This document shows, piece after piece, positions 1 through 64,000 of a DNA stretch of 64,000 bases. Under the pieces are notes generated by a model. That model saw only the letters and a list, made by a program, of their open reading frames with translations. It did not search any database and was not told where the DNA came from. Within the stretch, counting starts at the first letter, position 1; every line of letters starts with the position of its first letter. Origin of the DNA: Proteiniborus ethanoligenes (lineage in GTDB: Bacteria; Bacillota; Clostridia; Tissierellales; Proteiniboraceae); the NCBI RefSeq assembly GCF_900107485.1, contig NZ_FNQE01000004.1:1-64000 (forward strand). The letters are read 5' to 3'. The position numbers and the translations under genes were made by a program.

Positions 1-124
1 TGCTGAATACATGAAATCATATAATAAAATCAGAATTCATGGTTCCTTAGGATATATTCCTCCATCGGAATTCTATCAAAGAACCCTAGAAGGAACAGCA
101 AAGCCTTTAATAGTCAAACTTTAA
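1..124 (+). CDS. IS3-family transposase OrfB, C-terminal end (partial)
   Basis: Only the last 40 residues are in the window, in the frame starting at base 2 and stopping with TAA at 122-124. The peptide contains HGSLGYIPPSEFYQ, the hallmark C-terminus of IS3-family OrfB integrase-core (DDE, rve) transposases, in which strand transfer of the element is catalysed. The catalytic residues lie upstream of the window. The element continues to about 319, where a typical IS3 right terminus is visible, so it is probably a full copy entering from the left. Confidence 0.85.
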   Translation, partial: AEYMKSYNKIRIHGSLGYIPPSEFYQRTLEGTAKPLIVKL

Positions 125-254
125 TGTTTTTCGCTTAAGAGAAGCACACATAAATATTTAGCTGAAATCAAGGGCCTGCGGTAGCAGGGGCGTAGCCTTT
201 ACCCTTGATGAGGATAAATATTTATGTATAATAAAAAAAGCGAAAAAGCATTAA
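121..254 (+). other. Long multi-level hairpin in the IS3 3' non-coding tail
   Basis: Four nested or stacked pairings are visible: 121-136 with 238-254 (one bulge), 148-160 with 215-227 (13 bp perfect), 167-174 with 202-209 (8 bp perfect), and a small inner hairpin CTGC-GGTA-GCAG near 176-187. It begins on the transposase stop codon and lies inside the element. It could be a folded RNA 3' end, a terminator-like block to transcription, or a DNA structure. No named RNA family was recognised. Confidence 0.6.
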
Positions 255-289
255 AATATAAGGAACTAAGAAAAAGAAAGTATTCGTGA

Positions 290-319
290 GTTTTTGTCCA
301 ATATTAAGGGGTCAATCCG
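290..319 (+). mobile_element. Right terminus of the IS3-family element
   Basis: The string TTTTTGTCCAATATTAAGGG followed by GTCAATCC resembles the terminal inverted repeats of IS3/IS150-group elements. It ends exactly where the 11-bp repeat array begins at 320. The matching left end is outside the window, so the boundary is inferred. Confidence 0.6.
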
Positions 320-517
320 GTTTAACGATAGTTTAACGATAGTTTAACGATAGTTTAACGGTAGTGTAACGATTGTTTAACGATTGTTTAACGATTGTTT
401 AACTACTGTTTAACTACTGTTCAACTACTGTTCAACTACTGTTTAACTACTGTTCAACTACTGTTCAACTACTGTTCAACTACTGTTCAACTACTGTTCA
501 ACTACTGTTCAACTAAC
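320..517. repeat. 11-bp tandem repeat array 1 (18 units)
   Basis: Eighteen consecutive 11-bp units run without a gap. They change in order from GTTTAACGATA through GTTTAACGATT to GTTTAACTACT and GTTCAACTACT, ending in a GTTCAACTAAC unit. The period is close to one helical turn. It sits between the IS3 end and the terminator of the DUF2922 gene. Confidence 0.95.
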
Positions 518-602
518 AACTACCATTTTTCACCCTGAGACATGCAGTATAATCTTTGCTTGCAAAGGTCCTATCCCGAGGGATCTCACTTTCTCTTTAT
601 CT

Positions 603-633
603 AAACAGGGACAGCATAAATCTGTCCCTGTTT
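603..633 (-). terminator. Hairpin downstream of the DUF2922 gene
   Basis: An 11-bp perfect stem (AAACAGGGACA with TGTCCCTGTTT) lies just past the stop of the minus-strand DUF2922 gene. The T-run after it is weak, so it is a probable rather than certain terminator. Confidence 0.6.
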
Positions 634-638
634 GTTTA

Positions 639-860
639 CTATGCTAGCTCTAGTTCTTGAACTTCTGTGCTTATGATCTTAGCTGAAACTAGTTCAACTA
701 AACCTCCATCACCTGTGTCAAAGACATCCATGGCTACTATATTTTCCATTGCAGCTTTTACTTCTACATTTGTAACAGTATCTCTAGGATTGTCTAGGGT
801 AATTTTACTGTTTTTACTTGCTTGGTTTTTAAATGTCATTTCAAGTTTTCTTTTAATCAT
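639..860 (-). CDS. DUF2922 family protein
   Basis: A 73-residue acidic protein with the look of the DUF2922 family: an N-terminal K-x-L-x-M-x-F-K segment, a central run about a ring of Asn/Asp-Pro-Arg, and a GDGGLVELVSAKII segment. The function of the family is unknown. The ATG at 860 follows a good GAGGAGGTGAAAAC ribosome site. It lies 84 bases downstream of the DUF1659 gene on the same strand; these two families are habitually paired in Bacillota, so one transcript is likely. A hairpin follows at 603-633. Family assignment is from sequence resemblance only. Confidence 0.8.
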   Translation of the reverse strand: MIKRKLEMTFKNQASKNSKITLDNPRDTVTNVEVKAAMENIVAMDVFDTGDGGLVELVSAKIISTEVQELELA

Positions 861-944
861 GTTTTCACCTCCTCTTTTAGTTTTAGTCAGAGGACATAGT
901 TAGAGTTAAAGCTACATCCTCTGCTGGTTTAGACTATCTACATT

Positions 945-1169
945 TTAGGCTTGTGTAAGCTCTACTTCGTCTAGTCTCTTAACTGCTATAAGTGGCATAT
1001 CCTGTAGGTCTGCTAGGGATGTTGCAACTGAAAACAGATTGTCGTTTACTGCATCAATCTTTACCTTTGAGAAGGTTTTAGACTTCACTACTGGATCCCC
1101 TTTCCCATTAACTCCTCCATCAAACTGTAATTTAAGTTTTGAATCTTTTACTATTGTGTTTACTGGCAT
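945..1169 (-). CDS. DUF1659 family protein
   Basis: A 74-residue protein beginning MPVNTIVKDSKLKLQFDGG, a start typical of DUF1659. The function is unknown. The ATG at 1169 is preferred over an in-frame start at 1202 because AAAGGAGGTGAAAAT lies directly before it. It is the first gene of a two-gene unit with the DUF2922 gene. Both small genes are enclosed by the 11-bp repeat arrays at 320-517 and 1365-1452, which is unusual for this otherwise common pair. Confidence 0.8.
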   Translation of the reverse strand: MPVNTIVKDSKLKLQFDGGVNGKGDPVVKSKTFSKVKIDAVNDNLFSVATSLADLQDMPLIAVKRLDEVELTQA

Positions 1170-1364
1170 ATTTTCACCTCCTTTTCTTGGATTGGGTTGC
1201 ATAAGATATACTTTTGCCTAAACTACTATTTTTTGAGAAGCTTCTCTGTGTTCTACCGGTAACCTAATAATAATCTATTTAGATAAAAGAATTAAATCAG
1301 GAGTTAGAGTAGAGTCATGGAAAAGATAATTAAGAGTTAAGGATTAAGAATTTCAATAACAGTA
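1170..1364. promoter_or_regulatory. Leader/promoter region of the DUF1659-DUF2922 unit
   Basis: This AT-rich stretch lies upstream of the minus-strand DUF1659 start. It should hold its promoter, but I could not single out one convincing -35/-10 pair. No open frame worth calling is present. Confidence 0.35.
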
Positions 1365-1452
1365 GTGGAACGATTGTTAAACGATTGTTTAACGATTGTT
1401 CAACTACTGTTTAACTACTGTTTAACTACTGTTTAACTACTGTTTAACTAAC
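1365..1452. repeat. 11-bp tandem repeat array 2 (8 units)
   Basis: Eight units with the same period, orientation and order of variants as array 1: GATT-type units first, then TACT-type units, and the same terminal GTTTAACTAACAACTA junction. It ends 20 bases before the metK terminator. The shared order suggests array 1 and array 2 descend from one ancestor and then changed in copy number. Confidence 0.95.
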
Positions 1453-1471
1453 AACTAATATCTAAATAAAA

Positions 1472-1516
1472 AAGGAGAAGTGCAAAAGTCATAGTTAGAC
1501 TTTTGTACTTCTCCTT
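1472..1516 (-). terminator. metK terminator
   Basis: A 19-bp stem with one G-T pair (AAGGAGAAGTGCAAAAGTC with its partner at 1498-1516) lies directly past the metK stop codon and is flanked by A/T runs on both sides. Confidence 0.85.
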
Positions 1517-1530
1517 GAGTTTTAAATATT

Positions 1531-2718
1531 TTATTCTCCTAAGCCCTCACTTCTAAGTAGGCTTGCTTTGTCTGTTTTTTCCCATGGAAGGTCTAAGTCA
1601 TTTCTTCCGAAATGTCCATATGCAGCAACCTGTCTATAAATAGGTCTCCTTAAATCTAAATCTCTTATAATTGCTGCTGGTCTTAAATCAAAATGCTTAC
1701 TAATAAGCTCTTCTATTTTACTTTCTTCTATTTTATTAGTGCCAAAGGTATCTACCAATACTGATATAGGCTTTGCAACTCCTATTGCATATGCAAGCTG
1801 AACCTCACATTTGTCTGCAAGTCCTGCTGCTATAATATTCTTTGCCACATATCTAGCCGCATAAGCTGCTGATCTATCAACCTTTGTTGGATCCTTACCT
1901 GAAAATGCTCCTCCACCATGTCTAGCATATCCGCCATAAGTATCTACTATTATCTTTCTACCTGTAAGCCCTGCATCTCCTTGAGGTCCTCCTATTACGA
2001 ATCTTCCAGTAGGATTTATATAATACTTAGTTTCGCTATCTATAAGATTTGAAGGGATTATTTTTGATATTACATGCTCCCTAATGTCCTTTTCTATAGT
2101 CTTTATATCTACCTCTGGACTGTGCTGAGTAGATACTACTATAGCATCTACCCTTACAGGCTTATTCCCATGGTATTCAACTGTTACCTGTGTCTTTCCA
2201 TCAGGTCTTAGATAGTCAAGAGTACCATTTTTTCTAACCTCAGATAATCTTCTAGCCAGTTTATGAGCTAGAGAAATAGGTAGGGGCATTAGCTCTGGAG
2301 TTTCATTACATGCGAAGCCAAACATTATTCCCTGGTCTCCAGCACCAGTTATATCAAGAGCATCAGTTTTTTCATTTCTATGCTCTAAGGCTTCATTTAC
2401 TCCCATGGCGATATCAGTAGATTGCTCATCTATAGATGTAAGCACTGCACAAGTATCGCAATCAAAGCCATACTTGGCTCTAGTATAACCTATTTCCTCA
2501 ATAGTTTGTCTAACTACTTTGGGAATATCCACATAGCAATGAGTAGATATTTCTCCAGCCACAAGTACTAGTCCTGTAGTTACTGAGGTTTCACAAGCTA
2601 CTCTAGCTTCTGGATCGCACTGGAGTATTGCATCTAGTATCCCGTCTGATATCTGATCACATATTTTATCTGGATGACCTTCAGTCACTGATTCTGAAGT
2701 AAATAACCATTTTTTCAT
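1531..2718 (-). CDS. metK: S-adenosylmethionine synthetase
   Basis: A cytoplasmic enzyme that makes S-adenosylmethionine from methionine and ATP. The 395 residues match the usual family length. Visible motifs are [14 protein letters not shown] at about residues 12-25 (ATP/metal binding), [10 protein letters not shown] near 122-131, and the glycine-rich [16 protein letters not shown] loop near 265-280. The ATG at 2718 is preceded by CTAGGAGGT. A SAM-I riboswitch with terminator precedes it at 2822-2968 and a consensus promoter lies at 2997-3025, so synthesis should fall when the product accumulates. It appears to be transcribed alone. Confidence 0.98.
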
Positions 2719-2821
2719 AATTTTTAACCTCCTAGTTTTTTTATAATCCTATTGTTTACATATTGTTGTCAATATATTTTATGTCACAGAGATATCCTTG
2801 CCTGTTTATTGTAGCTCCAAA

Positions 2822-2846
2822 TAAAAAACCTCTTCAAAAGAAGAGG
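2822..2846 (-). terminator. Expression-platform terminator of the SAM riboswitch
   Basis: On the minus strand a CCTCTTC-GAAGAGG stem with a four-base loop is followed by six T residues. It lies between the aptamer and metK, as expected for transcriptional control. Confidence 0.9.
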
Positions 2847-2862
2847 TATAATTGGCATCAAA

Positions 2863-2968
2863 CCTCATCTTTCAGAATTTACATTCTGTAGGATTTAGCA
2901 CCTCATAACTAAAAGTTATCGGTTGCTGGGCTTCACAGGGCCTATTCCCTCCACCACTCTTAATAAGG
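2863..2968 (-). ncRNA. SAM-I (S-box) riboswitch aptamer
   Basis: The minus strand carries the conserved S-box blocks in order: CTTATTAAGAG, GGTGGAGGGAATAGGCCC, TGTGAAGCCCAGCAACC, GGTGCTAAATCC and the closing AAAGATGAGG. Binding of S-adenosylmethionine is known to favour the downstream terminator in this class. It stands upstream of metK, the classic target. Confidence 0.95.
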
Positions 2969-2996
2969 TAAATTTATTCTTTTTTATAACAAAAAT

Positions 2997-3025
2997 ATAC
3001 TACCACATTTGTTATTATGTGTCAA
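2997..3025 (-). promoter_or_regulatory. metK promoter
   Basis: A perfect TTGACA (3020-3025) and TAGTAT (2997-3002) are separated by 17 bases on the minus strand, about 30 bases before the aptamer. Confidence 0.8.
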
Positions 3026-3034
3026 ACATTGTTT

Positions 3035-3505
3035 TCAAAAAATGACTGTTACTTGATGACTTAAAAATAAAACAATAATTCCAGATGTAATAACACCAGA
3101 AACAATAGCTAAAATTGCATACTTAAACCTTATATTAAATAGAGTAGCAGCTACACATCCTGTATATGCTCCCGTTGTTGGTAAAGGAATAGCCACAAGG
3201 ATATATAGTCCTAACACACTGTATTTCACTATGTTATTACTTTTTCTTAAGGTTCTTCTTTTAATCCACTTAATAAATTCGCCTACTATCCTTACATCCT
3301 CTAGTGCAGCAAATAAAGGTCTAAGTATAAGCAATAGAAAAGGTACAGGCAGGCAGTTTCCAATGATACTTATAATAGTACTATGTAAAGGGCTAAATCC
3401 TATGGATATACCTAATGGTATAGCTCCCCTCAGTTCAGATATGGGAGCTGCCGCAATCATCATTACTATAAATTCCTCTTTAATAAATTCTAATATTTCT
3501 CCCAT
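3035..3505 (-). CDS. Small multi-drug export family membrane protein
   Basis: A 156-residue integral membrane protein of the small multi-drug export family (COG2426 type). Signatures are the PISELRGAIPLGISIGFSP segment after the first membrane span, a basic central loop (KWIKRRTLRKSNN), and the VAIPLPTTGAYTG segment. About four or five hydrophobic spans are visible. Transport activity is not well established for the family. The start at 3505 has a weak GGGGGAAT ribosome site. A second member lies at 59079-59570, and a tail fragment of that copy at 54251-54326. Confidence 0.85.
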   Translation of the reverse strand: MGEILEFIKEEFIVMMIAAAPISELRGAIPLGISIGFSPLHSTIISIIGNCLPVPFLLLILRPLFAALEDVRIVGEFIKWIKRRTLRKSNNIVKYSVLGLYILVAIPLPTTGAYTGCVAATLFNIRFKYAILAIVSGVITSGIIVLFLSHQVTVIF

Positions 3506-3703
3506 AATTCCCCCTAGTAATTATGAATAAAATTCATCTTATTATTATTATATAGCAAAGGCTAGTATTATAGAAGATTTTTCAAAACTAATATAATTTG
3601 TGTTTTATCAATCTTTCACTAGAAATGAAGCGAATTTTAAAGCTTCTCTCTTATTATTATAGAAAAATAGCTCATTATAGTACAATAAGACCTAATTGAC
3701 CAA
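3506..3703. other. AT-rich intergenic stretch
   Basis: This stretch holds the minus-strand promoter region of the small membrane protein and a short GAAGC/GCTTC hairpin near 3628-3646. I see no gene in it. Confidence 0.4.
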
Positions 3704-3732
3704 TTGCAATAACTCTACTTATAAACTATACT
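3704..3732 (+). promoter_or_regulatory. Candidate tRNA-Pro promoter
   Basis: TTGCAA (3704-3709) and TATACT (3727-3732) with a 17-base spacer would start transcription about 10 bases before the tRNA. An overlapping TATAAT at 3732-3737 has no well-placed -35. Confidence 0.5.
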
Positions 3733-3749
3733 ATAATAGTAACAATTTT

Positions 3750-3826
3750 CGGGGTGTAGCGCAGTTTGGTAGCGCACGTGGTTTGGGACCATGGGGCCGG
3801 GGGTTCGAGTCCTCTCACCCCGACCA
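3750..3826 (+). tRNA. tRNA-Pro (anticodon TGG)
   Basis: A complete 77-base cloverleaf. The acceptor stem pairs CGGGGTG with CACCCCG, the anticodon loop TTTGGGA gives TGG, the T-loop GGTTCGAGTCC is present, and the 3' CCA is encoded. It stands alone, followed by a strong terminator. Confidence 0.97.
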
Positions 3827-3829
3827 GTT

Positions 3830-3865
3830 AAGCTGAGATGATTCAATCATCTCAGCTTTTTTATT
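3830..3865 (+). terminator. tRNA-Pro terminator
   Basis: A 14-bp perfect stem (AAGCTGAGATGATT with AATCATCTCAGCTT) separated by a single C is followed by a run of T. Confidence 0.9.
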
Positions 3866-4176
3866 TTATCATGGAAAACATTTCTTAAGATTACATAATT
3901 GTAATCTATTTGTAATGCAAATATAATCTATAGAACCTTCCAAATACTATATAATTATAGATGGAGAGCCTTGCCTCTGATTAAAATCATAATTTTAAAA
4001 TCTACACAGGGAACTTTTTTCACGGTTCCAAGTCTAACCTAATGCTATCTTAATTTTATGGCAAACATCTAAGGTTGCCTGCCCAATCTATTTCAACATC
4101 AAAGGCTTTTACAAACATACTAATGATAAGGTCTCTATATTACTTGATAACAAAACAAAAGAGAGGTGTATGCACA
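3866..4176. promoter_or_regulatory. Leader of the phosphodiester glycosidase gene
   Basis: About 310 bases without a gene, upstream of the ATG at 4177. It contains a GGAAC...GGTTCC pairing near 4011-4030 and a GGCAAAC...GTTGCC pairing near 4061-4080, so the leader RNA may fold. I compared it with riboswitch classes I know (c-di-AMP, c-di-GMP, SAM) and found no convincing match. Confidence 0.35.
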
Positions 4177-6993
4177 ATGAACAGATACATAAAAAACTTA
4201 ATAATAGGAGTTTCTTCTTTAGCTATGGTATTTACTAGCTTTACTCCTAGCTTTGCAAACAAACCCTTTATCATACACGAAGAAAGGGTGTCTGAAAATA
4301 TTTCAAGTGGTGTTATCCACGAAAGCATTAAGCAGTTTAATGCCAAAGGCTGGTGGAACATCAATGTGCTTAGAGTAAATCTTGATGATGAATATACAGA
4401 CATAAAGGCTCTTTTCGCCCAAAATGGGATATCAAAGCGCGAAAGACTAACGGATATGATGAAAGTTTCAAACGCTGTCGCTGGAATAAATGGAGACTTC
4501 TTCTCAACAATATATAACTCATATCCAGAGGGAGCAGTAGTCCAAAACGGAAAAATGATATCATCACCCTATAATACTTGGAATGATGGTCTACCTGTAT
4601 TTGCAGTGGATAATTATAAAAATCCTTCCATAGGCTTTTGGGATTGGACTATAGGTGCAATAACACAAAGTGGTCAAAGGGTTCCTGTTATCTTTATGAA
4701 CAAGGAAAGCAGAACTCATGAAGAAGTAATAGTTTATGATAAAAACTGGGGTCCATTGTCTCCAGGCAACAAGGTATTTAATGATCTTGTCGAAATAGTT
4801 GTAGTAGATAACTATGTTTCTGATATTAGAATAGGTCAGCCTCCTATGCCTTTCCCTGAAAACGGCTATATCATTGCTGGAAGAGGCAAGGCTGCTGATG
4901 TATTAACAAATAGCTTTCATATAGGAGAATATGTGACTCTTGATATTAACACTACACCTGATTTTAACAATATATCTGCAGCTATAGGTGGAGGAAGTCC
5001 ATTATTAAAGGATGGAATGAAAACTGATTTTAAAATTAATATAAAAGGCGACCATCCAAGAACAGCTATTGGGATTACAAGGGATAGAAAGCAGGTGTTG
5101 ATGGTAACCATAGATGGAAGAGATACATCCTATAAAGGTGTTAGTCAGGAAGTAATGGCAGATATAATGCTCTCCCTGGGAGCAGTAGATGCTATAAACC
5201 TTGATGGTGGTGGCTCTACAACCATGGCAGTAAAGCCTAGCAATGAGGATAATCCAATCATAGTTAACCGTCCCTCTGATGGTAGTGAGAGGAGAATCAC
5301 TAATGGAATAGGTATAACTAGTACAGCTCCAGAAGGTAAATTGAGCTATATTAAGCTATCTACTGATGATGATAATATGTTTGTTGGTACAACTAGAAAA
5401 TTCTATGTCAAAGGCTACGATGAGTACCATAATCCTGTAGATATAGAAGATACGGATGTTCAATTCTTTTTAGATGGTATAAATGGCAGATTTGATGGAA
5501 ATGTGCTTACAGCAAGAAGTAGTGGCGAGGGAACAGTAAAAGCCTTCTACAATAACACACTTGCAGAGATGAAAATTAAGGTTTTTGATGATGTGAAAGA
5601 GCTACAATTAGATATAGATAATTTTGGAGTCGATAAGTCAAGCGAAAAAAATCTTGGCAAAATATATGGTAAAAGTAGTGGAGGCCATGTAGTTCTCATA
5701 GAACCACAGGATATTAATTGGGAAATAATAGGAAATGTTGGCTATGTACAGAATGGAATATTTTATAGTTCTGATAAACCAGCTTCTGGTGCAATAGTAG
5801 CCAGAATAGGTAGTGCAGTTAAGGGTGCACTAGTCACCGTAGGGTTTGAAGAAGTTATGATAAATGACTTTGAGAACCTAGGAGGCCTTAGCTTCCTGTC
5901 CTATCCTCAAGTAGTTACAGGCAGTATAGATCTAAGCTCTGAAAGTGCAGTAGGTGCCAGATCCTTAAAGCTTAGGTACGACTTTACTGGGACTGATGAT
6001 ACTAGAGCAGCATATATTGCACTTGGCGAAGGTGGAGTAGAGCTTAGCAAAAAACCTGAAAAAATTGGTATGTGGGTATATGGTAATGAAAGCAATGGCT
6101 GGTTAAGGGGTCAAATGTCTGATGGAGCAGGGACAACACATAGATTAGATTTTACAACAAATGTAGATTGGAAGGGCTGGAAGTTTGTCACTGCTAATAT
6201 ACCAGCCGAAGCAGTACATCCGATAAAGCTAGAAAGAATATATATTACTGAAATAAATCCAGTAAACAAATATACAGGAGAGCTGTTGATTGATGGACTC
6301 AAGGCAATGTATTCAAAGCCATTCGATGCAGTAAATATTCCTGAATCCACAAAAGTAATAGACGAAAAGCAAAGAACTGTGGATAAAGTAGAAAATGGCT
6401 TCAAATTCTTTATGAGCTTTGGAATAGATAAGCTGGATAATCTGTATAAGATTCAAGTAGCTAAAAATATAAGCAACCAGCTATCTAATAGTAAATATGG
6501 GTTTTTTATGGGTAAAACTGACGAAATCCTCAAAGGCGGAACTAATGCAACTACGGTAGAAATCTCAACTGGATATCAGCCTATTAAAGATAATGGAATA
6601 TTGTTTATCAAGGCTGATAACTCAAAGGGAGGACTCAGACCTTCAAATCCAGAGCAATGGATATGGCTTAAAAATGATTTAGCAAATGCTACTCAAAAAA
6701 ATATAGTCATCACTATGCCAAATCCTATATTCGGTAGTGGTGGATTTACAGATAAGCTTGAAGCTAAGCTATTACATGATACATTAGTTCAATACGAGGA
6801 AAAAGGTAAGGACATATGGGTAGTTTACAACGGAAGCAAAAATCAAGTAGATTTAAGAGATGGAATCAGATATGTTGAATTAGCAAAGCCTAATCTAAAC
6901 AGCACTAGTACTACATTCGATCTAAGACTTTTAGAATTTGCCTATAATAATGGTGAATTAACATATGATTTTGTGCCAATATTTAAAAAGTAG
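4177..6993 (+). CDS. Secreted phosphodiester glycosidase family protein
   Basis: A 938-residue exported protein. Residues 1-27 form a signal peptide ending near SFA. About 110-355 is the phosphodiester glycosidase (NAGPA-like) domain, with AGINGDFFS, AIGITRDRKQ, VTIDGR and the INLDGGGSTTM metal/substrate loop. Ig-like and carbohydrate-binding-like beta regions follow, to about 740. The C-terminal 200 residues resemble the metallophosphoesterase fold often fused to this domain, but I do not see the usual DxH or GNHD ligands. Family members act on sugar phosphodiesters of cell wall or exopolysaccharide. The ATG at 4177 with GAGAGGTG replaces an upstream TTG-type start. A strong terminator follows. 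Confidence 0.85.
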   Translation: MNRYIKNLIIGVSSLAMVFTSFTPSFANKPFIIHEERVSENISSGVIHESIKQFNAKGWWNINVLRVNLDDEYTDIKALFAQNGISKRERLTDMMKVSNAVAGINGDFFSTIYNSYPEGAVVQNGKMISSPYNTWNDGLPVFAVDNYKNPSIGFWDWTIGAITQSGQRVPVIFMNKESRTHEEVIVYDKNWGPLSPGNKVFNDLVEIVVVDNYVSDIRIGQPPMPFPENGYIIAGRGKAADVLTNSFHIGEYVTLDINTTPDFNNISAAIGGGSPLLKDGMKTDFKINIKGDHPRTAIGITRDRKQVLMVTIDGRDTSYKGVSQEVMADIMLSLGAVDAINLDGGGSTTMAVKPSNEDNPIIVNRPSDGSERRITNGIGITSTAPEGKLSYIKLSTDDDNMFVGTTRKFYVKGYDEYHNPVDIEDTDVQFFLDGINGRFDGNVLTARSSGEGTVKAFYNNTLAEMKIKVFDDVKELQLDIDNFGVDKSSEKNLGKIYGKSSGGHVVLIEPQDINWEIIGNVGYVQNGIFYSSDKPASGAIVARIGSAVKGALVTVGFEEVMINDFENLGGLSFLSYPQVVTGSIDLSSESAVGARSLKLRYDFTGTDDTRAAYIALGEGGVELSKKPEKIGMWVYGNESNGWLRGQMSDGAGTTHRLDFTTNVDWKGWKFVTANIPAEAVHPIKLERIYITEINPVNKYTGELLIDGLKAMYSKPFDAVNIPESTKVIDEKQRTVDKVENGFKFFMSFGIDKLDNLYKIQVAKNISNQLSNSKYGFFMGKTDEILKGGTNATTVEISTGYQPIKDNGILFIKADNSKGGLRPSNPEQWIWLKNDLANATQKNIVITMPNPIFGSGGFTDKLEAKLLHDTLVQYEEKGKDIWVVYNGSKNQVDLRDGIRYVELAKPNLNSTSTTFDLRLLEFAYNNGELTYDFVPIFKK

Positions 6994-7157
6994 GGGATAT
7001 CCCCTACTTTTTCACTGTTTCCGTATCTTATTTCTGTATCTAGCTTGTCGTATACATCAGGCCTATCTTCAACTATTCTCATGCTTAGGATTACCCCAAC
7101 AGTTAACATTGTAAGTATAATAACTAGTCCAGTATAGAATATTCTTTTATTCTTCAT
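6942..7157 (-). CDS. Small single-span membrane protein overlapping the convergent gene
   Basis: A 71-residue protein of unknown function: MKNKR start, one hydrophobic span at about residues 7-27, then a charged tail. AAGGAGAGATATTCT directly before the ATG is a good ribosome site, and it lies 36 bases downstream of the SLT/SLH gene on the same strand, so translation is plausible. Its last 52 bases overlap the end of the convergent phosphodiester glycosidase gene and run through the palindromic terminator at 6985-7012, which encodes the KVGDIPYF part. The C-terminus may therefore be recent or accidental. Confidence 0.5.
   Translation of the reverse strand: MKNKRIFYTGLVIILTMLTVGVILSMRIVEDRPDVYDKLDTEIRYGNSEKVGDIPYFLNIGTKSYVNSPLL
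6985..7012 (+). terminator. Bidirectional terminator between convergent genes
   Basis: A 12-bp perfect stem (AAAAAGTAGGGG with CCCCTACTTTTT) and a four-base ATAT loop provides A/T runs on both sides, so it can act in both directions. Confidence 0.9.
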
Positions 7158-7193
7158 AGAATATCTCTCCTTTCACCAGTTATTATTCACTTT

Positions 7194-8597
7194 TTAATGC
7201 TGTTTATGCATCATATCTAATAAGTCAGATATGAGCTTACATGCTTCTCCTCTAGTTAAATGGTCTGTTGGTCTAAACTTTCCATTTGCTCCACTCATTA
7301 TTCCCTGAGACTGAACATTTGCTATAGCTCTCATAGACTCCTCTGAAATTTCTTCAGTATCTATATATTCTAATTCTAAATCATAATCCTCATCATATCC
7401 AATAATTTTACTGACAATTATAGCTGCCTCTTCTCTTGTCATATATTCATCAGGCTTAAATTCATTTGTTTCATTATCTAGAGCCATAATATCTAAATCT
7501 AGTATGGCCTTCACATGGTCTGTTGCCCATTCTTTTATACTATCCTTATCTGTACATTCCAGCTCATAGTCTGGGGCCTGAAGCTGAAAAGCCTTTGAAA
7601 TGAGAATGCTCATTTCTTGCCTAGTTATGTAGTTATTTGGATTAAAGTTGTCGCCGCTACCAGTTACTATTTCCATCTCATAAAGCTTAATAATATAATC
7701 CTTTGCCCAAGTATTAGATATATCAAAAAACGGATATATGCTCCCTGTTTTAGATATCCAGTTCCCTACAAGCCAGCCTTCCTGTTCTGTTTCAATGGCT
7801 CTTACCTTATACCAGAAATAACCATTGCTTAACACTGGTTCTTGGAGTATTTGAAGCTCCATTAAATTATTTACTTCATGAGTATTTGAACCACTAGGCT
7901 CATCCTTTAATATCATTGTCTGTCTGCCATCAAGCTTAACTATATCTCCCTCATAATAAGTTAATATATCTCCATAATGGAAATCCTCAGGAGTTTGAAA
8001 CTTAGTCTCCTTACTTGGAAGTCCACTATTAGGTAGTAGCTCTTTAGGAATTGGATTGATTATCTGTTTATATTCCTTTTCTGCTATATAATATATTAAA
8101 TCCTGATAAGCATTTTTTTTGAGCCCTGTATTAGGATTGTTAGACTTGCTCCAGCCATTATAGGCCCATATAGCAAAATACCAATTCTCCAATACATTAG
8201 GATTCATATCTCCTATTTGAGGAATAGTCTTTAAGGCTGTGTCCCATTTTCTTAAAAGCACATCTGCCCCTGCCTCTATATTGTAGTCAATATCATATTT
8301 TAGTCTTGTATCATCAAACCAGCCATATCTATTGACTATCTGCATAAGGCCTATGCTTCCGCCCCTTCCTGTAAAAACAGAGCCATCGCTGTTAAATTGC
8401 TTGTAAACGCTTTCAACCCTTGCAATAGATTTCAATATAACCGAGGGTATACCCCTTTTTCTAGCAATTTCCTCAATCTTTTTCTCTAGCTCTGCCCTAG
8501 ATGGATTTACATTTTCACCACTTGAATACACTTGCTTTGGTACAAATGCTAAAATCATAGTCATACATAAGACAGAAGCTAAAAGTTTTTTAAACAT
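7194..8597 (-). CDS. Secreted lytic transglycosylase with SLH repeats
   Basis: A 467-residue exported cell-wall enzyme. A signal peptide covers residues 1-25. An SLT-type lysozyme-like domain spans about 35-195, with the catalytic Glu in IARVESVYKQF and the GSIGLMQIV segment. About 205-280 is an SH3-like segment (YEGDIVKLDGRQ to KVRAIETEQEGW). Three SLH repeats (about 285-467) should bind secondary wall polymer. It is expected to cut peptidoglycan glycan strands. The ATG at 8597 is chosen because AAGGAGGTAGTT precedes it; the upstream in-frame ATG at 8615 lacks one. The middle SLH repeat looks divergent and acidic. Confidence 0.88.
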   Translation of the reverse strand: MFKKLLASVLCMTMILAFVPKQVYSSGENVNPSRAELEKKIEEIARKRGIPSVILKSIARVESVYKQFNSDGSVFTGRGGSIGLMQIVNRYGWFDDTRLKYDIDYNIEAGADVLLRKWDTALKTIPQIGDMNPNVLENWYFAIWAYNGWSKSNNPNTGLKKNAYQDLIYYIAEKEYKQIINPIPKELLPNSGLPSKETKFQTPEDFHYGDILTYYEGDIVKLDGRQTMILKDEPSGSNTHEVNNLMELQILQEPVLSNGYFWYKVRAIETEQEGWLVGNWISKTGSIYPFFDISNTWAKDYIIKLYEMEIVTGSGDNFNPNNYITRQEMSILISKAFQLQAPDYELECTDKDSIKEWATDHVKAILDLDIMALDNETNEFKPDEYMTREEAAIIVSKIIGYDEDYDLELEYIDTEEISEESMRAIANVQSQGIMSGANGKFRPTDHLTRGEACKLISDLLDMMHKQH

Positions 8598-8782
8598 AAC
8601 TACCTCCTTGTTCATATCTTGGCTATGCCAAGATTATGTATTAAGATTCAAATAGTTTTCTATTTTATGCTTCAAAATTTTCTAATGCTAATATTTTATA
8701 ATATATTTTAAGATTTGTAAAATGTAACAACATATCTATGTTTTTTGTTATCTGCATAAAAAAATAAACAACTAGGAAACTC

Positions 8783-10510
8783 CTAATTGTCTATTCTTTC
8801 TTTTACTGCTTTTTCTATAGCCTTTAGCTTGCCATAGGCTTCCTCATGATTTCTTCCATTAGCTGAGATATATATCTTAAGCTTTGGCTCTGTGCCTGAA
8901 GGTCTTAGAGCATACCAGGAACCCTCATCAAATACATATTTCATAACATTCTCTCTAGGTAAATCTATAGAACTCTCTTTATCAGAGTAGCAATCATAGC
9001 TAATTCCTGCTCTATAATCATTTACAATAGATATTTTTAAATCATCTATTTTAGTAGGATAATTATTTCTAAAGCTATCCATAATAGAATCTATTTTTTT
9101 CTTTCCTTCTATTCCTTCTAGATTTATAGAATGTAAATCTTCAATATAGTATCCAAATCTATCATAAAGCTCAGTTAAAGCATCGTATAAGCTCATTCCT
9201 AGCTTTTTATAGTATGCAGCCATTTCACATATTAGCATGGAGGCAATTACAGCATCCTTGTCTCTTACAAAGGTGCCAGTTAAATAACCAAAGCTTTCCT
9301 CATATCCAAATTGGAAGCTATATTCTCCCGTCTCCTCGTACTCCTTCATTTTTTCTCCAATGAATTTAAACCCAGTGAGAGTATCTATAGTTTCCAGTCC
9401 ATAATGACTCCCTATAACTCTGCCTAGTTCACTAGTCACTACCGTTTTGATAACTACTCCATTTGACGGAAGAAGATTTTTCTTTTGTCTATTAGATAAT
9501 ACATAATTTAATAATAAAGCTCCTGTTTGATTGCCACTTAGGACAATATATTCTCCCCTGTTATCCTTTACTACAGCCCCAACCCTATCACAATCTGGGT
9601 CTGTACCTAAAATAATATCTCCACCTACTTTTTCTGCAAGCTCTATAGAAAGCTTGAAGGCTTTAGGGTCCTCGGGATTAGGGTATCCTACTGTAGAAAA
9701 ACTTGGATCAGGTAGCTCCTGTTCCTTTACTACATGAACATTTTTATAGCCTAATTCCTTTAATACTCTTCTAACAGGGATATTTCCTGTTCCATGTAAT
9801 GGTGTATATATTATTTTAATGTCTTTATCCACATCTTCTAGTATGCTTAGGCTCTTTACCCTTTCAATATATAAATCATCTATTTCTTTACCTATTATAG
9901 CTATTAGTTTCTTTTCAAAGGCTTCATCTTCGTCTATGGTTTTTACACATGAAAAGTCCTTTATCCCATTTACCTTTTCTATTACTTTGTTAGCCACATG
10001 AGGCACTAGCTGTCCTCCATCAAACCAATATGCCTTATATCCATTGTATTCTGGAGGATTGTGGCTAGCTGTAATGACTATTCCAGCACTTGCTTTTAAA
10101 TGTCTAACTGCGAAGGATAGCTCTGGAGTAGGTCTTAGGCTTTCAAAAAGGTATGCCTTTATACCATTGGCAGCCAATACTAATGCTGCTTCCTTGGCAA
10201 ATTCAGCTGACTTATATCTGGAGTCATAAGCTATGACACAGCTCAATTCTCCATTATCAATTATCAATTGTCCACTATCTTTTATAAACTCAGCAAGTCC
10301 CTGGGTAGCCCTAGATACAGTATATTTGTTCATCCTATTAGTTCCTGCACCTATCTTTCCTCTTAGGCCTCCTGTACCAAACTCAAGGTCCTTATAAAAT
10401 CTATCTTCTATTTCAGATTTATTGTCCTTTATGCTTAACAGTTCTTCTTTAGTTTCATTATCCACCACTTTACTTTGGAGCCATGAGTTATATTTATCCA
10501 TATAGTACAT
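8783..10510 (-). CDS. pgcA: Phospho-sugar mutase (phosphoglucomutase)
   Basis: A 575-residue cytoplasmic alpha-D-phosphohexomutase interconverting glucose 1-phosphate and glucose 6-phosphate, feeding UDP-glucose formation with the GalU encoded at 40780-41652. The motifs are FGTGGLRGKIGAGTNRMN (about 44-61), the active-site serine loop TASHNPPEYNG (about 148-158), the metal loop DPDCDRVG (about 306-313) and GYEESFGYL (about 404-412), with the phosphate-binding RPSGTEPKLK near the C-terminus. The ATG at 10510 has GAAGGAGTG before it. It is monocistronic. The symbol rests on similarity to the Bacillus PgcA type. Confidence 0.92.
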   Translation of the reverse strand: MYYMDKYNSWLQSKVVDNETKEELLSIKDNKSEIEDRFYKDLEFGTGGLRGKIGAGTNRMNKYTVSRATQGLAEFIKDSGQLIIDNGELSCVIAYDSRYKSAEFAKEAALVLAANGIKAYLFESLRPTPELSFAVRHLKASAGIVITASHNPPEYNGYKAYWFDGGQLVPHVANKVIEKVNGIKDFSCVKTIDEDEAFEKKLIAIIGKEIDDLYIERVKSLSILEDVDKDIKIIYTPLHGTGNIPVRRVLKELGYKNVHVVKEQELPDPSFSTVGYPNPEDPKAFKLSIELAEKVGGDIILGTDPDCDRVGAVVKDNRGEYIVLSGNQTGALLLNYVLSNRQKKNLLPSNGVVIKTVVTSELGRVIGSHYGLETIDTLTGFKFIGEKMKEYEETGEYSFQFGYEESFGYLTGTFVRDKDAVIASMLICEMAAYYKKLGMSLYDALTELYDRFGYYIEDLHSINLEGIEGKKKIDSIMDSFRNNYPTKIDDLKISIVNDYRAGISYDCYSDKESSIDLPRENVMKYVFDEGSWYALRPSGTEPKLKIYISANGRNHEEAYGKLKAIEKAVKERIDN

Positions 10511-10604
10511 AAAAACACTCCTTCGAATATTGTTCTGGCTACATTATACTATATTGTGGAAGAAATGACTACTCATATGTAGCTGGCTATCATATTCCAT
10601 TTTT

Positions 10605-10646
10605 AAAAAAACTGGGGTATAGCCATAAGGCAGTTACCCCAGTTTT
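10605..10646 (-). terminator. Terminator of the giant SLH gene
   Basis: A 12-bp stem (AAAACTGGGGTA with TACCCCAGTTTT) is followed by a T-run on the minus strand, 14 bases past the stop codon. Confidence 0.88.
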
Positions 10647-10659
10647 AACTGTTTCTATA

Positions 10660-13600
10660 TTAGATTCCCATAACCCTTAGAAGCATGTAAATTATCTTAG
10701 CCGCTTCTGCTCTTGATGCGCTGTTATTTGGCTTAAATGTGTTATCTGGATATCCGCTTAATATCCCATTATCTACTGCTGTTTTTATATACTCTAATGC
10801 CCAAGCTGGTATATTATCTTTATCTGCAAAGCTAAGCTCTCTTGCAGAATAACGTTCTAAGCTTCTGCCTATCATTGTAGCTATTTCAGCTCTGGTTATA
10901 TTTTTACTTGGGTTAAAATATACGTTTCCTTGAGCATCCTTGGAGCCTGATATGATTCCTGCTTTGTATGCTGCTGCTACATATGGTCTTGCCCAAGCTT
11001 GAATTTCGTTTGCATCTTTAAACGCAAGCACTGGATTGTCCTCTAATTTTAGATTCAAAGCTGTAGCTATTAGTTTTGCAAACTGCTCTCTAGTTATGTT
11101 ATCCTGTGGATTATATTTATATGTTCCATCGCTTTGCTTTACTCCACTTACTATTTCCATACCTAGAAGTCTGTATACAAATTCCTGACTCCAATGGTTA
11201 GTCATATCTGTAAGAGTTGCTAAGTTAGTGTTTTCAAATACTGCAAAGTTAGTAAAGTGATCTACCTGTGCAGAAATAGTACTGTTAGAACTGTTTACAA
11301 CACCACCAATATATATCCATTCGCTTCTGCCTTCGTGATAATAGTATATACCTAGCTTCGATTCATCTTTTACTTTTTCTTTTTCATATCTAAATGTTAT
11401 AGTCACTGGCTTGTGGAATTTATTTGATTCTCCTGCTATGAACCTATAAACCTCTGATGCTAATTCAATAGCATTATAAGCTGGTATATCTATAGCCTTT
11501 TCTATAATTACCTTAACATCCTCTTGTAATGCATCAGCAGGAATTTCTAGTACTACTATGTTTTCAATCTCTAGCTTCCCACCGCTTAATGCTTTTATTT
11601 CTTTTTCTACTTTTGGTAATTGTGCTTTATCTTCCTTTGGCTTATCAGGTTTTTTAGTTTCCTCAGGATATTCAGGATCAGTTGGAGTACCTGGGTCTAG
11701 TTGTCCATCACTTACTTTAACTATCTCTGCTGCATCCCTAACTCTTAATCTAGCTCCCTCAGGATCTTTTGAGGCTAATCCTATGGCGCTTACTATATCA
11801 CCTACTTTAATTGTAGAGTCCCATTTTCCTAATGTTTCAGCTGTTCCATTCTTTACCCCAATATATCCATTTAGATATATTCTCGCCACACCTGAACCAT
11901 CATTTATATATAAACTACCTTTATCTATTCTAGTTACCTTACCCTGCACCTTAACAAGCCAGCCCTCATTGGTCTTTAACATACTATCCTTTGTAGACAT
12001 GACTTTTGGTGCTACTTCCACTATTGGATCTTCTAAAACTATTAGGTGTTTTTCTTCATTTCTAATTTGCAGCTGATAATCCCCTTCATATTCACCTGCA
12101 GTACCTATGAGCCTTACTTTAGTACCTAAAGGTAATTTAGTTTGAGATACTCCAAATACTGTTATACCACCTGTTTCGTCTTGAACATAAATTACTTCAA
12201 AGAAAGCATTGTTTAGGTTATTTTCCTTGGAGTATGCTTCTGACATTGAAGTTATTCTACCTTCTATGGAGAATAACTCTCCAAAGTTTTCAGGCATTCC
12301 AGCTCTGATTTCCTTTATAGTCTTTACTTCTACTTTTAGCTCTGGCTCTAGCCAATCTAATATTTGGTCTGCAATTTGGATATTAGAGTATCTATTGTCT
12401 CCTGACATTTCAAAATCCGAGAAGAAAGTAGTACCTGAAACTATTAACTTTCCTCCACTTGGAAGCACTTCTGCTGCAAGAGCATATACATTTCCTTCTT
12501 CCGTAGAAATAAATCCTGTAGGTGTATTGCCTGCATTGTCATTCTTGGTAGTCGAATGTCCCTTAACTAAGAAATCTACATTTTTAGCATCTCCACCGTC
12601 TTTTAGCAAGATCGAACAACCACTATAGAAGCTATATAGGTCTTTATCATCTAGACCAGAGGTTAAATTATATTTCGTTGATGTATACGTGTTAAAGTAT
12701 AGCCTATATGCTTGCCCACCATTAGTCACTGGATCCACTACTTGGTCAGAGTTAAATATAATATTTGAGCCTATGGCATTTAATAGTTTATTACCTTGAA
12801 CTGAATTTTGATAATCTCCAGTTCCATCACCATAGTTTGCCCTAGAGGTAACTATTAAGGAACCTCCCCTATCCGTAAATTTTTTCACTGCTTGTATTTC
12901 TTCATCACTTAATTTTGATCTTTTTACCTCTCCCTTATCTCTTGGTTGTGGAGAAGTAATAACTAAAATACTTATACCTTCTAAAACTTCATCTGTTAAT
13001 GTATCATGATTTTCTACCATAATCATATTTTTACTCTTTAACATTTCTGTTAACGTTAGTACCATTCCTGCATAATCTCCATTTACATAATGATTACTAT
13101 GTGCATAGTCTATCATTACCTTTGTTGCTGAACCTTTTGGTACCACTTCTAGCTTAGTACTAATTGTAAATTGTTTATCTATACCTTGAATATTTGCTAC
13201 TGCATATATATTGTATTCTCCTGCTCTATTAGGCTTCCATGTAACTTTAGCTAATGCCGTTGCTCCTTGACCGATGTTATTTACTATACTTGAGCCTATT
13301 TTGTTTTCTGGTTTAATGGAATCTACATAGAAGTCTACCACAGCCTCTGTTAACATCTTAGATTCATTATTAAACACTGTTGCCGATATGTCTATACTAG
13401 TATTTACTTCTGTTAAAGATTGTGATACTTCTATATTTGACAATCCAAATGCACTTACTTCACCAACCCAAATCGGTGCTGTTACAGCTATATCTTTATC
13501 TGCTTGAGTAACTCTTACATAATAGTAGCTAAATCTAGGATCTAATTCAAAGTTCCATTCAACTATATTAGAGTTAAAGGTTTTTGAAGCTGATACAGCC

Positions 13601-16600
13601 CCACCATCTGAAATAAGCTCTACTTTTGCTATATTATCTCCAGCATCTGGATCTACAATTGATATACTAACATTCAATTTATCTGCTCTACCAAGCTGCG
13701 AACCCATAATCTGATCATTTATCTTATACATTATCTCTAAATTATTGTCTTCAGTAGAGTACACTCTTAAATCTCTAATTCCGTCATATAAGCTGTCTCT
13801 TGTAAGGGCTTCAGCCACAATTACAGTCCTTGCTGTATTGGCAAGTATCCAGTTACCTTTATGGTTGTCTTGGTTATTTGAAGGAGCTAAATGCCAGCCC
13901 TTATCTAAAGCTCTAGTATAATACTCATAGCTCGGGAAGTAACCACTTCCTCTAATAGGACCTTCACCATTGCCCACCTCTATTAGCTGTACTACGTTAT
14001 CTACAGTAGGGCTATAGAATCCAAAGTCTGCAAAGTCTCCAAAGGTCTTACCAGGATGGTTTAATTGATTTATTGACTCTGGCCATTGTGCAATTTTGTT
14101 ATAATATGCCTGCAAATTCATTTTAGAATTAGATCTTGATGCAAACCACGGGGTATTAAATGTATTGATATGGCCCCATCCACCAGTCCCGCCACTCCAA
14201 GTCATTTCGTAGCCTGGTATCCCGACAAAACTGCCATCTCGGCTGTATTCAACAGCTTTTGTATTAATTGTTTTCCATTTGTCACTATTAGATTGACTAA
14301 CTGCGGTTATGCTTTCGTTCATCAAGTCTTTTTCATTATCAAACCAATTTGAGTGGTCTGTTACTGCAAAGAAGTCTGCTTTTGCCCTATCTCTTGCAAA
14401 TCCAAATGCATCGTCTATTGACCCAGTTCCATCTGATAGATTAGTATGGCTGTGAAGCTGACCAAAATAGAAGTTAAAGCTTCTTGTTCCAACATAAAAA
14501 TCCCATTCAACTATTGACTTTTGAGGTGTTGGAGCATTATCTGATACCTCAAGCCTTACTAAATGTCTACCTATTTCTAGATCAGCCTTTGGTGTATATA
14601 CTACCTTGCTTTCTGTAATAACTGAATCTTTAGTCACATCTTGACCGTCTAAATAAAGCTTTATTGAATCTTTGTTTATTCCAACGTTGTCACTATATTC
14701 TGCACTTATTATCGGTCTTAGGTTATCATCAGTTGATGTTCCTCTTGCAGGAGTTAAATTGGTGATTACTGGTGGTACTATATCTGTGTTAGATATGAGA
14801 ACTTCATACGGTGTACTTTTCTCCTCTGGCGATGTTTTAATATTTGCTCCATCTGATGCTTCAATATAATATTCTAGTCCTGCAATATTTAAATCTGATT
14901 TTAGAATAGTAGCCTCGTATAAATTGTTTTTCAATGTCATATTTAATGATTTATATTCTGGCTGTCCTTTAGTTCTATAATAAAGCTTTACGCTAGCTAC
15001 ATTCCTATCGTCTGTTACTGTAGCAGCTATTGTAAGATCTTCGTATATATTGCCATCAGCAGCCTTAGTATGAGTGATTACTGGTGGCGTTTCATCTGGA
15101 CCTGTATGCATTTGTTCAAGTTGTGTAATGGCCTTTATTCCTGAATGTGTTGAAAAATAATTTTCTAAACTTCCTGTAACTCTTATATACATTCCCTTTC
15201 TTTCAGGATGATCCTTTAATGCAAAACCAGGTCTAAAAGGAGATCCTAGCTGAATATATAACATTTTATTAGTATCTGTTTCTCCTGGCGTATCTGCAAT
15301 TGCTAGTGCAGTGTCTGAAGTAAAGTTTTCGAATTGAACAGTGGTTTGTGAAGTAGGCACACCAACAATATATCCCTTTACACTCTTAACACTTTTATCT
15401 TGTATTAGAATAGATTGTGCTACTGTAAATGGATTAGCCCATGTTCCATCCCCTTCACCATCTCCAGGTGCTTCTGCTGGAATAGTGTATTTAAATGTGC
15501 TTATTATACTGTTTTTCATATCTTCTTTTATAGCTATAGCTTTGATAGTAGTATCTTTGTCTATTTTAATAGGTGTCGTATATTCCGTACTATCTTGTGT
15601 TGGTTCTGACCCATCTATTGTATAGTATATAGTTGCTCCCTCTGTCACTGTTGATAAACTAACGTCAGTATCTATTTCTACCGTTCCAGGAGCTGGAGTT
15701 GCTGTTACTGGCTTAACTGTATTTGCACTTTGGTCTACAACTATATCATTTATGGTTCTAATCATAAGTTGATAATTTTCTCTATACTGTCCTACATTTG
15801 CTATAACCGTAACAACATCTCCCACTTTAAAGTTTGAGCTAGGAATCTTAGGATTGATACTAGTGTCTATTCTGAGGTCTATGTTATTAGTACCATCTGT
15901 AGCAGTTAAGCTATAGTTGCTTTCTTTGTCTGCAGGCACGACCGTTAAGCTTAAATTTTCAACTTTTACAAGTTGTGATTCAAGGCTTTCATTTAGAGGT
16001 AAAGTAGCTAGTTTAGGACTAGGCAGTTCATTTCCCGTACTCACAACTTCTAATAACTCTACGTTGGAAATTTGTTTTAGATTATTAAATTCACCTAATT
16101 TACCTTTTACCTTAACCTCATTTCCAACTACTAAGTCAGAAATGTTATTTGACCCATTAAATAGATATATGCCCGCTGTGTTATCTTGAATAAAAGCATT
16201 ATTTCCTATGAGTCCTGTAACTATACCTTGTACTATTACCTCTTGGCCATTATCCTTAGCTCTAGCTGTTGCAATCTCTTCAAGGATTACAGGTGGCTTA
16301 ATTGTGTATGAAAATTCTTTCATATCACTATCTTCATATCCACTCTTTGTTGCATAGGCTTTTATGGTTAATGGTTCGTTTACTTCTATAGGTGTTGTAT
16401 ATATTTTAAATATTGCGTCTTCATATAATGGTGATGATGAATCTTTATATACTGCATAGTGTACTGTTGAATCATCTGTAGATGTTGATAATGATATTTT
16501 CGTTCCTGCTTCTACTGCACCTGGTGTAGGATTTGCAGTTACTGGTGAAACTTTTGGTGTAGGGTCTTCTCCAGGCCCGCCGCTGTCGTAAGAAGTCCAG

Positions 16601-17151
16601 GTTATGTTGTCTATTATTGTTTGCCCACCACTTGCTGCACCTATAAACTTAATTTCAAGTTTAAACTCTCCCCCAATATTTATATCATTTACCATGAATT
16701 TCTGAACATCTGTATTGCTATTATCTAATGTAAATTTCCCCTTTGATTGTTCATTAATTAATAATTCAATTTCTCTTTTTCCTGAACCTGTCATAGCTTT
16801 CTTTGTATCTACAGAGAAGTCTTTTATTCCACCATCTATAGTTGCTGATATACTTGGGTTGTCTGACGGTCTTCTAAACATTATACCTTTTCCATCAATA
16901 GAATAATCTACACCACTTTCTACCAAAAGTCCTCTTGCTCCAGAATAATTCCACGTTATACCATTTTGTCCGACAAAAGTTCCTGTTTTATAACTGCTGG
17001 TTGTTTCTGGGAAATTATCAAATGTCTCTACATACGTCTGTGGGGCTGCATCTGCTCTATTCATAGCAGCTGGCACAAAACTGAACACACTTGTAAATGT
17101 TAATAAAAATACAAAAAACAAACTTAAAAACTTAGTGGTTTTCTTTTTCAA
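10660..17151 (-). CDS. Giant SLH surface protein with PHP-type hydrolase domain
   Basis: A 2163-residue exported protein. After a signal peptide (1-35) come a beta-rich module, a chitobiase C-terminal-like repeat (about 200-285), OB-fold segments (about 290-475), a second chitobiase-like repeat (about 480-560), further beta modules, then a PHP-type metallohydrolase domain (about 890-1150; FGQLHSHTNLSDGTG and FFAVTDHSNWFDN supply the metal-binding His/Asp). A glutaminase-like alpha/beta domain (about 1335-1590), two more OB-folds (about 1605-1810), a ZU5-like region and three SLH repeats follow. It should be wall-anchored and act on a phosphoester or amide substrate. The start is TTG with GGGGGA upstream; the nearby ATG meets a stop after one codon. 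Confidence 0.85.
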   Translation of the reverse strand: MKKKTTKFLSLFFVFLLTFTSVFSFVPAAMNRADAAPQTYVETFDNFPETTSSYKTGTFVGQNGITWNYSGARGLLVESGVDYSIDGKGIMFRRPSDNPSISATIDGGIKDFSVDTKKAMTGSGKREIELLINEQSKGKFTLDNSNTDVQKFMVNDINIGGEFKLEIKFIGAASGGQTIIDNITWTSYDSGGPGEDPTPKVSPVTANPTPGAVEAGTKISLSTSTDDSTVHYAVYKDSSSPLYEDAIFKIYTTPIEVNEPLTIKAYATKSGYEDSDMKEFSYTIKPPVILEEIATARAKDNGQEVIVQGIVTGLIGNNAFIQDNTAGIYLFNGSNNISDLVVGNEVKVKGKLGEFNNLKQISNVELLEVVSTGNELPSPKLATLPLNESLESQLVKVENLSLTVVPADKESNYSLTATDGTNNIDLRIDTSINPKIPSSNFKVGDVVTVIANVGQYRENYQLMIRTINDIVVDQSANTVKPVTATPAPGTVEIDTDVSLSTVTEGATIYYTIDGSEPTQDSTEYTTPIKIDKDTTIKAIAIKEDMKNSIISTFKYTIPAEAPGDGEGDGTWANPFTVAQSILIQDKSVKSVKGYIVGVPTSQTTVQFENFTSDTALAIADTPGETDTNKMLYIQLGSPFRPGFALKDHPERKGMYIRVTGSLENYFSTHSGIKAITQLEQMHTGPDETPPVITHTKAADGNIYEDLTIAATVTDDRNVASVKLYYRTKGQPEYKSLNMTLKNNLYEATILKSDLNIAGLEYYIEASDGANIKTSPEEKSTPYEVLISNTDIVPPVITNLTPARGTSTDDNLRPIISAEYSDNVGINKDSIKLYLDGQDVTKDSVITESKVVYTPKADLEIGRHLVRLEVSDNAPTPQKSIVEWDFYVGTRSFNFYFGQLHSHTNLSDGTGSIDDAFGFARDRAKADFFAVTDHSNWFDNEKDLMNESITAVSQSNSDKWKTINTKAVEYSRDGSFVGIPGYEMTWSGGTGGWGHINTFNTPWFASRSNSKMNLQAYYNKIAQWPESINQLNHPGKTFGDFADFGFYSPTVDNVVQLIEVGNGEGPIRGSGYFPSYEYYTRALDKGWHLAPSNNQDNHKGNWILANTARTVIVAEALTRDSLYDGIRDLRVYSTEDNNLEIMYKINDQIMGSQLGRADKLNVSISIVDPDAGDNIAKVELISDGGAVSASKTFNSNIVEWNFELDPRFSYYYVRVTQADKDIAVTAPIWVGEVSAFGLSNIEVSQSLTEVNTSIDISATVFNNESKMLTEAVVDFYVDSIKPENKIGSSIVNNIGQGATALAKVTWKPNRAGEYNIYAVANIQGIDKQFTISTKLEVVPKGSATKVMIDYAHSNHYVNGDYAGMVLTLTEMLKSKNMIMVENHDTLTDEVLEGISILVITSPQPRDKGEVKRSKLSDEEIQAVKKFTDRGGSLIVTSRANYGDGTGDYQNSVQGNKLLNAIGSNIIFNSDQVVDPVTNGGQAYRLYFNTYTSTKYNLTSGLDDKDLYSFYSGCSILLKDGGDAKNVDFLVKGHSTTKNDNAGNTPTGFISTEEGNVYALAAEVLPSGGKLIVSGTTFFSDFEMSGDNRYSNIQIADQILDWLEPELKVEVKTIKEIRAGMPENFGELFSIEGRITSMSEAYSKENNLNNAFFEVIYVQDETGGITVFGVSQTKLPLGTKVRLIGTAGEYEGDYQLQIRNEEKHLIVLEDPIVEVAPKVMSTKDSMLKTNEGWLVKVQGKVTRIDKGSLYINDGSGVARIYLNGYIGVKNGTAETLGKWDSTIKVGDIVSAIGLASKDPEGARLRVRDAAEIVKVSDGQLDPGTPTDPEYPEETKKPDKPKEDKAQLPKVEKEIKALSGGKLEIENIVVLEIPADALQEDVKVIIEKAIDIPAYNAIELASEVYRFIAGESNKFHKPVTITFRYEKEKVKDESKLGIYYYHEGRSEWIYIGGVVNSSNSTISAQVDHFTNFAVFENTNLATLTDMTNHWSQEFVYRLLGMEIVSGVKQSDGTYKYNPQDNITREQFAKLIATALNLKLEDNPVLAFKDANEIQAWARPYVAAAYKAGIISGSKDAQGNVYFNPSKNITRAEIATMIGRSLERYSARELSFADKDNIPAWALEYIKTAVDNGILSGYPDNTFKPNNSASRAEAAKIIYMLLRVMGI

Positions 17152-17423
17152 AGCATAATTCCCCCTTTTTTATAATGACAATAAAACGTTTTCCCTCCCT
17201 TCATAATTTATAATTACATTAGCTCATAATCCCCTTATACATCCCTTACTGTATATTATTTTTAATATTGTTCCTAATCGTTTTTTGCAGTCAACTATAC
17301 ATATTCGACAAGTATGCAAAAATTCCTTCCAGAATAATGTAAATTTTATCTTTATTAAACAGGAAATTGATTTACTGGATATTATGGAATATAATCTAAT
17401 TGAATACTTTTCAAGGAGGGCCT
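17152..17423. promoter_or_regulatory. Divergent promoter region, giant SLH gene and yibE/F
   Basis: About 270 AT-rich bases separate two divergent starts. Promoters for both must lie here, but I could not choose a single convincing pair for either. No gene is seen. Confidence 0.4.
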
Positions 17424-18566
17424 ATGAATACTAAATTACTTAAATATTTTCCTATTGCAATAATAGGTATAATTATTATTTTAATATTTGCTTCACCTTT
17501 GACCGTAAATAAAGAGCATCATTTTGACTTTGAACATGCCCAGGTAATAGGTATAAACAACGAAGCTTTAGAAGAAGATACGGTAATTCCTAACCTTATG
17601 CTTGGATATCAGCAAATAAAAATAAAAATATTGACTGGTAAATATGCAGATGAGGAATTTAACATAAGAAACCCTATGAGTAGAACCTACAATGTACATA
17701 CAAAGCCTGGAGATAAAATAATAATAAGTATTGAAGAGGAAAAAAGCGAAATAAAAAGTATCTCTGTATTTAATTATAAAAAAGAACATGCTGTTTATAT
17801 TTTGGTAGCACTTTTTTTTGTAGTGCTTTTAGTCTTTGGCGGCATGAAGGGATTAAAATCCTTTATTTCCTTAGTATTTACAGGAGTTCTCATAATATTT
17901 TTCATGATACCACTATTTTTTAAGGGCTATAGTCCTATACCATTAACTATCCTAACCGTAGCAATAACTACAATTGTAACCATAGTGATGGTTGACGGCA
18001 TAAATAAGAAAACCATAGCTGCCATAGCAGGAACTATTCTAGGGGTAATCATAGCTGGCTTAATATCATATATAAGCAGTAGACTTGCTAATTTATCAGG
18101 TCTTACAATGAACGAGGCTGAAGAGCTTATGTACATAGCGGGTGTAAAGGATTTGAAGGTTAGGGGACTAATGTTTTCCGCTATACTAATAGCAGCTTTA
18201 GGTGCTATAATGGACGTAGCCATGTCTATAGCATCTTCTACCTTTGAAATACATAAGACTAATCCGAAAATTTCATTTAAAAATCTATTGGCATCGGGGC
18301 TTAACATCGGAAGGGATATTATGGGTACCATGTCTAATACCTTAATTCTTGCATTTATAGGTAGTTCTTTAAATATTATTATCCTTTTAATGGCCTATGA
18401 AATGCCTTATACTCAGCTGATCAACTTAGATCTAATAGTGACAGAGGTAGTACAAAGTGTTTCAGGAAGCATAGGAATTATTCTTACAGTTCCCATAACA
18501 GCTATGATCTCTACTTATTTAGCTATACATGAAAAAACTAAAAAAAATTCTAAATTAAGATTCTAA
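17424..18566 (+). CDS. YibE/F family membrane protein
   Basis: A 380-residue integral membrane protein of the YibE/F family, whose role is unknown. One N-terminal span (about 8-25) is followed by an extracytoplasmic beta-rich region (to about 120) and then seven or so hydrophobic segments containing the family features VFGGMKG, DGINKKTIAAIAGT, AALGAIMDVAMSIAS and GRDIMGTMSNTLILAF. The ATG at 17424 follows AAGGAGGG; an upstream in-frame codon at 17400 does not. It stands alone and is convergent with the deaminase gene. Confidence 0.9.
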   Translation: MNTKLLKYFPIAIIGIIIILIFASPLTVNKEHHFDFEHAQVIGINNEALEEDTVIPNLMLGYQQIKIKILTGKYADEEFNIRNPMSRTYNVHTKPGDKIIISIEEEKSEIKSISVFNYKKEHAVYILVALFFVVLLVFGGMKGLKSFISLVFTGVLIIFFMIPLFFKGYSPIPLTILTVAITTIVTIVMVDGINKKTIAAIAGTILGVIIAGLISYISSRLANLSGLTMNEAEELMYIAGVKDLKVRGLMFSAILIAALGAIMDVAMSIASSTFEIHKTNPKISFKNLLASGLNIGRDIMGTMSNTLILAFIGSSLNIIILLMAYEMPYTQLINLDLIVTEVVQSVSGSIGIILTVPITAMISTYLAIHEKTKKNSKLRF

Positions 18567-18597
18567 TCTACAATTATATAAGCTGCACTTATTAAAA

Positions 18598-18708
18598 AGA
18601 GCAGTATGTCAAAATGCTGCCCAGACCGTAGACAAAGCTCAGTTTTTAATCGTAAGATTTTAGGTTGAGCTTTGTCTGCAGTCTGAAGGCAGTACACGAT
18701 ACTGCTCT
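18598..18708 (-). terminator. Long hairpin terminator of the nucleoside importer operon
   Basis: A nested inverted repeat pairs 18598-18607 with 18699-18708, the CTGCCCAGAC region with GTCTGAAGGCAG, and 18631-18641 with 18666-18676. On the minus strand a T-run follows it. It is much longer than a simple terminator and may also act on the convergent yibE/F transcript. Confidence 0.7.
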
Positions 18709-18712
18709 CAAA

Positions 18713-20083
18713 CTATTGTTTTGATTCTCGTTCTTTCCTTATCATTTTTTCAGATATTGTATGAGCTTTTACTCTAATGTCTTCTACATCTTTATTAAAT
18801 AAATGTCCTTTTTGAGCTACAATTTTACCATTCACAATTGTAGTATCCACTAAGCTACTGTTTCCACAGCTTACTACAGCTACGATTGGGTCATGGCAAC
18901 CTGCAAAGGCAACATCATTTAAATCTAACAAAACTATATCAGCTGCCTTATTTACCTCTAAAATACCTATATCATTTCTTCCAAGTACTTCGGCTCCTCC
19001 TCTTGTGGCTAGTTTAAGAGTCTCATAAGCAGTCATACCATCATCACCATATTTAAGATGGTTTAATAAATATGCCCTCCTAATTTCCTCCCACATGTTA
19101 GAGGAATCATTACTAGCACTACCATCTACTGCTATGCTAAGCTTTACTCCTTCTTTTAGCATTTCACTAGTTCTGCATATGCCGCTGCCTAATTTCATAT
19201 TAGACGAAGGACAATGTGCAACTCCTGTACCTTTAAGCCTTTTTATTTCTTCATCATTTAGATGTATTGAATGAGCAAACCATACATCTGGTCCTAACCA
19301 CTCTAGGTCTTCCATTAGGTCTAATGGCCTTAAGCCAAATTTCTCCAAACAATATCTCTCTTCATCTAAGGTTTCAGCAAGGTGTGTATGCATCATTACA
19401 TTTTTTTCTCTTGCCAAATCCTTTGTAAGTCTCATTAAGTCTAAAGTCACAGAGAATGGGGAACATGGTGCCAGTGCAATTCTCTGCATAGAATATATGC
19501 CTGAATCATGATATTTATCTATAAGACGAATGGAATCTTCTATAATAGTATCTTCACTTTGAACTACACAGTCTGGTGGCAATGCTCCTTTGCTTCGTCC
19601 TGATGACATAGAGCCCCTTGTTGCATGAAATCTCATACCTATTTCTTGTGCTGCTTGAAACTGATAATCTATCAGATTCCCGGGCTGTCCTTGTGGGAAT
19701 ACATAATGATGATCCATTGTAGTAGTGCAGCCTGTTCTTAAAAGCTCACTAAAAGCGACTAATGATCCATAATAAACTGCATCAGGAGTCAAATGCTTCC
19801 AGAATTCATAAGAACCCACTAGCCATGAAAAAAGAGGCTTATCTTGAACTTCAGGAATTCCTCTAAACAATGTCTGATAAAAATGATGGTGAGTATTAAC
19901 AAAACCAGGCATAGCCATCTTATTTGTACAATCAATTACCTCAGTATTATTGTCAGCTGGTATATTTTCAGATATTTGTACTATTTTATTTTCTTCTATT
20001 AAGATATCATTTCTTTTTATAATCTGGTCTAAGTCATTAAAGGTCAGTATATGACTAATGTTTTTAAGTAATAATTTCTTCAT
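18713..20083 (-). CDS. 8-oxoguanine deaminase-like amidohydrolase
   Basis: A 456-residue metal-dependent deaminase of the amidohydrolase superfamily (TRZ/ATZ branch). Metal ligands are visible in GFVNTHHHFYQTLFRG (about 60-75), HTHLAE (about 230-235), HSIHL and the AVDGSASND loop. The FYQTLFRG and QDKPLFSWL segments resemble 8-oxoguanine deaminases. It should hydrolyse an amino group from a purine-type ring released by the phosphorylase encoded just upstream. It is the last gene of the importer operon. The ATG at 20083 is chosen over the adjacent TTG because AGGAGG lies six bases before it. The exact substrate is inferred. Confidence 0.8.
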   Translation of the reverse strand: MKKLLLKNISHILTFNDLDQIIKRNDILIEENKIVQISENIPADNNTEVIDCTNKMAMPGFVNTHHHFYQTLFRGIPEVQDKPLFSWLVGSYEFWKHLTPDAVYYGSLVAFSELLRTGCTTTMDHHYVFPQGQPGNLIDYQFQAAQEIGMRFHATRGSMSSGRSKGALPPDCVVQSEDTIIEDSIRLIDKYHDSGIYSMQRIALAPCSPFSVTLDLMRLTKDLAREKNVMMHTHLAETLDEERYCLEKFGLRPLDLMEDLEWLGPDVWFAHSIHLNDEEIKRLKGTGVAHCPSSNMKLGSGICRTSEMLKEGVKLSIAVDGSASNDSSNMWEEIRRAYLLNHLKYGDDGMTAYETLKLATRGGAEVLGRNDIGILEVNKAADIVLLDLNDVAFAGCHDPIVAVVSCGNSSLVDTTIVNGKIVAQKGHLFNKDVEDIRVKAHTISEKMIRKERESKQ

Positions 20084-20122
20084 CAATTTCCTCCTATCTT
20101 ATTGTATATAGTGATAACAAAC

Positions 20123-20171
20123 TTAAACCTTGTCACTCAGAAACAACAAAATCTAAATGAACAAGGTTTAA
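20123..20171 (-). other. Intercistronic hairpin between phosphorylase and deaminase genes
   Basis: An 11-bp stem (TTAAACCTTGT with ACAAGGTTTAA) spans the gap between the two genes. It has no clear T-run, so it could stabilise or attenuate the transcript. Confidence 0.55.
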
Positions 20172-20183
20172 AAATTCAATAAA

Positions 20184-20960
20184 TTATTTGTTCTTCGTCT
20201 GCTCGTATCTGTAAATAGTTTCAAGCACTACTCTTATTTCACTTTCCCATGCTTGAGCAAGTTTAGTATTTTCTGTTTCGTATATTACTTCCCCTGTGTT
20301 AAGATTTCCTGATACTCCACATATACATGCTGCTTTTAACTTACGCAAATGAGCTATAGTAAATATAGCAGAAGCTTCCATTTCTACATTGCTAACTCCT
20401 AAGTTAATCAATTTTTTTATCCATTCTTCTGTTTCGCCATAGAAAGCATCATCAGTAGCACTTATACCATAATGCAATCCATATCCTAACTCATCCTTCA
20501 TTTCATTTGCTGTATTAATTAACAAGCTCGTAAATTCAATATCAGGTATTGCAGGAAAACAATCAGGCACGTAAAATCTAGAAGTCCCTTCGTTTTTCAT
20601 AGCACCTGTAGATATAAGTAAATCTCCTATTTTCATTTCTGGTTGCAATGCAGCAGAACTTCCTATACGAATAAATACCTTTGCTCCTATATTAGCCAAT
20701 TCCTCTGTAGCAATAGCTGCAGAAGGGCATCCCATTCCAGTTGAAGTAACACTTATCTTAACTCCTTTGTAATATCCAGTAAAAGTTCTATGCTCTCTAT
20801 TATGTGCTATTAATTCAGCATTGTCTAAATACTTAGCAACAATGTCACTTCTCATCGGATCGCCAGGAAGTAAAACATATTCACCCACATCTCCTGGCTT
20901 TAACCTAATATGATATTGTGGTCTTCCTAATGTCTTTTCTGCTTTATTTAAAATAGTCAC
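20184..20960 (-). CDS. Nucleoside phosphorylase (uridine phosphorylase-like)
   Basis: A 258-residue cytoplasmic NP-I family phosphorylase that splits a nucleoside with phosphate into base and ribose 1-phosphate. The features are LLPGDPMRSD (about 29-38), STGMGCPSAAIATEEL (phosphate and ribose site), RIGSSAALQ, and the ribose-binding MEASAIFTIA (about 193-202). These fit the uridine phosphorylase branch, though the operon also carries a purine-type deaminase, so a purine nucleoside is possible. Translation starts with GTG after GAGGAGAGGATT. It is the sixth gene after the importer genes, 26 bases past the second permease. Confidence 0.85.
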   Translation of the reverse strand: MTILNKAEKTLGRPQYHIRLKPGDVGEYVLLPGDPMRSDIVAKYLDNAELIAHNREHRTFTGYYKGVKISVTSTGMGCPSAAIATEELANIGAKVFIRIGSSAALQPEMKIGDLLISTGAMKNEGTSRFYVPDCFPAIPDIEFTSLLINTANEMKDELGYGLHYGISATDDAFYGETEEWIKKLINLGVSNVEMEASAIFTIAHLRKLKAACICGVSGNLNTGEVIYETENTKLAQAWESEIRVVLETIYRYEQTKNK

Positions 20961-20986
20961 TATTAATCCTCTCCTCTAAAATTATA

Positions 20987-21904
20987 TTATTCTTCATTTG
21001 AAAAAGCTTTGCCAGTATGTGATGGACCCTTTGCATTTTTGTAAGCAAAGACTAATACAATTAATGTTGCAATATAAGGAATAGACTCAACTAACTGAGC
21101 TGGTATAGATAAACCTTGTGTGCTTATCTGTATGGCCATAACATATCCAAAAAATAAGGAAGCTAACAATCCGCCTAAAGGTGTCCATCTCCCAAATATC
21201 ATTGCTGCTAATGCAATAAATCCTCTACCCGCTGTCATGTTTTTAGTAAATACATTTAACATTCCTATAGAAAGATATGCTCCACCTAGTCCAGCTAAAG
21301 CACAGCCAGCAATAACTCCACCATACATATAAAGCTTTACATTTATTCCTAATGATTGAGCTGCATATGGATTTTCTCCTACAGAACGTAGTCTAAGTCC
21401 TGCATTTGTATAGTACAGAAAGAAATGACTAGCTATTACAAGAATAATACCTAATATAGTCAGATAGCTCATATTGTGTAATATAGTGCCTAATAAAGGT
21501 ATTGAATCAAAGGTTTTGCCTAAATTTCCTATTGTACTGACTGTAGGAGTCTGTCCCTTGTTGTTAAATATCATCTGAAGTAGAAAAACTGTCACGCTAC
21601 CTGCTAAAATGTTAATGGCTACACCACTTACAACGTGATCCGCTTGTAGCTTAATACAAACAAATGCATGTAGTACGCCTAAAATCAAGCCTATGACAAT
21701 GGCTCCTATTACTCCTAAAAATGCAGAATTAGTATAATAAGAAACTACTGCACTAGTAAATGCACCTGAAAGCATTATCCCATCAAGCCCTACGTTTACT
21801 ATACCTGCTCTTTCGTTAAATAATCCTCCTAAAGCTGTTATGAACAAAGGGGTTGCAATGGATAATGTAAGCACTACAATGCTAGGAGATATAAAGTTAC
21901 TCAT
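20987..21904 (-). CDS. Nucleoside ABC importer permease (NupQ type)
   Basis: A 305-residue inner-membrane permease with about eight to ten hydrophobic segments, of the branched-chain/ribose-like (BPD_transp_2) family. The N-terminal ATPLFITALGGLFNERAGIVN and the ATPase-contact segment GENPYAAQSLGIN are typical of the NupQ/YufQ branch, which carries nucleosides together with a BMP-family lipoprotein. The ATG at 21904 lies two bases past the stop of the partner permease, with AAAGGGTG before it, so the two are probably translationally coupled. Confidence 0.9.
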   Translation of the reverse strand: MSNFISPSIVVLTLSIATPLFITALGGLFNERAGIVNVGLDGIMLSGAFTSAVVSYYTNSAFLGVIGAIVIGLILGVLHAFVCIKLQADHVVSGVAINILAGSVTVFLLQMIFNNKGQTPTVSTIGNLGKTFDSIPLLGTILHNMSYLTILGIILVIASHFFLYYTNAGLRLRSVGENPYAAQSLGINVKLYMYGGVIAGCALAGLGGAYLSIGMLNVFTKNMTAGRGFIALAAMIFGRWTPLGGLLASLFFGYVMAIQISTQGLSIPAQLVESIPYIATLIVLVFAYKNAKGPSHTGKAFSNEE

Positions 21905-21906
21905 GT

Positions 21907-22959
21907 CTATTTCACCCTTTCATCCATTTTTACTAGCTTTTTGCTAATAAACTGTGCAGAAGCTATAAAAACAATTATCAAAGCTTGAAGTATAAGCCCC
22001 AATTCTCTAGGCACATCAACCTGTAGTGACATCGCCACGCCTCCAGTCTCTAATGCTCCAAATAATATAGCCGCAGGAATAATACCCAATGGATGATTTT
22101 TACCTAACAATCCTACTGCGATGGCTGTAAAGCCATAACCTGGAGAAAATGAATGTATAAACCTTTGATATACACCTAAAACCCTTTCTGCTCCTATTAA
22201 TCCAGCAAAAGCTCCACTTGAAATCATTGAAAGAAGCATTATTCTTTTATTGTTTATTCCTGCATAAGGAGATACTCTGCTATTAAAGCCATTGACCCTT
22301 ACATTGTATCCCCAAGGAGTATAGAATAAAAATATGAATATTATTATTGACAATATTATTCCAATTAAAAATCCTGTGTTCAGTTTAGATGTTGCTACTA
22401 ACTCTGTTAAAATAGACGTAGAATTAACTTTGAAGGTTTGTGCTACTAGGCCTGGCTCGTGAAAAACGTGAACAGTTAAATAACCTGTTAGTGCAAAAGC
22501 TACATAGTTTAGCATTACAGTAGATATGACTTCATGTACACCCCTTTTTACCTTTAAAAGAGCTGGAATATATGCCCACATCATACCCCCTAACATTGAA
22601 ACAACCAAGGTTAATGGGAGGTGTAAGATTTTAGGTAAACCTGTAACACTAAATCCTATTATGGATGCAAATATGGCTCCCATATACATCTGTCCTTCTA
22701 TACCAATGTTAAAAAGCCCTGCATTAGCTGCTATTAAAAATGATAGAGCTCCAAAAATATATGGAGTAGCTCTTTGGAGAGTATTAGCAAGAGCTTTAAT
22801 ATTTCCAAAGGAGCCATTGTACATTGCTTTGTATGCCTCTATGGGATTTTCTCCTATAAACAATATGATAATAGAGCCTACAAAAAGTGCACCTAATACT
22901 GCTAGGAGAGAAGGTATCGTGTTTATAATTATTTTATTTATCTTAGACGCTTTTTTCAT
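21907..22959 (-). CDS. Nucleoside ABC importer permease (NupP type)
   Basis: A 350-residue permease of the same family, forming a heterodimer with the 20987-21904 product. About nine membrane segments are visible, with the LFNIGIEGQMYMGAI signature and the cytoplasmic VNGFNSRVSPYAGINNKR coupling region. Its start overlaps the ATPase gene by 17 bases, and GGGGAGGAGA inside that gene serves as ribosome site. Confidence 0.9.
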   Translation of the reverse strand: MKKASKINKIIINTIPSLLAVLGALFVGSIIILFIGENPIEAYKAMYNGSFGNIKALANTLQRATPYIFGALSFLIAANAGLFNIGIEGQMYMGAIFASIIGFSVTGLPKILHLPLTLVVSMLGGMMWAYIPALLKVKRGVHEVISTVMLNYVAFALTGYLTVHVFHEPGLVAQTFKVNSTSILTELVATSKLNTGFLIGIILSIIIFIFLFYTPWGYNVRVNGFNSRVSPYAGINNKRIMLLSMISSGAFAGLIGAERVLGVYQRFIHSFSPGYGFTAIAVGLLGKNHPLGIIPAAILFGALETGGVAMSLQVDVPRELGLILQALIIVFIASAQFISKKLVKMDERVK

Positions 22960-24490
22960 GTCTAACTGTCTCCTCCCCTGCTTTTTCTCCTGCCATCATG
23001 AGCCCAATCTGCTCCTTAGTAAAATCTTCAGGCTTGCCCACTCCCATTATCTCTCCCCTAAAAATTACTGCTATTTTATCGGAAAGTGAGAGTACTTCTT
23101 CAAGCTCATTTGATACTAATAAAATAGCTGCTTTTTCTGCACTTCTTTCTAATAGATTTTTATATATAAATTCTATTGCACCAATATCTACTCCCCTAGT
23201 GGGTTGAACTGCTATAATAAGTTTGGGATTATCATAAAGCTCTCTTCCAATTATTAATTTTTGCTGGTTCCCACCAGATAAACTCATTATAGAAGAACTT
23301 AGATTTGATATTTTCACATTATTCTTTTCAACTATTTCCTCTGCTCTTTTCTTCACTTTGTTTTTTGATAGAAAAAGTTTGTTTAAAAGGCTTGGCTCAT
23401 GTTGAAAACCTAGATAGGAATTATCTAGCACACTAAAATCTTGAACTAGACCTTCCTTCAATCTGTCGGAAGGTATGCATCCAATATCTCTTCTTTTTCT
23501 GTAGTTTACTGTACTCTTATTGTTTATTTCTTGTCCAAATAAATTAATTGTCCCATAATCAATGTGATGAAATCCCAAAACACTTTCAACTAATATTTCT
23601 TGACCATTTCCTGCTATTCCAATAATACCTAGTATTTCTCCTTCTCTAATTGTTAAATTTATATTATTTATTCTTTGTTGAGTTTTGTTTCCAGTTACTT
23701 TTAGATTTTGTAATTCTAAAACTGTCTCTCCAAATGCTCCTTTTACTGGTTTCTCAACCTGAAGAATTACATCTCTTCCCACCATTCTATTAGCTAGTAT
23801 CCTCTCATCTACTTCTTTAATGCAATAAGTCCCAACAGATTTGCCATCCCTTATAACAGTCACTTCATCTGATACTTCCATAACCTCTTTTAATTTATGG
23901 GTTATAAATATGATTGTACAGCCGTTCTTAACTAAATCCCTTATAATTTGAAAGAAACTGTCTATTTCTTGGGGTGTGAGAACTGCTGTTGGCTCATCAA
24001 AAATTATTAATTTTGCTCCTCTGTATAGTATTTTTAATATTTCTAGTCTTTGCTGGAGACCTACAGGTAGGTCTCCAGTCTTTGCATCTAAATCTATCTC
24101 TAAATTATACTGCTTACATATTTCTTGGATTTCTTTTCTGCCTTTTTCTTTTCTAAATAGTATCTTAGAATCTGGTTCTGCACCTAAAAGTATATTTTCT
24201 AGTACTGTAAACGCTTCGACTAACATAAAATGCTGGTGTAAAATACCGATACCTTTTTGAATGGCATCTTGAGGAGACTTTAGCTGTAATGGCTTTCCGA
24301 ACAAATAAATGTCCCCTTCATCTGGAGAATATAATCCACAAAGGTTTCTTACAAGAGTTGTTTTGCCTGCTCCATTTTCTCCTATTATTGCATGAACACT
24401 ACCCTCTTTTACTTTTATATCAACTCCGTCATTTGCTTTTACTATTCCAAAGTGTTTTTTTAATCCTGTCACTTCTAGTGCATAATTCAT
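22943..24490 (-). CDS. Nucleoside ABC importer ATPase (NupO type)
   Basis: A 515-residue ATP-binding subunit with two tandem ABC domains. The first has GENGAGKT (about 37-44), a DLPVGLQQRLEI signature and IFDEPTAVLTP (Walker B). The second has a degenerate Walker A (GIAGNGQEI) but a good SLSGGNQQK signature, as in ribose and nucleoside importers where only one site is fully canonical. It powers the two permeases encoded downstream. AGAGGATGGG precedes the ATG. Confidence 0.92.
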   Translation of the reverse strand: MNYALEVTGLKKHFGIVKANDGVDIKVKEGSVHAIIGENGAGKTTLVRNLCGLYSPDEGDIYLFGKPLQLKSPQDAIQKGIGILHQHFMLVEAFTVLENILLGAEPDSKILFRKEKGRKEIQEICKQYNLEIDLDAKTGDLPVGLQQRLEILKILYRGAKLIIFDEPTAVLTPQEIDSFFQIIRDLVKNGCTIIFITHKLKEVMEVSDEVTVIRDGKSVGTYCIKEVDERILANRMVGRDVILQVEKPVKGAFGETVLELQNLKVTGNKTQQRINNINLTIREGEILGIIGIAGNGQEILVESVLGFHHIDYGTINLFGQEINNKSTVNYRKRRDIGCIPSDRLKEGLVQDFSVLDNSYLGFQHEPSLLNKLFLSKNKVKKRAEEIVEKNNVKISNLSSSIMSLSGGNQQKLIIGRELYDNPKLIIAVQPTRGVDIGAIEFIYKNLLERSAEKAAILLVSNELEEVLSLSDKIAVIFRGEIMGVGKPEDFTKEQIGLMMAGEKAGEETVRHEKSV

Positions 24491-24538
24491 TTATCCCATC
24501 CTCTCATACATAACACAAACAAAACTGTGTTGTAATCA

Positions 24539-25591
24539 TTATTGGGCAGTAACGTCAATTACTTCTATTGTTCCATCTATAATTCCCTTTTTAATTTCTT
24601 CTAGCTTATTAATTACTTCTTCTCCAATTATATCTTTTGTATATTTCATCTCCGAAAGTCCTACACCGTTATTTTCAAGACCAAATAGCTTCAATTCCCC
24701 TACAAAGCTTTTATCTACAACATCTTGTATAGATTCAAATACTGCTACATCTACTCTTTTCATCATCGAAGCAAGCACTAAGCCTTCTGCCATATAATCC
24801 TGATCTGAGTTAATTCCCAGTGCATACTTGTTTGCATCCTTTGCAGCTTCAAATAACCCAGTTCCAGAACCACCAGCTACAGGATAAATAATGTCTATTC
24901 CTTGTGAGTACATAGATGCTGCAATGTTTTTTGCTTTACCAGGATCATTAAATGCACTAAAATCTGACCCTATAGGTTGAACTATTACTTCGATATCCTT
25001 ATTAATATATTTTACTCCTTGCTCGTATGCATTAGTGAATCTATTTAAAAATGGTATATCCATAGCTGGTATACAACCCACTTTATTCGTTTCAGTCATC
25101 AAAGCAGTTAATGCACCTATTAAAAATGAACCTTCATGTTCTTTGAATGTTAATGATTGTACATTAGGTTGCTCTACTACTGCATCTACTATAGCAAATT
25201 TTGTGTCTGGGAATTCTTGTGAAACTATATTCATAGGCTCAGCCATATCAAAGCCTACTCCTATTACCATATCATTTCCCGCATTAGCTAAATCTCTTAA
25301 CAACCCTTCTGTTGAAGCTAAATCTATCGGCTCCACTACCTTAAGTTCTATATTCAATTCTTTTTCTGCCTGTTTTGCACCATCATAAGCAAGGTCATTA
25401 AAAGATTTATCTCCTAAGCCCGCTACTCCTGTAAGTAAACCTACTTTTACTTTTTCTCCTTCATCTGTACCGGAAACGTTTTCATTGTTTGCAATATTCT
25501 CATTGCTATTTACTTGATTATTATCTTTCCCGCAAGCTACTAATGTAAAAAGCATAATTAAAACTAATAGAAGCGATAAAAATTTTTTCAT
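24539..25591 (-). CDS. BMP-family nucleoside-binding lipoprotein
   Basis: A 350-residue lipoprotein with a lipobox LVAC (Cys20), exported and anchored outside the membrane. Mature features include GVAGLGDKSFNDLAYDGAKQ and VIGVGFDMAEPM, the signature of the Bmp/PnrA/NupN nucleoside-binding family. It captures the substrate for the importer encoded downstream. The ATG follows AAGGAGGAAATATT. A CAACA/TGTTG inverted repeat lies upstream at 25662-25679, between it and the regulator gene. Confidence 0.92.
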   Translation of the reverse strand: MKKFLSLLLVLIMLFTLVACGKDNNQVNSNENIANNENVSGTDEGEKVKVGLLTGVAGLGDKSFNDLAYDGAKQAEKELNIELKVVEPIDLASTEGLLRDLANAGNDMVIGVGFDMAEPMNIVSQEFPDTKFAIVDAVVEQPNVQSLTFKEHEGSFLIGALTALMTETNKVGCIPAMDIPFLNRFTNAYEQGVKYINKDIEVIVQPIGSDFSAFNDPGKAKNIAASMYSQGIDIIYPVAGGSGTGLFEAAKDANKYALGINSDQDYMAEGLVLASMMKRVDVAVFESIQDVVDKSFVGELKLFGLENNGVGLSEMKYTKDIIGEEVINKLEEIKKGIIDGTIEVIDVTAQ

Positions 25592-25661
25592 AATATTTCC
25601 TCCTTATTTTTTGTTTTTTAGCATCTCCTTAGTTTGGAAAATATACTTTTATTATTAACGG

Positions 25662-25679
25662 CAACACCTCCAAATGTTG
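25662..25679. promoter_or_regulatory. Short inverted repeat upstream of the nup operon
   Basis: CAACA and TGTTG arms with an 8-base centre lie between the GntR gene and the lipoprotein gene. This is a weak candidate operator for the GntR regulator. Confidence 0.35.
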
Positions 25680-25713
25680 TTTTTGTGTTTTATTAAATTA
25701 TTTAATATAGCTT

Positions 25714-26472
25714 CTATGACATGTATGCTACTGTTCTACAAGCTGTAAATCTTATAAATTGTGGAAGATAATATTCTGTATTATACATTACAGGTATACC
25801 ATCCTTACTATATTCAATAGTATCCACCCTAAAAAGAGGACTGCCTTCCTTTATATCGAAAAGCCTTGACAGCTTAGCATCAGACACGACTGGAATCAAT
25901 TCAATAAAGTCATGAGTAAGCTGACAATGACAGTACTTTTCGACAAAATAAAACATTGAATCCTCTAACTCTTCTGTTTTAAAATCTGTCCTTGAAAGAT
26001 ATTTCTTAGGAATTCTATCAATGCAAAATGCTGCAGGTGCCCCATTAGCTAAAAACCTCTTTTCTACAACAAGAATCTCTTCATCTTTTTCAATAGATAA
26101 ATTTTCTGACTCCAGTTGATCAGATTTTTTCCAATGGTATAATATCTCGTCTACACTAGAATCGTAGCCATTATCTTTAATGAACTTAGCAATTTCTCTA
26201 GCATCCTCTATGCGACATGTCAATTTCTTAGCAAATGATGTTATAGTAGTACTGCTACCTTGATTTCTTGCAATGTAGCCTTCCTTTTCTAAGATTGTCA
26301 GTGCCTCTCTGACAGTCAGCCTACTTACGCCTAACTGTTCTGCCAATTCAACTTCAGATGGTAATTTTAATCCAGCAGTTCCATCATCAGATAATATATA
26401 TGCCTTTAAACTTTCGAGTACCTTTTGAACAGCGGTTTGTTTTTGAATTTTTCTAACATTTAATATACTCAT
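25714..26472 (-). CDS. GntR/HutC-type transcriptional regulator (UTRA)
   Basis: A 252-residue DNA-binding regulator. Residues about 10-80 form the GntR winged helix (LPSEVELAEQLGVSRLTVREAL), and 90-250 the UTRA ligand-binding domain typical of the HutC branch. It stands directly upstream of the importer/phosphorylase/deaminase genes on the same strand, so it most likely senses a nucleoside, base or sugar phosphate and controls that operon and itself. GAGGAGTGAAAAT precedes the ATG. Confidence 0.88.
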   Translation of the reverse strand: MSILNVRKIQKQTAVQKVLESLKAYILSDDGTAGLKLPSEVELAEQLGVSRLTVREALTILEKEGYIARNQGSSTTITSFAKKLTCRIEDAREIAKFIKDNGYDSSVDEILYHWKKSDQLESENLSIEKDEEILVVEKRFLANGAPAAFCIDRIPKKYLSRTDFKTEELEDSMFYFVEKYCHCQLTHDFIELIPVVSDAKLSRLFDIKEGSPLFRVDTIEYSKDGIPVMYNTEYYLPQFIRFTACRTVAYMS

Positions 26473-26594
26473 ATTTTCACTCCTCTGATAAGCTGATGAT
26501 AATATCGTTTGCTTATAAGGTCTTTATTCGACATCATTTTTAATAATCCTCTTTTTTTAGATAAATATTATAAATTATTTATTTCGAAAGATAA

Positions 26595-26637
26595 AAAACT
26601 GGGTTAAACCACTAGTAAAGTGATTCGCCCCAGTTTT
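26595..26637 (-). terminator. Terminator of the HAD phosphatase gene
   Basis: A stem AAAACTGGG with CCCAGTTTT carries an inner ACCACT/AGTGAT pairing and is followed on the minus strand by a T-run. Confidence 0.8.
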
Positions 26638-26712
26638 AATTGTTAGACATTATAATAATTATTTAGTTAAGTTCTAGCTTCATAATCTATCTAGCGAACA
26701 GTACCTGTCCAT

Positions 26713-27363
26713 TTATACAATATCCAATATCTCCTTCGGACTAGACACTATATAGCTTGCTCCATATTCTCTTAGCTCTTCTTCTGACCTGAAGCCCCAT
26801 AGAACTCCTACACTGTCCATGTCAGCATTTTGAGCTGTAAGTATGTCTGTTTTTGAATCTCCTATGTATAGGATTTCTTCTGGCTTGAGTTCCATAGCCT
26901 GAGCTATTTCTAGCGCTGATGTAGGGTCTGGTTTTTTCTCTATGCCAGCCCGTTCACCATATACCCTAATAAAGGGTATTCTTGCAAAAAACTTAGAAAC
27001 CAAGTTCATAGTGTAATGATCTTTCTTGTTAGAATTTACCCCTAGCTTTATACCCATTCTATTCAATCCATCTAGAACATAGTCTATTTCATCATAAGGC
27101 TTAGTTTTATTAAGATAATTACTGTCGTATATTTCTGCAAATTGTTCTACTGCCTTATCTATTATCTTTTCATCGGTTTCTTCAGGAAAGCTATTTAGAA
27201 CTAATCCTCTAAACCCATTTCCTACCTTAAGCATATATTCTTCCTTAGTAAAATTAGGATGTTTATATTTTGTAAGTACTATATTCATACTATCTGAAAG
27301 GTCCTCTATTGTATCTAGTAAGGTTCCGTCCAAATCAAATATTACTCCTTTGTATCTTTTCAT
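26713..27363 (-). CDS. HAD-family phosphatase (phosphoglycolate phosphatase-like)
   Basis: A 216-residue cytoplasmic hydrolase. The nucleophile motif FDLDGTLLDT (Asp10, Asp12), motif II VNSN, and the motif III/IV region KKPDPTSAL with YIGDSKTDIL identify the HAD superfamily with an alpha-helical cap, closest to Gph-type phosphatases. It follows the ABC importer genes on the same strand after a hairpin at 27390-27422, which may limit read-through. Its placement suggests that the imported substrate is a phosphorylated compound, but that is inference. AAAGGATAG lies before the ATG. Confidence 0.85.
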   Translation of the reverse strand: MKRYKGVIFDLDGTLLDTIEDLSDSMNIVLTKYKHPNFTKEEYMLKVGNGFRGLVLNSFPEETDEKIIDKAVEQFAEIYDSNYLNKTKPYDEIDYVLDGLNRMGIKLGVNSNKKDHYTMNLVSKFFARIPFIRVYGERAGIEKKPDPTSALEIAQAMELKPEEILYIGDSKTDILTAQNADMDSVGVLWGFRSEEELREYGASYIVSSPKEILDIV

Positions 27364-27389
27364 AGCACATCTATCCTTTCATAAAAATC

Positions 27390-27422
27390 AAAGACTATCC
27401 CTAGTTTTTAGAGATAGTCTTT
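27390..27422 (-). terminator. Terminator or attenuator before the HAD gene
   Basis: A 13-bp stem (AAAGACTATCCCT with AGAGATAGTCTTT, one mismatch) is followed by TTTGATTTTT on the minus strand, just past the ATPase stop. Confidence 0.75.
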
Positions 27423-27426
27423 AAAT

Positions 27427-28539
27427 CTATATTACCTGTCTTTGAATTCTTTCTTTTTCTGCGTCTTGGGAATCCATCTCATACCAGCTTGGTCTAATGA
27501 ATTCAATATTTACATTGTCACCTATTTTGTATATATTTTCATGAGAAGTACGGATACGCACTGTTTGTTCTCCAAGCTTTACATGATATTCTATGCCTGA
27601 GGTTAAGTAAATTCTCTTTTCAATCTTAGTAGCGTAACCTTTTTCCGAATTACTATTTATTAATATTTCATTAGGTCTTGAAGCTATTACTCCTGTTTTT
27701 CCTTTTAGCTCATCACTCCAAGCTAGTGGAATAGGTTGGCCTTTGCCTCCCACAGGATATATCTTTCCATCTTCTAAGACCACATCTACAAAGTTAGATT
27801 GTCCTAGAAATCCATAAACAAACTTATTTACAGGATTGTTGTATAGATTAGCAGGAGTATCTATTTGAACAATGTTACCCATATCCATAACTAGCATTCT
27901 ATCTGACATGGCCATTGCCTCTGATTGGTCATGAGTTACGAATATTATAGTAAAATTGAACTTCTGTTGCAGCTCCTTAATCTCAAATCTCATATGCTCT
28001 CTTAATTTCGGGTCTAGATTTGAAAGAGGCTCATCTAGCAGCATTACTTTTGGATTAGTAACTATTGCCCTTGCAAGAGCAATTCTTTGCTGCTGTCCAC
28101 CAGATAAATCAGATGGATACACATTTTCTAATCCCTTTAAGTTAGTATGAGTTAGGGCTTTGTTTACAGCATCATTAATTTCTGTTTTGCTTTTCTTTTG
28201 TACTCTCAGTGGGAAAGCCACGTTCTCAAATACATTTAAATGAGGCCATACTGCAAATGCCTGAAACACCATTCCTAATCCTCTATCCTCAGGAGGAACA
28301 TAAAGATTCTTTTTGCTAGATGATACTATTTTGTCTCCTAGATAGATTTCACCCTCACTTAAGTCTTCAAATCCTGCAACCATCCTTAAAGTTGTAGTCT
28401 TGCCACAACCTGAAGGGCCTAAGAAGGAAAATATCTCTCCTTCCTTTATATTTAAATTAAAGTTGTTTACTGCAATAATTGGCTCTCCAGATTTGGTCGG
28501 GAATTTTTTTGTTACGTTTTTTAATACTATTTGATCCAT
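27427..28539 (-). CDS. ABC importer ATPase (PotA/FbpC-like), second copy
   Basis: A 370-residue ATP-binding subunit. Walker A is GPSGCGKTT (41-49), the signature is LSGGQQQRIALARA and Walker B is VMLLDEPLSN, with a C-terminal TOBE-like regulatory region (about 290-360). It resembles the ATPases of spermidine, iron(III) and 2-aminoethylphosphonate importers. It lies one base downstream of the fused permease gene, and a second related ATPase gene lies upstream of that permease, so the complex may use an ATPase heterodimer. Confidence 0.9.
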   Translation of the reverse strand: MDQIVLKNVTKKFPTKSGEPIIAVNNFNLNIKEGEIFSFLGPSGCGKTTTLRMVAGFEDLSEGEIYLGDKIVSSSKKNLYVPPEDRGLGMVFQAFAVWPHLNVFENVAFPLRVQKKSKTEINDAVNKALTHTNLKGLENVYPSDLSGGQQQRIALARAIVTNPKVMLLDEPLSNLDPKLREHMRFEIKELQQKFNFTIIFVTHDQSEAMAMSDRMLVMDMGNIVQIDTPANLYNNPVNKFVYGFLGQSNFVDVVLEDGKIYPVGGKGQPIPLAWSDELKGKTGVIASRPNEILINSNSEKGYATKIEKRIYLTSGIEYHVKLGEQTVRIRTSHENIYKIGDNVNIEFIRPSWYEMDSQDAEKERIQRQVI

Positions 28540-30261
28540 TTAAACTCCCTTCCTTTCTCTTGTAATAAGTCTTAAAACGCCATTTCCTAAAATAATTATC
28601 AATATGGCTACTGCAGCAAGTGCAGATGCTTGTACTGTATTTCCTTCTGCATTTACCGAGTATATGGCTACTCCTAAGGTTCTAGTAAATGGTCCATAAA
28701 GCAGTATAGAAGTAGTTAACTCACGCATTGCAGGTAAGAATATTAGGAAAAATCCTGCAATCATTCCTGGTCTGATTAAAGGCAATGTAATATCCCTTAA
28801 GGACTCTAAATGAGTAGCACCACAGGATCTAGCTGCCTCCTCCAAGGAGTAGTGTACCTGCTCTAGGGATGCGGCTGCTGACTTCATTGCAAAGGATACA
28901 TATCTTGCAATATAAGCTATTAGTATTATCCATATTGTATTGTATAGATTTATTCCTATAATTCCACTCCAGGATAAGATTACTCCTATAGCTAATACTA
29001 TTCCAGGTATGGAATATGGCAGTAAGGATAATATCTCAAGAACTTCTTTTCCTTTAGGTCTAACCTTGATAATGATATATGCTATCATAACACCTAGGAA
29101 CATAGATATTATACCTGCAGTTACAGATAAGAATAAACTGTTTTTAATAGAGTCTATTACCATCTGTGATTGTGTAAGAATATACTTATAGTTAGCAAAT
29201 GTCATGTTTTCAAGCTTCAATGGTAGTCCATAGGCCTTTAGCCCACCTACAGCAAATATCATGAATAAAGGCATTACAACTATTATAAATAGGGAAACTA
29301 AGCTAATTATTAATAGTGGATACTTAGCCTTTCTTAGTTTAATAAGAACAGGTCTCATGCTTTTTCCCTTGATAATGTCGTATCTTCCTGTCTTTAAAAC
29401 TAGCTTTTGCAGCCATAATGCTATAACAACTACAACTACCAACAGTATTGATAAGGCAGCCCCCTCTCGTATCCCTTGGAAGCTTCCAGAGGACCTGTTT
29501 ATCAACTGGAATATCTTAGTTGGCAATGTAAATATATTTGATGAAAATCCTAGTATTGCTGGTACTCCAAAATGTGATAATGACGATATGAGAATCAGCA
29601 TAGCTCCTGCAGCTGTTGCTGGCATTACTAGAGGTAAAGTTATTTTTCTAATTACATACCATTGATTTGCACCTGCTATTCTCGCTGACTCTTCTAGGGT
29701 TGGGTCCATTCTCTCCAATGCACTTACTACTTGTAAGAACACAAAGGGGAAATAATAGCAAACCTCAACAAATACTATACCGGCCAAGCTATTGATATTT
29801 AATAGCGGAGTTGCAGAGCCAGTAGCAGCCATATAAATCTTATTTATATAGCCTGATCTAGGTGCAAGTAATAGGTTCCATGCCATAGCACCAAAGAATG
29901 GCGGAAACATGTATGGAATAGTAAAAAGTGACTTCATCAATCCCTTTAATGGGATATCACTTCTACCTATTAGCCATGCGTAGAATAAGCCTAAGATTGT
30001 TCCAAATATTGTAACAGCAAAGGATATCTTTATAGTATTCCACATAGCAGTTACATTGTCTGGATTAAATATTACTTCCTTAAACATAGTAAAGTCAAAC
30101 TTAAATCCATAGAAGAAGGTGCTATATATTATCATTGCAATAGGAAACAATACGGTGATTAACAAGATAATCAATGAAAGACCATATAGGACTTGGTCTA
30201 TCCCAAGCTTTCCTCCATCCATTACATCGCCATGAGTTTTAAAGCGTCTTAAAAATTTCAT
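28540..30261 (-). CDS. ABC importer fused permease (FbpB/AfuB-like)
   Basis: A 573-residue inner-membrane protein with two tandem BPD_transp_1 domains and about twelve membrane segments. Each half carries its own EAA-like ATPase-contact loop (EESARIAGANQWYVIRKITLP near 205-225 and EEAARSCGATHLESLRDITLP near 475-495). The fused layout is that of FbpB-type iron and AfuB-type hexose-phosphate importers. Its start overlaps the stop codon of the upstream ATPase gene region. AAGGGGAGGT is a strong ribosome site. Confidence 0.9.
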   Translation of the reverse strand: MKFLRRFKTHGDVMDGGKLGIDQVLYGLSLIILLITVLFPIAMIIYSTFFYGFKFDFTMFKEVIFNPDNVTAMWNTIKISFAVTIFGTILGLFYAWLIGRSDIPLKGLMKSLFTIPYMFPPFFGAMAWNLLLAPRSGYINKIYMAATGSATPLLNINSLAGIVFVEVCYYFPFVFLQVVSALERMDPTLEESARIAGANQWYVIRKITLPLVMPATAAGAMLILISSLSHFGVPAILGFSSNIFTLPTKIFQLINRSSGSFQGIREGAALSILLVVVVVIALWLQKLVLKTGRYDIIKGKSMRPVLIKLRKAKYPLLIISLVSLFIIVVMPLFMIFAVGGLKAYGLPLKLENMTFANYKYILTQSQMVIDSIKNSLFLSVTAGIISMFLGVMIAYIIIKVRPKGKEVLEILSLLPYSIPGIVLAIGVILSWSGIIGINLYNTIWIILIAYIARYVSFAMKSAAASLEQVHYSLEEAARSCGATHLESLRDITLPLIRPGMIAGFFLIFLPAMRELTTSILLYGPFTRTLGVAIYSVNAEGNTVQASALAAVAILIIILGNGVLRLITRERKGV

Positions 30262-31371
30262 CTAATCAACCTCCCCTTCCAATGCCACAGCCTGCTCATT
30301 CATAGTGTAAAATTGAGGTTGTGAAAAGTCTAATCTATAGTATTTTCCTTCTTCAGGTACACCATTTTGGAAGGCATCATATGAATCCTGGTGAACTCTT
30401 ATAGTATGGACCCCAACTTCAACAAAGTAGTCAAATTGGTCTCCAAGATAAGTTACTCTGTTCATTTTCCCAATAAAGCCTTCGTCACCTTTTTTTGCTT
30501 CTACTAGCTTTATCTCTATAGGTCGGGATGCCATCATATACTCAGTGTTTTCTTCTAAGCCTTTATTTTCAATAGTCATGGACATATTTTCATCAACTAT
30601 TTTTATTCTACCATTTTCGTATACAACAGGAATAAAGTTAGATACTCCTAAAAACTTATATACATATTGGTTTACAGGCTTTGTCCATATTTCTTCTGGA
30701 GTACCGATTTGCTGTATGTCTCCAGTGTTGTTCATGATTGCCATTCTGTCTGCTATAGTCATAGCAGTTTCCTGGTCATGGGTAATATATATTATTGTAA
30801 CTCCTAACTCTCTTTGAAGCTGTTGTATCTCATAGGACATCTCTTCTCTCAATGTAGCGTCAAGGTTTGTAATGGGCTCATCTAGTACTATTAAATTTTG
30901 AGAAGATACTAGAGCCCTTGCTAAAGCAACTCTTTGCTGTTGACCTCCTGACAATTGAGACGGAAGGCGATGAGCATATTCCGTCATTTTAACTTGAGCT
31001 ATTGCTTTCATCGCCCTCTCCTGTGCTTGTACCTTAGGTACTTTTTGCTTTCTCAAAGGATAAACTACATTTTCTAAAACAGTCATATGAGGCCACACAG
31101 CATAGTCTTGAAATACAACTCCTATGTTTCTTTTTTCTGGTGATATGGAAACTCTTTTCTTTGCGCTGGAGACTAATTTGTCTCCGATATATATTTCTCC
31201 TTGGGAAATTTTATTAAAACCACATAAGGCTCTTAAAAGCGTAGTTTTACCACAACTAGATGGCCCTACAATTGCTAGGCTTTCTCCGTCCTTTATGCTC
31301 AAGGAGATATCATTCAACACAGTATTATTTCCATATCCTACACTAATTCCTTTTATGTCTACACTAGCCAT
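30262..31371 (-). CDS. ABC importer ATPase (PotA/FbpC-like), first copy
   Basis: A 369-residue ATP-binding subunit with Walker A GPSSCGKTT (36-44), LSGGQQQRVALARA, Walker B LIVLDEPITN and a TOBE-like C-terminal region. It is clearly related to but diverged from the copy at 27427-28539. GAAGAGGAGG precedes the ATG. It lies between the substrate-binding protein and the fused permease in the same transcript. Confidence 0.9.
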   Translation of the reverse strand: MASVDIKGISVGYGNNTVLNDISLSIKDGESLAIVGPSSCGKTTLLRALCGFNKISQGEIYIGDKLVSSAKKRVSISPEKRNIGVVFQDYAVWPHMTVLENVVYPLRKQKVPKVQAQERAMKAIAQVKMTEYAHRLPSQLSGGQQQRVALARALVSSQNLIVLDEPITNLDATLREEMSYEIQQLQRELGVTIIYITHDQETAMTIADRMAIMNNTGDIQQIGTPEEIWTKPVNQYVYKFLGVSNFIPVVYENGRIKIVDENMSMTIENKGLEENTEYMMASRPIEIKLVEAKKGDEGFIGKMNRVTYLGDQFDYFVEVGVHTIRVHQDSYDAFQNGVPEEGKYYRLDFSQPQFYTMNEQAVALEGEVD

Positions 31372-31398
31372 GCTTTTTCCTCCTCTTCAGATAACTCC

Positions 31399-32433
31399 TT
31401 ATTTAAAGATACTATCAAATGTTTCAAGTATTTGAACTTTATCTTCTGCAAGCTTCTGATTATCAACAGGCAGCATCTTAGCTTCTGCTTCTGTTACTGG
31501 AATAGCATCTTCTAATGCCATATTTGGGTTAATTGGGAATGTATATTCTTCTAATAAAATTTGTTGTCCCTCTTCAGAAATTATAAAATCATAAAGTAAT
31601 TTTGCTGCTTCAAGATTTTTTGTATTTTTGATTATAGCTATAGGGCTTTCTATAACTGGTATATTATCTGCTGGATATATAAAATCTACTGGGGAGCCTT
31701 GAGCTTTTACAGATCTGGCAATATAGTCAACTCCAATAGCTACCTTATACTCACCAGCACCTACTTTATTTACAACACCACTAGAACCATTTTCAAGCTT
31801 TACTCCATTTTCCTTTAAAGCTCTAAAATAATCCCAGCCATAATTAGGATGTTGAACTAATCCTGCAACAGTATTAAATGTAGTACCAGCTGATGTAGGG
31901 TCTGTCATGCCTACATAATCCTTAAATTCAGGCTTTAATAGGTCATCCCAAGTCTTTGGCGCTTCTTCTGCTGTTAGCATATTTGTATTGTATACAAAGC
32001 CTAACATAATCAATCTACCTGATATGTACATTCTATCTGGATCCTTGAACTTATCTGGTATTTCCTTAGCTGCAGGTGAATCATATGGATATAATAAATC
32101 ATCTGCCTTAAAGTTAATATAGTTAGTTGGATCTCCAACCCATATTAGGTCTGCAGAAATTCCACCTGCTTGTTGCTCAGTAGCTAATTTTGTCATTACA
32201 TTACCTGTCCCAGCTGTATAATAGTCCATATTTACATGTGGGTATTTAGCAGTGAACTTTTCCTTTAATGCTGCTAATTGCGTATCTTTTAATGATGAAT
32301 AAAGCATTACATTTAGTTTTTCATCAGTTGAGCCACTAGTACCGCCTTTGTTACTAGAGCCACATCCTGTTAGCACCATTATTAAAGAAAGTGCTAAGAC
32401 TAAAATAGTTGCCAACGTTTTCCTTTTAAACAT
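31399..32433 (-). CDS. ABC importer substrate-binding lipoprotein
   Basis: A 344-residue lipoprotein (lipobox VLTGC, Cys24) of the periplasmic binding-protein type II family (SBP_bac_6/Fe3+ and organophosphate class): LNVMLYSSLKDTQLAALKEKF, ADLIWVGDPTNYINF, GMTDPTSAGTTF. Database labels for this class usually say iron(III), but AfuA-type relatives bind hexose phosphates and others bind 2-aminoethylphosphonate, so the ligand is open. It is the first gene of the importer operon; AAGGGGTG lies before the ATG. Confidence 0.85.
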   Translation of the reverse strand: MFKRKTLATILVLALSLIMVLTGCGSSNKGGTSGSTDEKLNVMLYSSLKDTQLAALKEKFTAKYPHVNMDYYTAGTGNVMTKLATEQQAGGISADLIWVGDPTNYINFKADDLLYPYDSPAAKEIPDKFKDPDRMYISGRLIMLGFVYNTNMLTAEEAPKTWDDLLKPEFKDYVGMTDPTSAGTTFNTVAGLVQHPNYGWDYFRALKENGVKLENGSSGVVNKVGAGEYKVAIGVDYIARSVKAQGSPVDFIYPADNIPVIESPIAIIKNTKNLEAAKLLYDFIISEEGQQILLEEYTFPINPNMALEDAIPVTEAEAKMLPVDNQKLAEDKVQILETFDSIFK

Positions 32434-32452
32434 TAAAATACACCCCTTAAAT

Positions 32453-32490
32453 AAATTATAGTTGTGAGCCTGAGCTTACAACTATAATTT
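32453..32490 (-). terminator. Strong hairpin between the regulator and importer genes
   Basis: A 17-bp near-perfect stem (AAATTATAGTTGTGAGC with GCTTACAACTATAATTT) stands past the regulator stop. The following minus strand is only moderately T-rich, so it may be a leaky terminator. Confidence 0.65.
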
Positions 32491-32562
32491 TAGTTAATAT
32501 AATTCTAAATATAAACTTTAATATTCTACTTTTTTACATAATCTCATATTTTAAATAAACTT

Positions 32563-34752
32563 CTAGGCATATTCTTTCCTGTACTGTCCAGGGGTTAAGC
32601 CTGTGTTTTTCTTGAATACAGTATAAAAATAATTGTCATTGCTAAAGCCTACCATATTTGCAATATTCTTTATAGTAAAATCCTTATCAATTAAATATTC
32701 CTTCGCCTTTTCAATTCTATAATTTACAATATACTCACTGATAGATACTTCTTTTTCCGTTTTAAATATTTGATTTAAATAAGACGAAGATAGCCCAACT
32801 GCATCAGAAACAGTCTGTAAACTTAAATTAAGGTCCTTGAAATTCTGGCTTATATATTCAATAGCTTTTTCTATCACAATATAATTTCTTTTAGACTTTT
32901 CTTCAGATATTGCCCTTTCAATACTAGAGAATATATCCTTAAAATAAATGTCCAATCCAGATATATGGTTGCTCTCTTCTAAATATTTTTCAAAATAATC
33001 TCTTTTTATCATTCCATAATCAAGGAAATATTCCTCTATTTCTAATTCATCTACCATGTTTTGAATAGAGAAAATAAGCCTAACTAAATAAAACTTAAAA
33101 TAATCGTATTTAAAATTAGATATTATCTCTATAAAATCTTTGTAAACAACCAGTGTGTTTTCGACCTCTCCTCTTCTTAAGGACGAAATTAAATCCTTTT
33201 CCTTCTCAGAAGGATAATGAGGTGGCTTGTATCTAGTTATTTCATAATCATAATATAATACATAGCCCTTAGGATAAAATATCTTTTCCTTTAAAAGCTC
33301 ATTTAGTGCAATAAAGCCTAAATTGAACTCCCTAATACTTGTTATTAACCCACTAACAGCTATAGATGATACGCCCATAAATTTAAAGGTATCTATTAGT
33401 CGATTAATCCTTTGGGGATCTGCATTCCATAATATATGCACTGTGTTTTCACCAATATTGACACTATAATTGCTTTGTTCAAATTCATTGCCCATAGCCT
33501 CTAGCATATAATTTTGACCATTATAGCATAAAATCATGTGATAGTTTCCATGATAGGATAGGGGCATCTTATATTCCTTCAATATTTTATGTATATCCTT
33601 ATCTCTTTTTATATTTCCCACTATGATTTCTTTTAGTAGCTCCTGGTGAAGAGCGTTCAAGTAGGTTTTAGACATGCTTTCTAAATCAGATGCCTTGACT
33701 AGCATATGCTCTATAGATGAAGTAATATAAGTTATATCATCAGAGTCTTTACTCACTCCAAATTCCTTCATCATACTTACCCATTTGTCTATTGGATTAG
33801 ATAATTTTTTAGATAAAGCAAAGGAAATACCTACTCCTACCACAAGAAATAACAGAATTATTTTTATAGTGTTGTCTCTCATAGCAGTAATGTTGTCTAC
33901 TAAGCTATTATAGGGCATAAGCTTGATAAAATACCACTCCTGATCCTCTGGTTTAGAATACATAACTAAGGATTTAACACCATCTACTGTATCTATAAAA
34001 TGTCCGCTTTTTTCTTCAGAAGCGAATATTTTTTCTATGTATTTTTCATCTGATAGCTCCATTAGAAACTTATCTAAATCCGAATTATACACTACTTTTC
34101 TATCCTGATCCACAATATATAGTGAAGAGCTTTTATCTCCTTCTCCTTCTATTTCCTTTAGCCATTTTAAATCAAGGTTTATTATTAATACCCCTTTATT
34201 CTCTTTCATTGGATTGCTTTCAAAAAAGAAAAAGGTGCATACTGGATATTTAGAGCTTCCTTCTTTTATCCAACGTGGAATTGGATAAAAGCCCTTTAAA
34301 TTCCTGCCACTATTTAAAAGCTGGATAACTTCCTTATCATAGAAATTATCTGCATGGGTGGACATATAGTTTGATGTAGAGTATATGTAGTCTTTTTCCA
34401 TATTGTACAAATAAATAGAATGTATATGCATTCCCATGGATTGAACTGAATCCATCCTTCTAATAGCTTGTACCTTTTCAAAGTTGTTCATATCTGGACT
34501 CTTCATAAGCTTCTGTATAGGAGATTCATATAGAAGATTCATTCCTGACAATTTTATAGATTTTCCTATGTATTCATTCATTCTACTGGTTTCATTCAAT
34601 ATCTCTATATTTATCTTCTTAAATCTGTTTATTGTGTTTATTTCATAATTTTTATATAGGATAAAGGATAATAGATTAATGGTTATCAAGATAACTATTG
34701 AAAACAAGGCTAGGACTCTATTAAAGTATTTGTTCGTAAAAAACTCTTTCAT
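32563..34752 (-). CDS. Membrane-bound AraC-family regulator with extracellular sensor
   Basis: A 729-residue membrane protein. A span at about 12-33 and another at about 293-313 enclose an extracytoplasmic Cache-like sensor (SIYLYNMEKDYIYS, LYIVDQDRKVVYNS). The cytoplasmic part has a HAMP-like segment and a central region, then an AraC/XylS helix-turn-helix pair at about 630-729 (LSLQTVSDAVGLSSSYLN and FTIKNIANMVGFSN). This architecture is that of YesS-like one-protein sensors. It lies immediately upstream of the importer operon on the same strand and probably activates it. TCAGGAGGGAT precedes the ATG. Confidence 0.88.
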   Translation of the reverse strand: MKEFFTNKYFNRVLALFSIVILITINLLSFILYKNYEINTINRFKKINIEILNETSRMNEYIGKSIKLSGMNLLYESPIQKLMKSPDMNNFEKVQAIRRMDSVQSMGMHIHSIYLYNMEKDYIYSTSNYMSTHADNFYDKEVIQLLNSGRNLKGFYPIPRWIKEGSSKYPVCTFFFFESNPMKENKGVLIINLDLKWLKEIEGEGDKSSSLYIVDQDRKVVYNSDLDKFLMELSDEKYIEKIFASEEKSGHFIDTVDGVKSLVMYSKPEDQEWYFIKLMPYNSLVDNITAMRDNTIKIILLFLVVGVGISFALSKKLSNPIDKWVSMMKEFGVSKDSDDITYITSSIEHMLVKASDLESMSKTYLNALHQELLKEIIVGNIKRDKDIHKILKEYKMPLSYHGNYHMILCYNGQNYMLEAMGNEFEQSNYSVNIGENTVHILWNADPQRINRLIDTFKFMGVSSIAVSGLITSIREFNLGFIALNELLKEKIFYPKGYVLYYDYEITRYKPPHYPSEKEKDLISSLRRGEVENTLVVYKDFIEIISNFKYDYFKFYLVRLIFSIQNMVDELEIEEYFLDYGMIKRDYFEKYLEESNHISGLDIYFKDIFSSIERAISEEKSKRNYIVIEKAIEYISQNFKDLNLSLQTVSDAVGLSSSYLNQIFKTEKEVSISEYIVNYRIEKAKEYLIDKDFTIKNIANMVGFSNDNYFYTVFKKNTGLTPGQYRKEYA

Positions 34753-34797
34753 ACCATAATCCCTCCTGATTTAATAAAGTACTGAAATTACAGGAAA

Positions 34798-34823
34798 CAA
34801 CCACAGGGACAGTCCCCGTGGTT
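34798..34823. repeat. GGGACAGTCCC hairpin, copy 1
   Basis: ACCAC and GTGGT arms enclose a GGG-ACAGT-CCC core with one A/C mismatch. The same core appears with other flanking pairs at 54178-54202. Confidence 0.7.
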
Positions 34824-34836
34824 TCATTGAGAAAGC

Positions 34837-34907
34837 GTTGTTTATTGTTTATCTAAAATCATTTTATCAAAATATAAAGAATTATGCTAGTGTCGTCAGT
34901 AAAAGTA
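34837..34907 (-). promoter_or_regulatory. Conserved promoter block upstream of the AraC-type regulator
   Basis: On the minus strand TTGATA (34865-34870) and CAATAA (34842-34847) are separated by 17 bases. A block of about 68 bases around them is conserved with 43587-43657, upstream of the capD-like gene, and extends well upstream of the -35. Confidence 0.65.
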
Positions 34908-35020
34908 GTGTTTTTTAAAAAATATATAATTTATTTAAAATCTTTAGAGGATTGGTTAGATTAATGTAGAAAATATTAGGGTATAGAAAATAAATTGTCA
35001 CAAAAAGGGGAATGCCTTTT

Positions 35021-36694
35021 ATGATAGCAGAAAAAGCAAAAAAAAGTATAATTCATGAGGATTTTTTATTAATTGTGGCTATATTTGCTATAAACTTAAT
35101 GTTCTTAAGAATAATAGGTGTTTATGAAGAGCAAATTTATAGGGTTTTAAATATACCAGAATTTTTAACAGCTCATATTGTCCTTGAGTTTTTGGGTATA
35201 CTGCTCTTTTTCATGACATATACAATAACTTATTATACATTCAATAAAAATATGAGATTAAGGCTATTAGTTTATAGCAGTACATTTTTTATTACTGGAT
35301 CTGTTAGCTTCTTTCATACAATGAGCTATAAAGGTATGCCTAGCTTTTTTACCGAAAGCTCTGCACCAAAGGCAACAATATTTTGGATGATTAGTAGATT
35401 AGTTTTAGCCATTGGGCTTTTCATAGCAGCAGCTATTCCAGTAGATAAAAAAACCAACCTAAAAAGAGAGTATTTTTTAGGAGGGAGCATTGTAGCTACA
35501 TTGGCGATTTTTTACATAGGAACGTATAAGCAAGACCTACTGCCTCCTATGTTTATCGATGGGCAAGGCTTAACTCCATTAAAAATTTATTTAGAATACT
35601 TTGTTATGATATTATTTTCTGTAACTGTTGTTTTTTGTATAAGGGATTATATCAGGACTAATAATAGAATTTTTAAAATTTATTATATAAGCCTGTGCTT
35701 TGCAGTTTTTACGGACGGTGCTTTTACTCTGTATAAAAGTGTCTACGACACCTATAATCTTTTAGGCCATATGTTTAATATAGTCTTTGGCTTTCTTGTT
35801 TTTCGAGCAATTTTTTCATATAACTTAGATCATCCATATAACGAGCTTGATAAAGCTAAAAAGAGAATCAAAAGGTATGCTGACAACCTAGAGGAGGTTG
35901 TAGAAAATAGAACTGCAGAGATTCAAGCAGTTAACAATAAAATGATGGAGGATTTGGAGCATGCAAAACGGATACAGCAATCCTTGCTTCCACAAAAATC
36001 TCTAAAAATTTTTAATACTAAGTTTATCTCAGAATATATTCCATGTGAAAGATTAAGTGGAGATTTTTATAATATTCATGCCTTAGATGAGGAACACTTG
36101 GCAATGTACATTGCTGATGTTTCAGGTCACGGAGTATCTGCTGCAGTTATGACTGTATTTGCTGATAGAATAATGAAGCCAACAAACCTGTTTCATTCTG
36201 GAGAAAATATTATATCTCCTTCTGAAAAGCTACAGAGCTTTTATGAGGAATTTAATAAATCTGACTTTCCAAATGAAATGCACATAGTAATATTTGAAGC
36301 AGTATACAATATAAGAACACAAAAACTGTCCTACTGTTCAGGTGGTATGAATGTCCTCCCAATCCTAGTCAGAAGGAATGGAGATTGGGAATTGCTAGAT
36401 AAGAGTAGCGGGTTTACTATATGTAAATTCGCTGAATTCTACAAGCCTAAGTATGAAAATGCATATCTAGACTTAAATAGGGGTGACAGAATTATTTTTT
36501 ATACAGATGGATTAGTAGAATGCTTTAAAGGCAATACACTTTTGAAAATGGATACTATTGTTACAATCATGAAAGAATACAGATACAAGAGCTTGAATAG
36601 ATTAAACGAAAGAATTCTTTTAGAAATTAGAGAAAACACTAAAGATGGATATATACATGACGATGATATTACTTATTTTATTTTGGAAGTATGA
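35021..36694 (+). CDS. Membrane PP2C/SpoIIE-type phosphatase with MASE3 sensor
   Basis: A 557-residue signalling protein. The N-terminal half (about 10-265) has eight or so membrane segments of the MASE3 type. A predicted coiled coil (about 270-310, rich in Glu/Lys) leads to a SpoIIE/RsbU-like serine phosphatase with metal-binding acidic residues in RLSGDFYNI, DVSGHGVSAA, FYTDGLVE and DDDITYF. Such enzymes usually dephosphorylate anti-sigma antagonist proteins; no partner is encoded here. The ATG at 35021 fits AAAGGGG ten bases upstream; the ATG at 35012 is only one base from it. It is monocistronic, with a terminator shared with the convergent ade gene. Confidence 0.88.
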   Translation: MIAEKAKKSIIHEDFLLIVAIFAINLMFLRIIGVYEEQIYRVLNIPEFLTAHIVLEFLGILLFFMTYTITYYTFNKNMRLRLLVYSSTFFITGSVSFFHTMSYKGMPSFFTESSAPKATIFWMISRLVLAIGLFIAAAIPVDKKTNLKREYFLGGSIVATLAIFYIGTYKQDLLPPMFIDGQGLTPLKIYLEYFVMILFSVTVVFCIRDYIRTNNRIFKIYYISLCFAVFTDGAFTLYKSVYDTYNLLGHMFNIVFGFLVFRAIFSYNLDHPYNELDKAKKRIKRYADNLEEVVENRTAEIQAVNNKMMEDLEHAKRIQQSLLPQKSLKIFNTKFISEYIPCERLSGDFYNIHALDEEHLAMYIADVSGHGVSAAVMTVFADRIMKPTNLFHSGENIISPSEKLQSFYEEFNKSDFPNEMHIVIFEAVYNIRTQKLSYCSGGMNVLPILVRRNGDWELLDKSSGFTICKFAEFYKPKYENAYLDLNRGDRIIFYTDGLVECFKGNTLLKMDTIVTIMKEYRYKSLNRLNERILLEIRENTKDGYIHDDDITYFILEV

Positions 36695-36727
36695 TTGTTT
36701 TGTTCTATGATACTATATATAAAATTT

Positions 36728-36765
36728 CAACCCCACCTATAGATTAATTTCTGAGGGTGGGGTTG
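36728..36765. terminator. Bidirectional terminator between phosphatase and adenine deaminase genes
   Basis: An 11-bp stem (CAACCCCACCT with AGGGTGGGGTTG, one extra base) lies between convergent genes. Confidence 0.8.
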
Positions 36766-36774
36766 CTATTATAC

Positions 36775-38538
36775 TTATTTAATTAGCTCAATAACTGGGT
36801 CAATAATTTCTTGATGCATTACGTCAATAAAACCATGGTCTGTTACTGCATATTCTGGAATAGCCGCTAGGCAAATAAAAGAAAGAAACATAAATGGAAT
36901 ACTTATAGTACAGCCCAGTTCATGAATTTTTGAATTTAATACTTTCTTCTGTGATGCTAGTTCCCAAGCATCTAAGTCTGATAGCAATCCTAGTATAGGA
37001 TATTCTACTTCACAAATAACTTGACCATTATTAACTAAAACCTGCCCACCTTGGATTTCCCCTATTCTATTCACAGCAAGGGCCATATCCTCAAAGTTTG
37101 TTCCCATAACAATTATATTATGATTGTCATGACCTACAGACGATGCAATTGCACCTGATTTTAAGTTAAATCCTCCCATAAAGGCCTTACCAATATTTCC
37201 ATTCTTTCCATAGCGTTCTACTTGAGCTATATATAGAATATCTTGATTTAAGTCGCATTCAACAACCCCATCCTTAACAGGTAAAATTGTCTCTTGCCCA
37301 AAGGTTATAGGTATCCAATCTAAAGTACGCATTATTTTTACTCTTGCTTCTTTAGCTTCCTTATCTACCTTAATCATAAGATCTTCTGCAGTAATTTTTT
37401 TAGATAATTTAATTGTATTTAGGAGTATAGGCTCATGTTCTGCCTTGTCATAACGCTTAATTAACTTACTATCCTCAACAACTAGGTTGCCACCTGATAT
37501 TACAGATATTACCTTAAAATCCTCTGGTCCTTCTGCAATGTTTATATCTGCACGTCTTCCTGGAGCCAATGCACCTATTTCTCTATCTAGATTAAAAGCT
37601 CTTGCTGCATTTATTGTTACCATCTGTATTGCAGTAACAAAATCCACACCATTTTTCAAAGCTGTACGTATAGCATCATCTAAATGTCCTCTCTCTACCG
37701 CATCAACTGTATGTAAATCATCTGTTACTATACTACACATAGTTGAATCTAGCTTATGCTCAGTTATAGCTTTCAGACACTCTGTCATATTTCTTGCTGC
37801 CGAACCCTCTCGCATCATTACGTAACAGCCAGCACGTAATCTCTCGATTGCATCCTCTGTACTAAGGGATTCGTGGTCAGTGCTTACTCCTGCTGCCATG
37901 CATACATTCATTGCTGGTCCCTTCATTTCAGGCAAATGTCCTTGGAGTGATTTGCCCATTTTACTTGCTATTTCCATTGCTTTAATTAACTCTGTATTTC
38001 CTTGTAAAAGATAAGGTGCTACAATTTCAGATAGTCCTACTGCATCATCACGCTTTAGGGCCTTTTCAATAATTTCACTATTAAAAGAGCCGCCACTTGT
38101 TTCAAGTCCTGGAGCAAAAGGTACATGGGAGGGCACTACAAAATATATTTTGAGATCTGTTGCCTTAGCCTCATTAAGTACTGCTTCAATGGCTTCCATT
38201 CCGCCAACAACTCCTACCTCATGCATATCTGCCATCACAGCTGTTGTCCCATGAGTTAAGACTATTTCCGCAAAGCCCCTAATACTCAAATTTGTACTTT
38301 CTGGGTGAATATGCCCATCAATAAAGCCTGGCAGCAAATACTTCCCTTTAGCATCTATAATCTTAGTTTTCTCACCAATACAGTAATCTATGTGACCTAC
38401 TGCAGCTATTTTGCCATTAGCAACTGCAATTCCACCATTATATATTTCCTTTGAATAAACATTAACAATTTTCCCGTTCACAACTACTAAGTCAGCTTTT
38501 TCTAATCCCATAGAAACAGATGTTAATTTTTTATCCAT
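36775..38538 (-). CDS. ade: Adenine deaminase
   Basis: A 587-residue cytoplasmic amidohydrolase converting adenine to hypoxanthine and ammonia. Length and motifs fit the bacterial Ade family: the metal site GFIDGHIHPESTNLS (about 74-88), the VMADMHEVGVVGG segment, VGLSEI, GHLPEM, the DDLHTVD loop and the C-terminal domain with SSVGHDNHNIIVMG. GGAGGGATAGT precedes the ATG. It is the second gene after the AtzA-like deaminase (45-base gap), forming a nucleobase-deaminating pair. Confidence 0.95.
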   Translation of the reverse strand: MDKKLTSVSMGLEKADLVVVNGKIVNVYSKEIYNGGIAVANGKIAAVGHIDYCIGEKTKIIDAKGKYLLPGFIDGHIHPESTNLSIRGFAEIVLTHGTTAVMADMHEVGVVGGMEAIEAVLNEAKATDLKIYFVVPSHVPFAPGLETSGGSFNSEIIEKALKRDDAVGLSEIVAPYLLQGNTELIKAMEIASKMGKSLQGHLPEMKGPAMNVCMAAGVSTDHESLSTEDAIERLRAGCYVMMREGSAARNMTECLKAITEHKLDSTMCSIVTDDLHTVDAVERGHLDDAIRTALKNGVDFVTAIQMVTINAARAFNLDREIGALAPGRRADINIAEGPEDFKVISVISGGNLVVEDSKLIKRYDKAEHEPILLNTIKLSKKITAEDLMIKVDKEAKEARVKIMRTLDWIPITFGQETILPVKDGVVECDLNQDILYIAQVERYGKNGNIGKAFMGGFNLKSGAIASSVGHDNHNIIVMGTNFEDMALAVNRIGEIQGGQVLVNNGQVICEVEYPILGLLSDLDAWELASQKKVLNSKIHELGCTISIPFMFLSFICLAAIPEYAVTDHGFIDVMHQEIIDPVIELIK

Positions 38539-38583
38539 TACTATCCCTCCATTTTTTATTTCTATATCAATCTAAATACTTTT

Positions 38584-39942
38584 TTAGATATATGGAAACC
38601 TATGAGGTAAAACTATCCCAGCACGTTTGTAAATTGATTCTGCTCTTTCTTTTGCTTCGTTAATAATAGAATCTTCATCAACTGTTAATATTTCCCTATC
38701 CTTCATAATCCACTTCCCATCACACATTGTGCTTTCAACATTAGATGAATGCATAGAAGTAACTAGATTTGCAATAGCATCATGAATAGGCAGCATTCCA
38801 GCAGAATTAGGATTAATAATTATGACATCGGCTTTTTTCCCTACTTCTAGAGATCCAATATTATCCTCTTCAAGAAGAGCTTTTGCACCATTTACAGTAA
38901 CCATTCTAATGATTTCCTGAGCCTTCATAATTGTAGGGTCTAATCGCCACCCCTTATGAATAAGAGATGTAAGCCACATTTCATCTATTAAATCCATTCT
39001 GTTGCTGGCTGCTGCTCCGTCAGTTCCTAATGTTACGCAAATTCCTTCCTTAAGCATTCTTGGAATCTTAGCAAATCCAAGTACTCGCATAGCAGCCGCT
39101 GGATTATGTGAAACCTTTACTCTCTTCTCTTTAAACATATTCACCTCTTCATTTGTAAGCCATACTGTATGAACTGCAAGAAAGTTTTTGTCCAGAACAT
39201 CTAAATTGTATAAATGTTTTACAGTTGTGGCCCCTCTTGTTTCTAATGCATACTCAACTTCTTCTTTTACCTCTGCAACGTGCATATGTACACCTACACC
39301 ATACTTATCTGCAAGTTCTTTAGTCTTGATAATCAAATCATCAGAGTTGTTAAAGATAGTACGCAATCCAAACCAAACCTGAACACGTCCATCGGCAGTA
39401 TTATGAAATTTTCTTAAATCTTCTTCTTGTTTGTCAAGCTCTTCTTGTGTTGTTTTTTGCCAGACTTTAGGCAGCCCTTCTCCACAATCCATCACTGACT
39501 TTGCAAGCTTAGCACGAATACCAATCTGGTTCACAGCCTTTGCCATGCCACTAACAAATTGACCACCAGGCTCAGCAAATGATGTGACCCCTGCTCTGAT
39601 CTGTTCAAGGCAGCAAAGCAATGTAGAAATATAGGAATCCTCTTCAGTTAAACTACTTTCATAGGGCCAGATTCTCTCATGTAACCAAGTTAGAAGATTT
39701 ACATCATCACCAAGACCCCTGCCTAATTGCTGTGACGTATGTACATGTGTATTAATAAGGCCTGGCATAATAATTTTTCCCTTTGCATCTACTATTTCTA
39801 CATCAGGGGTTACTAAAGACTGTTCTACATGCCCTACTGCTTTAATCCTATCATTTTCAATTAACACATCTCCCTGCGTAAAAACTTGCTCTTCTTTGTT
39901 CATAGAAACTATGAAACCGTTCTTTAATAGTATTTGACTCAA
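38584..39942 (-). CDS. AtzA/TrzA-like aminohydrolase
   Basis: A 452-residue amidohydrolase of the branch that includes S-adenosylhomocysteine/methylthioadenosine deaminases and triazine hydrolases. The metal site is NTHVHTSQQLGRGLGDD (about 63-79), with HMHVAE (about 218-223), HTVWL and LGTDGAAASNRMD. The expected reaction is hydrolytic removal of an amino group from an adenine-like ring; the substrate cannot be fixed from sequence. Translation starts with TTG after AAAGGAGGG. It is the first gene of the pair with ade and is divergent from an XRE-cupin regulator. Confidence 0.8.
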   Translation of the reverse strand: MSQILLKNGFIVSMNKEEQVFTQGDVLIENDRIKAVGHVEQSLVTPDVEIVDAKGKIIMPGLINTHVHTSQQLGRGLGDDVNLLTWLHERIWPYESSLTEEDSYISTLLCCLEQIRAGVTSFAEPGGQFVSGMAKAVNQIGIRAKLAKSVMDCGEGLPKVWQKTTQEELDKQEEDLRKFHNTADGRVQVWFGLRTIFNNSDDLIIKTKELADKYGVGVHMHVAEVKEEVEYALETRGATTVKHLYNLDVLDKNFLAVHTVWLTNEEVNMFKEKRVKVSHNPAAAMRVLGFAKIPRMLKEGICVTLGTDGAAASNRMDLIDEMWLTSLIHKGWRLDPTIMKAQEIIRMVTVNGAKALLEEDNIGSLEVGKKADVIIINPNSAGMLPIHDAIANLVTSMHSSNVESTMCDGKWIMKDREILTVDEDSIINEAKERAESIYKRAGIVLPHRFPYI

Positions 39943-40012
39943 TTAATTCCCTCCTTTATTTTTTATTGAGTAAAATATTTACCTAATGCTTTTTAAAATT
40001 AATTAATTGTAC

Positions 40013-40080
40013 TTGAACTATATTGTTTTGTGCGTTATAATGAATTTTGTCCGTTATATTTAACATTCTTCACAACTCAA
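40013..40080. promoter_or_regulatory. Overlapping divergent promoters with two direct operator boxes
   Basis: On the plus strand TTGAAC (40013-40018) and TATAAT (40036-40041) have a 17-base spacer. On the minus strand TTGAGT (40075-40080) and TATAAC (40053-40058) have 16. Two 14-base direct repeats, TTTTGTGCGTTATA (40026-40039) and TTTTGTCCGTTATA (40045-40058), each cover one -10 element, so one regulator could block both promoters. Confidence 0.7.
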
Positions 40081-40180
40081 AAAAATCCTCTATTATTTTG
40101 AAATTTTTAAAATTTTATATTTTGTGCTATTATCTTTATATATATTGCTAATAGAATTTTTCAAAGAAAGGTGAAAAAAC

Positions 40181-40732
40181 TTGGATATAGGAAGCATGAT
40201 TAAAAGTAAACGATTAGAGAAAAAAATGTCTCTACGTGAATTAGGCATAAAAACAGGATTATCGGCCAGTGCTATAAGCCAAATAGAAAATAATAAATCT
40301 ATACCTAATATACTCACTGCTAAACAGTTAGCTGATGTTTTAGGTTTTTCTATTATTTCATTTTTTCTTGATGATATTGATAGTAAAATTTCACTTGTAA
40401 GAAAAGATGAACGCAAAGTAATAACACGTAACAAAAGTAAATATGGTGATTTAACAGAAGAAATGATTACGAAAGACAAAAACGAAATTTTGGGTGGTGT
40501 TATTACAATACCGCCTCTGGCTGATTCAGGTAAAGAAGTAAGTCATAATGGTGAAGAAATTGTATATATACTTGAAGGTGAAGTAATGTATACTCTGGTA
40601 GGCGTTGGTGATTATATACTCAAAGAAGGAGATACCCTTACATACCCTTGCTCTATACCTCATAAATGGAAAAACACTCATAATTCAAACATAGCAAAGA
40701 TATTGCTAGTAGCTACATCAAAGGATTTTTAA
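40181..40732 (+). CDS. XRE-cupin transcriptional regulator
   Basis: A 183-residue cytoplasmic regulator. Residues 6-60 form the XRE helix-turn-helix (MSLRELGIKTGLSASAISQIE), and about 108-180 a small cupin sensor domain with HNGEEIVYILEGE and PHKWKNT, holding candidate metal or ligand His residues. Such proteins often control amine, nucleobase or amino-acid catabolism. The start is TTG at 40181 with AAAGGTG seven bases before it. It is divergent from the deaminase pair and probably controls both that pair and itself. Confidence 0.9.
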   Translation: MDIGSMIKSKRLEKKMSLRELGIKTGLSASAISQIENNKSIPNILTAKQLADVLGFSIISFFLDDIDSKISLVRKDERKVITRNKSKYGDLTEEMITKDKNEILGGVITIPPLADSGKEVSHNGEEIVYILEGEVMYTLVGVGDYILKEGDTLTYPCSIPHKWKNTHNSNIAKILLVATSKDF

Positions 40733-40738
40733 AAATAT

Positions 40739-40778
40739 AAAATCCCACCTTCAGAATAAAATCTGAGGATGGGATTTT
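40739..40778. terminator. Bidirectional terminator between xre-cupin and galU
   Basis: A 16-bp stem with one mismatch (AAATCCCACCTTCAGA with TCTGAGGATGGGATTT) is flanked by A and T runs on both sides. Confidence 0.85.
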
Positions 40779-40779
40779 A

Positions 40780-41652
40780 TTATATGCTTTTTATCAATTC
40801 AACTAAATATTCCTTAAAACCATCTTTTAAATCTTCTCTCTCTAATGCAAACTCTACTGTTGCTTGGAGGAAGCCTAGCTTGTTCCCTACGTCATATCTT
40901 TTGCCCTCAAAGGTATATGCGTACATTTTTTGCTGCTTAGCTAGCTCTTTTAGGGCATCTGTAAGCTGTATCTCTCCTCCTGCACCTGGCTTTGTAGTCT
41001 CTAATATATGAAATATTTCAGGAGCTATTATATATCTTCCTAGTATGGCCACATTAGTAGGTGCTTCATCTATATTTGGTTTTTCTACTAAGTCCTTCAC
41101 TTCGTATAGTCCATCTTTTATTTTATTTCCAGATACTATACCATATTTGTTAACATCCTCTTTTGCCACCTCTTGAACTCCGAGAATAGTAGCCTTGTGT
41201 TCATCATACATATCTATAAGCTGCTTTAGACATGGTTTAGCTTTTGAATTTACTATATCATCGCCTAGAAGCACTGCAAAGGGCTCATCTCCTATAAAGC
41301 TTTTAGCATAATAGATAGCATGCCCTAGTCCTAGGGGCTCCTTTTGTCTTATGTAGTGTATATTTACCATATTAGAGATTTTACTAACCTCTTCTAGTAA
41401 TTCTGTATTACCCTTTTTTTCAAGCTCTAGCTCTAACTCTACAGATTTATCAAAATGGTCCTCTATGGATTTTTTATTTCTCCCTGTTATAATTAATATA
41501 TCCTCTATTCCAGATTCTATAGCCTCTTCAATAATATACTGTAAGGTTGGCTTATCTACAATAGGTAGCATTTCCTTTGGCTGGGCCTTAGTTGCAGGTA
41601 AAAACCTAGTCCCCAACCCTGCTGCCGGGATAACAGCTTTTTTAACTAGCAT
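40780..41652 (-). CDS. galU: UTP-glucose-1-phosphate uridylyltransferase
   Basis: A 290-residue cytoplasmic enzyme making UDP-glucose from UTP and glucose 1-phosphate. The nucleotide-binding start VKKAVIPAAGLGTRFLPATK, the DKPTLQYIIEEA segment, the VLLGDDIV metal-binding aspartate and the KPGAGGEIQLTDAL segment match GalU. The ATG at 41652 is preferred over the GTG at 41661 because AAAGGT lies too close to the GTG. It follows the capD-like gene by 17 bases, so both likely serve surface polysaccharide synthesis. Confidence 0.95.
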   Translation of the reverse strand: MLVKKAVIPAAGLGTRFLPATKAQPKEMLPIVDKPTLQYIIEEAIESGIEDILIITGRNKKSIEDHFDKSVELELELEKKGNTELLEEVSKISNMVNIHYIRQKEPLGLGHAIYYAKSFIGDEPFAVLLGDDIVNSKAKPCLKQLIDMYDEHKATILGVQEVAKEDVNKYGIVSGNKIKDGLYEVKDLVEKPNIDEAPTNVAILGRYIIAPEIFHILETTKPGAGGEIQLTDALKELAKQQKMYAYTFEGKRYDVGNKLGFLQATVEFALEREDLKDGFKEYLVELIKSI

Positions 41653-41669
41653 ATATATCACTAACCTTT

Positions 41670-43562
41670 CTATATAAGTTCTTTACTTGCACAGACCTCA
41701 CATGAGACCTTGGGGTCTTTTATAGTATTTTCCACGCTGCATATATTATATGTAGGTACTATTTGCTGCACATGTTCTTTAAGAGTACCACTGTCACATT
41801 CATCTATTATTTCTCTTAAAGTATGTATAGATTTCAATATTAGCTTATAATCTGTAAATATAGGTTTGCCAATAAATATCTTATCATGCCCTGTTGATTG
41901 GATGCCTTCTTCATCTAGCAAAAGTTCTTCAAATAGCTTTTCTCCCTGTCTTAACCCAGTAAATAGTATAGGTATATCTAAATCTGGTTCGAATCCAGAA
42001 AGCCTTATTAAATCTCTTGCCAAATCTACTATCTTAACTGGTTCTCCCATATCGAGTACAAATATTTCTCCACCCTTAGCCATAGCTCCAGCTTGTATAA
42101 CTAATTGAGCAGCTTCAGGTATAGTCATGAAGTACCTTATTATTTCTGGATGAGTCACCGTAACAGGTCCTCCTTCCAGTATTTGCTTTCTAAATAGTGG
42201 TATTACACTTCCATTGCTGCCTAATACATTACCAAATCTTACTGCTACGAACTCTGTCTTGCTCCCTTTATCTATGGATTGAATTATCATCTCGCATATT
42301 CTTTTAGATGCTCCCATAATATTAGTTGGATTCACTGCTTTATCTGTAGATATCATGACAAATCTTTTAACTCCATATTTATCTGCTGCTTGAGCTAGGT
42401 TTAAGGTGCCGAACACATTGTTTTTAATGGCTTCCTTAGGGTTGTCCTCCATAAGTGGCACATGCTTGTGTGCTGCAGCATGGAATATAACATCAGGTTT
42501 AATATCCTTCATGATTTCATCTATACGACTCTTGTCTCTTATAGAAGCTATGATAACCTTTAGATTTAAATCCCTATATCTGCTTTTTAACTCATTTTGT
42601 AAATCATAGGCACTATTCTCATATATATCTAGGATGCATAATGTATCAGGCTTAAACTTTGCAATCTGTCTACAAAGCTCTGAGCCAATAGAGCCTCCAC
42701 CACCAGTAACTAAAACTTTTTTGCCTTTTAGATACTCACTTATCTCATCAATATTAAGCTCTACTTCATCTCTTCCTAGAAGGTCTTCTATCTGAACATC
42801 TCGTATTTCCTTAATACTAACTTGTCCATCTATAAGCTCATAAATTCCAGGTAATATTTTTAGCTTAGCTTTAGTCTTTTTACATTCCTGAACTATTTTC
42901 CTTATTTCACCCTTACCTGCAGAGGGAATAGCTATAATTATCTCATCAATTTTCATTTTATTGGCAACAATTGATATATCAACTCTCTGCCCCATGACAG
43001 GTACACCATTTATTCTTTGGCCTTCTTTTATGGAGTCATCGTCTATTATAGCTACAGGCTTGCTATTAAGCTGCGTATGGTTTTTTAGCTCCCTTATTAC
43101 CATGGCTCCTGCATCTCCAGCGCCTATTATCATCACTCGTTTAAATCCATTGCCATTTTTAAGCTCACTGCCCTTGAGTCTCCTAAGTGCTCTATAGCTA
43201 AACCTAGCACCACCTATTAGCATCATATCTAGCATAGTAGTTATGGCATATACACTTCTAGGCAAATGTGTTTGTAGAGCAAACAAAAGGCTAACTACTC
43301 CAGTATTTGCAACAACCGATGCTACAACTACATTCATAAGCTCTTCTACACTTGCATATCTCCATAAGCTTCTATAAAGTTTAAAATAATAAAATACTAA
43401 TATTTTTAATAATGTAATTATTAATGCATTGTTTATGTACACCTTTAGATATTGGGCTTCGATTTTACCATCAAATCGTAGGTATAAGGCTAGATAATAG
43501 GCTAGATTGATAAGTGCTATATCTAAAAGCACCAAAAAAATAACTCTCACTCTCTTTTGCAT
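41670..43562 (-). CDS. Membrane nucleotide-sugar epimerase/dehydratase (CapD/FlaA1-like)
   Basis: A 630-residue protein. Four N-terminal membrane segments (about 8-115) precede a Rossmann-like domain (VMIIGAGDAGAMV, about 135-260), then an extended SDR domain: the NAD(P) loop TGGGGSIGSELCRQIA (about 285-300), AAAHKHVPLMEDNP, STDKAVNPTNIMGASKR and RFGNVLGSNGSV. It should convert a UDP-N-acetyl sugar (4,6-dehydratase or epimerase) for capsule or glycan synthesis. The ATG at 43562 follows GAAGGAG; the in-frame start at 43589 lacks one. Six Cys/Val-rich C-terminal residues (CEVCASKELI) are unusual. Confidence 0.9.
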   Translation of the reverse strand: MQKRVRVIFLVLLDIALINLAYYLALYLRFDGKIEAQYLKVYINNALIITLLKILVFYYFKLYRSLWRYASVEELMNVVVASVVANTGVVSLLFALQTHLPRSVYAITTMLDMMLIGGARFSYRALRRLKGSELKNGNGFKRVMIIGAGDAGAMVIRELKNHTQLNSKPVAIIDDDSIKEGQRINGVPVMGQRVDISIVANKMKIDEIIIAIPSAGKGEIRKIVQECKKTKAKLKILPGIYELIDGQVSIKEIRDVQIEDLLGRDEVELNIDEISEYLKGKKVLVTGGGGSIGSELCRQIAKFKPDTLCILDIYENSAYDLQNELKSRYRDLNLKVIIASIRDKSRIDEIMKDIKPDVIFHAAAHKHVPLMEDNPKEAIKNNVFGTLNLAQAADKYGVKRFVMISTDKAVNPTNIMGASKRICEMIIQSIDKGSKTEFVAVRFGNVLGSNGSVIPLFRKQILEGGPVTVTHPEIIRYFMTIPEAAQLVIQAGAMAKGGEIFVLDMGEPVKIVDLARDLIRLSGFEPDLDIPILFTGLRQGEKLFEELLLDEEGIQSTGHDKIFIGKPIFTDYKLILKSIHTLREIIDECDSGTLKEHVQQIVPTYNICSVENTIKDPKVSCEVCASKELI

Positions 43563-43586
43563 GACAAAGACTCCTTCTCGAAAAAA

Positions 43587-43657
43587 CATTGTTTATTATT
43601 TAGCTAAAACTATTCTATCAAAATATTGGGTATTATGCTAGTATTCTCAGGAAAAGT
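43587..43657 (-). promoter_or_regulatory. Conserved promoter block upstream of the capD-like gene
   Basis: TTGATA (43616-43621) and TAATAA (43593-43598) are 17 bases apart on the minus strand. The whole block matches 34837-34907 in about four of five positions, including the ACTAGCATAAT segment upstream of the -35. Confidence 0.65.
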
Positions 43658-43670
43658 TATGCATATAAAA

Positions 43671-43703
43671 ACCACCTTCTGGTTTTGCTTCCCCAAAAGG
43701 TGG
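43671..43703 (-). terminator. Second psuG terminator (ACCACCTT repeat family)
   Basis: CCACCTT and AAGGTGG arms enclose GGTTTTGC-like sequence, followed by T-rich DNA on the minus strand. Relatives lie at 52293, 59750 and 63680. Confidence 0.7.
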
Positions 43704-43716
43704 CATAGAAAATTTA

Positions 43717-43752
43717 AATCCCTCCTTCAGATTTTATTCTGGAGGAGGGATT
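43717..43752 (-). terminator. First psuG terminator
   Basis: A 15-bp stem with one mismatch (AATCCCTCCTTCAGA with TCTGGAGGAGGGATT) stands about 90 bases past the psuG stop codon. Confidence 0.8.
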
Positions 43753-43841
43753 AAAGCTAGGAGAGTACTGAAAACAGTCTTTGAATCTTAAGCAAACTTT
43801 TTCAGTGTCTCTCTCGCTGGGGGCTGATTCATTTACTTTCA

Positions 43842-44765
43842 TTATTTAGTTTGATAATAAGCATAGGCAATTTGAGCGCCAACTTTAGCATTATTATAAA
43901 CTAATTCAATATTTGCTTCTAAGCTTTTACCTTCTGTCTTTTCCACAATAGTTGAAAGTAAAAATGGTGTTACATCCTTTCCTTCTATTCCTTTTCTTTC
44001 ACCTTCTAAAATTGCGTCATCAACTATAGAATCAATAAAGGATTTTTCAAGTTGATATTCTACTGGAATAGGATTTGCGATTATAGTACCACCACGCAAA
44101 CCTAAATCATCTTTTGTTTTAATCATTTTTGCAATATGATTAACATCATTAAAGCAGGTATTTAATTTATATTTACTGTCACGAGTAAAAAATGCAGGGA
44201 AAATCTCAGTTCCATACCCTATTACTGGTACACCTTTTGTTTCTAAGTACTCAAGTGTTCTGCCTAAATCTAAAATTGACTTAGCACCTGCGCAAATTAC
44301 ATTGACATTTGTTGTGGCTAGTTCTTCCAAATCTGCTGACACATCCATATGCTCATTGTATCCTCTATGAACACCACCAATGCCACCAGTGACAAAGAAT
44401 TTAATATTAGCCAGCCCTGCACAAATCATTGTAGATGCCACTGTTGTTGCACCTGTCTTTTTAGTAGATACTATATATGCCAAATCTCTTCTTGAAACTT
44501 TAGCAACATCCTTTGCACTCGCTAAATACTCTAAATCATCATCATCTAATCCAATCTTAATTTTCCCATTGATAACTGCTATTGTTGCAGGAATACAGCC
44601 ATTATCTCTGATTATTCTTTCACATGTTTTTGCCATTTTTACGTTTTCTGGATAAGGCATTCCATGGGAGATGATGGTTGATTCAAGAGCAATTATAGGC
44701 AATCCTTCTTCTTTAGCATTTAAAACTTCATCACTATATTCTAAATAGCTTTCAAAATTTCTCAT
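43842..44765 (-). CDS. psuG: Pseudouridine-5'-phosphate glycosidase
   Basis: A 307-residue cytoplasmic enzyme that splits pseudouridine 5'-phosphate into uracil and ribose 5-phosphate by breaking a C-C glycosidic bond. The ALESTIISHGMPYPEN segment holds the catalytic Glu (Glu28), and CAGAKSILDLGRTLEYLET holds the Lys that forms the sugar adduct in the family; metal-binding Asp residues are in FVTGGIGGVHRG and HMDVSADL. GAGGAGAGAATTT precedes the ATG at 44765. It closes the second nucleoside importer operon, 126 bases after the binding protein. No PfkB-type PsuK kinase is encoded beside it, which is unusual. Confidence 0.93.
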   Translation of the reverse strand: MRNFESYLEYSDEVLNAKEEGLPIIALESTIISHGMPYPENVKMAKTCERIIRDNGCIPATIAVINGKIKIGLDDDDLEYLASAKDVAKVSRRDLAYIVSTKKTGATTVASTMICAGLANIKFFVTGGIGGVHRGYNEHMDVSADLEELATTNVNVICAGAKSILDLGRTLEYLETKGVPVIGYGTEIFPAFFTRDSKYKLNTCFNDVNHIAKMIKTKDDLGLRGGTIIANPIPVEYQLEKSFIDSIVDDAILEGERKGIEGKDVTPFLLSTIVEKTEGKSLEANIELVYNNAKVGAQIAYAYYQTK

Positions 44766-44890
44766 AAATTCTCTCCTCATTTATTTAGTCTAAAAGGGAC
44801 AAGTAATATTTGTAGTTAATCCATTTTAGGCTATAATAAGCATCTTACTCAATTATCATTTGTTTATAAAATTATATCTTCATAGACATA

Positions 44891-45925
44891 TTATTTATGC
44901 AATGGTTCAGTTGAAATTGTGATTTCCTTATTTTTAATTTTTTCTAGAGCAGCTGCTACATTTTGTCTTACTTCTTCTGTTACTGGAGCATCATCATACA
45001 TATGGAATTCACACACACCTTTATCCATACCATAATCAACTCTTTGACCACCTTTGAAGTTTCCATCTAGGATATCTTCAATAAATGCAATTACCATTAC
45101 ATCAAAATAGTTAAGTGCACTACCAAGCTCAACATTGTTAACTTTGAATATCTCATCATAATGTGTATCCCAAGCAACAAAATATGTGCCTGTTTCAGCT
45201 GCTGCTTGTGCTGTACCAGCACCAGTACCACCAGCTGCTGCTGCAATTACATCAGCACCCTTATCCACTAAAGCTAATCCTAAGTCCTTACCAGTTGTAG
45301 GATCAGTCCAAGTACCAGCGTAGGATACATAGTCTTGAATATTTTCATTAACACTTCTTAATCCTTGCTGCCATCCAGCTATAATAGCATTTATAATAGG
45401 CTCGTCCATTCCACCTACAATACCAACTACACCACTTTCTGACATTGTAGCTGCTGCAACACCACCTAAATATGCAGTTTCAGTTCTATTTAAACCAAAT
45501 TCCTGAATATTTTTGTAGTTTTCAATATTTTCAATTGTTCCGTCAAGGCTACCAAATTTAATATCAGGATAGTCCTTAGCAACTGATATTGTAGCTTCAG
45601 CAATACTAGCATATGTTGTAATGATAACATCATATCCTTGCTCTGCTAATGCTCTAATCTTTGGTTCATATTCACTTGTCTGTATAGCTTCTATCATTTT
45701 AATCTCAACATTTTCATGGTTTGCTTGATACTCATTAATACCTTTTACCAAATTTACTAACCATTCAGATGCATCTAAAGCCTGGTCAGATACGAAGGCA
45801 ATTTTAGTAATGTCTTTTGCGTCCTTATTGTCTTCTGCTTTGTTCGTACCTGCACATCCAGTTAAAGCAAGGAGTGCAATTGATAAAATTAAAATACTAG
45901 CCAAAATTGATTTTCTTTTAAACAT
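44891..45925 (-). CDS. BMP-family nucleoside-binding lipoprotein, second importer
   Basis: A 344-residue lipoprotein (lipobox ALTGC, Cys24) of the Bmp/PnrA class. The mature part reads KIAFVSDQALDASEWLVNLV, VIITTYASIAEATISVAKDYPD and AAAGGTGAGTAQAA. It is clearly diverged from the copy at 24539-25591, and a different ligand is likely. Its start overlaps the end of the permease gene by eight bases. It is the last importer gene, whereas in the first operon the lipoprotein comes first. Confidence 0.9.
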   Translation of the reverse strand: MFKRKSILASILILSIALLALTGCAGTNKAEDNKDAKDITKIAFVSDQALDASEWLVNLVKGINEYQANHENVEIKMIEAIQTSEYEPKIRALAEQGYDVIITTYASIAEATISVAKDYPDIKFGSLDGTIENIENYKNIQEFGLNRTETAYLGGVAAATMSESGVVGIVGGMDEPIINAIIAGWQQGLRSVNENIQDYVSYAGTWTDPTTGKDLGLALVDKGADVIAAAAGGTGAGTAQAAAETGTYFVAWDTHYDEIFKVNNVELGSALNYFDVMVIAFIEDILDGNFKGGQRVDYGMDKGVCEFHMYDDAPVTEEVRQNVAAALEKIKNKEITISTEPLHK

Positions 45926-46862
45926 TAATATCCCTCCAGTTATTAATTTTTGAATTCTTAATCTTTGCTTTTTTCATTGACTTTGCTATAGTCTTAATGA
46001 TCATAGGCAGAATAGCAGCTAATAAAGCTAATGCATAAGGTAGCATGGCTAAAATTTGTGAAGGATATCCTTCTGTTGATAGATAATTAGCTAGAGCATT
46101 TGCAAAACCAAACAATAAGCAGACTAATAATGTTAATATAGGCTCTGCATTTGTTAGAATCAAAGCTGCTAAAGCTGTGAACCCTCTACCTGATGTCATA
46201 CCAACATTAAACAAATTTAGTGAAAGAGCTAATTGTGCACCTGCCAGCCCACAAAATAGTCCATTAAGAATCAAAGCAAAGTATTGAACTTTTTTAACAC
46301 TTATTCCAGCAGACATTGCAGCATTACTGCTTTGTCCTATGGCCCTCATTGATAATCCTATATTCGTTTTATATAGAAAAATATATACAAAAAACGGGAT
46401 TATCAATGATAAGTAAACTAAGATTGTTTGATTGTTTATAATAGGTCCAATTACTGGTACTTTTTCTAAAAAGCTAATAGCAATAGGACGTAAAGCTAAG
46501 TCAGAAGATAAAATGTATTTTCCGCTTACATCAAAGATTGGAATCATTAAATAACGTGTTAACCCACTTGAAAGAGTTAAAAAAGCTATTGCACATATTA
46601 CTGGATTAACTTTTAACTCCATTACAAATACTGCATAAATTAACGTCATAAGAATTGTAGCTATTACTCCTATAAATAGGCCACCTATAACACTATTAGT
46701 GTAAAATGCTCCTACAACAGAGGAAAAGCAGCCTATTAATGTAAAGCCTTCAAGTCCTAGATTAAAAATGTTAACCTTTAAAGCAAACAATCCACCTATT
46801 GCAATCAATATTATTGGAGCTGCTAAACGTAAAGAAGAGTTAAGTAATTGTAAGATATCCAT
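45918..46862 (-). CDS. Nucleoside ABC importer permease (NupQ type), second importer
   Basis: A 314-residue membrane permease of the BPD_transp_2 family with about eight to ten spans. The ALKVNIFNLGLEGFTLIGCF and AIGQSSNAAMSAGISVKKVQ segments correspond to the family signatures, but the usual GENPxAA coupling motif is changed to GQSSNAA. The ATG at 46862 follows AAGGGAGCTG and lies one base past the previous permease stop. Confidence 0.9.
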   Translation of the reverse strand: MDILQLLNSSLRLAAPIILIAIGGLFALKVNIFNLGLEGFTLIGCFSSVVGAFYTNSVIGGLFIGVIATILMTLIYAVFVMELKVNPVICAIAFLTLSSGLTRYLMIPIFDVSGKYILSSDLALRPIAISFLEKVPVIGPIINNQTILVYLSLIIPFFVYIFLYKTNIGLSMRAIGQSSNAAMSAGISVKKVQYFALILNGLFCGLAGAQLALSLNLFNVGMTSGRGFTALAALILTNAEPILTLLVCLLFGFANALANYLSTEGYPSQILAMLPYALALLAAILPMIIKTIAKSMKKAKIKNSKINNWRDINV

Positions 46863-47918
46863 TTATTCAGCTCCCTTCTTTTTTGTTGACTTAGAAAAAT
46901 ATTGCACTATATTAATGGTAGCAAACAGCATTACAAATCCTTGAACTACAAGAACTATTTCCGAAGGCACATTAGTCATTACTGACAGAGTAACGGAACC
47001 ACTCTGTAGGCTTCCCAATATTAAAGCCCCTAATACTAGTCCTATTGTGGATTTACTACCTATCAGGGCAGCTGTCATACCATAAAAGCCTAGATTTTCA
47101 ACAAATCCATTATATACTTTATGGTATACTCCAAAGATTTCTCCAACAACAGACAGCCCTGAGAAAGCACCGCCTAGAAATGCTACAATTAAAATTAGTC
47201 GGATTGTATTTATACCACTTGCCTTGGCAAACCTTGGGTTATATCCTACGATTCTTAGTCTATAGCCTGGTGCTGATTTTTTAGCAATTATACCATAAAC
47301 TAAAATAATAATTGTAGAAGCCACAAGGAGCATAATTCCACTTACAATAGGTTTCACTGTTATTGACATGGCTGTTGATTTACCTACCTCAGCAATTGGA
47401 CTATATAGCAATAAGTAATTAGTTAATAGAAGAATTATATAGTTCATTAACATAGCAACAATAACTTCATTAACACCAAATAAAAATTTAAATATTGCCG
47501 GTATAAGACAAACAATACCACCAGCTAAAATCGCTACAATTATCATTATCAGCATAAGTGGAAATGTAGGGATATGTCCCAATAATTTTTGTACTGCAGC
47601 AATTGCAATAGCAGCAGCATACATTTGTCCCTCTTGTCCAATATTAAAATAGCCACATTTGTTACAAACAGCGAAGGATATGCCCAACATAATGATAGGT
47701 AATGTATATCTTATAGTATTTTGTATTCCAGATAGTGAACCAAAAGCTCCTTTTGCTAAAACAGAATAGGCTTCAATCGGATTGCCACCTGTAAACCATA
47801 CAACAATTCCAGCTACTATAAATGCAATAATAATAGAAAAGACAGGACTAAATAATTGTATTAAATGATTTCTATCATTCAATTTATTTTTATACATCTG
47901 TATCATTTGTGTCCCCAT
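46863..47918 (-). CDS. Nucleoside ABC importer permease (NupP type), second importer
   Basis: A 351-residue membrane permease with about nine spans; the CGYFNIGQEGQMYAAAIAI and RIVGYNPRFAKASGINTIR segments are family signatures. The start overlaps the ATPase gene by 29 bases. Three in-frame ATG codons occur within 21 bases (47918, 47906, 47897); GGATGGGG favours 47906, so the exact start is uncertain. It pairs with the permease encoded at 45918-46862. Confidence 0.88.
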   Translation of the reverse strand: MGTQMIQMYKNKLNDRNHLIQLFSPVFSIIIAFIVAGIVVWFTGGNPIEAYSVLAKGAFGSLSGIQNTIRYTLPIIMLGISFAVCNKCGYFNIGQEGQMYAAAIAIAAVQKLLGHIPTFPLMLIMIIVAILAGGIVCLIPAIFKFLFGVNEVIVAMLMNYIILLLTNYLLLYSPIAEVGKSTAMSITVKPIVSGIMLLVASTIIILVYGIIAKKSAPGYRLRIVGYNPRFAKASGINTIRLILIVAFLGGAFSGLSVVGEIFGVYHKVYNGFVENLGFYGMTAALIGSKSTIGLVLGALILGSLQSGSVTLSVMTNVPSEIVLVVQGFVMLFATINIVQYFSKSTKKKGAE

Positions 47919-49440
47919 CCTTTCTTACAGTTATACCACCCATCATTAGACCAATATCTGATTCTGATACTGAGTTGTTTTCGATTTCGTGGGAGAATAT
48001 CTCCCCTGAAATTCCTCCTTCATATAGCACTATTATTCGATCACTTAATGATAGTAGCTCTTCAAGGTTTGCAGAAATAAGCAATATGGCTGTACCTTTA
48101 TCTTTTTCCTCTAATAATATTTTACGAACAAAATTAATTGCTCCAATATCTAATCCTCTTGTTGGCTGTGATGCAACTAACAGCTTAGGATTGCGACTTA
48201 TTTCTCTTGCTAATACAATCTTCTGCATATTCCCGCCAGATAAGTTATTCACTGGCTTGCCTTTTTCAATACCTCTAATGTCAAATTTCTTAATCATTTC
48301 AGATGAAAAGCTCTCAATTTTTTCTTTGTTTAAAAACACAAGGTTTTTGAATGTATCCTCTGTACCACAAATCACATTTTCACTCATATCTGCTTCCAAT
48401 GCTAAACCTGTAGTCATCCGGTCCTCAGATATATATCCAACGCCTGATTTTCTTCTTTGGGCTATAGATAAATTAGTAATGTCATCTCCCGCTAGAATAA
48501 TTTTCCCAGATGATAAATGCTCCATTCCAATAATTGAATTAAGAAGCTCAGTCTGGCCATTTCCTTCTACGCCGCCTATTCCTAAAATCTCTCCAGAGCG
48601 TATTTCAAAGCTTAAATCTCTTAATTTAGGAATTCCTTCATCATCAAAAAACCATAGCTTTTCAAAGCTACATACAGTTTCCCCAATACATCCTCTCTTT
48701 TGATTTTGAAATAAGGAAACCTCATTTTTTCCAATCATAGCTCTTGCAATATCAGTTTCTGTAACCTGCCCTCTAACATATTTTGCAGATACCTTGCCAC
48801 CTCTCATGACAGTTATTCTGTCTGCCACTGTAATTACTTCTTTTAGCTTATGAGAAATAAATATTACTGATTTTCCTTCACTTTTTAATTCTTCAATAAT
48901 ATTAAACAATTCATCAGATTCTTGCGGTGTCAATACAGCAGTAGGCTCGTCTAAAATTAATATATTGGCTCCCAAATATAACGTTTTGATAATTTCTATT
49001 TTTTGACGTTCCCCTACAGATAGTGAGCTAATTGGTCTATTTAAGGAAATTTTCATATTGAATCTATCTAGAAGCCCTTTCACTTTATTTCTTGCTTCCT
49101 TATAGTCAATGAAAATATGCTTTAATGGAGCATGTCCTAATATAATGTTTTCTAATACTGACATATTAGGTATTTGCATAAAATTTTGGTGTACCATCCC
49201 AATGCCTAGTGATAAAGCCTTTGAAATATTGTACTCTTCTCTTTTACCTCGAATTAATATTTCACCTGAATCATGTTTGTATTGGCCATATAAAATTCTC
49301 ATTAGGGTAGTCTTTCCTGCACCATTTTCACCTACTAAAGCATGTGTTTCTCCCTGTTTTAAATTGAAATCGATATTGTCATTAGCAATAATAGAGCCAA
49401 ATTTTTTTGTTATTGATTTCATCTCTACAATATAATCCAT
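47890..49440 (-). CDS. Nucleoside ABC importer ATPase (NupO type), second importer
   Basis: A 516-residue tandem ABC ATPase. The first domain has GENGAGKT (37-44), SLSVGERQKIEI and LILDEPTAVLTP; the second has GVEGNGQTELL in place of Walker A and NLSGGNMQKIVLAREI. It is organised exactly like the copy at 22943-24490. GGAGGAAAAA precedes the ATG. It follows the eIF2B-like gene by 34 bases. Confidence 0.92.
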   Translation of the reverse strand: MDYIVEMKSITKKFGSIIANDNIDFNLKQGETHALVGENGAGKTTLMRILYGQYKHDSGEILIRGKREEYNISKALSLGIGMVHQNFMQIPNMSVLENIILGHAPLKHIFIDYKEARNKVKGLLDRFNMKISLNRPISSLSVGERQKIEIIKTLYLGANILILDEPTAVLTPQESDELFNIIEELKSEGKSVIFISHKLKEVITVADRITVMRGGKVSAKYVRGQVTETDIARAMIGKNEVSLFQNQKRGCIGETVCSFEKLWFFDDEGIPKLRDLSFEIRSGEILGIGGVEGNGQTELLNSIIGMEHLSSGKIILAGDDITNLSIAQRRKSGVGYISEDRMTTGLALEADMSENVICGTEDTFKNLVFLNKEKIESFSSEMIKKFDIRGIEKGKPVNNLSGGNMQKIVLAREISRNPKLLVASQPTRGLDIGAINFVRKILLEEKDKGTAILLISANLEELLSLSDRIIVLYEGGISGEIFSHEIENNSVSESDIGLMMGGITVRKDGDTNDTDV

Positions 49441-49474
49441 TTTTTCCTCCTATACATTTTGCACGGGGATATGT

Positions 49475-50434
49475 TTATATATTAAATAATTCGTCTTTTA
49501 AGTTTTCCCAACAGCTTGAAATATTAGAAGGTGCTATAACTCCATATTCAGTAATTAAAGCAGTTATATTCCTTGCAGGAGTTAAGTCAAAGAATTGGTT
49601 AATTATCTCTAAGCCATCAAAGGAATCAAAGTCATCTTCTCCTATTATTAGTTCATCTTTTGTTCTTTTTTCCAAAACTACAGGATGTCCATATTTCGTT
49701 CTTTCATCAAGCTTGTATATTTCCGAAGCAATATAAACAGGTGTTTTGCAGCTCAAGGCAAGCTGGCTAATTAGTGCAGTTCCCATCTTATTAGCTACAC
49801 TACCGTCCCAAGCAATGGTGTCAGCGCCCATAATTATATAATCAGCTTTAGGCATAAACTCCCATATAGATGCATCAGTAATATAAGTAACAGGAATATT
49901 GTAGCTTTGAAGAATTTTAACGGCTAATCTAGACTCTCTTAAAGGTCTTGATTCAGTACAAATAACCTGAAACTTTTTCCCTTGCTCTGCAGCAGAAGAG
50001 AAGATACTCATCAGGGTACTGCTGTAGCTATGCATCATAACTACATCCCCATCTTGTATGATATTGCTTCCTATCTGACCTAGCTTTGAGACTGAATCAA
50101 AGGAATGAGTTATTATATTCTCACATAGTTTTATTGCTTTGGATTTAACTGTAGCAATATCTGTATTGTCATTAAAAGTATTTAAAAGTTCATAAACTAA
50201 TTCTTTAGTATTATATATTGTAGCCATTGTAGGCTTTAATGATATTAATTCATCCGAAATTTTATCAAATCTTTCTATAATTTCATTTAAGCTATTAAAG
50301 TTTTCCTTTTCTAGTGCAAGCTTGTAGGCCCAAGCCGCTGCACGTCCAAAGGGGCTGCCACCTTTAACATTCATATCTCTAATCTCATCAATTACATGTT
50401 GTGTAGATGTAAATTCAATGTCCTTTACCTTCAA
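49475..50434 (-). CDS. eIF2B-alpha/R15P isomerase-like protein
   Basis: A 319-residue cytoplasmic protein of the eIF-2B alpha/MtnA/ribose-1,5-bisphosphate isomerase family. The GADTIAWDGSVANKMGT segment (about 208-224) keeps the family Asp that binds the sugar phosphate. At the place where isomerases have a catalytic Cys (THCHS in archaeal R15P isomerase) it reads MMHSYSS, with Ser instead, as in non-catalytic eIF2B subunits. An isomerase or a sugar-phosphate-sensing role is possible. The TTG at 50434 has GGAGGAAGAAC before it; the ATG at 50452 has no ribosome site. It lies between the kinase-like gene and the importer genes. Confidence 0.75.
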   Translation of the reverse strand: MKVKDIEFTSTQHVIDEIRDMNVKGGSPFGRAAAWAYKLALEKENFNSLNEIIERFDKISDELISLKPTMATIYNTKELVYELLNTFNDNTDIATVKSKAIKLCENIITHSFDSVSKLGQIGSNIIQDGDVVMMHSYSSTLMSIFSSAAEQGKKFQVICTESRPLRESRLAVKILQSYNIPVTYITDASIWEFMPKADYIIMGADTIAWDGSVANKMGTALISQLALSCKTPVYIASEIYKLDERTKYGHPVVLEKRTKDELIIGEDDFDSFDGLEIINQFFDLTPARNITALITEYGVIAPSNISSCWENLKDELFNI

Positions 50435-50467
50435 AGTTCTTCCTCCATTCATAATTATCAGTACTAT

Positions 50468-51295
50468 CTATTCAACTATTTCTCCAATTCTATATACAGG
50501 AATATCCATATCTTCAATCAGTTTGTTAATATTGTCTGGATGTATACTAACTAAGACTGCAGTGCTAGAGCCAGCAGAGGTATAAAGATCTATTTCGCAC
50601 TCATCATATTGCTTAAATTTAAAGCCGCAGATCCTAGCTAATTCATTAGCCTCGTATAGAGCACCCTTTGAGCCTATAGGAAGTATCTCATGCACATACT
50701 CTAATTCTCTTAATTTTTTAACAGTAGATATTTTAGCTACATTGTAGTCCCTTTCACTATAAGGTACTTCAATCCCACTTTGTGGCAATCCTACACTCAT
50801 GACAATGTCACCGGCCTGAGTTTTACCAACCTTGTAATTATCCATTGTCACTATTCCAATAACAGTTACACCTATTCCAGTTTGTGTAGTCACCATATTG
50901 TCTTCAGTACTACCTGTAAGCTGAATAGAATCCCACAGCCCAGCGTCTTCCAGCTCATTTTTCATTGCTTCAATTATTCTCTTTCCAGATGGGTTCATTT
51001 CTACACATAAATTGTTGGCAATTACCAAAGGTATAGCTCCTGTAGAAAGGACCTCCATTAAAGGTACCTTTAATGCACTTACTGCAGTTTCTTCATAATT
51101 ATTCTTATGTGTATCATTTATTTTTTCTCCATTTGAAGCATTGGAGTCACAGGCTATTACAAGCTTTATATCTCCAATTAGATGAATAATAGATAAATCC
51201 CTAACTTTTTCAACCTTTCTAGGGCTTCTAACTCCAGAAGAAAGTTCTTGTAGCTCCCCGTAGTCATTTAATAAAGATTGAACATTTATGTCCAT
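50468..51295 (-). CDS. PurM-superfamily (AIR synthase-related) protein, kinase-like
   Basis: A 275-residue cytoplasmic protein with the AIR synthase-related/PurM fold, whose members (PurM, ThiL, SelD, HypE, alpha-ribazole kinase) phosphorylate or activate small molecules with ATP. Visible segments are VIACDSNASNGEKIND (about 47-62, candidate metal/ATP acidic residues), KVPLMEVLSTGAIPLVIANN and LTGSTEDNM. The text most resembles alpha-ribazole-kinase-like proteins. In this operon it could supply the nucleoside kinase step before PsuG. GAAGGGAG precedes the ATG. It is the second gene after the GntR regulator. Confidence 0.7.
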   Translation of the reverse strand: MDINVQSLLNDYGELQELSSGVRSPRKVEKVRDLSIIHLIGDIKLVIACDSNASNGEKINDTHKNNYEETAVSALKVPLMEVLSTGAIPLVIANNLCVEMNPSGKRIIEAMKNELEDAGLWDSIQLTGSTEDNMVTTQTGIGVTVIGIVTMDNYKVGKTQAGDIVMSVGLPQSGIEVPYSERDYNVAKISTVKKLRELEYVHEILPIGSKGALYEANELARICGFKFKQYDECEIDLYTSAGSSTAVLVSIHPDNINKLIEDMDIPVYRIGEIVE

Positions 51296-51318
51296 GTGAT
51301 TTCTCCCTTCATCAAAAT

Positions 51319-52050
51319 TTAACGTTTTAATTTGATTACAGCCTTATGTCTGTCTCCTCTAGTCCTAGAATCAGCATATTCTACAATATTTCCCTTGTCA
51401 TTAAATACTATTCTCTGTGTTACAAAAATCGGAAAGCCCTCTGGTATCTTCAATAGCATTGAATCTAAAGAATCAGCAATGTCAACCTCCATTCTTTCCT
51501 CACCTGAAGATAGGATTACCCCTGCCTTTTCCAAGGAAAAATATAACGAAGTTCTAGTAAAATCAATATCTTCCCACTCATAGTTTTTTAGTTCCTTAAT
51601 TGGCAAATAACTAGTAGTCAATTGCATTGGTTCATCATCAACAAATCTTAAGCGTGATAATTTTAAAATCTTTTCTTTAGTATCAATTTTAAGAATTTGT
51701 TCTAAATTTTCATCAGGCATAATTATATCTTTTGCTAAAACAATTGAATGAGTTTTGCTTCCCCTAGCTATAGCATCTTCAGTAAAGCTTCTCAGCAAGG
51801 GCAGCTGTTGCTCGTATGAAGTATCTGCAACAAAAGTTCCTTTTCCCTGCTGCTTAATAACATAACCAGAATACTGCAAAGAAATAATAGCTGATCTAAT
51901 TGTCGTCCTGCTAACCTTCAGCATATCTTCTAGTTCTGATTCTGTAGGCAGCATATCACCAGGCTTTAATTTGTTTTTTGATATATATTCTTTGATATAC
52001 TCCTCAACTTGGTGGTATAAGGGCATATCCTTATCTTTATCTATTTTCAT
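51319..52050 (-). CDS. GntR/HutC-type regulator (UTRA), second importer operon
   Basis: A 243-residue regulator with an N-terminal GntR winged helix (PLYHQVEEYIKEYISKNKL, LPTESELEDMLKVSRTTIR, about 8-70) and a UTRA ligand-binding domain (about 85-240). As first gene of the operon it probably senses a nucleotide or sugar phosphate. A near-perfect 11-bp palindrome stands 11 bases before its ATG, a likely autoregulatory site. The only good GGAGGG ribosome site lies about 40 bases upstream, on the far side of that palindrome. Confidence 0.88.
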   Translation of the reverse strand: MKIDKDKDMPLYHQVEEYIKEYISKNKLKPGDMLPTESELEDMLKVSRTTIRSAIISLQYSGYVIKQQGKGTFVADTSYEQQLPLLRSFTEDAIARGSKTHSIVLAKDIIMPDENLEQILKIDTKEKILKLSRLRFVDDEPMQLTTSYLPIKELKNYEWEDIDFTRTSLYFSLEKAGVILSSGEERMEVDIADSLDSMLLKIPEGFPIFVTQRIVFNDKGNIVEYADSRTRGDRHKAVIKLKR

Positions 52051-52060
52051 TTTTATAAAT

Positions 52061-52088
52061 AATTTACTTGTCTAAAAACAAGTAAATT
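52061..52088. promoter_or_regulatory. Palindromic operator before the second GntR gene
   Basis: AATTTACTTGT and ACAAGTAAATT form 11-bp perfect arms around a six-base centre, between the GGAGGG site and the ATG. This suits a GntR dimer site and could also fold in the mRNA. Confidence 0.75.
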
Positions 52089-52292
52089 ATAGCTCCCTCC
52101 CTTCATATATTGTAATCTTATCTAAGTGACAACGATTTCATCATTACCTTTAGTATAACTATTTCATAAATATAAGTCAATACTTCGTAAACATAATGAT
52201 GTTATTAAATTAAAAATATATTGATAATGATGTTTGTAACAACTACATAATCTGATTAACGAACACAATCATTGCAATAGAATCCAACAAAA

Positions 52293-52326
52293 AAACACCT
52301 TCTGGCTTTGTATTACCAAAAGGTGT
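52293..52326 (-). terminator. Hairpin of the ACACCTT repeat family
   Basis: ACACCTT and AAGGTGT arms resemble the other family members but with a compensated base change. It lies between the GntR promoter region and the RCC1-like gene. Confidence 0.65.
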
Positions 52327-52339
52327 ATATTTCTCAATA

Positions 52340-52382
52340 AGTTAAAAGGTTTCTAATTTTCTATGTCTTTTTCTTGTTTAAT
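52340..52382 (-). pseudogene. Rpn-family nuclease C-terminal tail, remnant
   Basis: The minus strand encodes a short KQEKDIEN stop-like tail matching the end of the fragments at 53967 and 55963, and the flanking TCTCAATAAGTTAAAA sequence is shared. Too little remains to identify it beyond this similarity. Confidence 0.4.
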
Positions 52383-52435
52383 ATGTTAAGTGCCTGGAAC
52401 TATTCATTAGATAAGTTTCGCACCTAGCATCATCC

Positions 52436-53731
52436 CTAATAAACTACATTTGGAGTAATCTGTATAAGCTCGAATTGGACAGCTTTATACATAAACAAAC
52501 TATCCCCACTATCAGTAGAAAACTCTGTTTTTTCTTCGATTTCTGTTTTGCCAATAACAATATTGATTTGATCAATAGGCTCTCCTTTTTTATCATAAAG
52601 TAAAAATGTCAGCCGACAATTATGCCAAGTAGTATCCATATTATTCATAATAGTACCATAAATTCGTTGTACTTTTCCATCATCATAACTTCCCTGTAAG
52701 CTAATCATTACAGAATCAAAAACTGGATCCCAACGATTTTGTTTGCCTTTAGTATTCCTGTAGTTTGTCCCTAGGCCTTCATCATCTTTAATGTCTGGAG
52801 TTTCATTAATAAGGATTTCTTCTCCTTTGTTGGTTATGGCAAGAATTCCGTCTTCTTTAAATTCAAAACTCTTGACATTATCCAGCTTTTTAATTGCCGA
52901 ATATCCTTTTTGATTGGGATGAACTTTTTCAATTTGTCTGTCTAATGTATCACCGTTACCAATCTTTAATTTAATTATCTCTTTAGTACGTGGCAAAGCT
53001 CCCCATACATGTAGTTCATCGTTCAGGGTAATAGCTGCACATTTATAGTAATTCTCATCTTTTATGTCAATTTTATATTCTTTTACATTTTCTAAAACCA
53101 AATAAGGATCATAAAATTGATCTGTATACTCATAAAATACTTCATTATAGCTACACTGGCCATTTCCAATTTGTCCATATCCATTTGTTCCCCAAACATA
53201 TAGCCTTGCATCATTAGTTATAGCACTAGCATTGTAGCCTTGAGGAATGGTATCGTAATAATTATTTTCATTTCCATATAATATGACCTCGGACACATTA
53301 GATATTATTTTGTCAAATTGTTCGCCATTTTTTTGATAGATAATACCTTCATCTGTCCATATGTACAAATTATCCTTTACTAAAAAAATCTCTTTTACTC
53401 CTGTTATATCTAAGGGTCTACTTTCCAAAGTCATATTCCTATTTTCATCAGTTAGAACATGATAAGAGTATAATTGGTTATCTTTGTCTATTGCATATTT
53501 AATCTCTCTTGAAAGCCATTTCGCGAAATCCTCTTTTTTTCTATCCTTCTTAAATGAGCTCATATTCTCTAAATCAATTATTTTAGTTTCATCTGGATTA
53601 TATTCATCAAAGGCTATGTACTTAGTGAATCCATATGAACTATCGTCAATATTAATCTTAGGACCAAAGCATCCAGTAATAAAGAAAATAATACTTAATG
53701 GAATTAATAAATAAATCATTTTTTTCAGCAT
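52436..53731 (-). CDS. RCC1-like lipoprotein
   Basis: A 431-residue lipoprotein (lipobox FITGC, Cys21). Weak RCC1/beta-propeller-type repeats are visible (NDARLYVWGTNGYGQIGNGQ, LNDELHVWGALPRTKEI, KDNLYIWTDEGIIYQ, EDGILAITNKGEEIL). The last 100 residues form a separate beta module beginning VMISLQGSYDDGKV, with WHNCRLTFLLYDKKGE, similar to FxLYD domains. It should be an outer-surface lipoprotein of unknown ligand. The ATG at 53731 has GAGGAGGAGAC before it. It is monocistronic at the edge of the repeat-rich accessory region. Confidence 0.75.
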   Translation of the reverse strand: MLKKMIYLLIPLSIIFFITGCFGPKINIDDSSYGFTKYIAFDEYNPDETKIIDLENMSSFKKDRKKEDFAKWLSREIKYAIDKDNQLYSYHVLTDENRNMTLESRPLDITGVKEIFLVKDNLYIWTDEGIIYQKNGEQFDKIISNVSEVILYGNENNYYDTIPQGYNASAITNDARLYVWGTNGYGQIGNGQCSYNEVFYEYTDQFYDPYLVLENVKEYKIDIKDENYYKCAAITLNDELHVWGALPRTKEIIKLKIGNGDTLDRQIEKVHPNQKGYSAIKKLDNVKSFEFKEDGILAITNKGEEILINETPDIKDDEGLGTNYRNTKGKQNRWDPVFDSVMISLQGSYDDGKVQRIYGTIMNNMDTTWHNCRLTFLLYDKKGEPIDQINIVIGKTEIEEKTEFSTDSGDSLFMYKAVQFELIQITPNVVY

Positions 53732-53940
53732 AAATGTCTCCTCCTCTTAGTTTATTGTTAGATTAAGCTTTAATAATTCTTGGCAGTCCAACTGGTTGAT
53801 GTATTAATTCCACCTTTACAATTGTACTGGCTATACTTAGTAGCTTATATTAATAATTTGCCATATGAATATATTACCATGTACATTTATGGCTAGTCCA
53901 GAAAGAAATTAATAAAACTTTAACTTTGCTAAAAAGTGAT
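53732..53940. other. AT-rich spacer upstream of the RCC1-like gene
   Basis: This stretch should hold the promoter of the RCC1-like gene. Together with the remnants to 54417 it makes 686 bases without an intact gene. No clear signal was found within this part. Confidence 0.35.
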
Positions 53941-53966
53941 ATGTTTCTCAATAAGTTAAAAGATTT

Positions 53967-54139
53967 CTAATCATCTATTTCTTTTTTTAATTGTACTACT
54001 TCCTCAATAGATAGCTCGGCAGCATCTACAACTTGTTCTACTGTTAATCCTAATCTTAACATGTTTTCGCTGTTTTTCTTTTCCCTTCTAAAATACCTTT
54101 TCCCACGCCTTCTTTAATTAGTTGTTCTGCTATAGTCAT
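53967..54139 (-). pseudogene. Rpn-family nuclease C-terminal fragment, copy A (frameshifted)
   Basis: The minus strand begins MTIAEQLIKEGVGKGILEGK and continues in the -1 frame with NSENMLRLGLTVEQVVDAAE and a charged tail. This is the C-terminal end of Rpn-type (PD-(D/E)XK, recombination-promoting nuclease) proteins. The nuclease domain is missing and the two parts are in different frames, joined at an AAAAGAAAAAC run. A good GAGGAG precedes the ATG. It is 173 bases long, the same as copy B. Confidence 0.65.
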
Positions 54140-54177
54140 GATCTCCTCGCTCCTTTCTAAAGAGATGTTTTTTAAAC

Positions 54178-54202
54178 AACCAAGGGGACAGTCCCCTTGG
54201 TT
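54178..54202. repeat. GGGACAGTCCC hairpin, copy 2
   Basis: AACCAAGGGG and CCCCTTGGTT arms form a perfect stem around ACAGT. The core equals that at 34798-34823 while the outer pairs differ and still match each other. Confidence 0.75.
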
Positions 54203-54250
54203 ATTCAATTTCAGTAATCCTTATATTTAGCCTATTAAGCTCCGCTTCCT

Positions 54251-54326
54251 TTACCCATTAATCACACTAACAACACCATTGCTCAAAGCCATGATCAAAA
54301 TCCCAGCTATTAGATTCCCTACAAAT
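54251..54326 (-). pseudogene. C-terminal fragment of the small multi-drug export gene
   Basis: The minus strand encodes only NLIAGILIMALSNGVVSVING, nearly identical to the end of the gene at 59079-59570. It then jumps straight into sequence found upstream of that gene (54327 onward matches 59577 onward), so the body of the gene has been deleted in this copy. Confidence 0.8.
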
Positions 54327-54417
54327 TTCCCCTTATGTGCCTAAAATTAGTTATAGTTTTATTTTACCATACTATTTACTACTTAAGTTCTTATATTTTA
54401 TTAAAGATATTTATGGG

Positions 54418-55755
54418 TCAGTTCACACCACGGGGTTTTTCATAAGCAGTATTTCTCCCACTACCAACCCTAATAATAATACCCTTATCAATTAATCCTC
54501 CTAACACTTGAACTGCCTGAGTCTTCTTTAGTGAGAGAATTTCTTCTGCTTCTTTTCTAGATATTCGTCCGGTGGAATTAAGGTGTTTAACAATTTTTAG
54601 TTCATTTTCGTTCATATCGTTCGCGTTAACGTTCGTATCGTTCAATTTAACAGTAGTGTTTTTTTGTGATGAAATCTTAGGTAATATTACCTTGATTGAA
54701 TTTTGTGCAATCAAAAATTCAGGATTCACATTTTTATCTTTATAATATCCTTTTATTCTTCTTATTCCAGTTGCTAATCGTTCTATTATCCCTAGTCTAA
54801 GAAAAATATCTGCTATTATTCTATTTCTTGGAACTGATACTCTACCATCAAGATATTCTTCCTCAGTTATACCTATAGGTAACCCTCCAGGAGAAATTAT
54901 CTCTATTCTATCATCAAATATTTCTACTCTAATATCAGCATCTACCATATATTCACGATGAACAATTGCATTTGCAATAGATTCCCTAAAGGCTACTAAA
55001 GGTACTTCTTCTATGGTTTCTCTATATGCACCTTTTATTACTTCCTTCTTATTTATATGTTTTTCATAAAACTCTATTGATTTATCAAACCCCTCTATTA
55101 GAGATATATTTCTTAATATATTTTTATCTATAATATTTAAAGTTGTATCTGAATCAAATCTAATAAGGGATATTCCAGAACTATGGATTGGATTTTCATC
55201 GGATAACAGTGCCGCAGCTATTGTATACTCTTCATTTTTCATTAGCCCTAGTGTTTTAAGTATATCTTTTGATAAATGGCCTATCCCCAACTGCTGTCTT
55301 ATTTTCTTATTTAGATATCCAAAGCTAAGTCCATTATCATTATAACTCAACCCATCATATCCAATATTTCTACCCTTAAGTATAAGGTTCTCGTATTCTA
55401 TTTTATCAGTTGTTACAGTTGATGTATTCATTCTCTTATATGCTTTATTATTGTATAAATATGGAGTATTTTCGCCTACAAATACCTGAAGCACTACTAT
55501 TATTTTATCATCAACCTTTTTTTCAAATATTTCATAATATGGTCTAGGTAAAATATTATCGTTTATGGAGTTTTCAAGCATCAATTTAATTGCCTTAGGA
55601 TTATCAACACCAGTAACATTTGAATCATCATCTATTCCAATAACTATATATCCATCCTGATAATTAGCCATTGCAGAAATTGTCTTAAGTATGGATTTTG
55701 AATATTCTTTTTTATACTCGATATTCTTTGTTTCACCATTAAATAGAAATTCCAC
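54418..55755 (-). CDS. AlbA_2/RecG-like ATP-binding transcriptional regulator
   Basis: A 445-residue protein. About 6-125 is an AlbA_2 (Schlafen-type divergent AAA) domain, with TKNIEYKKEYS and YIVIGIDDDSNVTGV. About 240-350 is a GHKL-like ATPase segment (REAIANAI-type REsIANAIVHREY, then DRIEIISPGGLP). The C-terminal 60 residues form a winged helix (LNSTGRISRKEAEEIL). An Asn-rich linker made by a DNA direct repeat joins the last two. Such proteins are putative regulators near mobile or defence loci. Start is GTG after GGAGGTG. Confidence 0.82.
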   Translation of the reverse strand: MEFLFNGETKNIEYKKEYSKSILKTISAMANYQDGYIVIGIDDDSNVTGVDNPKAIKLMLENSINDNILPRPYYEIFEKKVDDKIIVVLQVFVGENTPYLYNNKAYKRMNTSTVTTDKIEYENLILKGRNIGYDGLSYNDNGLSFGYLNKKIRQQLGIGHLSKDILKTLGLMKNEEYTIAAALLSDENPIHSSGISLIRFDSDTTLNIIDKNILRNISLIEGFDKSIEFYEKHINKKEVIKGAYRETIEEVPLVAFRESIANAIVHREYMVDADIRVEIFDDRIEIISPGGLPIGITEEEYLDGRVSVPRNRIIADIFLRLGIIERLATGIRRIKGYYKDKNVNPEFLIAQNSIKVILPKISSQKNTTVKLNDTNVNANDMNENELKIVKHLNSTGRISRKEAEEILSLKKTQAVQVLGGLIDKGIIIRVGSGRNTAYEKPRGVN

Positions 55756-55962
55756 AAAAACACCTCCATAAATAGAATCTATTCTATATTATTCGTTCGC
55801 TTTCATCGTACCATATATCAATTATACGTTCAACTATATCATTAATATCACATAATTTTCATTTTGTTATACAACAAAAAACTTCAGCAAACTTAAGATT
55901 TCTCTCTTGTCCTCTGAAGCTTTTCTAATTGATAATCATTATCTCAATAATTTAAAGAGTTT
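55756..55962. other. AT-rich spacer before the AlbA_2 gene
   Basis: The promoter of the minus-strand AlbA_2 gene should be here. With the fragment at 55963-56135 it forms a 456-base stretch without an intact gene. Confidence 0.35.
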
Positions 55963-56135
55963 TTAATCATCTATTTCTTTTTTTAATTGTACTACTTCCT
56001 CAATAGATAGCTCGGCAGCATCTACAACTTGTTCTACTGTTAATCCTAATCTTAACATGTTTTCGCTGTTTTTCTTTTTCCTTCTAAAATACCTTTTCCC
56101 ATGCCTTCTTTAATTAGTTGTTCTGCTATAGTCAT
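55963..56135 (-). pseudogene. Rpn-family nuclease C-terminal fragment, copy B (frameshifted)
   Basis: It is almost identical to copy A over its whole 173 bases, including the position of the -1 frame change, the ribosome site and the upstream flank; only a few bases differ. The catalytic domain is absent. The shared defect means either the copies were duplicated after the lesion, or the two-frame layout is maintained. Confidence 0.65.
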
Positions 56136-56211
56136 GATCTCCTCGCTCCTTTCTAAAGAGATGTTTTTTAAATAACCAAACAGACACCATATTTATTCAT
56201 AGATTAATATA

Positions 56212-57333
56212 TTAAGTGTCTGTCCCTATAATAATATCCTCAACTTTTGTATATTTATTATGTATCATACAATTGTTATCAAATAGATTTTGCATTTTAT
56301 CAAGTATATTTTTTCTGTCAGATAAAGAAATGTTATTAATTTCTTGTGCATTTTTTAGGAAAAACAATTTTGTTGCATAAATATAATACATTGAACTAAA
56401 TTCTGTTTCTTTTTCATACCATTTGTATATTGCCTTACTAAATTCAGTAGCTATAGCATCTAAATCTCCGAAAAATAATTCTTTATCTTCATATCTCTTA
56501 CAAAGACAATTTAATATTATATCACCATATGAATTTATAATAATACTTGAAACAAACTCTTTACTCTTTAATAAAGCTGAAAGATAATCATTCCATCTTT
56601 GATAAATTACTTCTTTAATATCCATAATAAATGAATCATATTTATCTTTTCCAATATTTTGTAGCAAAGTATTCACGTAATTATAATAGTTGTTATCCTG
56701 TTTATCTATGGTAATAGACTTAGCAAATATCTTTCGATCAATAGCCGACATATTGCTTAATGCCACTCCCATAACATGATGAAACTCTTCTTTATGTTCA
56801 AATTCCTTAATAAAATATTGATATAAATCCGTATCTAATGATGCTAGTTTAATAATGCCGTTTCCTATAGCCGCTTTATACTTAAAATAGTTATCTGCCC
56901 CTTGTAATTTGATATCATTTAATAGTTGTCTAATTAATTCAAAAGCAACAAAGGCATTAGTTAAATAAGGTGATTGTAATAGCAATAGCTTATGCTCTCC
57001 TTGTATGCAATGGCAATTATATACAATATCTATTAATTTACTTTTATCATTAAGAATCTCAATAACCATATCCTTATTTCTACTAATAGCTATGTCGTAC
57101 ATTTTTTTAAGCTTAGCTGTTTCACTCGAATAAAATCCACACCCCATTTCAACACTTCTAACAAAACGATAAATCTTTTTATAATTATTTTCTTCTGTGC
57201 CTTCGGTTAAAAGATTGTGTAGTCCTTTATCACTTCTAGAAGCGTTTGAGGGTATACTAATATCAATATTTATTTTCTTTAATACCTGTAAAACTTCATT
57301 TATATCATCACTGACTTTTATTTGCTCTTCCAT
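56212..57333 (-). CDS. Unrecognised helical protein, partner of the PLD-like protein
   Basis: A 373-residue soluble, mostly alpha-helical protein that I do not recognise. It has no signal peptide, membrane span or obvious catalytic motif; acidic and hydrophobic heptad-like runs suggest a HEAT-like or all-alpha fold. Three cysteines fall in VEMGCGFYSS and YNCHCIQGEHK. The ATG at 57333 follows GAGAGGTGCATTTT inside the upstream gene, with a 16-base overlap, so translation is probably coupled to the 57318-58931 gene and the two products likely work together. Function is unknown. Confidence 0.65.
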   Translation of the reverse strand: MEEQIKVSDDINEVLQVLKKINIDISIPSNASRSDKGLHNLLTEGTEENNYKKIYRFVRSVEMGCGFYSSETAKLKKMYDIAISRNKDMVIEILNDKSKLIDIVYNCHCIQGEHKLLLLQSPYLTNAFVAFELIRQLLNDIKLQGADNYFKYKAAIGNGIIKLASLDTDLYQYFIKEFEHKEEFHHVMGVALSNMSAIDRKIFAKSITIDKQDNNYYNYVNTLLQNIGKDKYDSFIMDIKEVIYQRWNDYLSALLKSKEFVSSIIINSYGDIILNCLCKRYEDKELFFGDLDAIATEFSKAIYKWYEKETEFSSMYYIYATKLFFLKNAQEINNISLSDRKNILDKMQNLFDNNCMIHNKYTKVEDIIIGTDT

Positions 57334-58931
57334 AAAATGCACCTCTCATCATTAAGCTCATTCCATAGCTCATTAAAAGCATCAACTATGTATTGTGGAT
57401 GGCTTACTTCTTGTATTATGTGATGATTTTTTCCTAAACTATTTATTGATGTCCCCAATGACCAAACCCTTGCAGTTCCGTTTCTCATAACAAATAATAA
57501 AAATCTATCATGAAACTTCCAACCAAATTCCTCGTGTTGGCATCTTACTTCAAGATTTATTCCGTAATTATTGCTATTATTGTTAAGTATATTTCTTTGC
57601 TCACTTATCCAAGTCGCTGCATCACTATGCTTTTCTCCATTTATTTTTCTAGTTTCACTACTTGAAGAAGTAATAGCTCTCATCTGTATACCCATCTGAT
57701 TGCTGTAATATAAAGTATTTAAAATATCATTGGCAGACAAATAAGGATCCCATAGCATAATTTGTTTTTCTGAATTCATTATAATTAGTTTTCTAACATC
57801 CTCTAAGGCTTTATTTTTTTCAGAATTCTGTGAAGTACCGTATTGCATGAATTTCATACGGTGCTCTAATTCCTCTAGTCTTTCTTTGTATTGCCTCTCC
57901 TTCACAAATTCTTTCCAGTACTTTTTATGCTCTGACATATTACGCCGTGGAATTTCCATAAACTCTACAGGTTCTACATCCACTTCAGCCTTCCCATTTG
58001 AAGTTATAATTGTTCTATACTCTGGAAACTCACTTCCTATATGAAATCTAGTATATATATGCTTAATAAAACTATAATTCGCCTCATAAACAACTAAATC
58101 TGTTTTCTTATCATAAACCATAGTTTTAATTAGATTACCTGTATCCCCAATTTCCAATCTAATTTTTTTGCTGTTTTTATTATCATGATATCTAATACCA
58201 GTTATACAATTATCAAATTCATTTGTAACAAGTATTCCATATCTATCTTCACTATCAATGCGTTTATCAGTATAAAGAGTAATATCAAGACTTGTCTCAT
58301 CCTTACCAGAAGATGATTTTAAAGAAAGTAATGTTGAAGGAAACTGAAAAATAATATTTCCAATCCTATCCTGTAAGACATGAAGATTTATGGGGACAAA
58401 TTTCATTACTAGATTAGATATTTGCTCACGCTGTCGTTTTGATAAAATTGATATAAAGCTTTTATACGTATCAAAAAATTCATAAATATAGCTACCGTTA
58501 ATAAAATTATTCTTTAAGGCTTTGTTTAAACGTACTTCTACCGTTCCATCCTGTGGTACAAATTGTTTGTTGATTAGATCTAAGTTCCCTATTTGTAAGT
58601 CCCCACCGATATTATATAACACCTGAGAATTTTTGATTTGCCTAAAGCTATCAAGGGCCTGTTCCATTGTTAAATCATATCTACAAATACCCATTTTAAA
58701 TTCAGAGGAAATTGTAATCAGCTTCTCCGTTAAGTACTCAACTTCTTCTGTTTCTTTTTCTCTTTCCTCAAATACCATTATAGTAAAATAATTATGTGCC
58801 TGTTTAGTTACATTGTTAAATAAGAATATAGTCGTAGCCTCGCAGGATCTATAAAATCCTAAATTCCCTGGTTTCGTTAGTAAATCATAGTCTAAATCAA
58901 TTACATTTCGTAGATTATCAAATTGATCCAT
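57318..58931 (-). CDS. Large protein with C-terminal PLD-like motif
   Basis: A 537-residue cytoplasmic protein. The first 350 residues match no family I am sure of (possibly the VPA1262 type). The last 170 resemble a phospholipase D-like nuclease half: LWDPYLSANDILNTLYYS (about 395-412), then KFHDRFLLF (about 470-478), where HxK is replaced by HDR, then GTSINSLGKNHH. PLD-like domains of this sort occur in restriction and defence nucleases. GCAGGTGATATT precedes the ATG. It heads a two-gene unit with the unknown protein downstream, in an accessory region with Rpn fragments. Confidence 0.65.
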   Translation of the reverse strand: MDQFDNLRNVIDLDYDLLTKPGNLGFYRSCEATTIFLFNNVTKQAHNYFTIMVFEEREKETEEVEYLTEKLITISSEFKMGICRYDLTMEQALDSFRQIKNSQVLYNIGGDLQIGNLDLINKQFVPQDGTVEVRLNKALKNNFINGSYIYEFFDTYKSFISILSKRQREQISNLVMKFVPINLHVLQDRIGNIIFQFPSTLLSLKSSSGKDETSLDITLYTDKRIDSEDRYGILVTNEFDNCITGIRYHDNKNSKKIRLEIGDTGNLIKTMVYDKKTDLVVYEANYSFIKHIYTRFHIGSEFPEYRTIITSNGKAEVDVEPVEFMEIPRRNMSEHKKYWKEFVKERQYKERLEELEHRMKFMQYGTSQNSEKNKALEDVRKLIIMNSEKQIMLWDPYLSANDILNTLYYSNQMGIQMRAITSSSSETRKINGEKHSDAATWISEQRNILNNNSNNYGINLEVRCQHEEFGWKFHDRFLLFVMRNGTARVWSLGTSINSLGKNHHIIQEVSHPQYIVDAFNELWNELNDERCILWKSK

Positions 58932-58978
58932 AATATCACCTGCCCTTCATTTCACCTTGCCACATTACCATACAATAA

Positions 58979-59012
58979 AAGCTCCCTATATCAAAATCTA
59001 TATTAGGAGCCT
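58979..59012 (-). terminator. Terminator of the small multi-drug export gene
   Basis: GCTCC and GGAGC arms with an inner TATA pairing are followed by TTTTA on the minus strand. Confidence 0.6.
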
Positions 59013-59078
59013 TCTTCTCTGCTGTTTTTATTATTATTTCAGTAATCCTTATATCTAGCCTATTAAGCTCCGCCACAT

Positions 59079-59570
59079 TTACCCATTAATCACACTAACA
59101 ACACCATTGCTCAAAGCCATGATCAAAACCCCAGCTATTAGATTTCCTACAAATATAGCAGGAAATGCCCATTTAAATCTCATATCAAGGAGAGCTGCTA
59201 TAAGACTACCACTCCATACGCCTGTCCCAGGCAAAGGGATGGCTACAAACACAAGGAGTCCCCATGCTCCATATTTTTGTATTTTACCACTCTTAGCCAT
59301 TGATCTATTGGTGAGCCTATTTACAATTTTCTCAAAGGTCTTGGTCTTCTTCAAATAATTAAATATAGGTCTAATAGTAAATAGTATAAAAGGTACAGGA
59401 ATCATACTTCCTATAAAGCTAAGAACAGTAGCATGAATAGGAGATAGCCCTAGTGATATACCTACTGGAATAGCTCCCCTTAGTTCTATAATAGGTAATG
59501 CCGCTGTTAGCATTACTGTAAATTCTATGGATAAGAAATTAAATATTTGACTTATGTATGAAGACATCAT
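59079..59570 (-). CDS. Small multi-drug export family membrane protein, second copy
   Basis: A 163-residue integral membrane protein of the same family as 3035-3505: LPIIELRGAIPVGISLGLSP, a basic loop (NRLTNRSMAKSGK) and VAIPLPGTGVWSG are visible with four or five spans. The reaction is unproven. GGGGGAATATGATG before the first Met is a modest ribosome site, and MM leaves the exact start uncertain by one codon. Its 3' end and upstream flank occur again, fused, at 54251-54417. Confidence 0.85.
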   Translation of the reverse strand: MMSSYISQIFNFLSIEFTVMLTAALPIIELRGAIPVGISLGLSPIHATVLSFIGSMIPVPFILFTIRPIFNYLKKTKTFEKIVNRLTNRSMAKSGKIQKYGAWGLLVFVAIPLPGTGVWSGSLIAALLDMRFKWAFPAIFVGNLIAGVLIMALSNGVVSVING

Positions 59571-59643
59571 ATTCCCCCTTATGCACCTAAAATTAGTTAT
59601 AGTTTTATTTTACCATACTATTTACCACTTAAGTTCTTATATT

Positions 59644-59688
59644 TTATTGAAGATTTTCATAAAGCCACTCTATAATTTCCTCCATCAT
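59644..59688 (-). pseudogene. C-terminal fragment of the alpha/beta hydrolase gene
   Basis: The minus strand encodes MMEEIIEWLYENLQ and a stop, identical to the end of the gene at 62788-63561. The sequence on both sides matches DNA flanking that gene, showing an internal deletion. Confidence 0.75.
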
Positions 59689-59749
59689 TAATTCTTCTCT
59701 TATTCTATGACTTATTTTAAATAAGGTAAAATTAGAAAATAATATAAAA

Positions 59750-59784
59750 ACCACCTTTCGGTTTTGTTTTACTAAAAGGCGGTA
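59750..59784 (-). terminator. ACCACCTT-family hairpin
   Basis: CCACCTTT and AAAGGCGG arms (one G-T) sit 44 bases before the Nudix-like gene end, reading as a terminator on the minus strand. Confidence 0.65.
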
Positions 59785-59827
59785 TAGATCTTAGTAATTT
59801 GAAAAGTCAAATGCCTTGCACCATATT

Positions 59828-61765
59828 TTAAATATCATTATCTTCAGTTAGACTTAAAAAATGTAATATATACATAATACTAAAAATTGCATGAAATTTA
59901 CCATTGCCTGCTTTTTTTGAAAGTTTTTTTAATACCTTTTCCATTTTGAACTTATTATCTAAAAAACAACTTGGCAAATAATAACATTTTAAGATCATCT
60001 GTTTCCTAATTTTTCTATCCTTGTACCATGTAAAAACAGATATAATCAAATAAACTAGCAACAATAAAATATCAAAATAATTACTAATATCAACACTTGA
60101 ATAATTTTGCTTGCCGATTAAAATTGATATTAAAATAAGTAATAAGAATATTTTAGATTTATTTTCACTTATCCAATAGTATAAACTTAGGCCCATTGAT
60201 TTTAAAAAATCTATTTTGCTTTTAAATACTCTAGTTTTAATTCCTACAATTGACTCGTTTTCAAAGCTTTCTGTTGCTGTTCTATGTGTTTTTATAACTT
60301 CTTTAAATGTTTGTGAAATTGAATTTGATGTCAACACATTAAAGTGCATACGCCTTGATTTAATTTCTTTTGATTTTTGAATACTATTATCATCATTTTC
60401 ATCTATAAAATTATTGATACTTAAATAAGATACGCCATAATAATTCCAACCTATACCATAGGAAACAACTCCAAGTTCCGCTATACACTCTCTTTCTATT
60501 TCTTTAGTCAAATCAACTCTATATTTTGAAAAATAATCCATAGTGGGCATATCTTCAAATACAGATTTTCGATAAAAATTCACATTTTCATCCCTAAACT
60601 CAGTCTGTCCATTGGAAGAACAATAATATTCTCCTGCGTCTATGTTCAAAGCTCCACGTTTCCCAGCAATTAAATATCCATCTTCAGTTATGAGATTTGA
60701 AGAAACTGCAATTGTGTGCGTGTTTAAAGAATATTTCAGATATTTATTTAAATTTAAAATCATCTTTTCTTCATAATCTCTCTGTTTTCTTTCTTGTTTT
60801 GGTTGATTGCTATAAAGATACTTGTTTTGTAAAATATCCTCATAGTTATCTAGTTTTGCCAACCTCTCTCCATGTTCCCCTTCAAAAAAAGGATGCTTTA
60901 GAATTTGTGAATTGTCCATTGTATCTACAGTTGCATATGTTGTTCTTATAACATTAAAAACTAAGTATTTTATTTTTTGAGATAATGAAGGATTTATTTC
61001 ATAATCAATCTTTTTCACGCATGGCATAACACCTGAATAATATACATCACTAGTTAATAATGTAAAAAAAGATTCCCATTCCCCTTCAAAGTTCAGCAAT
61101 AAATACAAAAAATTATCATGTATTTCTTTCTTACCTTTCTTAAGAATTAACTTTCCTTCTTGTTGATCTAAATAATATTCTAAACATAATTTCCCGATCA
61201 TATCTTTAGGCCAAATACCTAATAATTTTACTTCCTTAGTTTTATCACAATAATCAAAAAATATCTTACTGCCTTTGAAAAAACTATTTATATAGCTTTT
61301 AAATTCATCATATATATTTTTTTCGTCAATGTAAATACGATATCCGAAATGAGAAGCCATTTGAAGAACTGCCTTTCCTAATAAACTTATCTCTAAATTT
61401 TCTTTTAATTTTTCATCTTCAATTATTTCTATTAGAAAATTCTCTTCTACTTCAGACTCCGAAAAAATTAAATTCATTAACTTAATATCTTGATTTTGGA
61501 TCTCATCAATTGCTTCCCAAAAACTTTTAACATCATTAGATGTTAATTTATCCAAAAACAAACGCAGCTGCTCTTCATCAAATCTAGGATGAAGACCATG
61601 ATACATATCATCAGTACTTTTATCTGGATTTATAGTAATGGAAAGTTTACTACTCTTTTCAGAGGCAATAAACATTTTTAGATTATTAACCTTGTGGCCT
61701 TCTATAAATTTTTGCATGTCTTCATTGAGTTCATACAAAGAATATTTACAAAATAAATCTTGCAA
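59828..61765 (-). CDS. Membrane protein with degenerate Nudix-like motif
   Basis: A 645-residue protein. Residues 1-340 match nothing I know. About 345-470 resembles a Nudix domain: AVSSNLITEDGYLIAGKRG as the first strand pair, GEYYCSSNGQTEF, then a Nudix-helix-like EIERECIAELGV, with a long insertion between. The Glu spacing is not canonical, so activity is uncertain. The C-terminal 130 residues contain two or three membrane spans (FLLLILISILIG and YFDILLLLVYLIISVFTWY). Nudix plus membrane-span proteins are known as effectors in some CBASS defence systems, but no CD-NTase is here. TTG at 61765 after AGGAG is preferred to GTG at 61774. Confidence 0.55.
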   Translation of the reverse strand: MQDLFCKYSLYELNEDMQKFIEGHKVNNLKMFIASEKSSKLSITINPDKSTDDMYHGLHPRFDEEQLRLFLDKLTSNDVKSFWEAIDEIQNQDIKLMNLIFSESEVEENFLIEIIEDEKLKENLEISLLGKAVLQMASHFGYRIYIDEKNIYDEFKSYINSFFKGSKIFFDYCDKTKEVKLLGIWPKDMIGKLCLEYYLDQQEGKLILKKGKKEIHDNFLYLLLNFEGEWESFFTLLTSDVYYSGVMPCVKKIDYEINPSLSQKIKYLVFNVIRTTYATVDTMDNSQILKHPFFEGEHGERLAKLDNYEDILQNKYLYSNQPKQERKQRDYEEKMILNLNKYLKYSLNTHTIAVSSNLITEDGYLIAGKRGALNIDAGEYYCSSNGQTEFRDENVNFYRKSVFEDMPTMDYFSKYRVDLTKEIERECIAELGVVSYGIGWNYYGVSYLSINNFIDENDDNSIQKSKEIKSRRMHFNVLTSNSISQTFKEVIKTHRTATESFENESIVGIKTRVFKSKIDFLKSMGLSLYYWISENKSKIFLLLILISILIGKQNYSSVDISNYFDILLLLVYLIISVFTWYKDRKIRKQMILKCYYLPSCFLDNKFKMEKVLKKLSKKAGNGKFHAIFSIMYILHFLSLTEDNDI

Positions 61766-61847
61766 ATCAAACACTCCTAAAAATTAATTGATTTGAAAAG
61801 CAAATATAAAATATAACCAATAACAACTACATTTCTAAATTAACCGA

Positions 61848-62711
61848 TTATCTTACACCTAGGTAATAAGCTATGTTTGCATTTTCTGATTTGATTCCCT
61901 TTATTTTAGAATACTTTGAACTCATTATAACAGTAACTCCAGGACCATGACCTGATTTAATACAATCGCTGTGAACAACTACTCCTATAGATACAGATCC
62001 TTTTAAATATTGACGTCCATTAGTATTGTCACAATCTCTAAGTAGCACCAAGTCTCCAAATCTAAGCTTATCTATTCCAAACTCTTTGTTTGCATCTTCA
62101 TCACCTGTCATTATATCATAATCTCCTGAAAAAGCCGTCATACTACCTATGCCTGAGCCCATTAAGTAGGCAGGTATTTCTGTAGTCACAGGAACTTTTA
62201 ATACTCCATCTTCCTTTTGTGTAATCCCTAATTTATCAAATAGAGTAGGATCTATATTCATGCATTTAACATCATCATAGCCTTCTATTTTTAGACCTTG
62301 ACCATAAGCCTTAACTAAAATAGAATCACCTATAGTCATTTTCTCTGTATCTTCTTCATTAAAATGTATTAATACATGATCTATTCCACCATGCATGCCA
62401 GTTACATATCCTTTTGCACCTTTAGCTTCGCCTGAAACAACCTTAGCTTCATTACCTATACATGATAAAAGCATAAGTGCATTGTTTTCATTAGTATTGT
62501 CGCTTTTAATGCTAACTCCTGGCTCTATATGATCTCCTACCCACTCCATACAAGTATCTCCTATTTTAACATTGTATGTGATGCCACCAGTAGCTGGTAA
62601 CACTTCAGCTATTCCATCTCTATTTACTCGATAGGGATTAGAAACTATAGGACTGTGAATCTTACCTTGAACAGATTGCATTACTAATTTTTGTTTATTT
62701 GTTTTAAGCAT
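61848..62711 (-). CDS. DUF4438 domain-containing protein
   Basis: A 287-residue cytoplasmic protein that looks like DUF4438 over its entire length: PIVSNPYRVNRDGIAEVLPATG (N-terminal), GMHGGIDHVLIHF, PAYLMGSGIGSM, DLVLLRDCDNTNGR and the C-terminal GHGPGVTVIMSS. Its function is unknown, although related structures suggest a beta-barrel with metal-binding His/Cys. The ATG at 62711 follows CAGAGGAGGAAATA; an upstream in-frame GTG lacks one. Monocistronic or co-transcribed with the hydrolase gene 76 bases upstream. Confidence 0.82.
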   Translation of the reverse strand: MLKTNKQKLVMQSVQGKIHSPIVSNPYRVNRDGIAEVLPATGGITYNVKIGDTCMEWVGDHIEPGVSIKSDNTNENNALMLLSCIGNEAKVVSGEAKGAKGYVTGMHGGIDHVLIHFNEEDTEKMTIGDSILVKAYGQGLKIEGYDDVKCMNIDPTLFDKLGITQKEDGVLKVPVTTEIPAYLMGSGIGSMTAFSGDYDIMTGDEDANKEFGIDKLRFGDLVLLRDCDNTNGRQYLKGSVSIGVVVHSDCIKSGHGPGVTVIMSSKYSKIKGIKSENANIAYYLGVR

Positions 62712-62787
62712 CTTATTTCCTCCTCTGCACATAAAGTTAGTTCTAGTTTTAGTTTACCATACTATTTACTACTTACGTTCTTATATT

Positions 62788-63561
62788 TTATTGAAGATTT
62801 TCATAAAGCCACTCTATAATTTCCTCCATCATATTTGTAGTCACAAAATGATCTAATCTAGGATACTCAACTAATTTGATTTTGTTTTTGTCTAGGTACA
62901 GAGGTAGAATCTCTTTATAGAACATCCTTTGGCTTTCTATAGAAACTACGCTATCACTATCACCATGTAGCATAAGCATGGGTCTATCCTTAAGTAATTG
63001 TAAATTATTCATTGGATCAATTTTATTAATCTTATCCTCTATCTCCTTAAATTTTTCAACTTCACTTATTCCAAGAGTTCTTTTAAATACCTCATTAGAA
63101 TTTTGCCAACCACAAGAACCGTTTAATACTACTAAAGTCTTTATTTTGGGATTATGAGTAAATACTCCTGCAGCTGTAAATCCACCCATTGAGTGACCTA
63201 TCAAACCTATTCTATTAGGATCTGCATTATATTTTAGTATTAATTCATCAATTATAATCGGTGCTTCCTCTAAATTATTTAATATTGTATACCAAAAATA
63301 TTTACCATTTTTAATATCATAATAATCAATAGGATTTCTTTCACCGTGGTTAATAGCATCAGGTATAATAACCTGATAGCCTACAGCAGATAAAATAAAT
63401 CCTCTAATCCTTTGTAATTCTTTATTTGAACTCCAGCCGTGATAAAATATAATGGTAGGAAGTAAGCCCTTTGCTTCTTTAGGCTTAAAGAGAATAGCAG
63501 GAACATTCTCTATGAATATTTTTTCTTCAATTATATTATTAGATTGTAAGTAATTGTTCAT
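62788..63561 (-). CDS. Alpha/beta hydrolase (prolyl oligopeptidase/dienelactone type)
   Basis: A 257-residue cytoplasmic hydrolase. The oxyanion segment YHGWSS (about 38-43), nucleophile elbow GHSMGG (Ser about 121), the acid in LHGDSDSVVS and the catalytic His in RLDHFVT complete the triad. It is probably an esterase or peptidase on a small substrate. The ATG at 63561 follows AAAGGAGCT. Its 3' end is repeated as a fragment at 59644-59688, and flanking hairpins are shared, so this region was duplicated. Confidence 0.85.
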   Translation of the reverse strand: MNNYLQSNNIIEEKIFIENVPAILFKPKEAKGLLPTIIFYHGWSSNKELQRIRGFILSAVGYQVIIPDAINHGERNPIDYYDIKNGKYFWYTILNNLEEAPIIIDELILKYNADPNRIGLIGHSMGGFTAAGVFTHNPKIKTLVVLNGSCGWQNSNEVFKRTLGISEVEKFKEIEDKINKIDPMNNLQLLKDRPMLMLHGDSDSVVSIESQRMFYKEILPLYLDKNKIKLVEYPRLDHFVTTNMMEEIIEWLYENLQ

Positions 63562-63679
63562 TTTTATTAGCTCCTTTGATCTATTTATCAGCACATACAA
63601 ATAGTAGAATGTGCAACTGTTATTTATTATCTTATTTTATGACTTATTTTATATAAAATCAAATTGAAATAATATAAAA

Positions 63680-63714
63680 ACCACCTTTTGGTTCTGTTTT
63701 ACTAAAAGGTGGTA
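63680..63714 (-). terminator. ACCACCTT-family hairpin
   Basis: CCACCTTTT and AAAAGGTGG arms form a perfect stem with T-rich DNA following on the minus strand. It lies just past the Rpn tail remnant. Confidence 0.7.
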
Positions 63715-63739
63715 TGTTACTCAATAATTTAAAAAGTTT

Positions 63740-63793
63740 CTAATTTTCTATTTCTTTCTTTAATTGTATTACTTCTTCAATAGATAGTTCGGC
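63740..63793 (-). pseudogene. Rpn-family C-terminal fragment, copy C, cut by an IS end
   Basis: The minus strand encodes only AELSIEEVIQLKKEIEN and a stop, a diverged version of copies A and B. Similarity stops abruptly at about 63791, where a GGCTCTCCATGG sequence begins. Confidence 0.6.
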
Positions 63794-63885
63794 TCTCCAT
63801 GGCAAAATGGTATTGCAGAGCGAGCAAATGGGATTAAATGACTCGGCTTTAATTTTTGAAGTGGACAACCTTTTCTTTCATTAAT
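63791..63885. mobile_element. Probable insertion-sequence terminus
   Basis: GGCTCT at the junction with the broken Rpn tail resembles the ends of ISL3-type elements, which commonly begin GGCTCT. Only one end is in the window, so family and size are inference. Confidence 0.35.
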
Positions 63886-64000
63886 TTAAGTTAAGCCCAA
63901 CTTTATAAAATCTAACTTTCTAATTTCCATTCTTCCAGTAGTTTTAGAATATTCAGCCTGATAGAAATCAAAGTTTTTTCTATGATTTACTTCACATTTA
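63886..64000 (-). CDS. C-terminal end of an unidentified protein (partial)
   Basis: An open frame on the minus strand enters from the right edge and stops at 63886-63888, ending ...RMEIRKLDFIKLGLT. It lies inside the probable insertion element, so it may be part of a transposase, but I do not recognise the family. Confidence 0.3.
   Translation of the reverse strand, partial: KCEVNHRKNFDFYQAEYSKTTGRMEIRKLDFIKLGLT

Follow-up and report, generated by a model that had tools for sequence, protein, structure and literature searches.

The window analysed here, a stretch of 64,000 nucleotides, comprises positions 1 to 64,000 of contig NZ_FNQE01000004.1 (C4 below) of Proteiniborus ethanoligenes. Close to its start lies a single run of genes on the reverse strand, in which metK, encoding S-adenosylmethionine synthetase (1531-2718; PF02773, PF02772 and PF00438), stands upstream of a DUF1659 gene (945-1169; PF07872, 1.9e-23) and a DUF2922 gene (639-860; PF11148, 1.3e-24). 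The DUF1659 frame opens with an ATG at 1169 that is served by a strong ribosome-binding site, a further in-frame ATG lying upstream at 1202. A SAM riboswitch is found upstream of metK on the same strand (2862-2969; Rfam RF00162, 89.6 bits). Elsewhere on the reverse strand of the window, 3035-3505 and 59079-59570 encode two small multidrug-export-like proteins, the first of which matches PF06695 and is resembled, by eye, by the second.

On either side of the DUF1659 and DUF2922 genes stands a tandem array of 11-bp units, both arrays being written on the forward strand. Array 1 contains 18 units at 320-517, in which seven left-type units (320-396) are followed by an arm of eleven right-type units (397-517). 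The left-type units are GTTTAACGATA three times, GTTTAACGGTA, GTGTAACGATT and GTTTAACGATT twice, in other words units of the GTTTAACGATA, GGTA and GATT kinds, while the right-type units are GTTYAACTACT ten times and then a final GTTCAACTAAC. Array 2 contains eight units at 1365-1452, preceded by a 21-bp leader, TTAAGAATTTCAATAACAGTA (1344-1364). Its left-type units are GTGGAACGATT, GTTAAACGATT and GTTTAACGATT (1365-1397), and its right-type units GTTCAACTACT, GTTTAACTACT three times and GTTTAACTAAC, which with the terminus ..GTTTAACTAACAACTAA occupy 1398-1458. Both arrays have the ending ..AACTAACAACTA, extended at the right terminus of array 1 as ..GTTCAACTAACAACTA (507-522), and the same or a similar terminus closes arrays on contigs C14, C36, C38 and C23. 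The leader of array 2 likewise recurs at the left end of several copies, being matched from the first position of the query on C4, C23 and C36 in a consensus search; its CAGTA, together with the first unit, pairs with right-type units. A two-core consensus has 22 matches in the window, all of them inside the two arrays, against a mean of 0.03 in shuffled sequence. The preliminary description of two co-oriented arrays of 18 and 8 units, with a common order of unit types and a common ending, is thereby borne out. The units are contiguous and have no spacers between them, as a CRISPR would have.

Array 1 is incomplete as it stands on C4, where it abuts the right end of an IS3-family element (1-319, forward strand). 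A frame running from 2 to 124 matches the C-terminus of the NCBIfam model transpos_IS3 (346-369 of 369) and, weakly, Pfam rve_2. The opposite end of the insertion is found at the end of contig C36 (24691-25070), where four further left-type units (24691-24731) are followed by the left end of an IS3-family element, containing a frame that resembles orfA (transpos_IS3 1-78; HTH_Tnp_1); GTTT flanks the element on both contigs. The earlier reading that an IS3 end cuts array 1 at 319/320 is accordingly sound, and gene order in congeners, together with the in-register fit of the two parts, suggests that C36 joins C4 at array 1. With the insertion sequence removed, the joined parts run in register as eleven left and eleven right units, such that the lopsided appearance of array 1 (7/11) is due to its having been split by the IS3 element. 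The ends of this IS3 copy are unrelated to the array family. This IS3 end occurs once more where contig C5 begins (L181:298-321), and is one likely reason for the assembly break there.

The preliminary description also took the arrays to enclose the DUF1659 and DUF2922 genes as a unit, and proposed searching the rest of the genome for the repeat. The genome, the single one of the species, is a draft assembly of 3.16 Mb in 69 contigs that breaks at repeats. It holds 97 exact matches to a two-unit pattern and 156 to a three-core pattern, with none for a reversed control; a 70-base consensus gives 110 matches, which resolve into about 33 elements. In other words, arrays 1 and 2 are two of some 33 copies of a dispersed element, with about 31 arrays besides, and are no device for these two genes. 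Indeed, the arrays stand beside many unrelated housekeeping genes, and the order metK-DUF1659-DUF2922 is found in congeners and represents an old neighbourhood across the order. Since metK has long been adjoined by DUF1659 and DUF2922 across the order, the arrays are not carriers of either gene, and the DUF2922 gene is, as far as gene order tells, an ancestral neighbour and not their cargo. In this regard, it was further suggested that recombination between the arrays would delete both genes, and the two arrays do share one orientation in the window. However, the longest identical run between them is 26 bp, which is below the length expected for efficient homologous recombination, both genes are kept beside metK in both congeners, and arrays also surround many unrelated genes. 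It is accordingly very improbable that the paired direct arrays serve to delete or amplify DUF1659 and DUF2922.

The dispersed copies are neither evenly spread nor placed at random with respect to genes. Contigs C36, C4, C38 and C5 carry 24 of the 33 arrays (binomial P about 6e-19 for at least 24 of 33) and, on joins inferred from synteny with two congeners, amount to a single stretch of 274,532 bases, or 8.7% of the genome. The gene order across these four contigs points to one joined segment, which would run comF-recD2-YvrJ, the IS3 element, DUF2922-DUF1659-metK, the ATP synthase operon, upp-prfA-rho and fsa-fba-pyrG; for the rho-fsa and wecA-atp joins, the guide is the gene order of other Firmicutes. 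A neighbourhood of the origin or of parS was considered as the cause of the clustering and set aside, there being no parS-like site, DnaA-box cluster or skew switch in the segment. By the gene calls of a simple script, all 24 arrays of the segment lie between co-directional genes, a figure that is weak by itself because 87% of gene pairs are co-directional in any case, and none lies inside a gene. Many copies start immediately downstream of a stop codon, or themselves provide that codon, and extend up to a Shine-Dalgarno site, often within tens of bases of both; adjoining genes include atpG/atpD, fba/fsa, rpmE, metG and flgK/flgL. The random scatter of low-complexity sequence that had been held up against the arrays is thus not what is seen, the copies being dispersed yet ordered, intergenic and regionally clustered. 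Nor do they behave as microsatellites, given their fixed left-right order, their matched arms and the relics at orthologous gaps described below. Some arrays pass at their right end into repeats of a heptamer, AACTAAC/AACTAAG (L042:2840-2875, L044:14240-14290).

With unit classes set by linker, left-type units (..GATA/GATT) precede right-type units (..TACT) in 29 of 32 arrays, the exceptions being two arrays of mixed order and one without a right-type unit. Aligned core to core, GTTTAACGATA of the left arm is close to the reverse complement of GTTTAACTACT of the right arm, and GATA against TACT gives two Watson-Crick pairs, one G-U pair and one A.C mismatch; at the outer end on the left, the conserved CAGTAGTGGAAC pairs with GTTCAACTACTG apart from a single mismatch. 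From this imperfect complementarity of the two types it follows that the whole array can form a single long hairpin in which a repeat of 11 bp recurs. Predicted folds are correspondingly stable: array 2 has a z of -5.7 when folded as RNA and of -5.6 when folded as DNA, array 1, rejoined across the IS, forms one hairpin at -81.5 kcal/mol (z -7.5), and the longest array (C38:17455-17815) gives -140 kcal/mol (z -14). Among 31 elements, 25 fold at z below -2, with a median of -5.1. The predicted fold becomes poorer when the units of an arm are shuffled among themselves (combined z -5.5), part of which may come from the likeness of neighbouring units, and permuting unit order over whole arrays is significant mainly for long symmetric arrays.

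An 11-bp period had initially suggested arrays of protein sites, one to each helical turn. Such arrays might serve to organise the chromosome or to control the genes beside them, and the clustering of the copies in one region would suit such a role. The same period equally suits a hairpin, however, 11 bp being also one turn of A-form RNA. Moreover, protein sites do not predict a complementary order of two unit types or matched arms, the unit core and linker differ in congeners, and the segment offers neither of the origin-associated motifs sought in it. The complementarity, the matched arms and the fold scores favour a hairpin, and binding-site arrays appear improbable.

If the hairpin is the relevant structure, then it could act at the level of the transcript, being selected between cistrons as an RNase III site, an mRNA stabiliser or a regulator of translational coupling. 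Within operons, for example atpG-atpD, flgK-flgL and fba-fsa, copies do have a stop codon on one side and a Shine-Dalgarno site on the other, and 23 of 31 elements share one direction relative to transcription (p=0.011). Against this, the transcribed strand is the more stable in 14 elements and the less stable in 17 (p=0.74), such that selection on an RNA hairpin is left without support. In the central four units, covariation does not rise above shuffles (0.095 against 0.097), where doubly changed pairs number 6 against 3.8 expected (21 of 500 shuffles). Nor is any gene function common to the array sites, and in congeners the element is decayed or absent at these gaps. No family of Rfam 15 matches the arrays at gathering score, the two in the window yielding a chance-level microRNA match alone; near arrays, the Rfam matches are the SAM riboswitch and a T-box, and nothing else. 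Selection for such a transcript element is hence rather unlikely, if less so than protein binding.

A further property of the hairpins is that their two arms are matched in length. Over 32 arrays, with units counted by linker type, the lengths of left and right arms correlate (Spearman 0.57); permuting the right arms among the arrays places the matching at p=2.5e-5, and uniform random splits of the same totals were never as even as observed in 20,000 trials. The largest arrays reach 16+17 units. Lopsided arrays also occur, at C5:63310 (20/6), C4:100097 (17/6) and C5:70775 (8/1). Minisatellites are expected to lengthen by direct-repeat slippage, in which the parts of an array are independent of each other. 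It is conceivable, though doubtful, that the hairpin is self-expanding, with 11-bp units being actively gained or lost by the two arms in concert, one helical turn per step, which would keep the arms matched at dozens of independent sites; an enzyme of the host, or one encoded by an element, could possibly drive this by acting on the hairpin. If it were true, minisatellite growth would here be coordinated between the arms, for which, to our knowledge, there is no described mechanism.

The age of the family can be gauged from its relatives. The three-core pattern has no exact match in two congeners (G001 and G002), but a sequence model built on the four central units (R1) matches the P. ethanoligenes genome at 161 places, G001 at 31 and G002 at 6, these congener counts being favoured by construction because the training set took in five congener relic sequences. 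A matrix made from the P. ethanoligenes arrays alone had, however, found congener relics before R1. In 26 other genomes of the order, R1 gives between none and two weak matches each, at E 0.0016 or worse. Several relics lie in orthologous gaps, namely atpG-atpD and DUF2922-YvrJ (the gap of array 1) in G002, and rho-rpmE, prmC-prfA, the atpC side and recD2 in G001. It follows that some of today's arrays arose by growth at positions where the element already stood when the species diverged. At other places in the two congeners, copies are better preserved and take the form of short palindromes, three to five units long, some of them near-perfect (C56:3714 in G001, z -8.5; 932871 in G002, z -6.5). 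Other gaps have a short spacer and no element in a congener: fba and fsa are about 10 bp apart in G002, whereas the P. ethanoligenes gap contains an element of 251 bp. The family thus appears, within the genomes sampled, to be genus-wide and expanded in P. ethanoligenes, with short and decayed copies in two congeners and none that is convincing in the 26 others, and the homogeneous unit types of P. ethanoligenes would point to recent expansion, exchange or re-insertion. The orthologous gaps in the congeners (L147-L174) often hold another palindromic repeat, GAGATTCTTCGCT..GCTCAGAATGACA, and two congener 11-bp hairpins are nested within repeats of this kind.

A more conventional explanation is that the arrays are ordinary MITEs, moved by an IS transposase and containing a minisatellite prone to slippage, such that the hairpin and the matched arms are by-products. 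The copies are intergenic, non-coding, multicopy, A+T-rich and below 400 bp, well within the 500 bp of a MITE, and gaps free of the element occur in congeners. Inverted outer ends, AACAGTAG at the left and CTACTGTT at the right, are complementary in several copies, and the combination of transposon and minisatellite has a precedent in the BrickBuilt elements (PMC4596501). On the other hand, left ends vary, other copies having no leader and several beginning directly in units, the inverted repeat is the array itself, and matched arms are unexpected where slippage is independent. By eye, no target duplication is seen at the compared element-free gaps, although a short one could have gone unseen there, so far have the flanks diverged. 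With the target duplication and a parent IS unproven, the arrays are not filed here as MITEs, and this origin is a possibility held to be less than even, though ahead of the other alternatives.

The explanation that probably holds is that the arrays belong to a family of short elements, confined to the genus, which encode nothing, form hairpins and occupy co-directional gene gaps, and the units of which have been multiplied in P. ethanoligenes. It accords with their dispersal, intergenic siting, unit order and complementary, matched arms, as with the relics in orthologous gaps and the absence of the family elsewhere in the sampled order. The ancestral form would have been a palindrome of some 35-60 bp, of three to five 11-bp units, as is extant in the two congeners, and in P. 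ethanoligenes the units would have been multiplied into a left arm of the GTTTAACGATA type and a right arm of the GTTYAACTACT type. Slippage could duplicate units within one arm, and the hairpin, formed on single-stranded DNA at the replication fork, could then remove or resolve units about its centre and so even the arms. Copies that harmed a stop codon or Shine-Dalgarno site would be eliminated by selection, and their loss would leave the survivors squeezed between the two. Any effect on the cell is likely to be indirect, through a long hairpin in polycistronic mRNA or as a site of processing or recombination, and nothing points to a dedicated function. No mobilising enzyme came to light, and open-licence papers yielded no description of the unit or of 11-bp intergenic arrays.

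Matched halves across dozens of arrays offer a testable case for hairpin-steered repeat growth in bacteria, in which the short ancestral forms of sister species allow comparison with the expanded arrays. Arrays in operons such as that for ATP synthase are, moreover, natural insertions for studying how inter-cistron hairpins are tolerated, and the arrays are candidate loci for strain typing.

Among known systems, the REP/BIME/REPIN palindromes, which are mobilised by REP-associated tyrosine transposases, resemble the arrays as short multicopy palindromes with extragenic positions inside operons, but the arrays are 11-bp tandem repeats, and we know of no relation in sequence between the two. A REP/RAYT system was rejected, Y1_Tnp (PF01797) being absent from the P. 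ethanoligenes genome and present in control genomes. The mycobacterial MIRU-VNTR loci are length-variable tandem repeats that likewise occupy gene gaps in operons, but their direct repeat units are much longer than 11 bp. In a scan of a collection of genome contigs, Geomonas alone was matched. The Geomonas diazotrophica array (L194:5209-5314) has 12 units, GTTCAACGACC and then GTTCAACTACC, with the same change from G to T at the start of the linker as in the P. ethanoligenes arrays, but it has one core and no hairpin arms, its fold (z -1.3) does not stand out from chance, and it was matched at one place in its genome. A scan of a viral collection matched 75 contigs (L052-L126), nearly all with 11-nt repeats of the GTTCAACGACC type, often followed by repeats of the AAAGTAAAG type; these were set aside for their different, apparently coding setting. 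One phage contig, IMGVR_UViG_3300035312_000584 (L066:500-593), carries a pure array of seven GTTTAACTACT units between phage genes, directly upstream of a Shine-Dalgarno site, for which a role as vehicle or an independent origin is possible.

The multicopy intergenic sequences of Geobacter, with direct repeats of 6-42 nt and palindromes, are clustered with one another (PMC2996986, PMC2700814) and resemble the arrays as families of repeats and palindromes that fill intergenic regions. The closest known kind is the MITEs that contain a minisatellite, as in the BrickBuilt elements of Porphyromonas gingivalis (PMC4596501), with which the arrays have this design in common. The BrickBuilt unit is 23 nt, against 11 nt here, and those elements lie 49-591 nt from genes (PMC4596501), whereas the arrays are often within tens of bases of a stop codon and a Shine-Dalgarno site. 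In the parts of the BrickBuilt description compared here, no two complementary unit classes are reported (PMC4596501), whereas the arrays have two, in matched arms. Finally, BrickBuilt is interpreted as a MITE with small inverted-repeat ends (PMC4596501), whereas in P. ethanoligenes the whole array is the inverted repeat.
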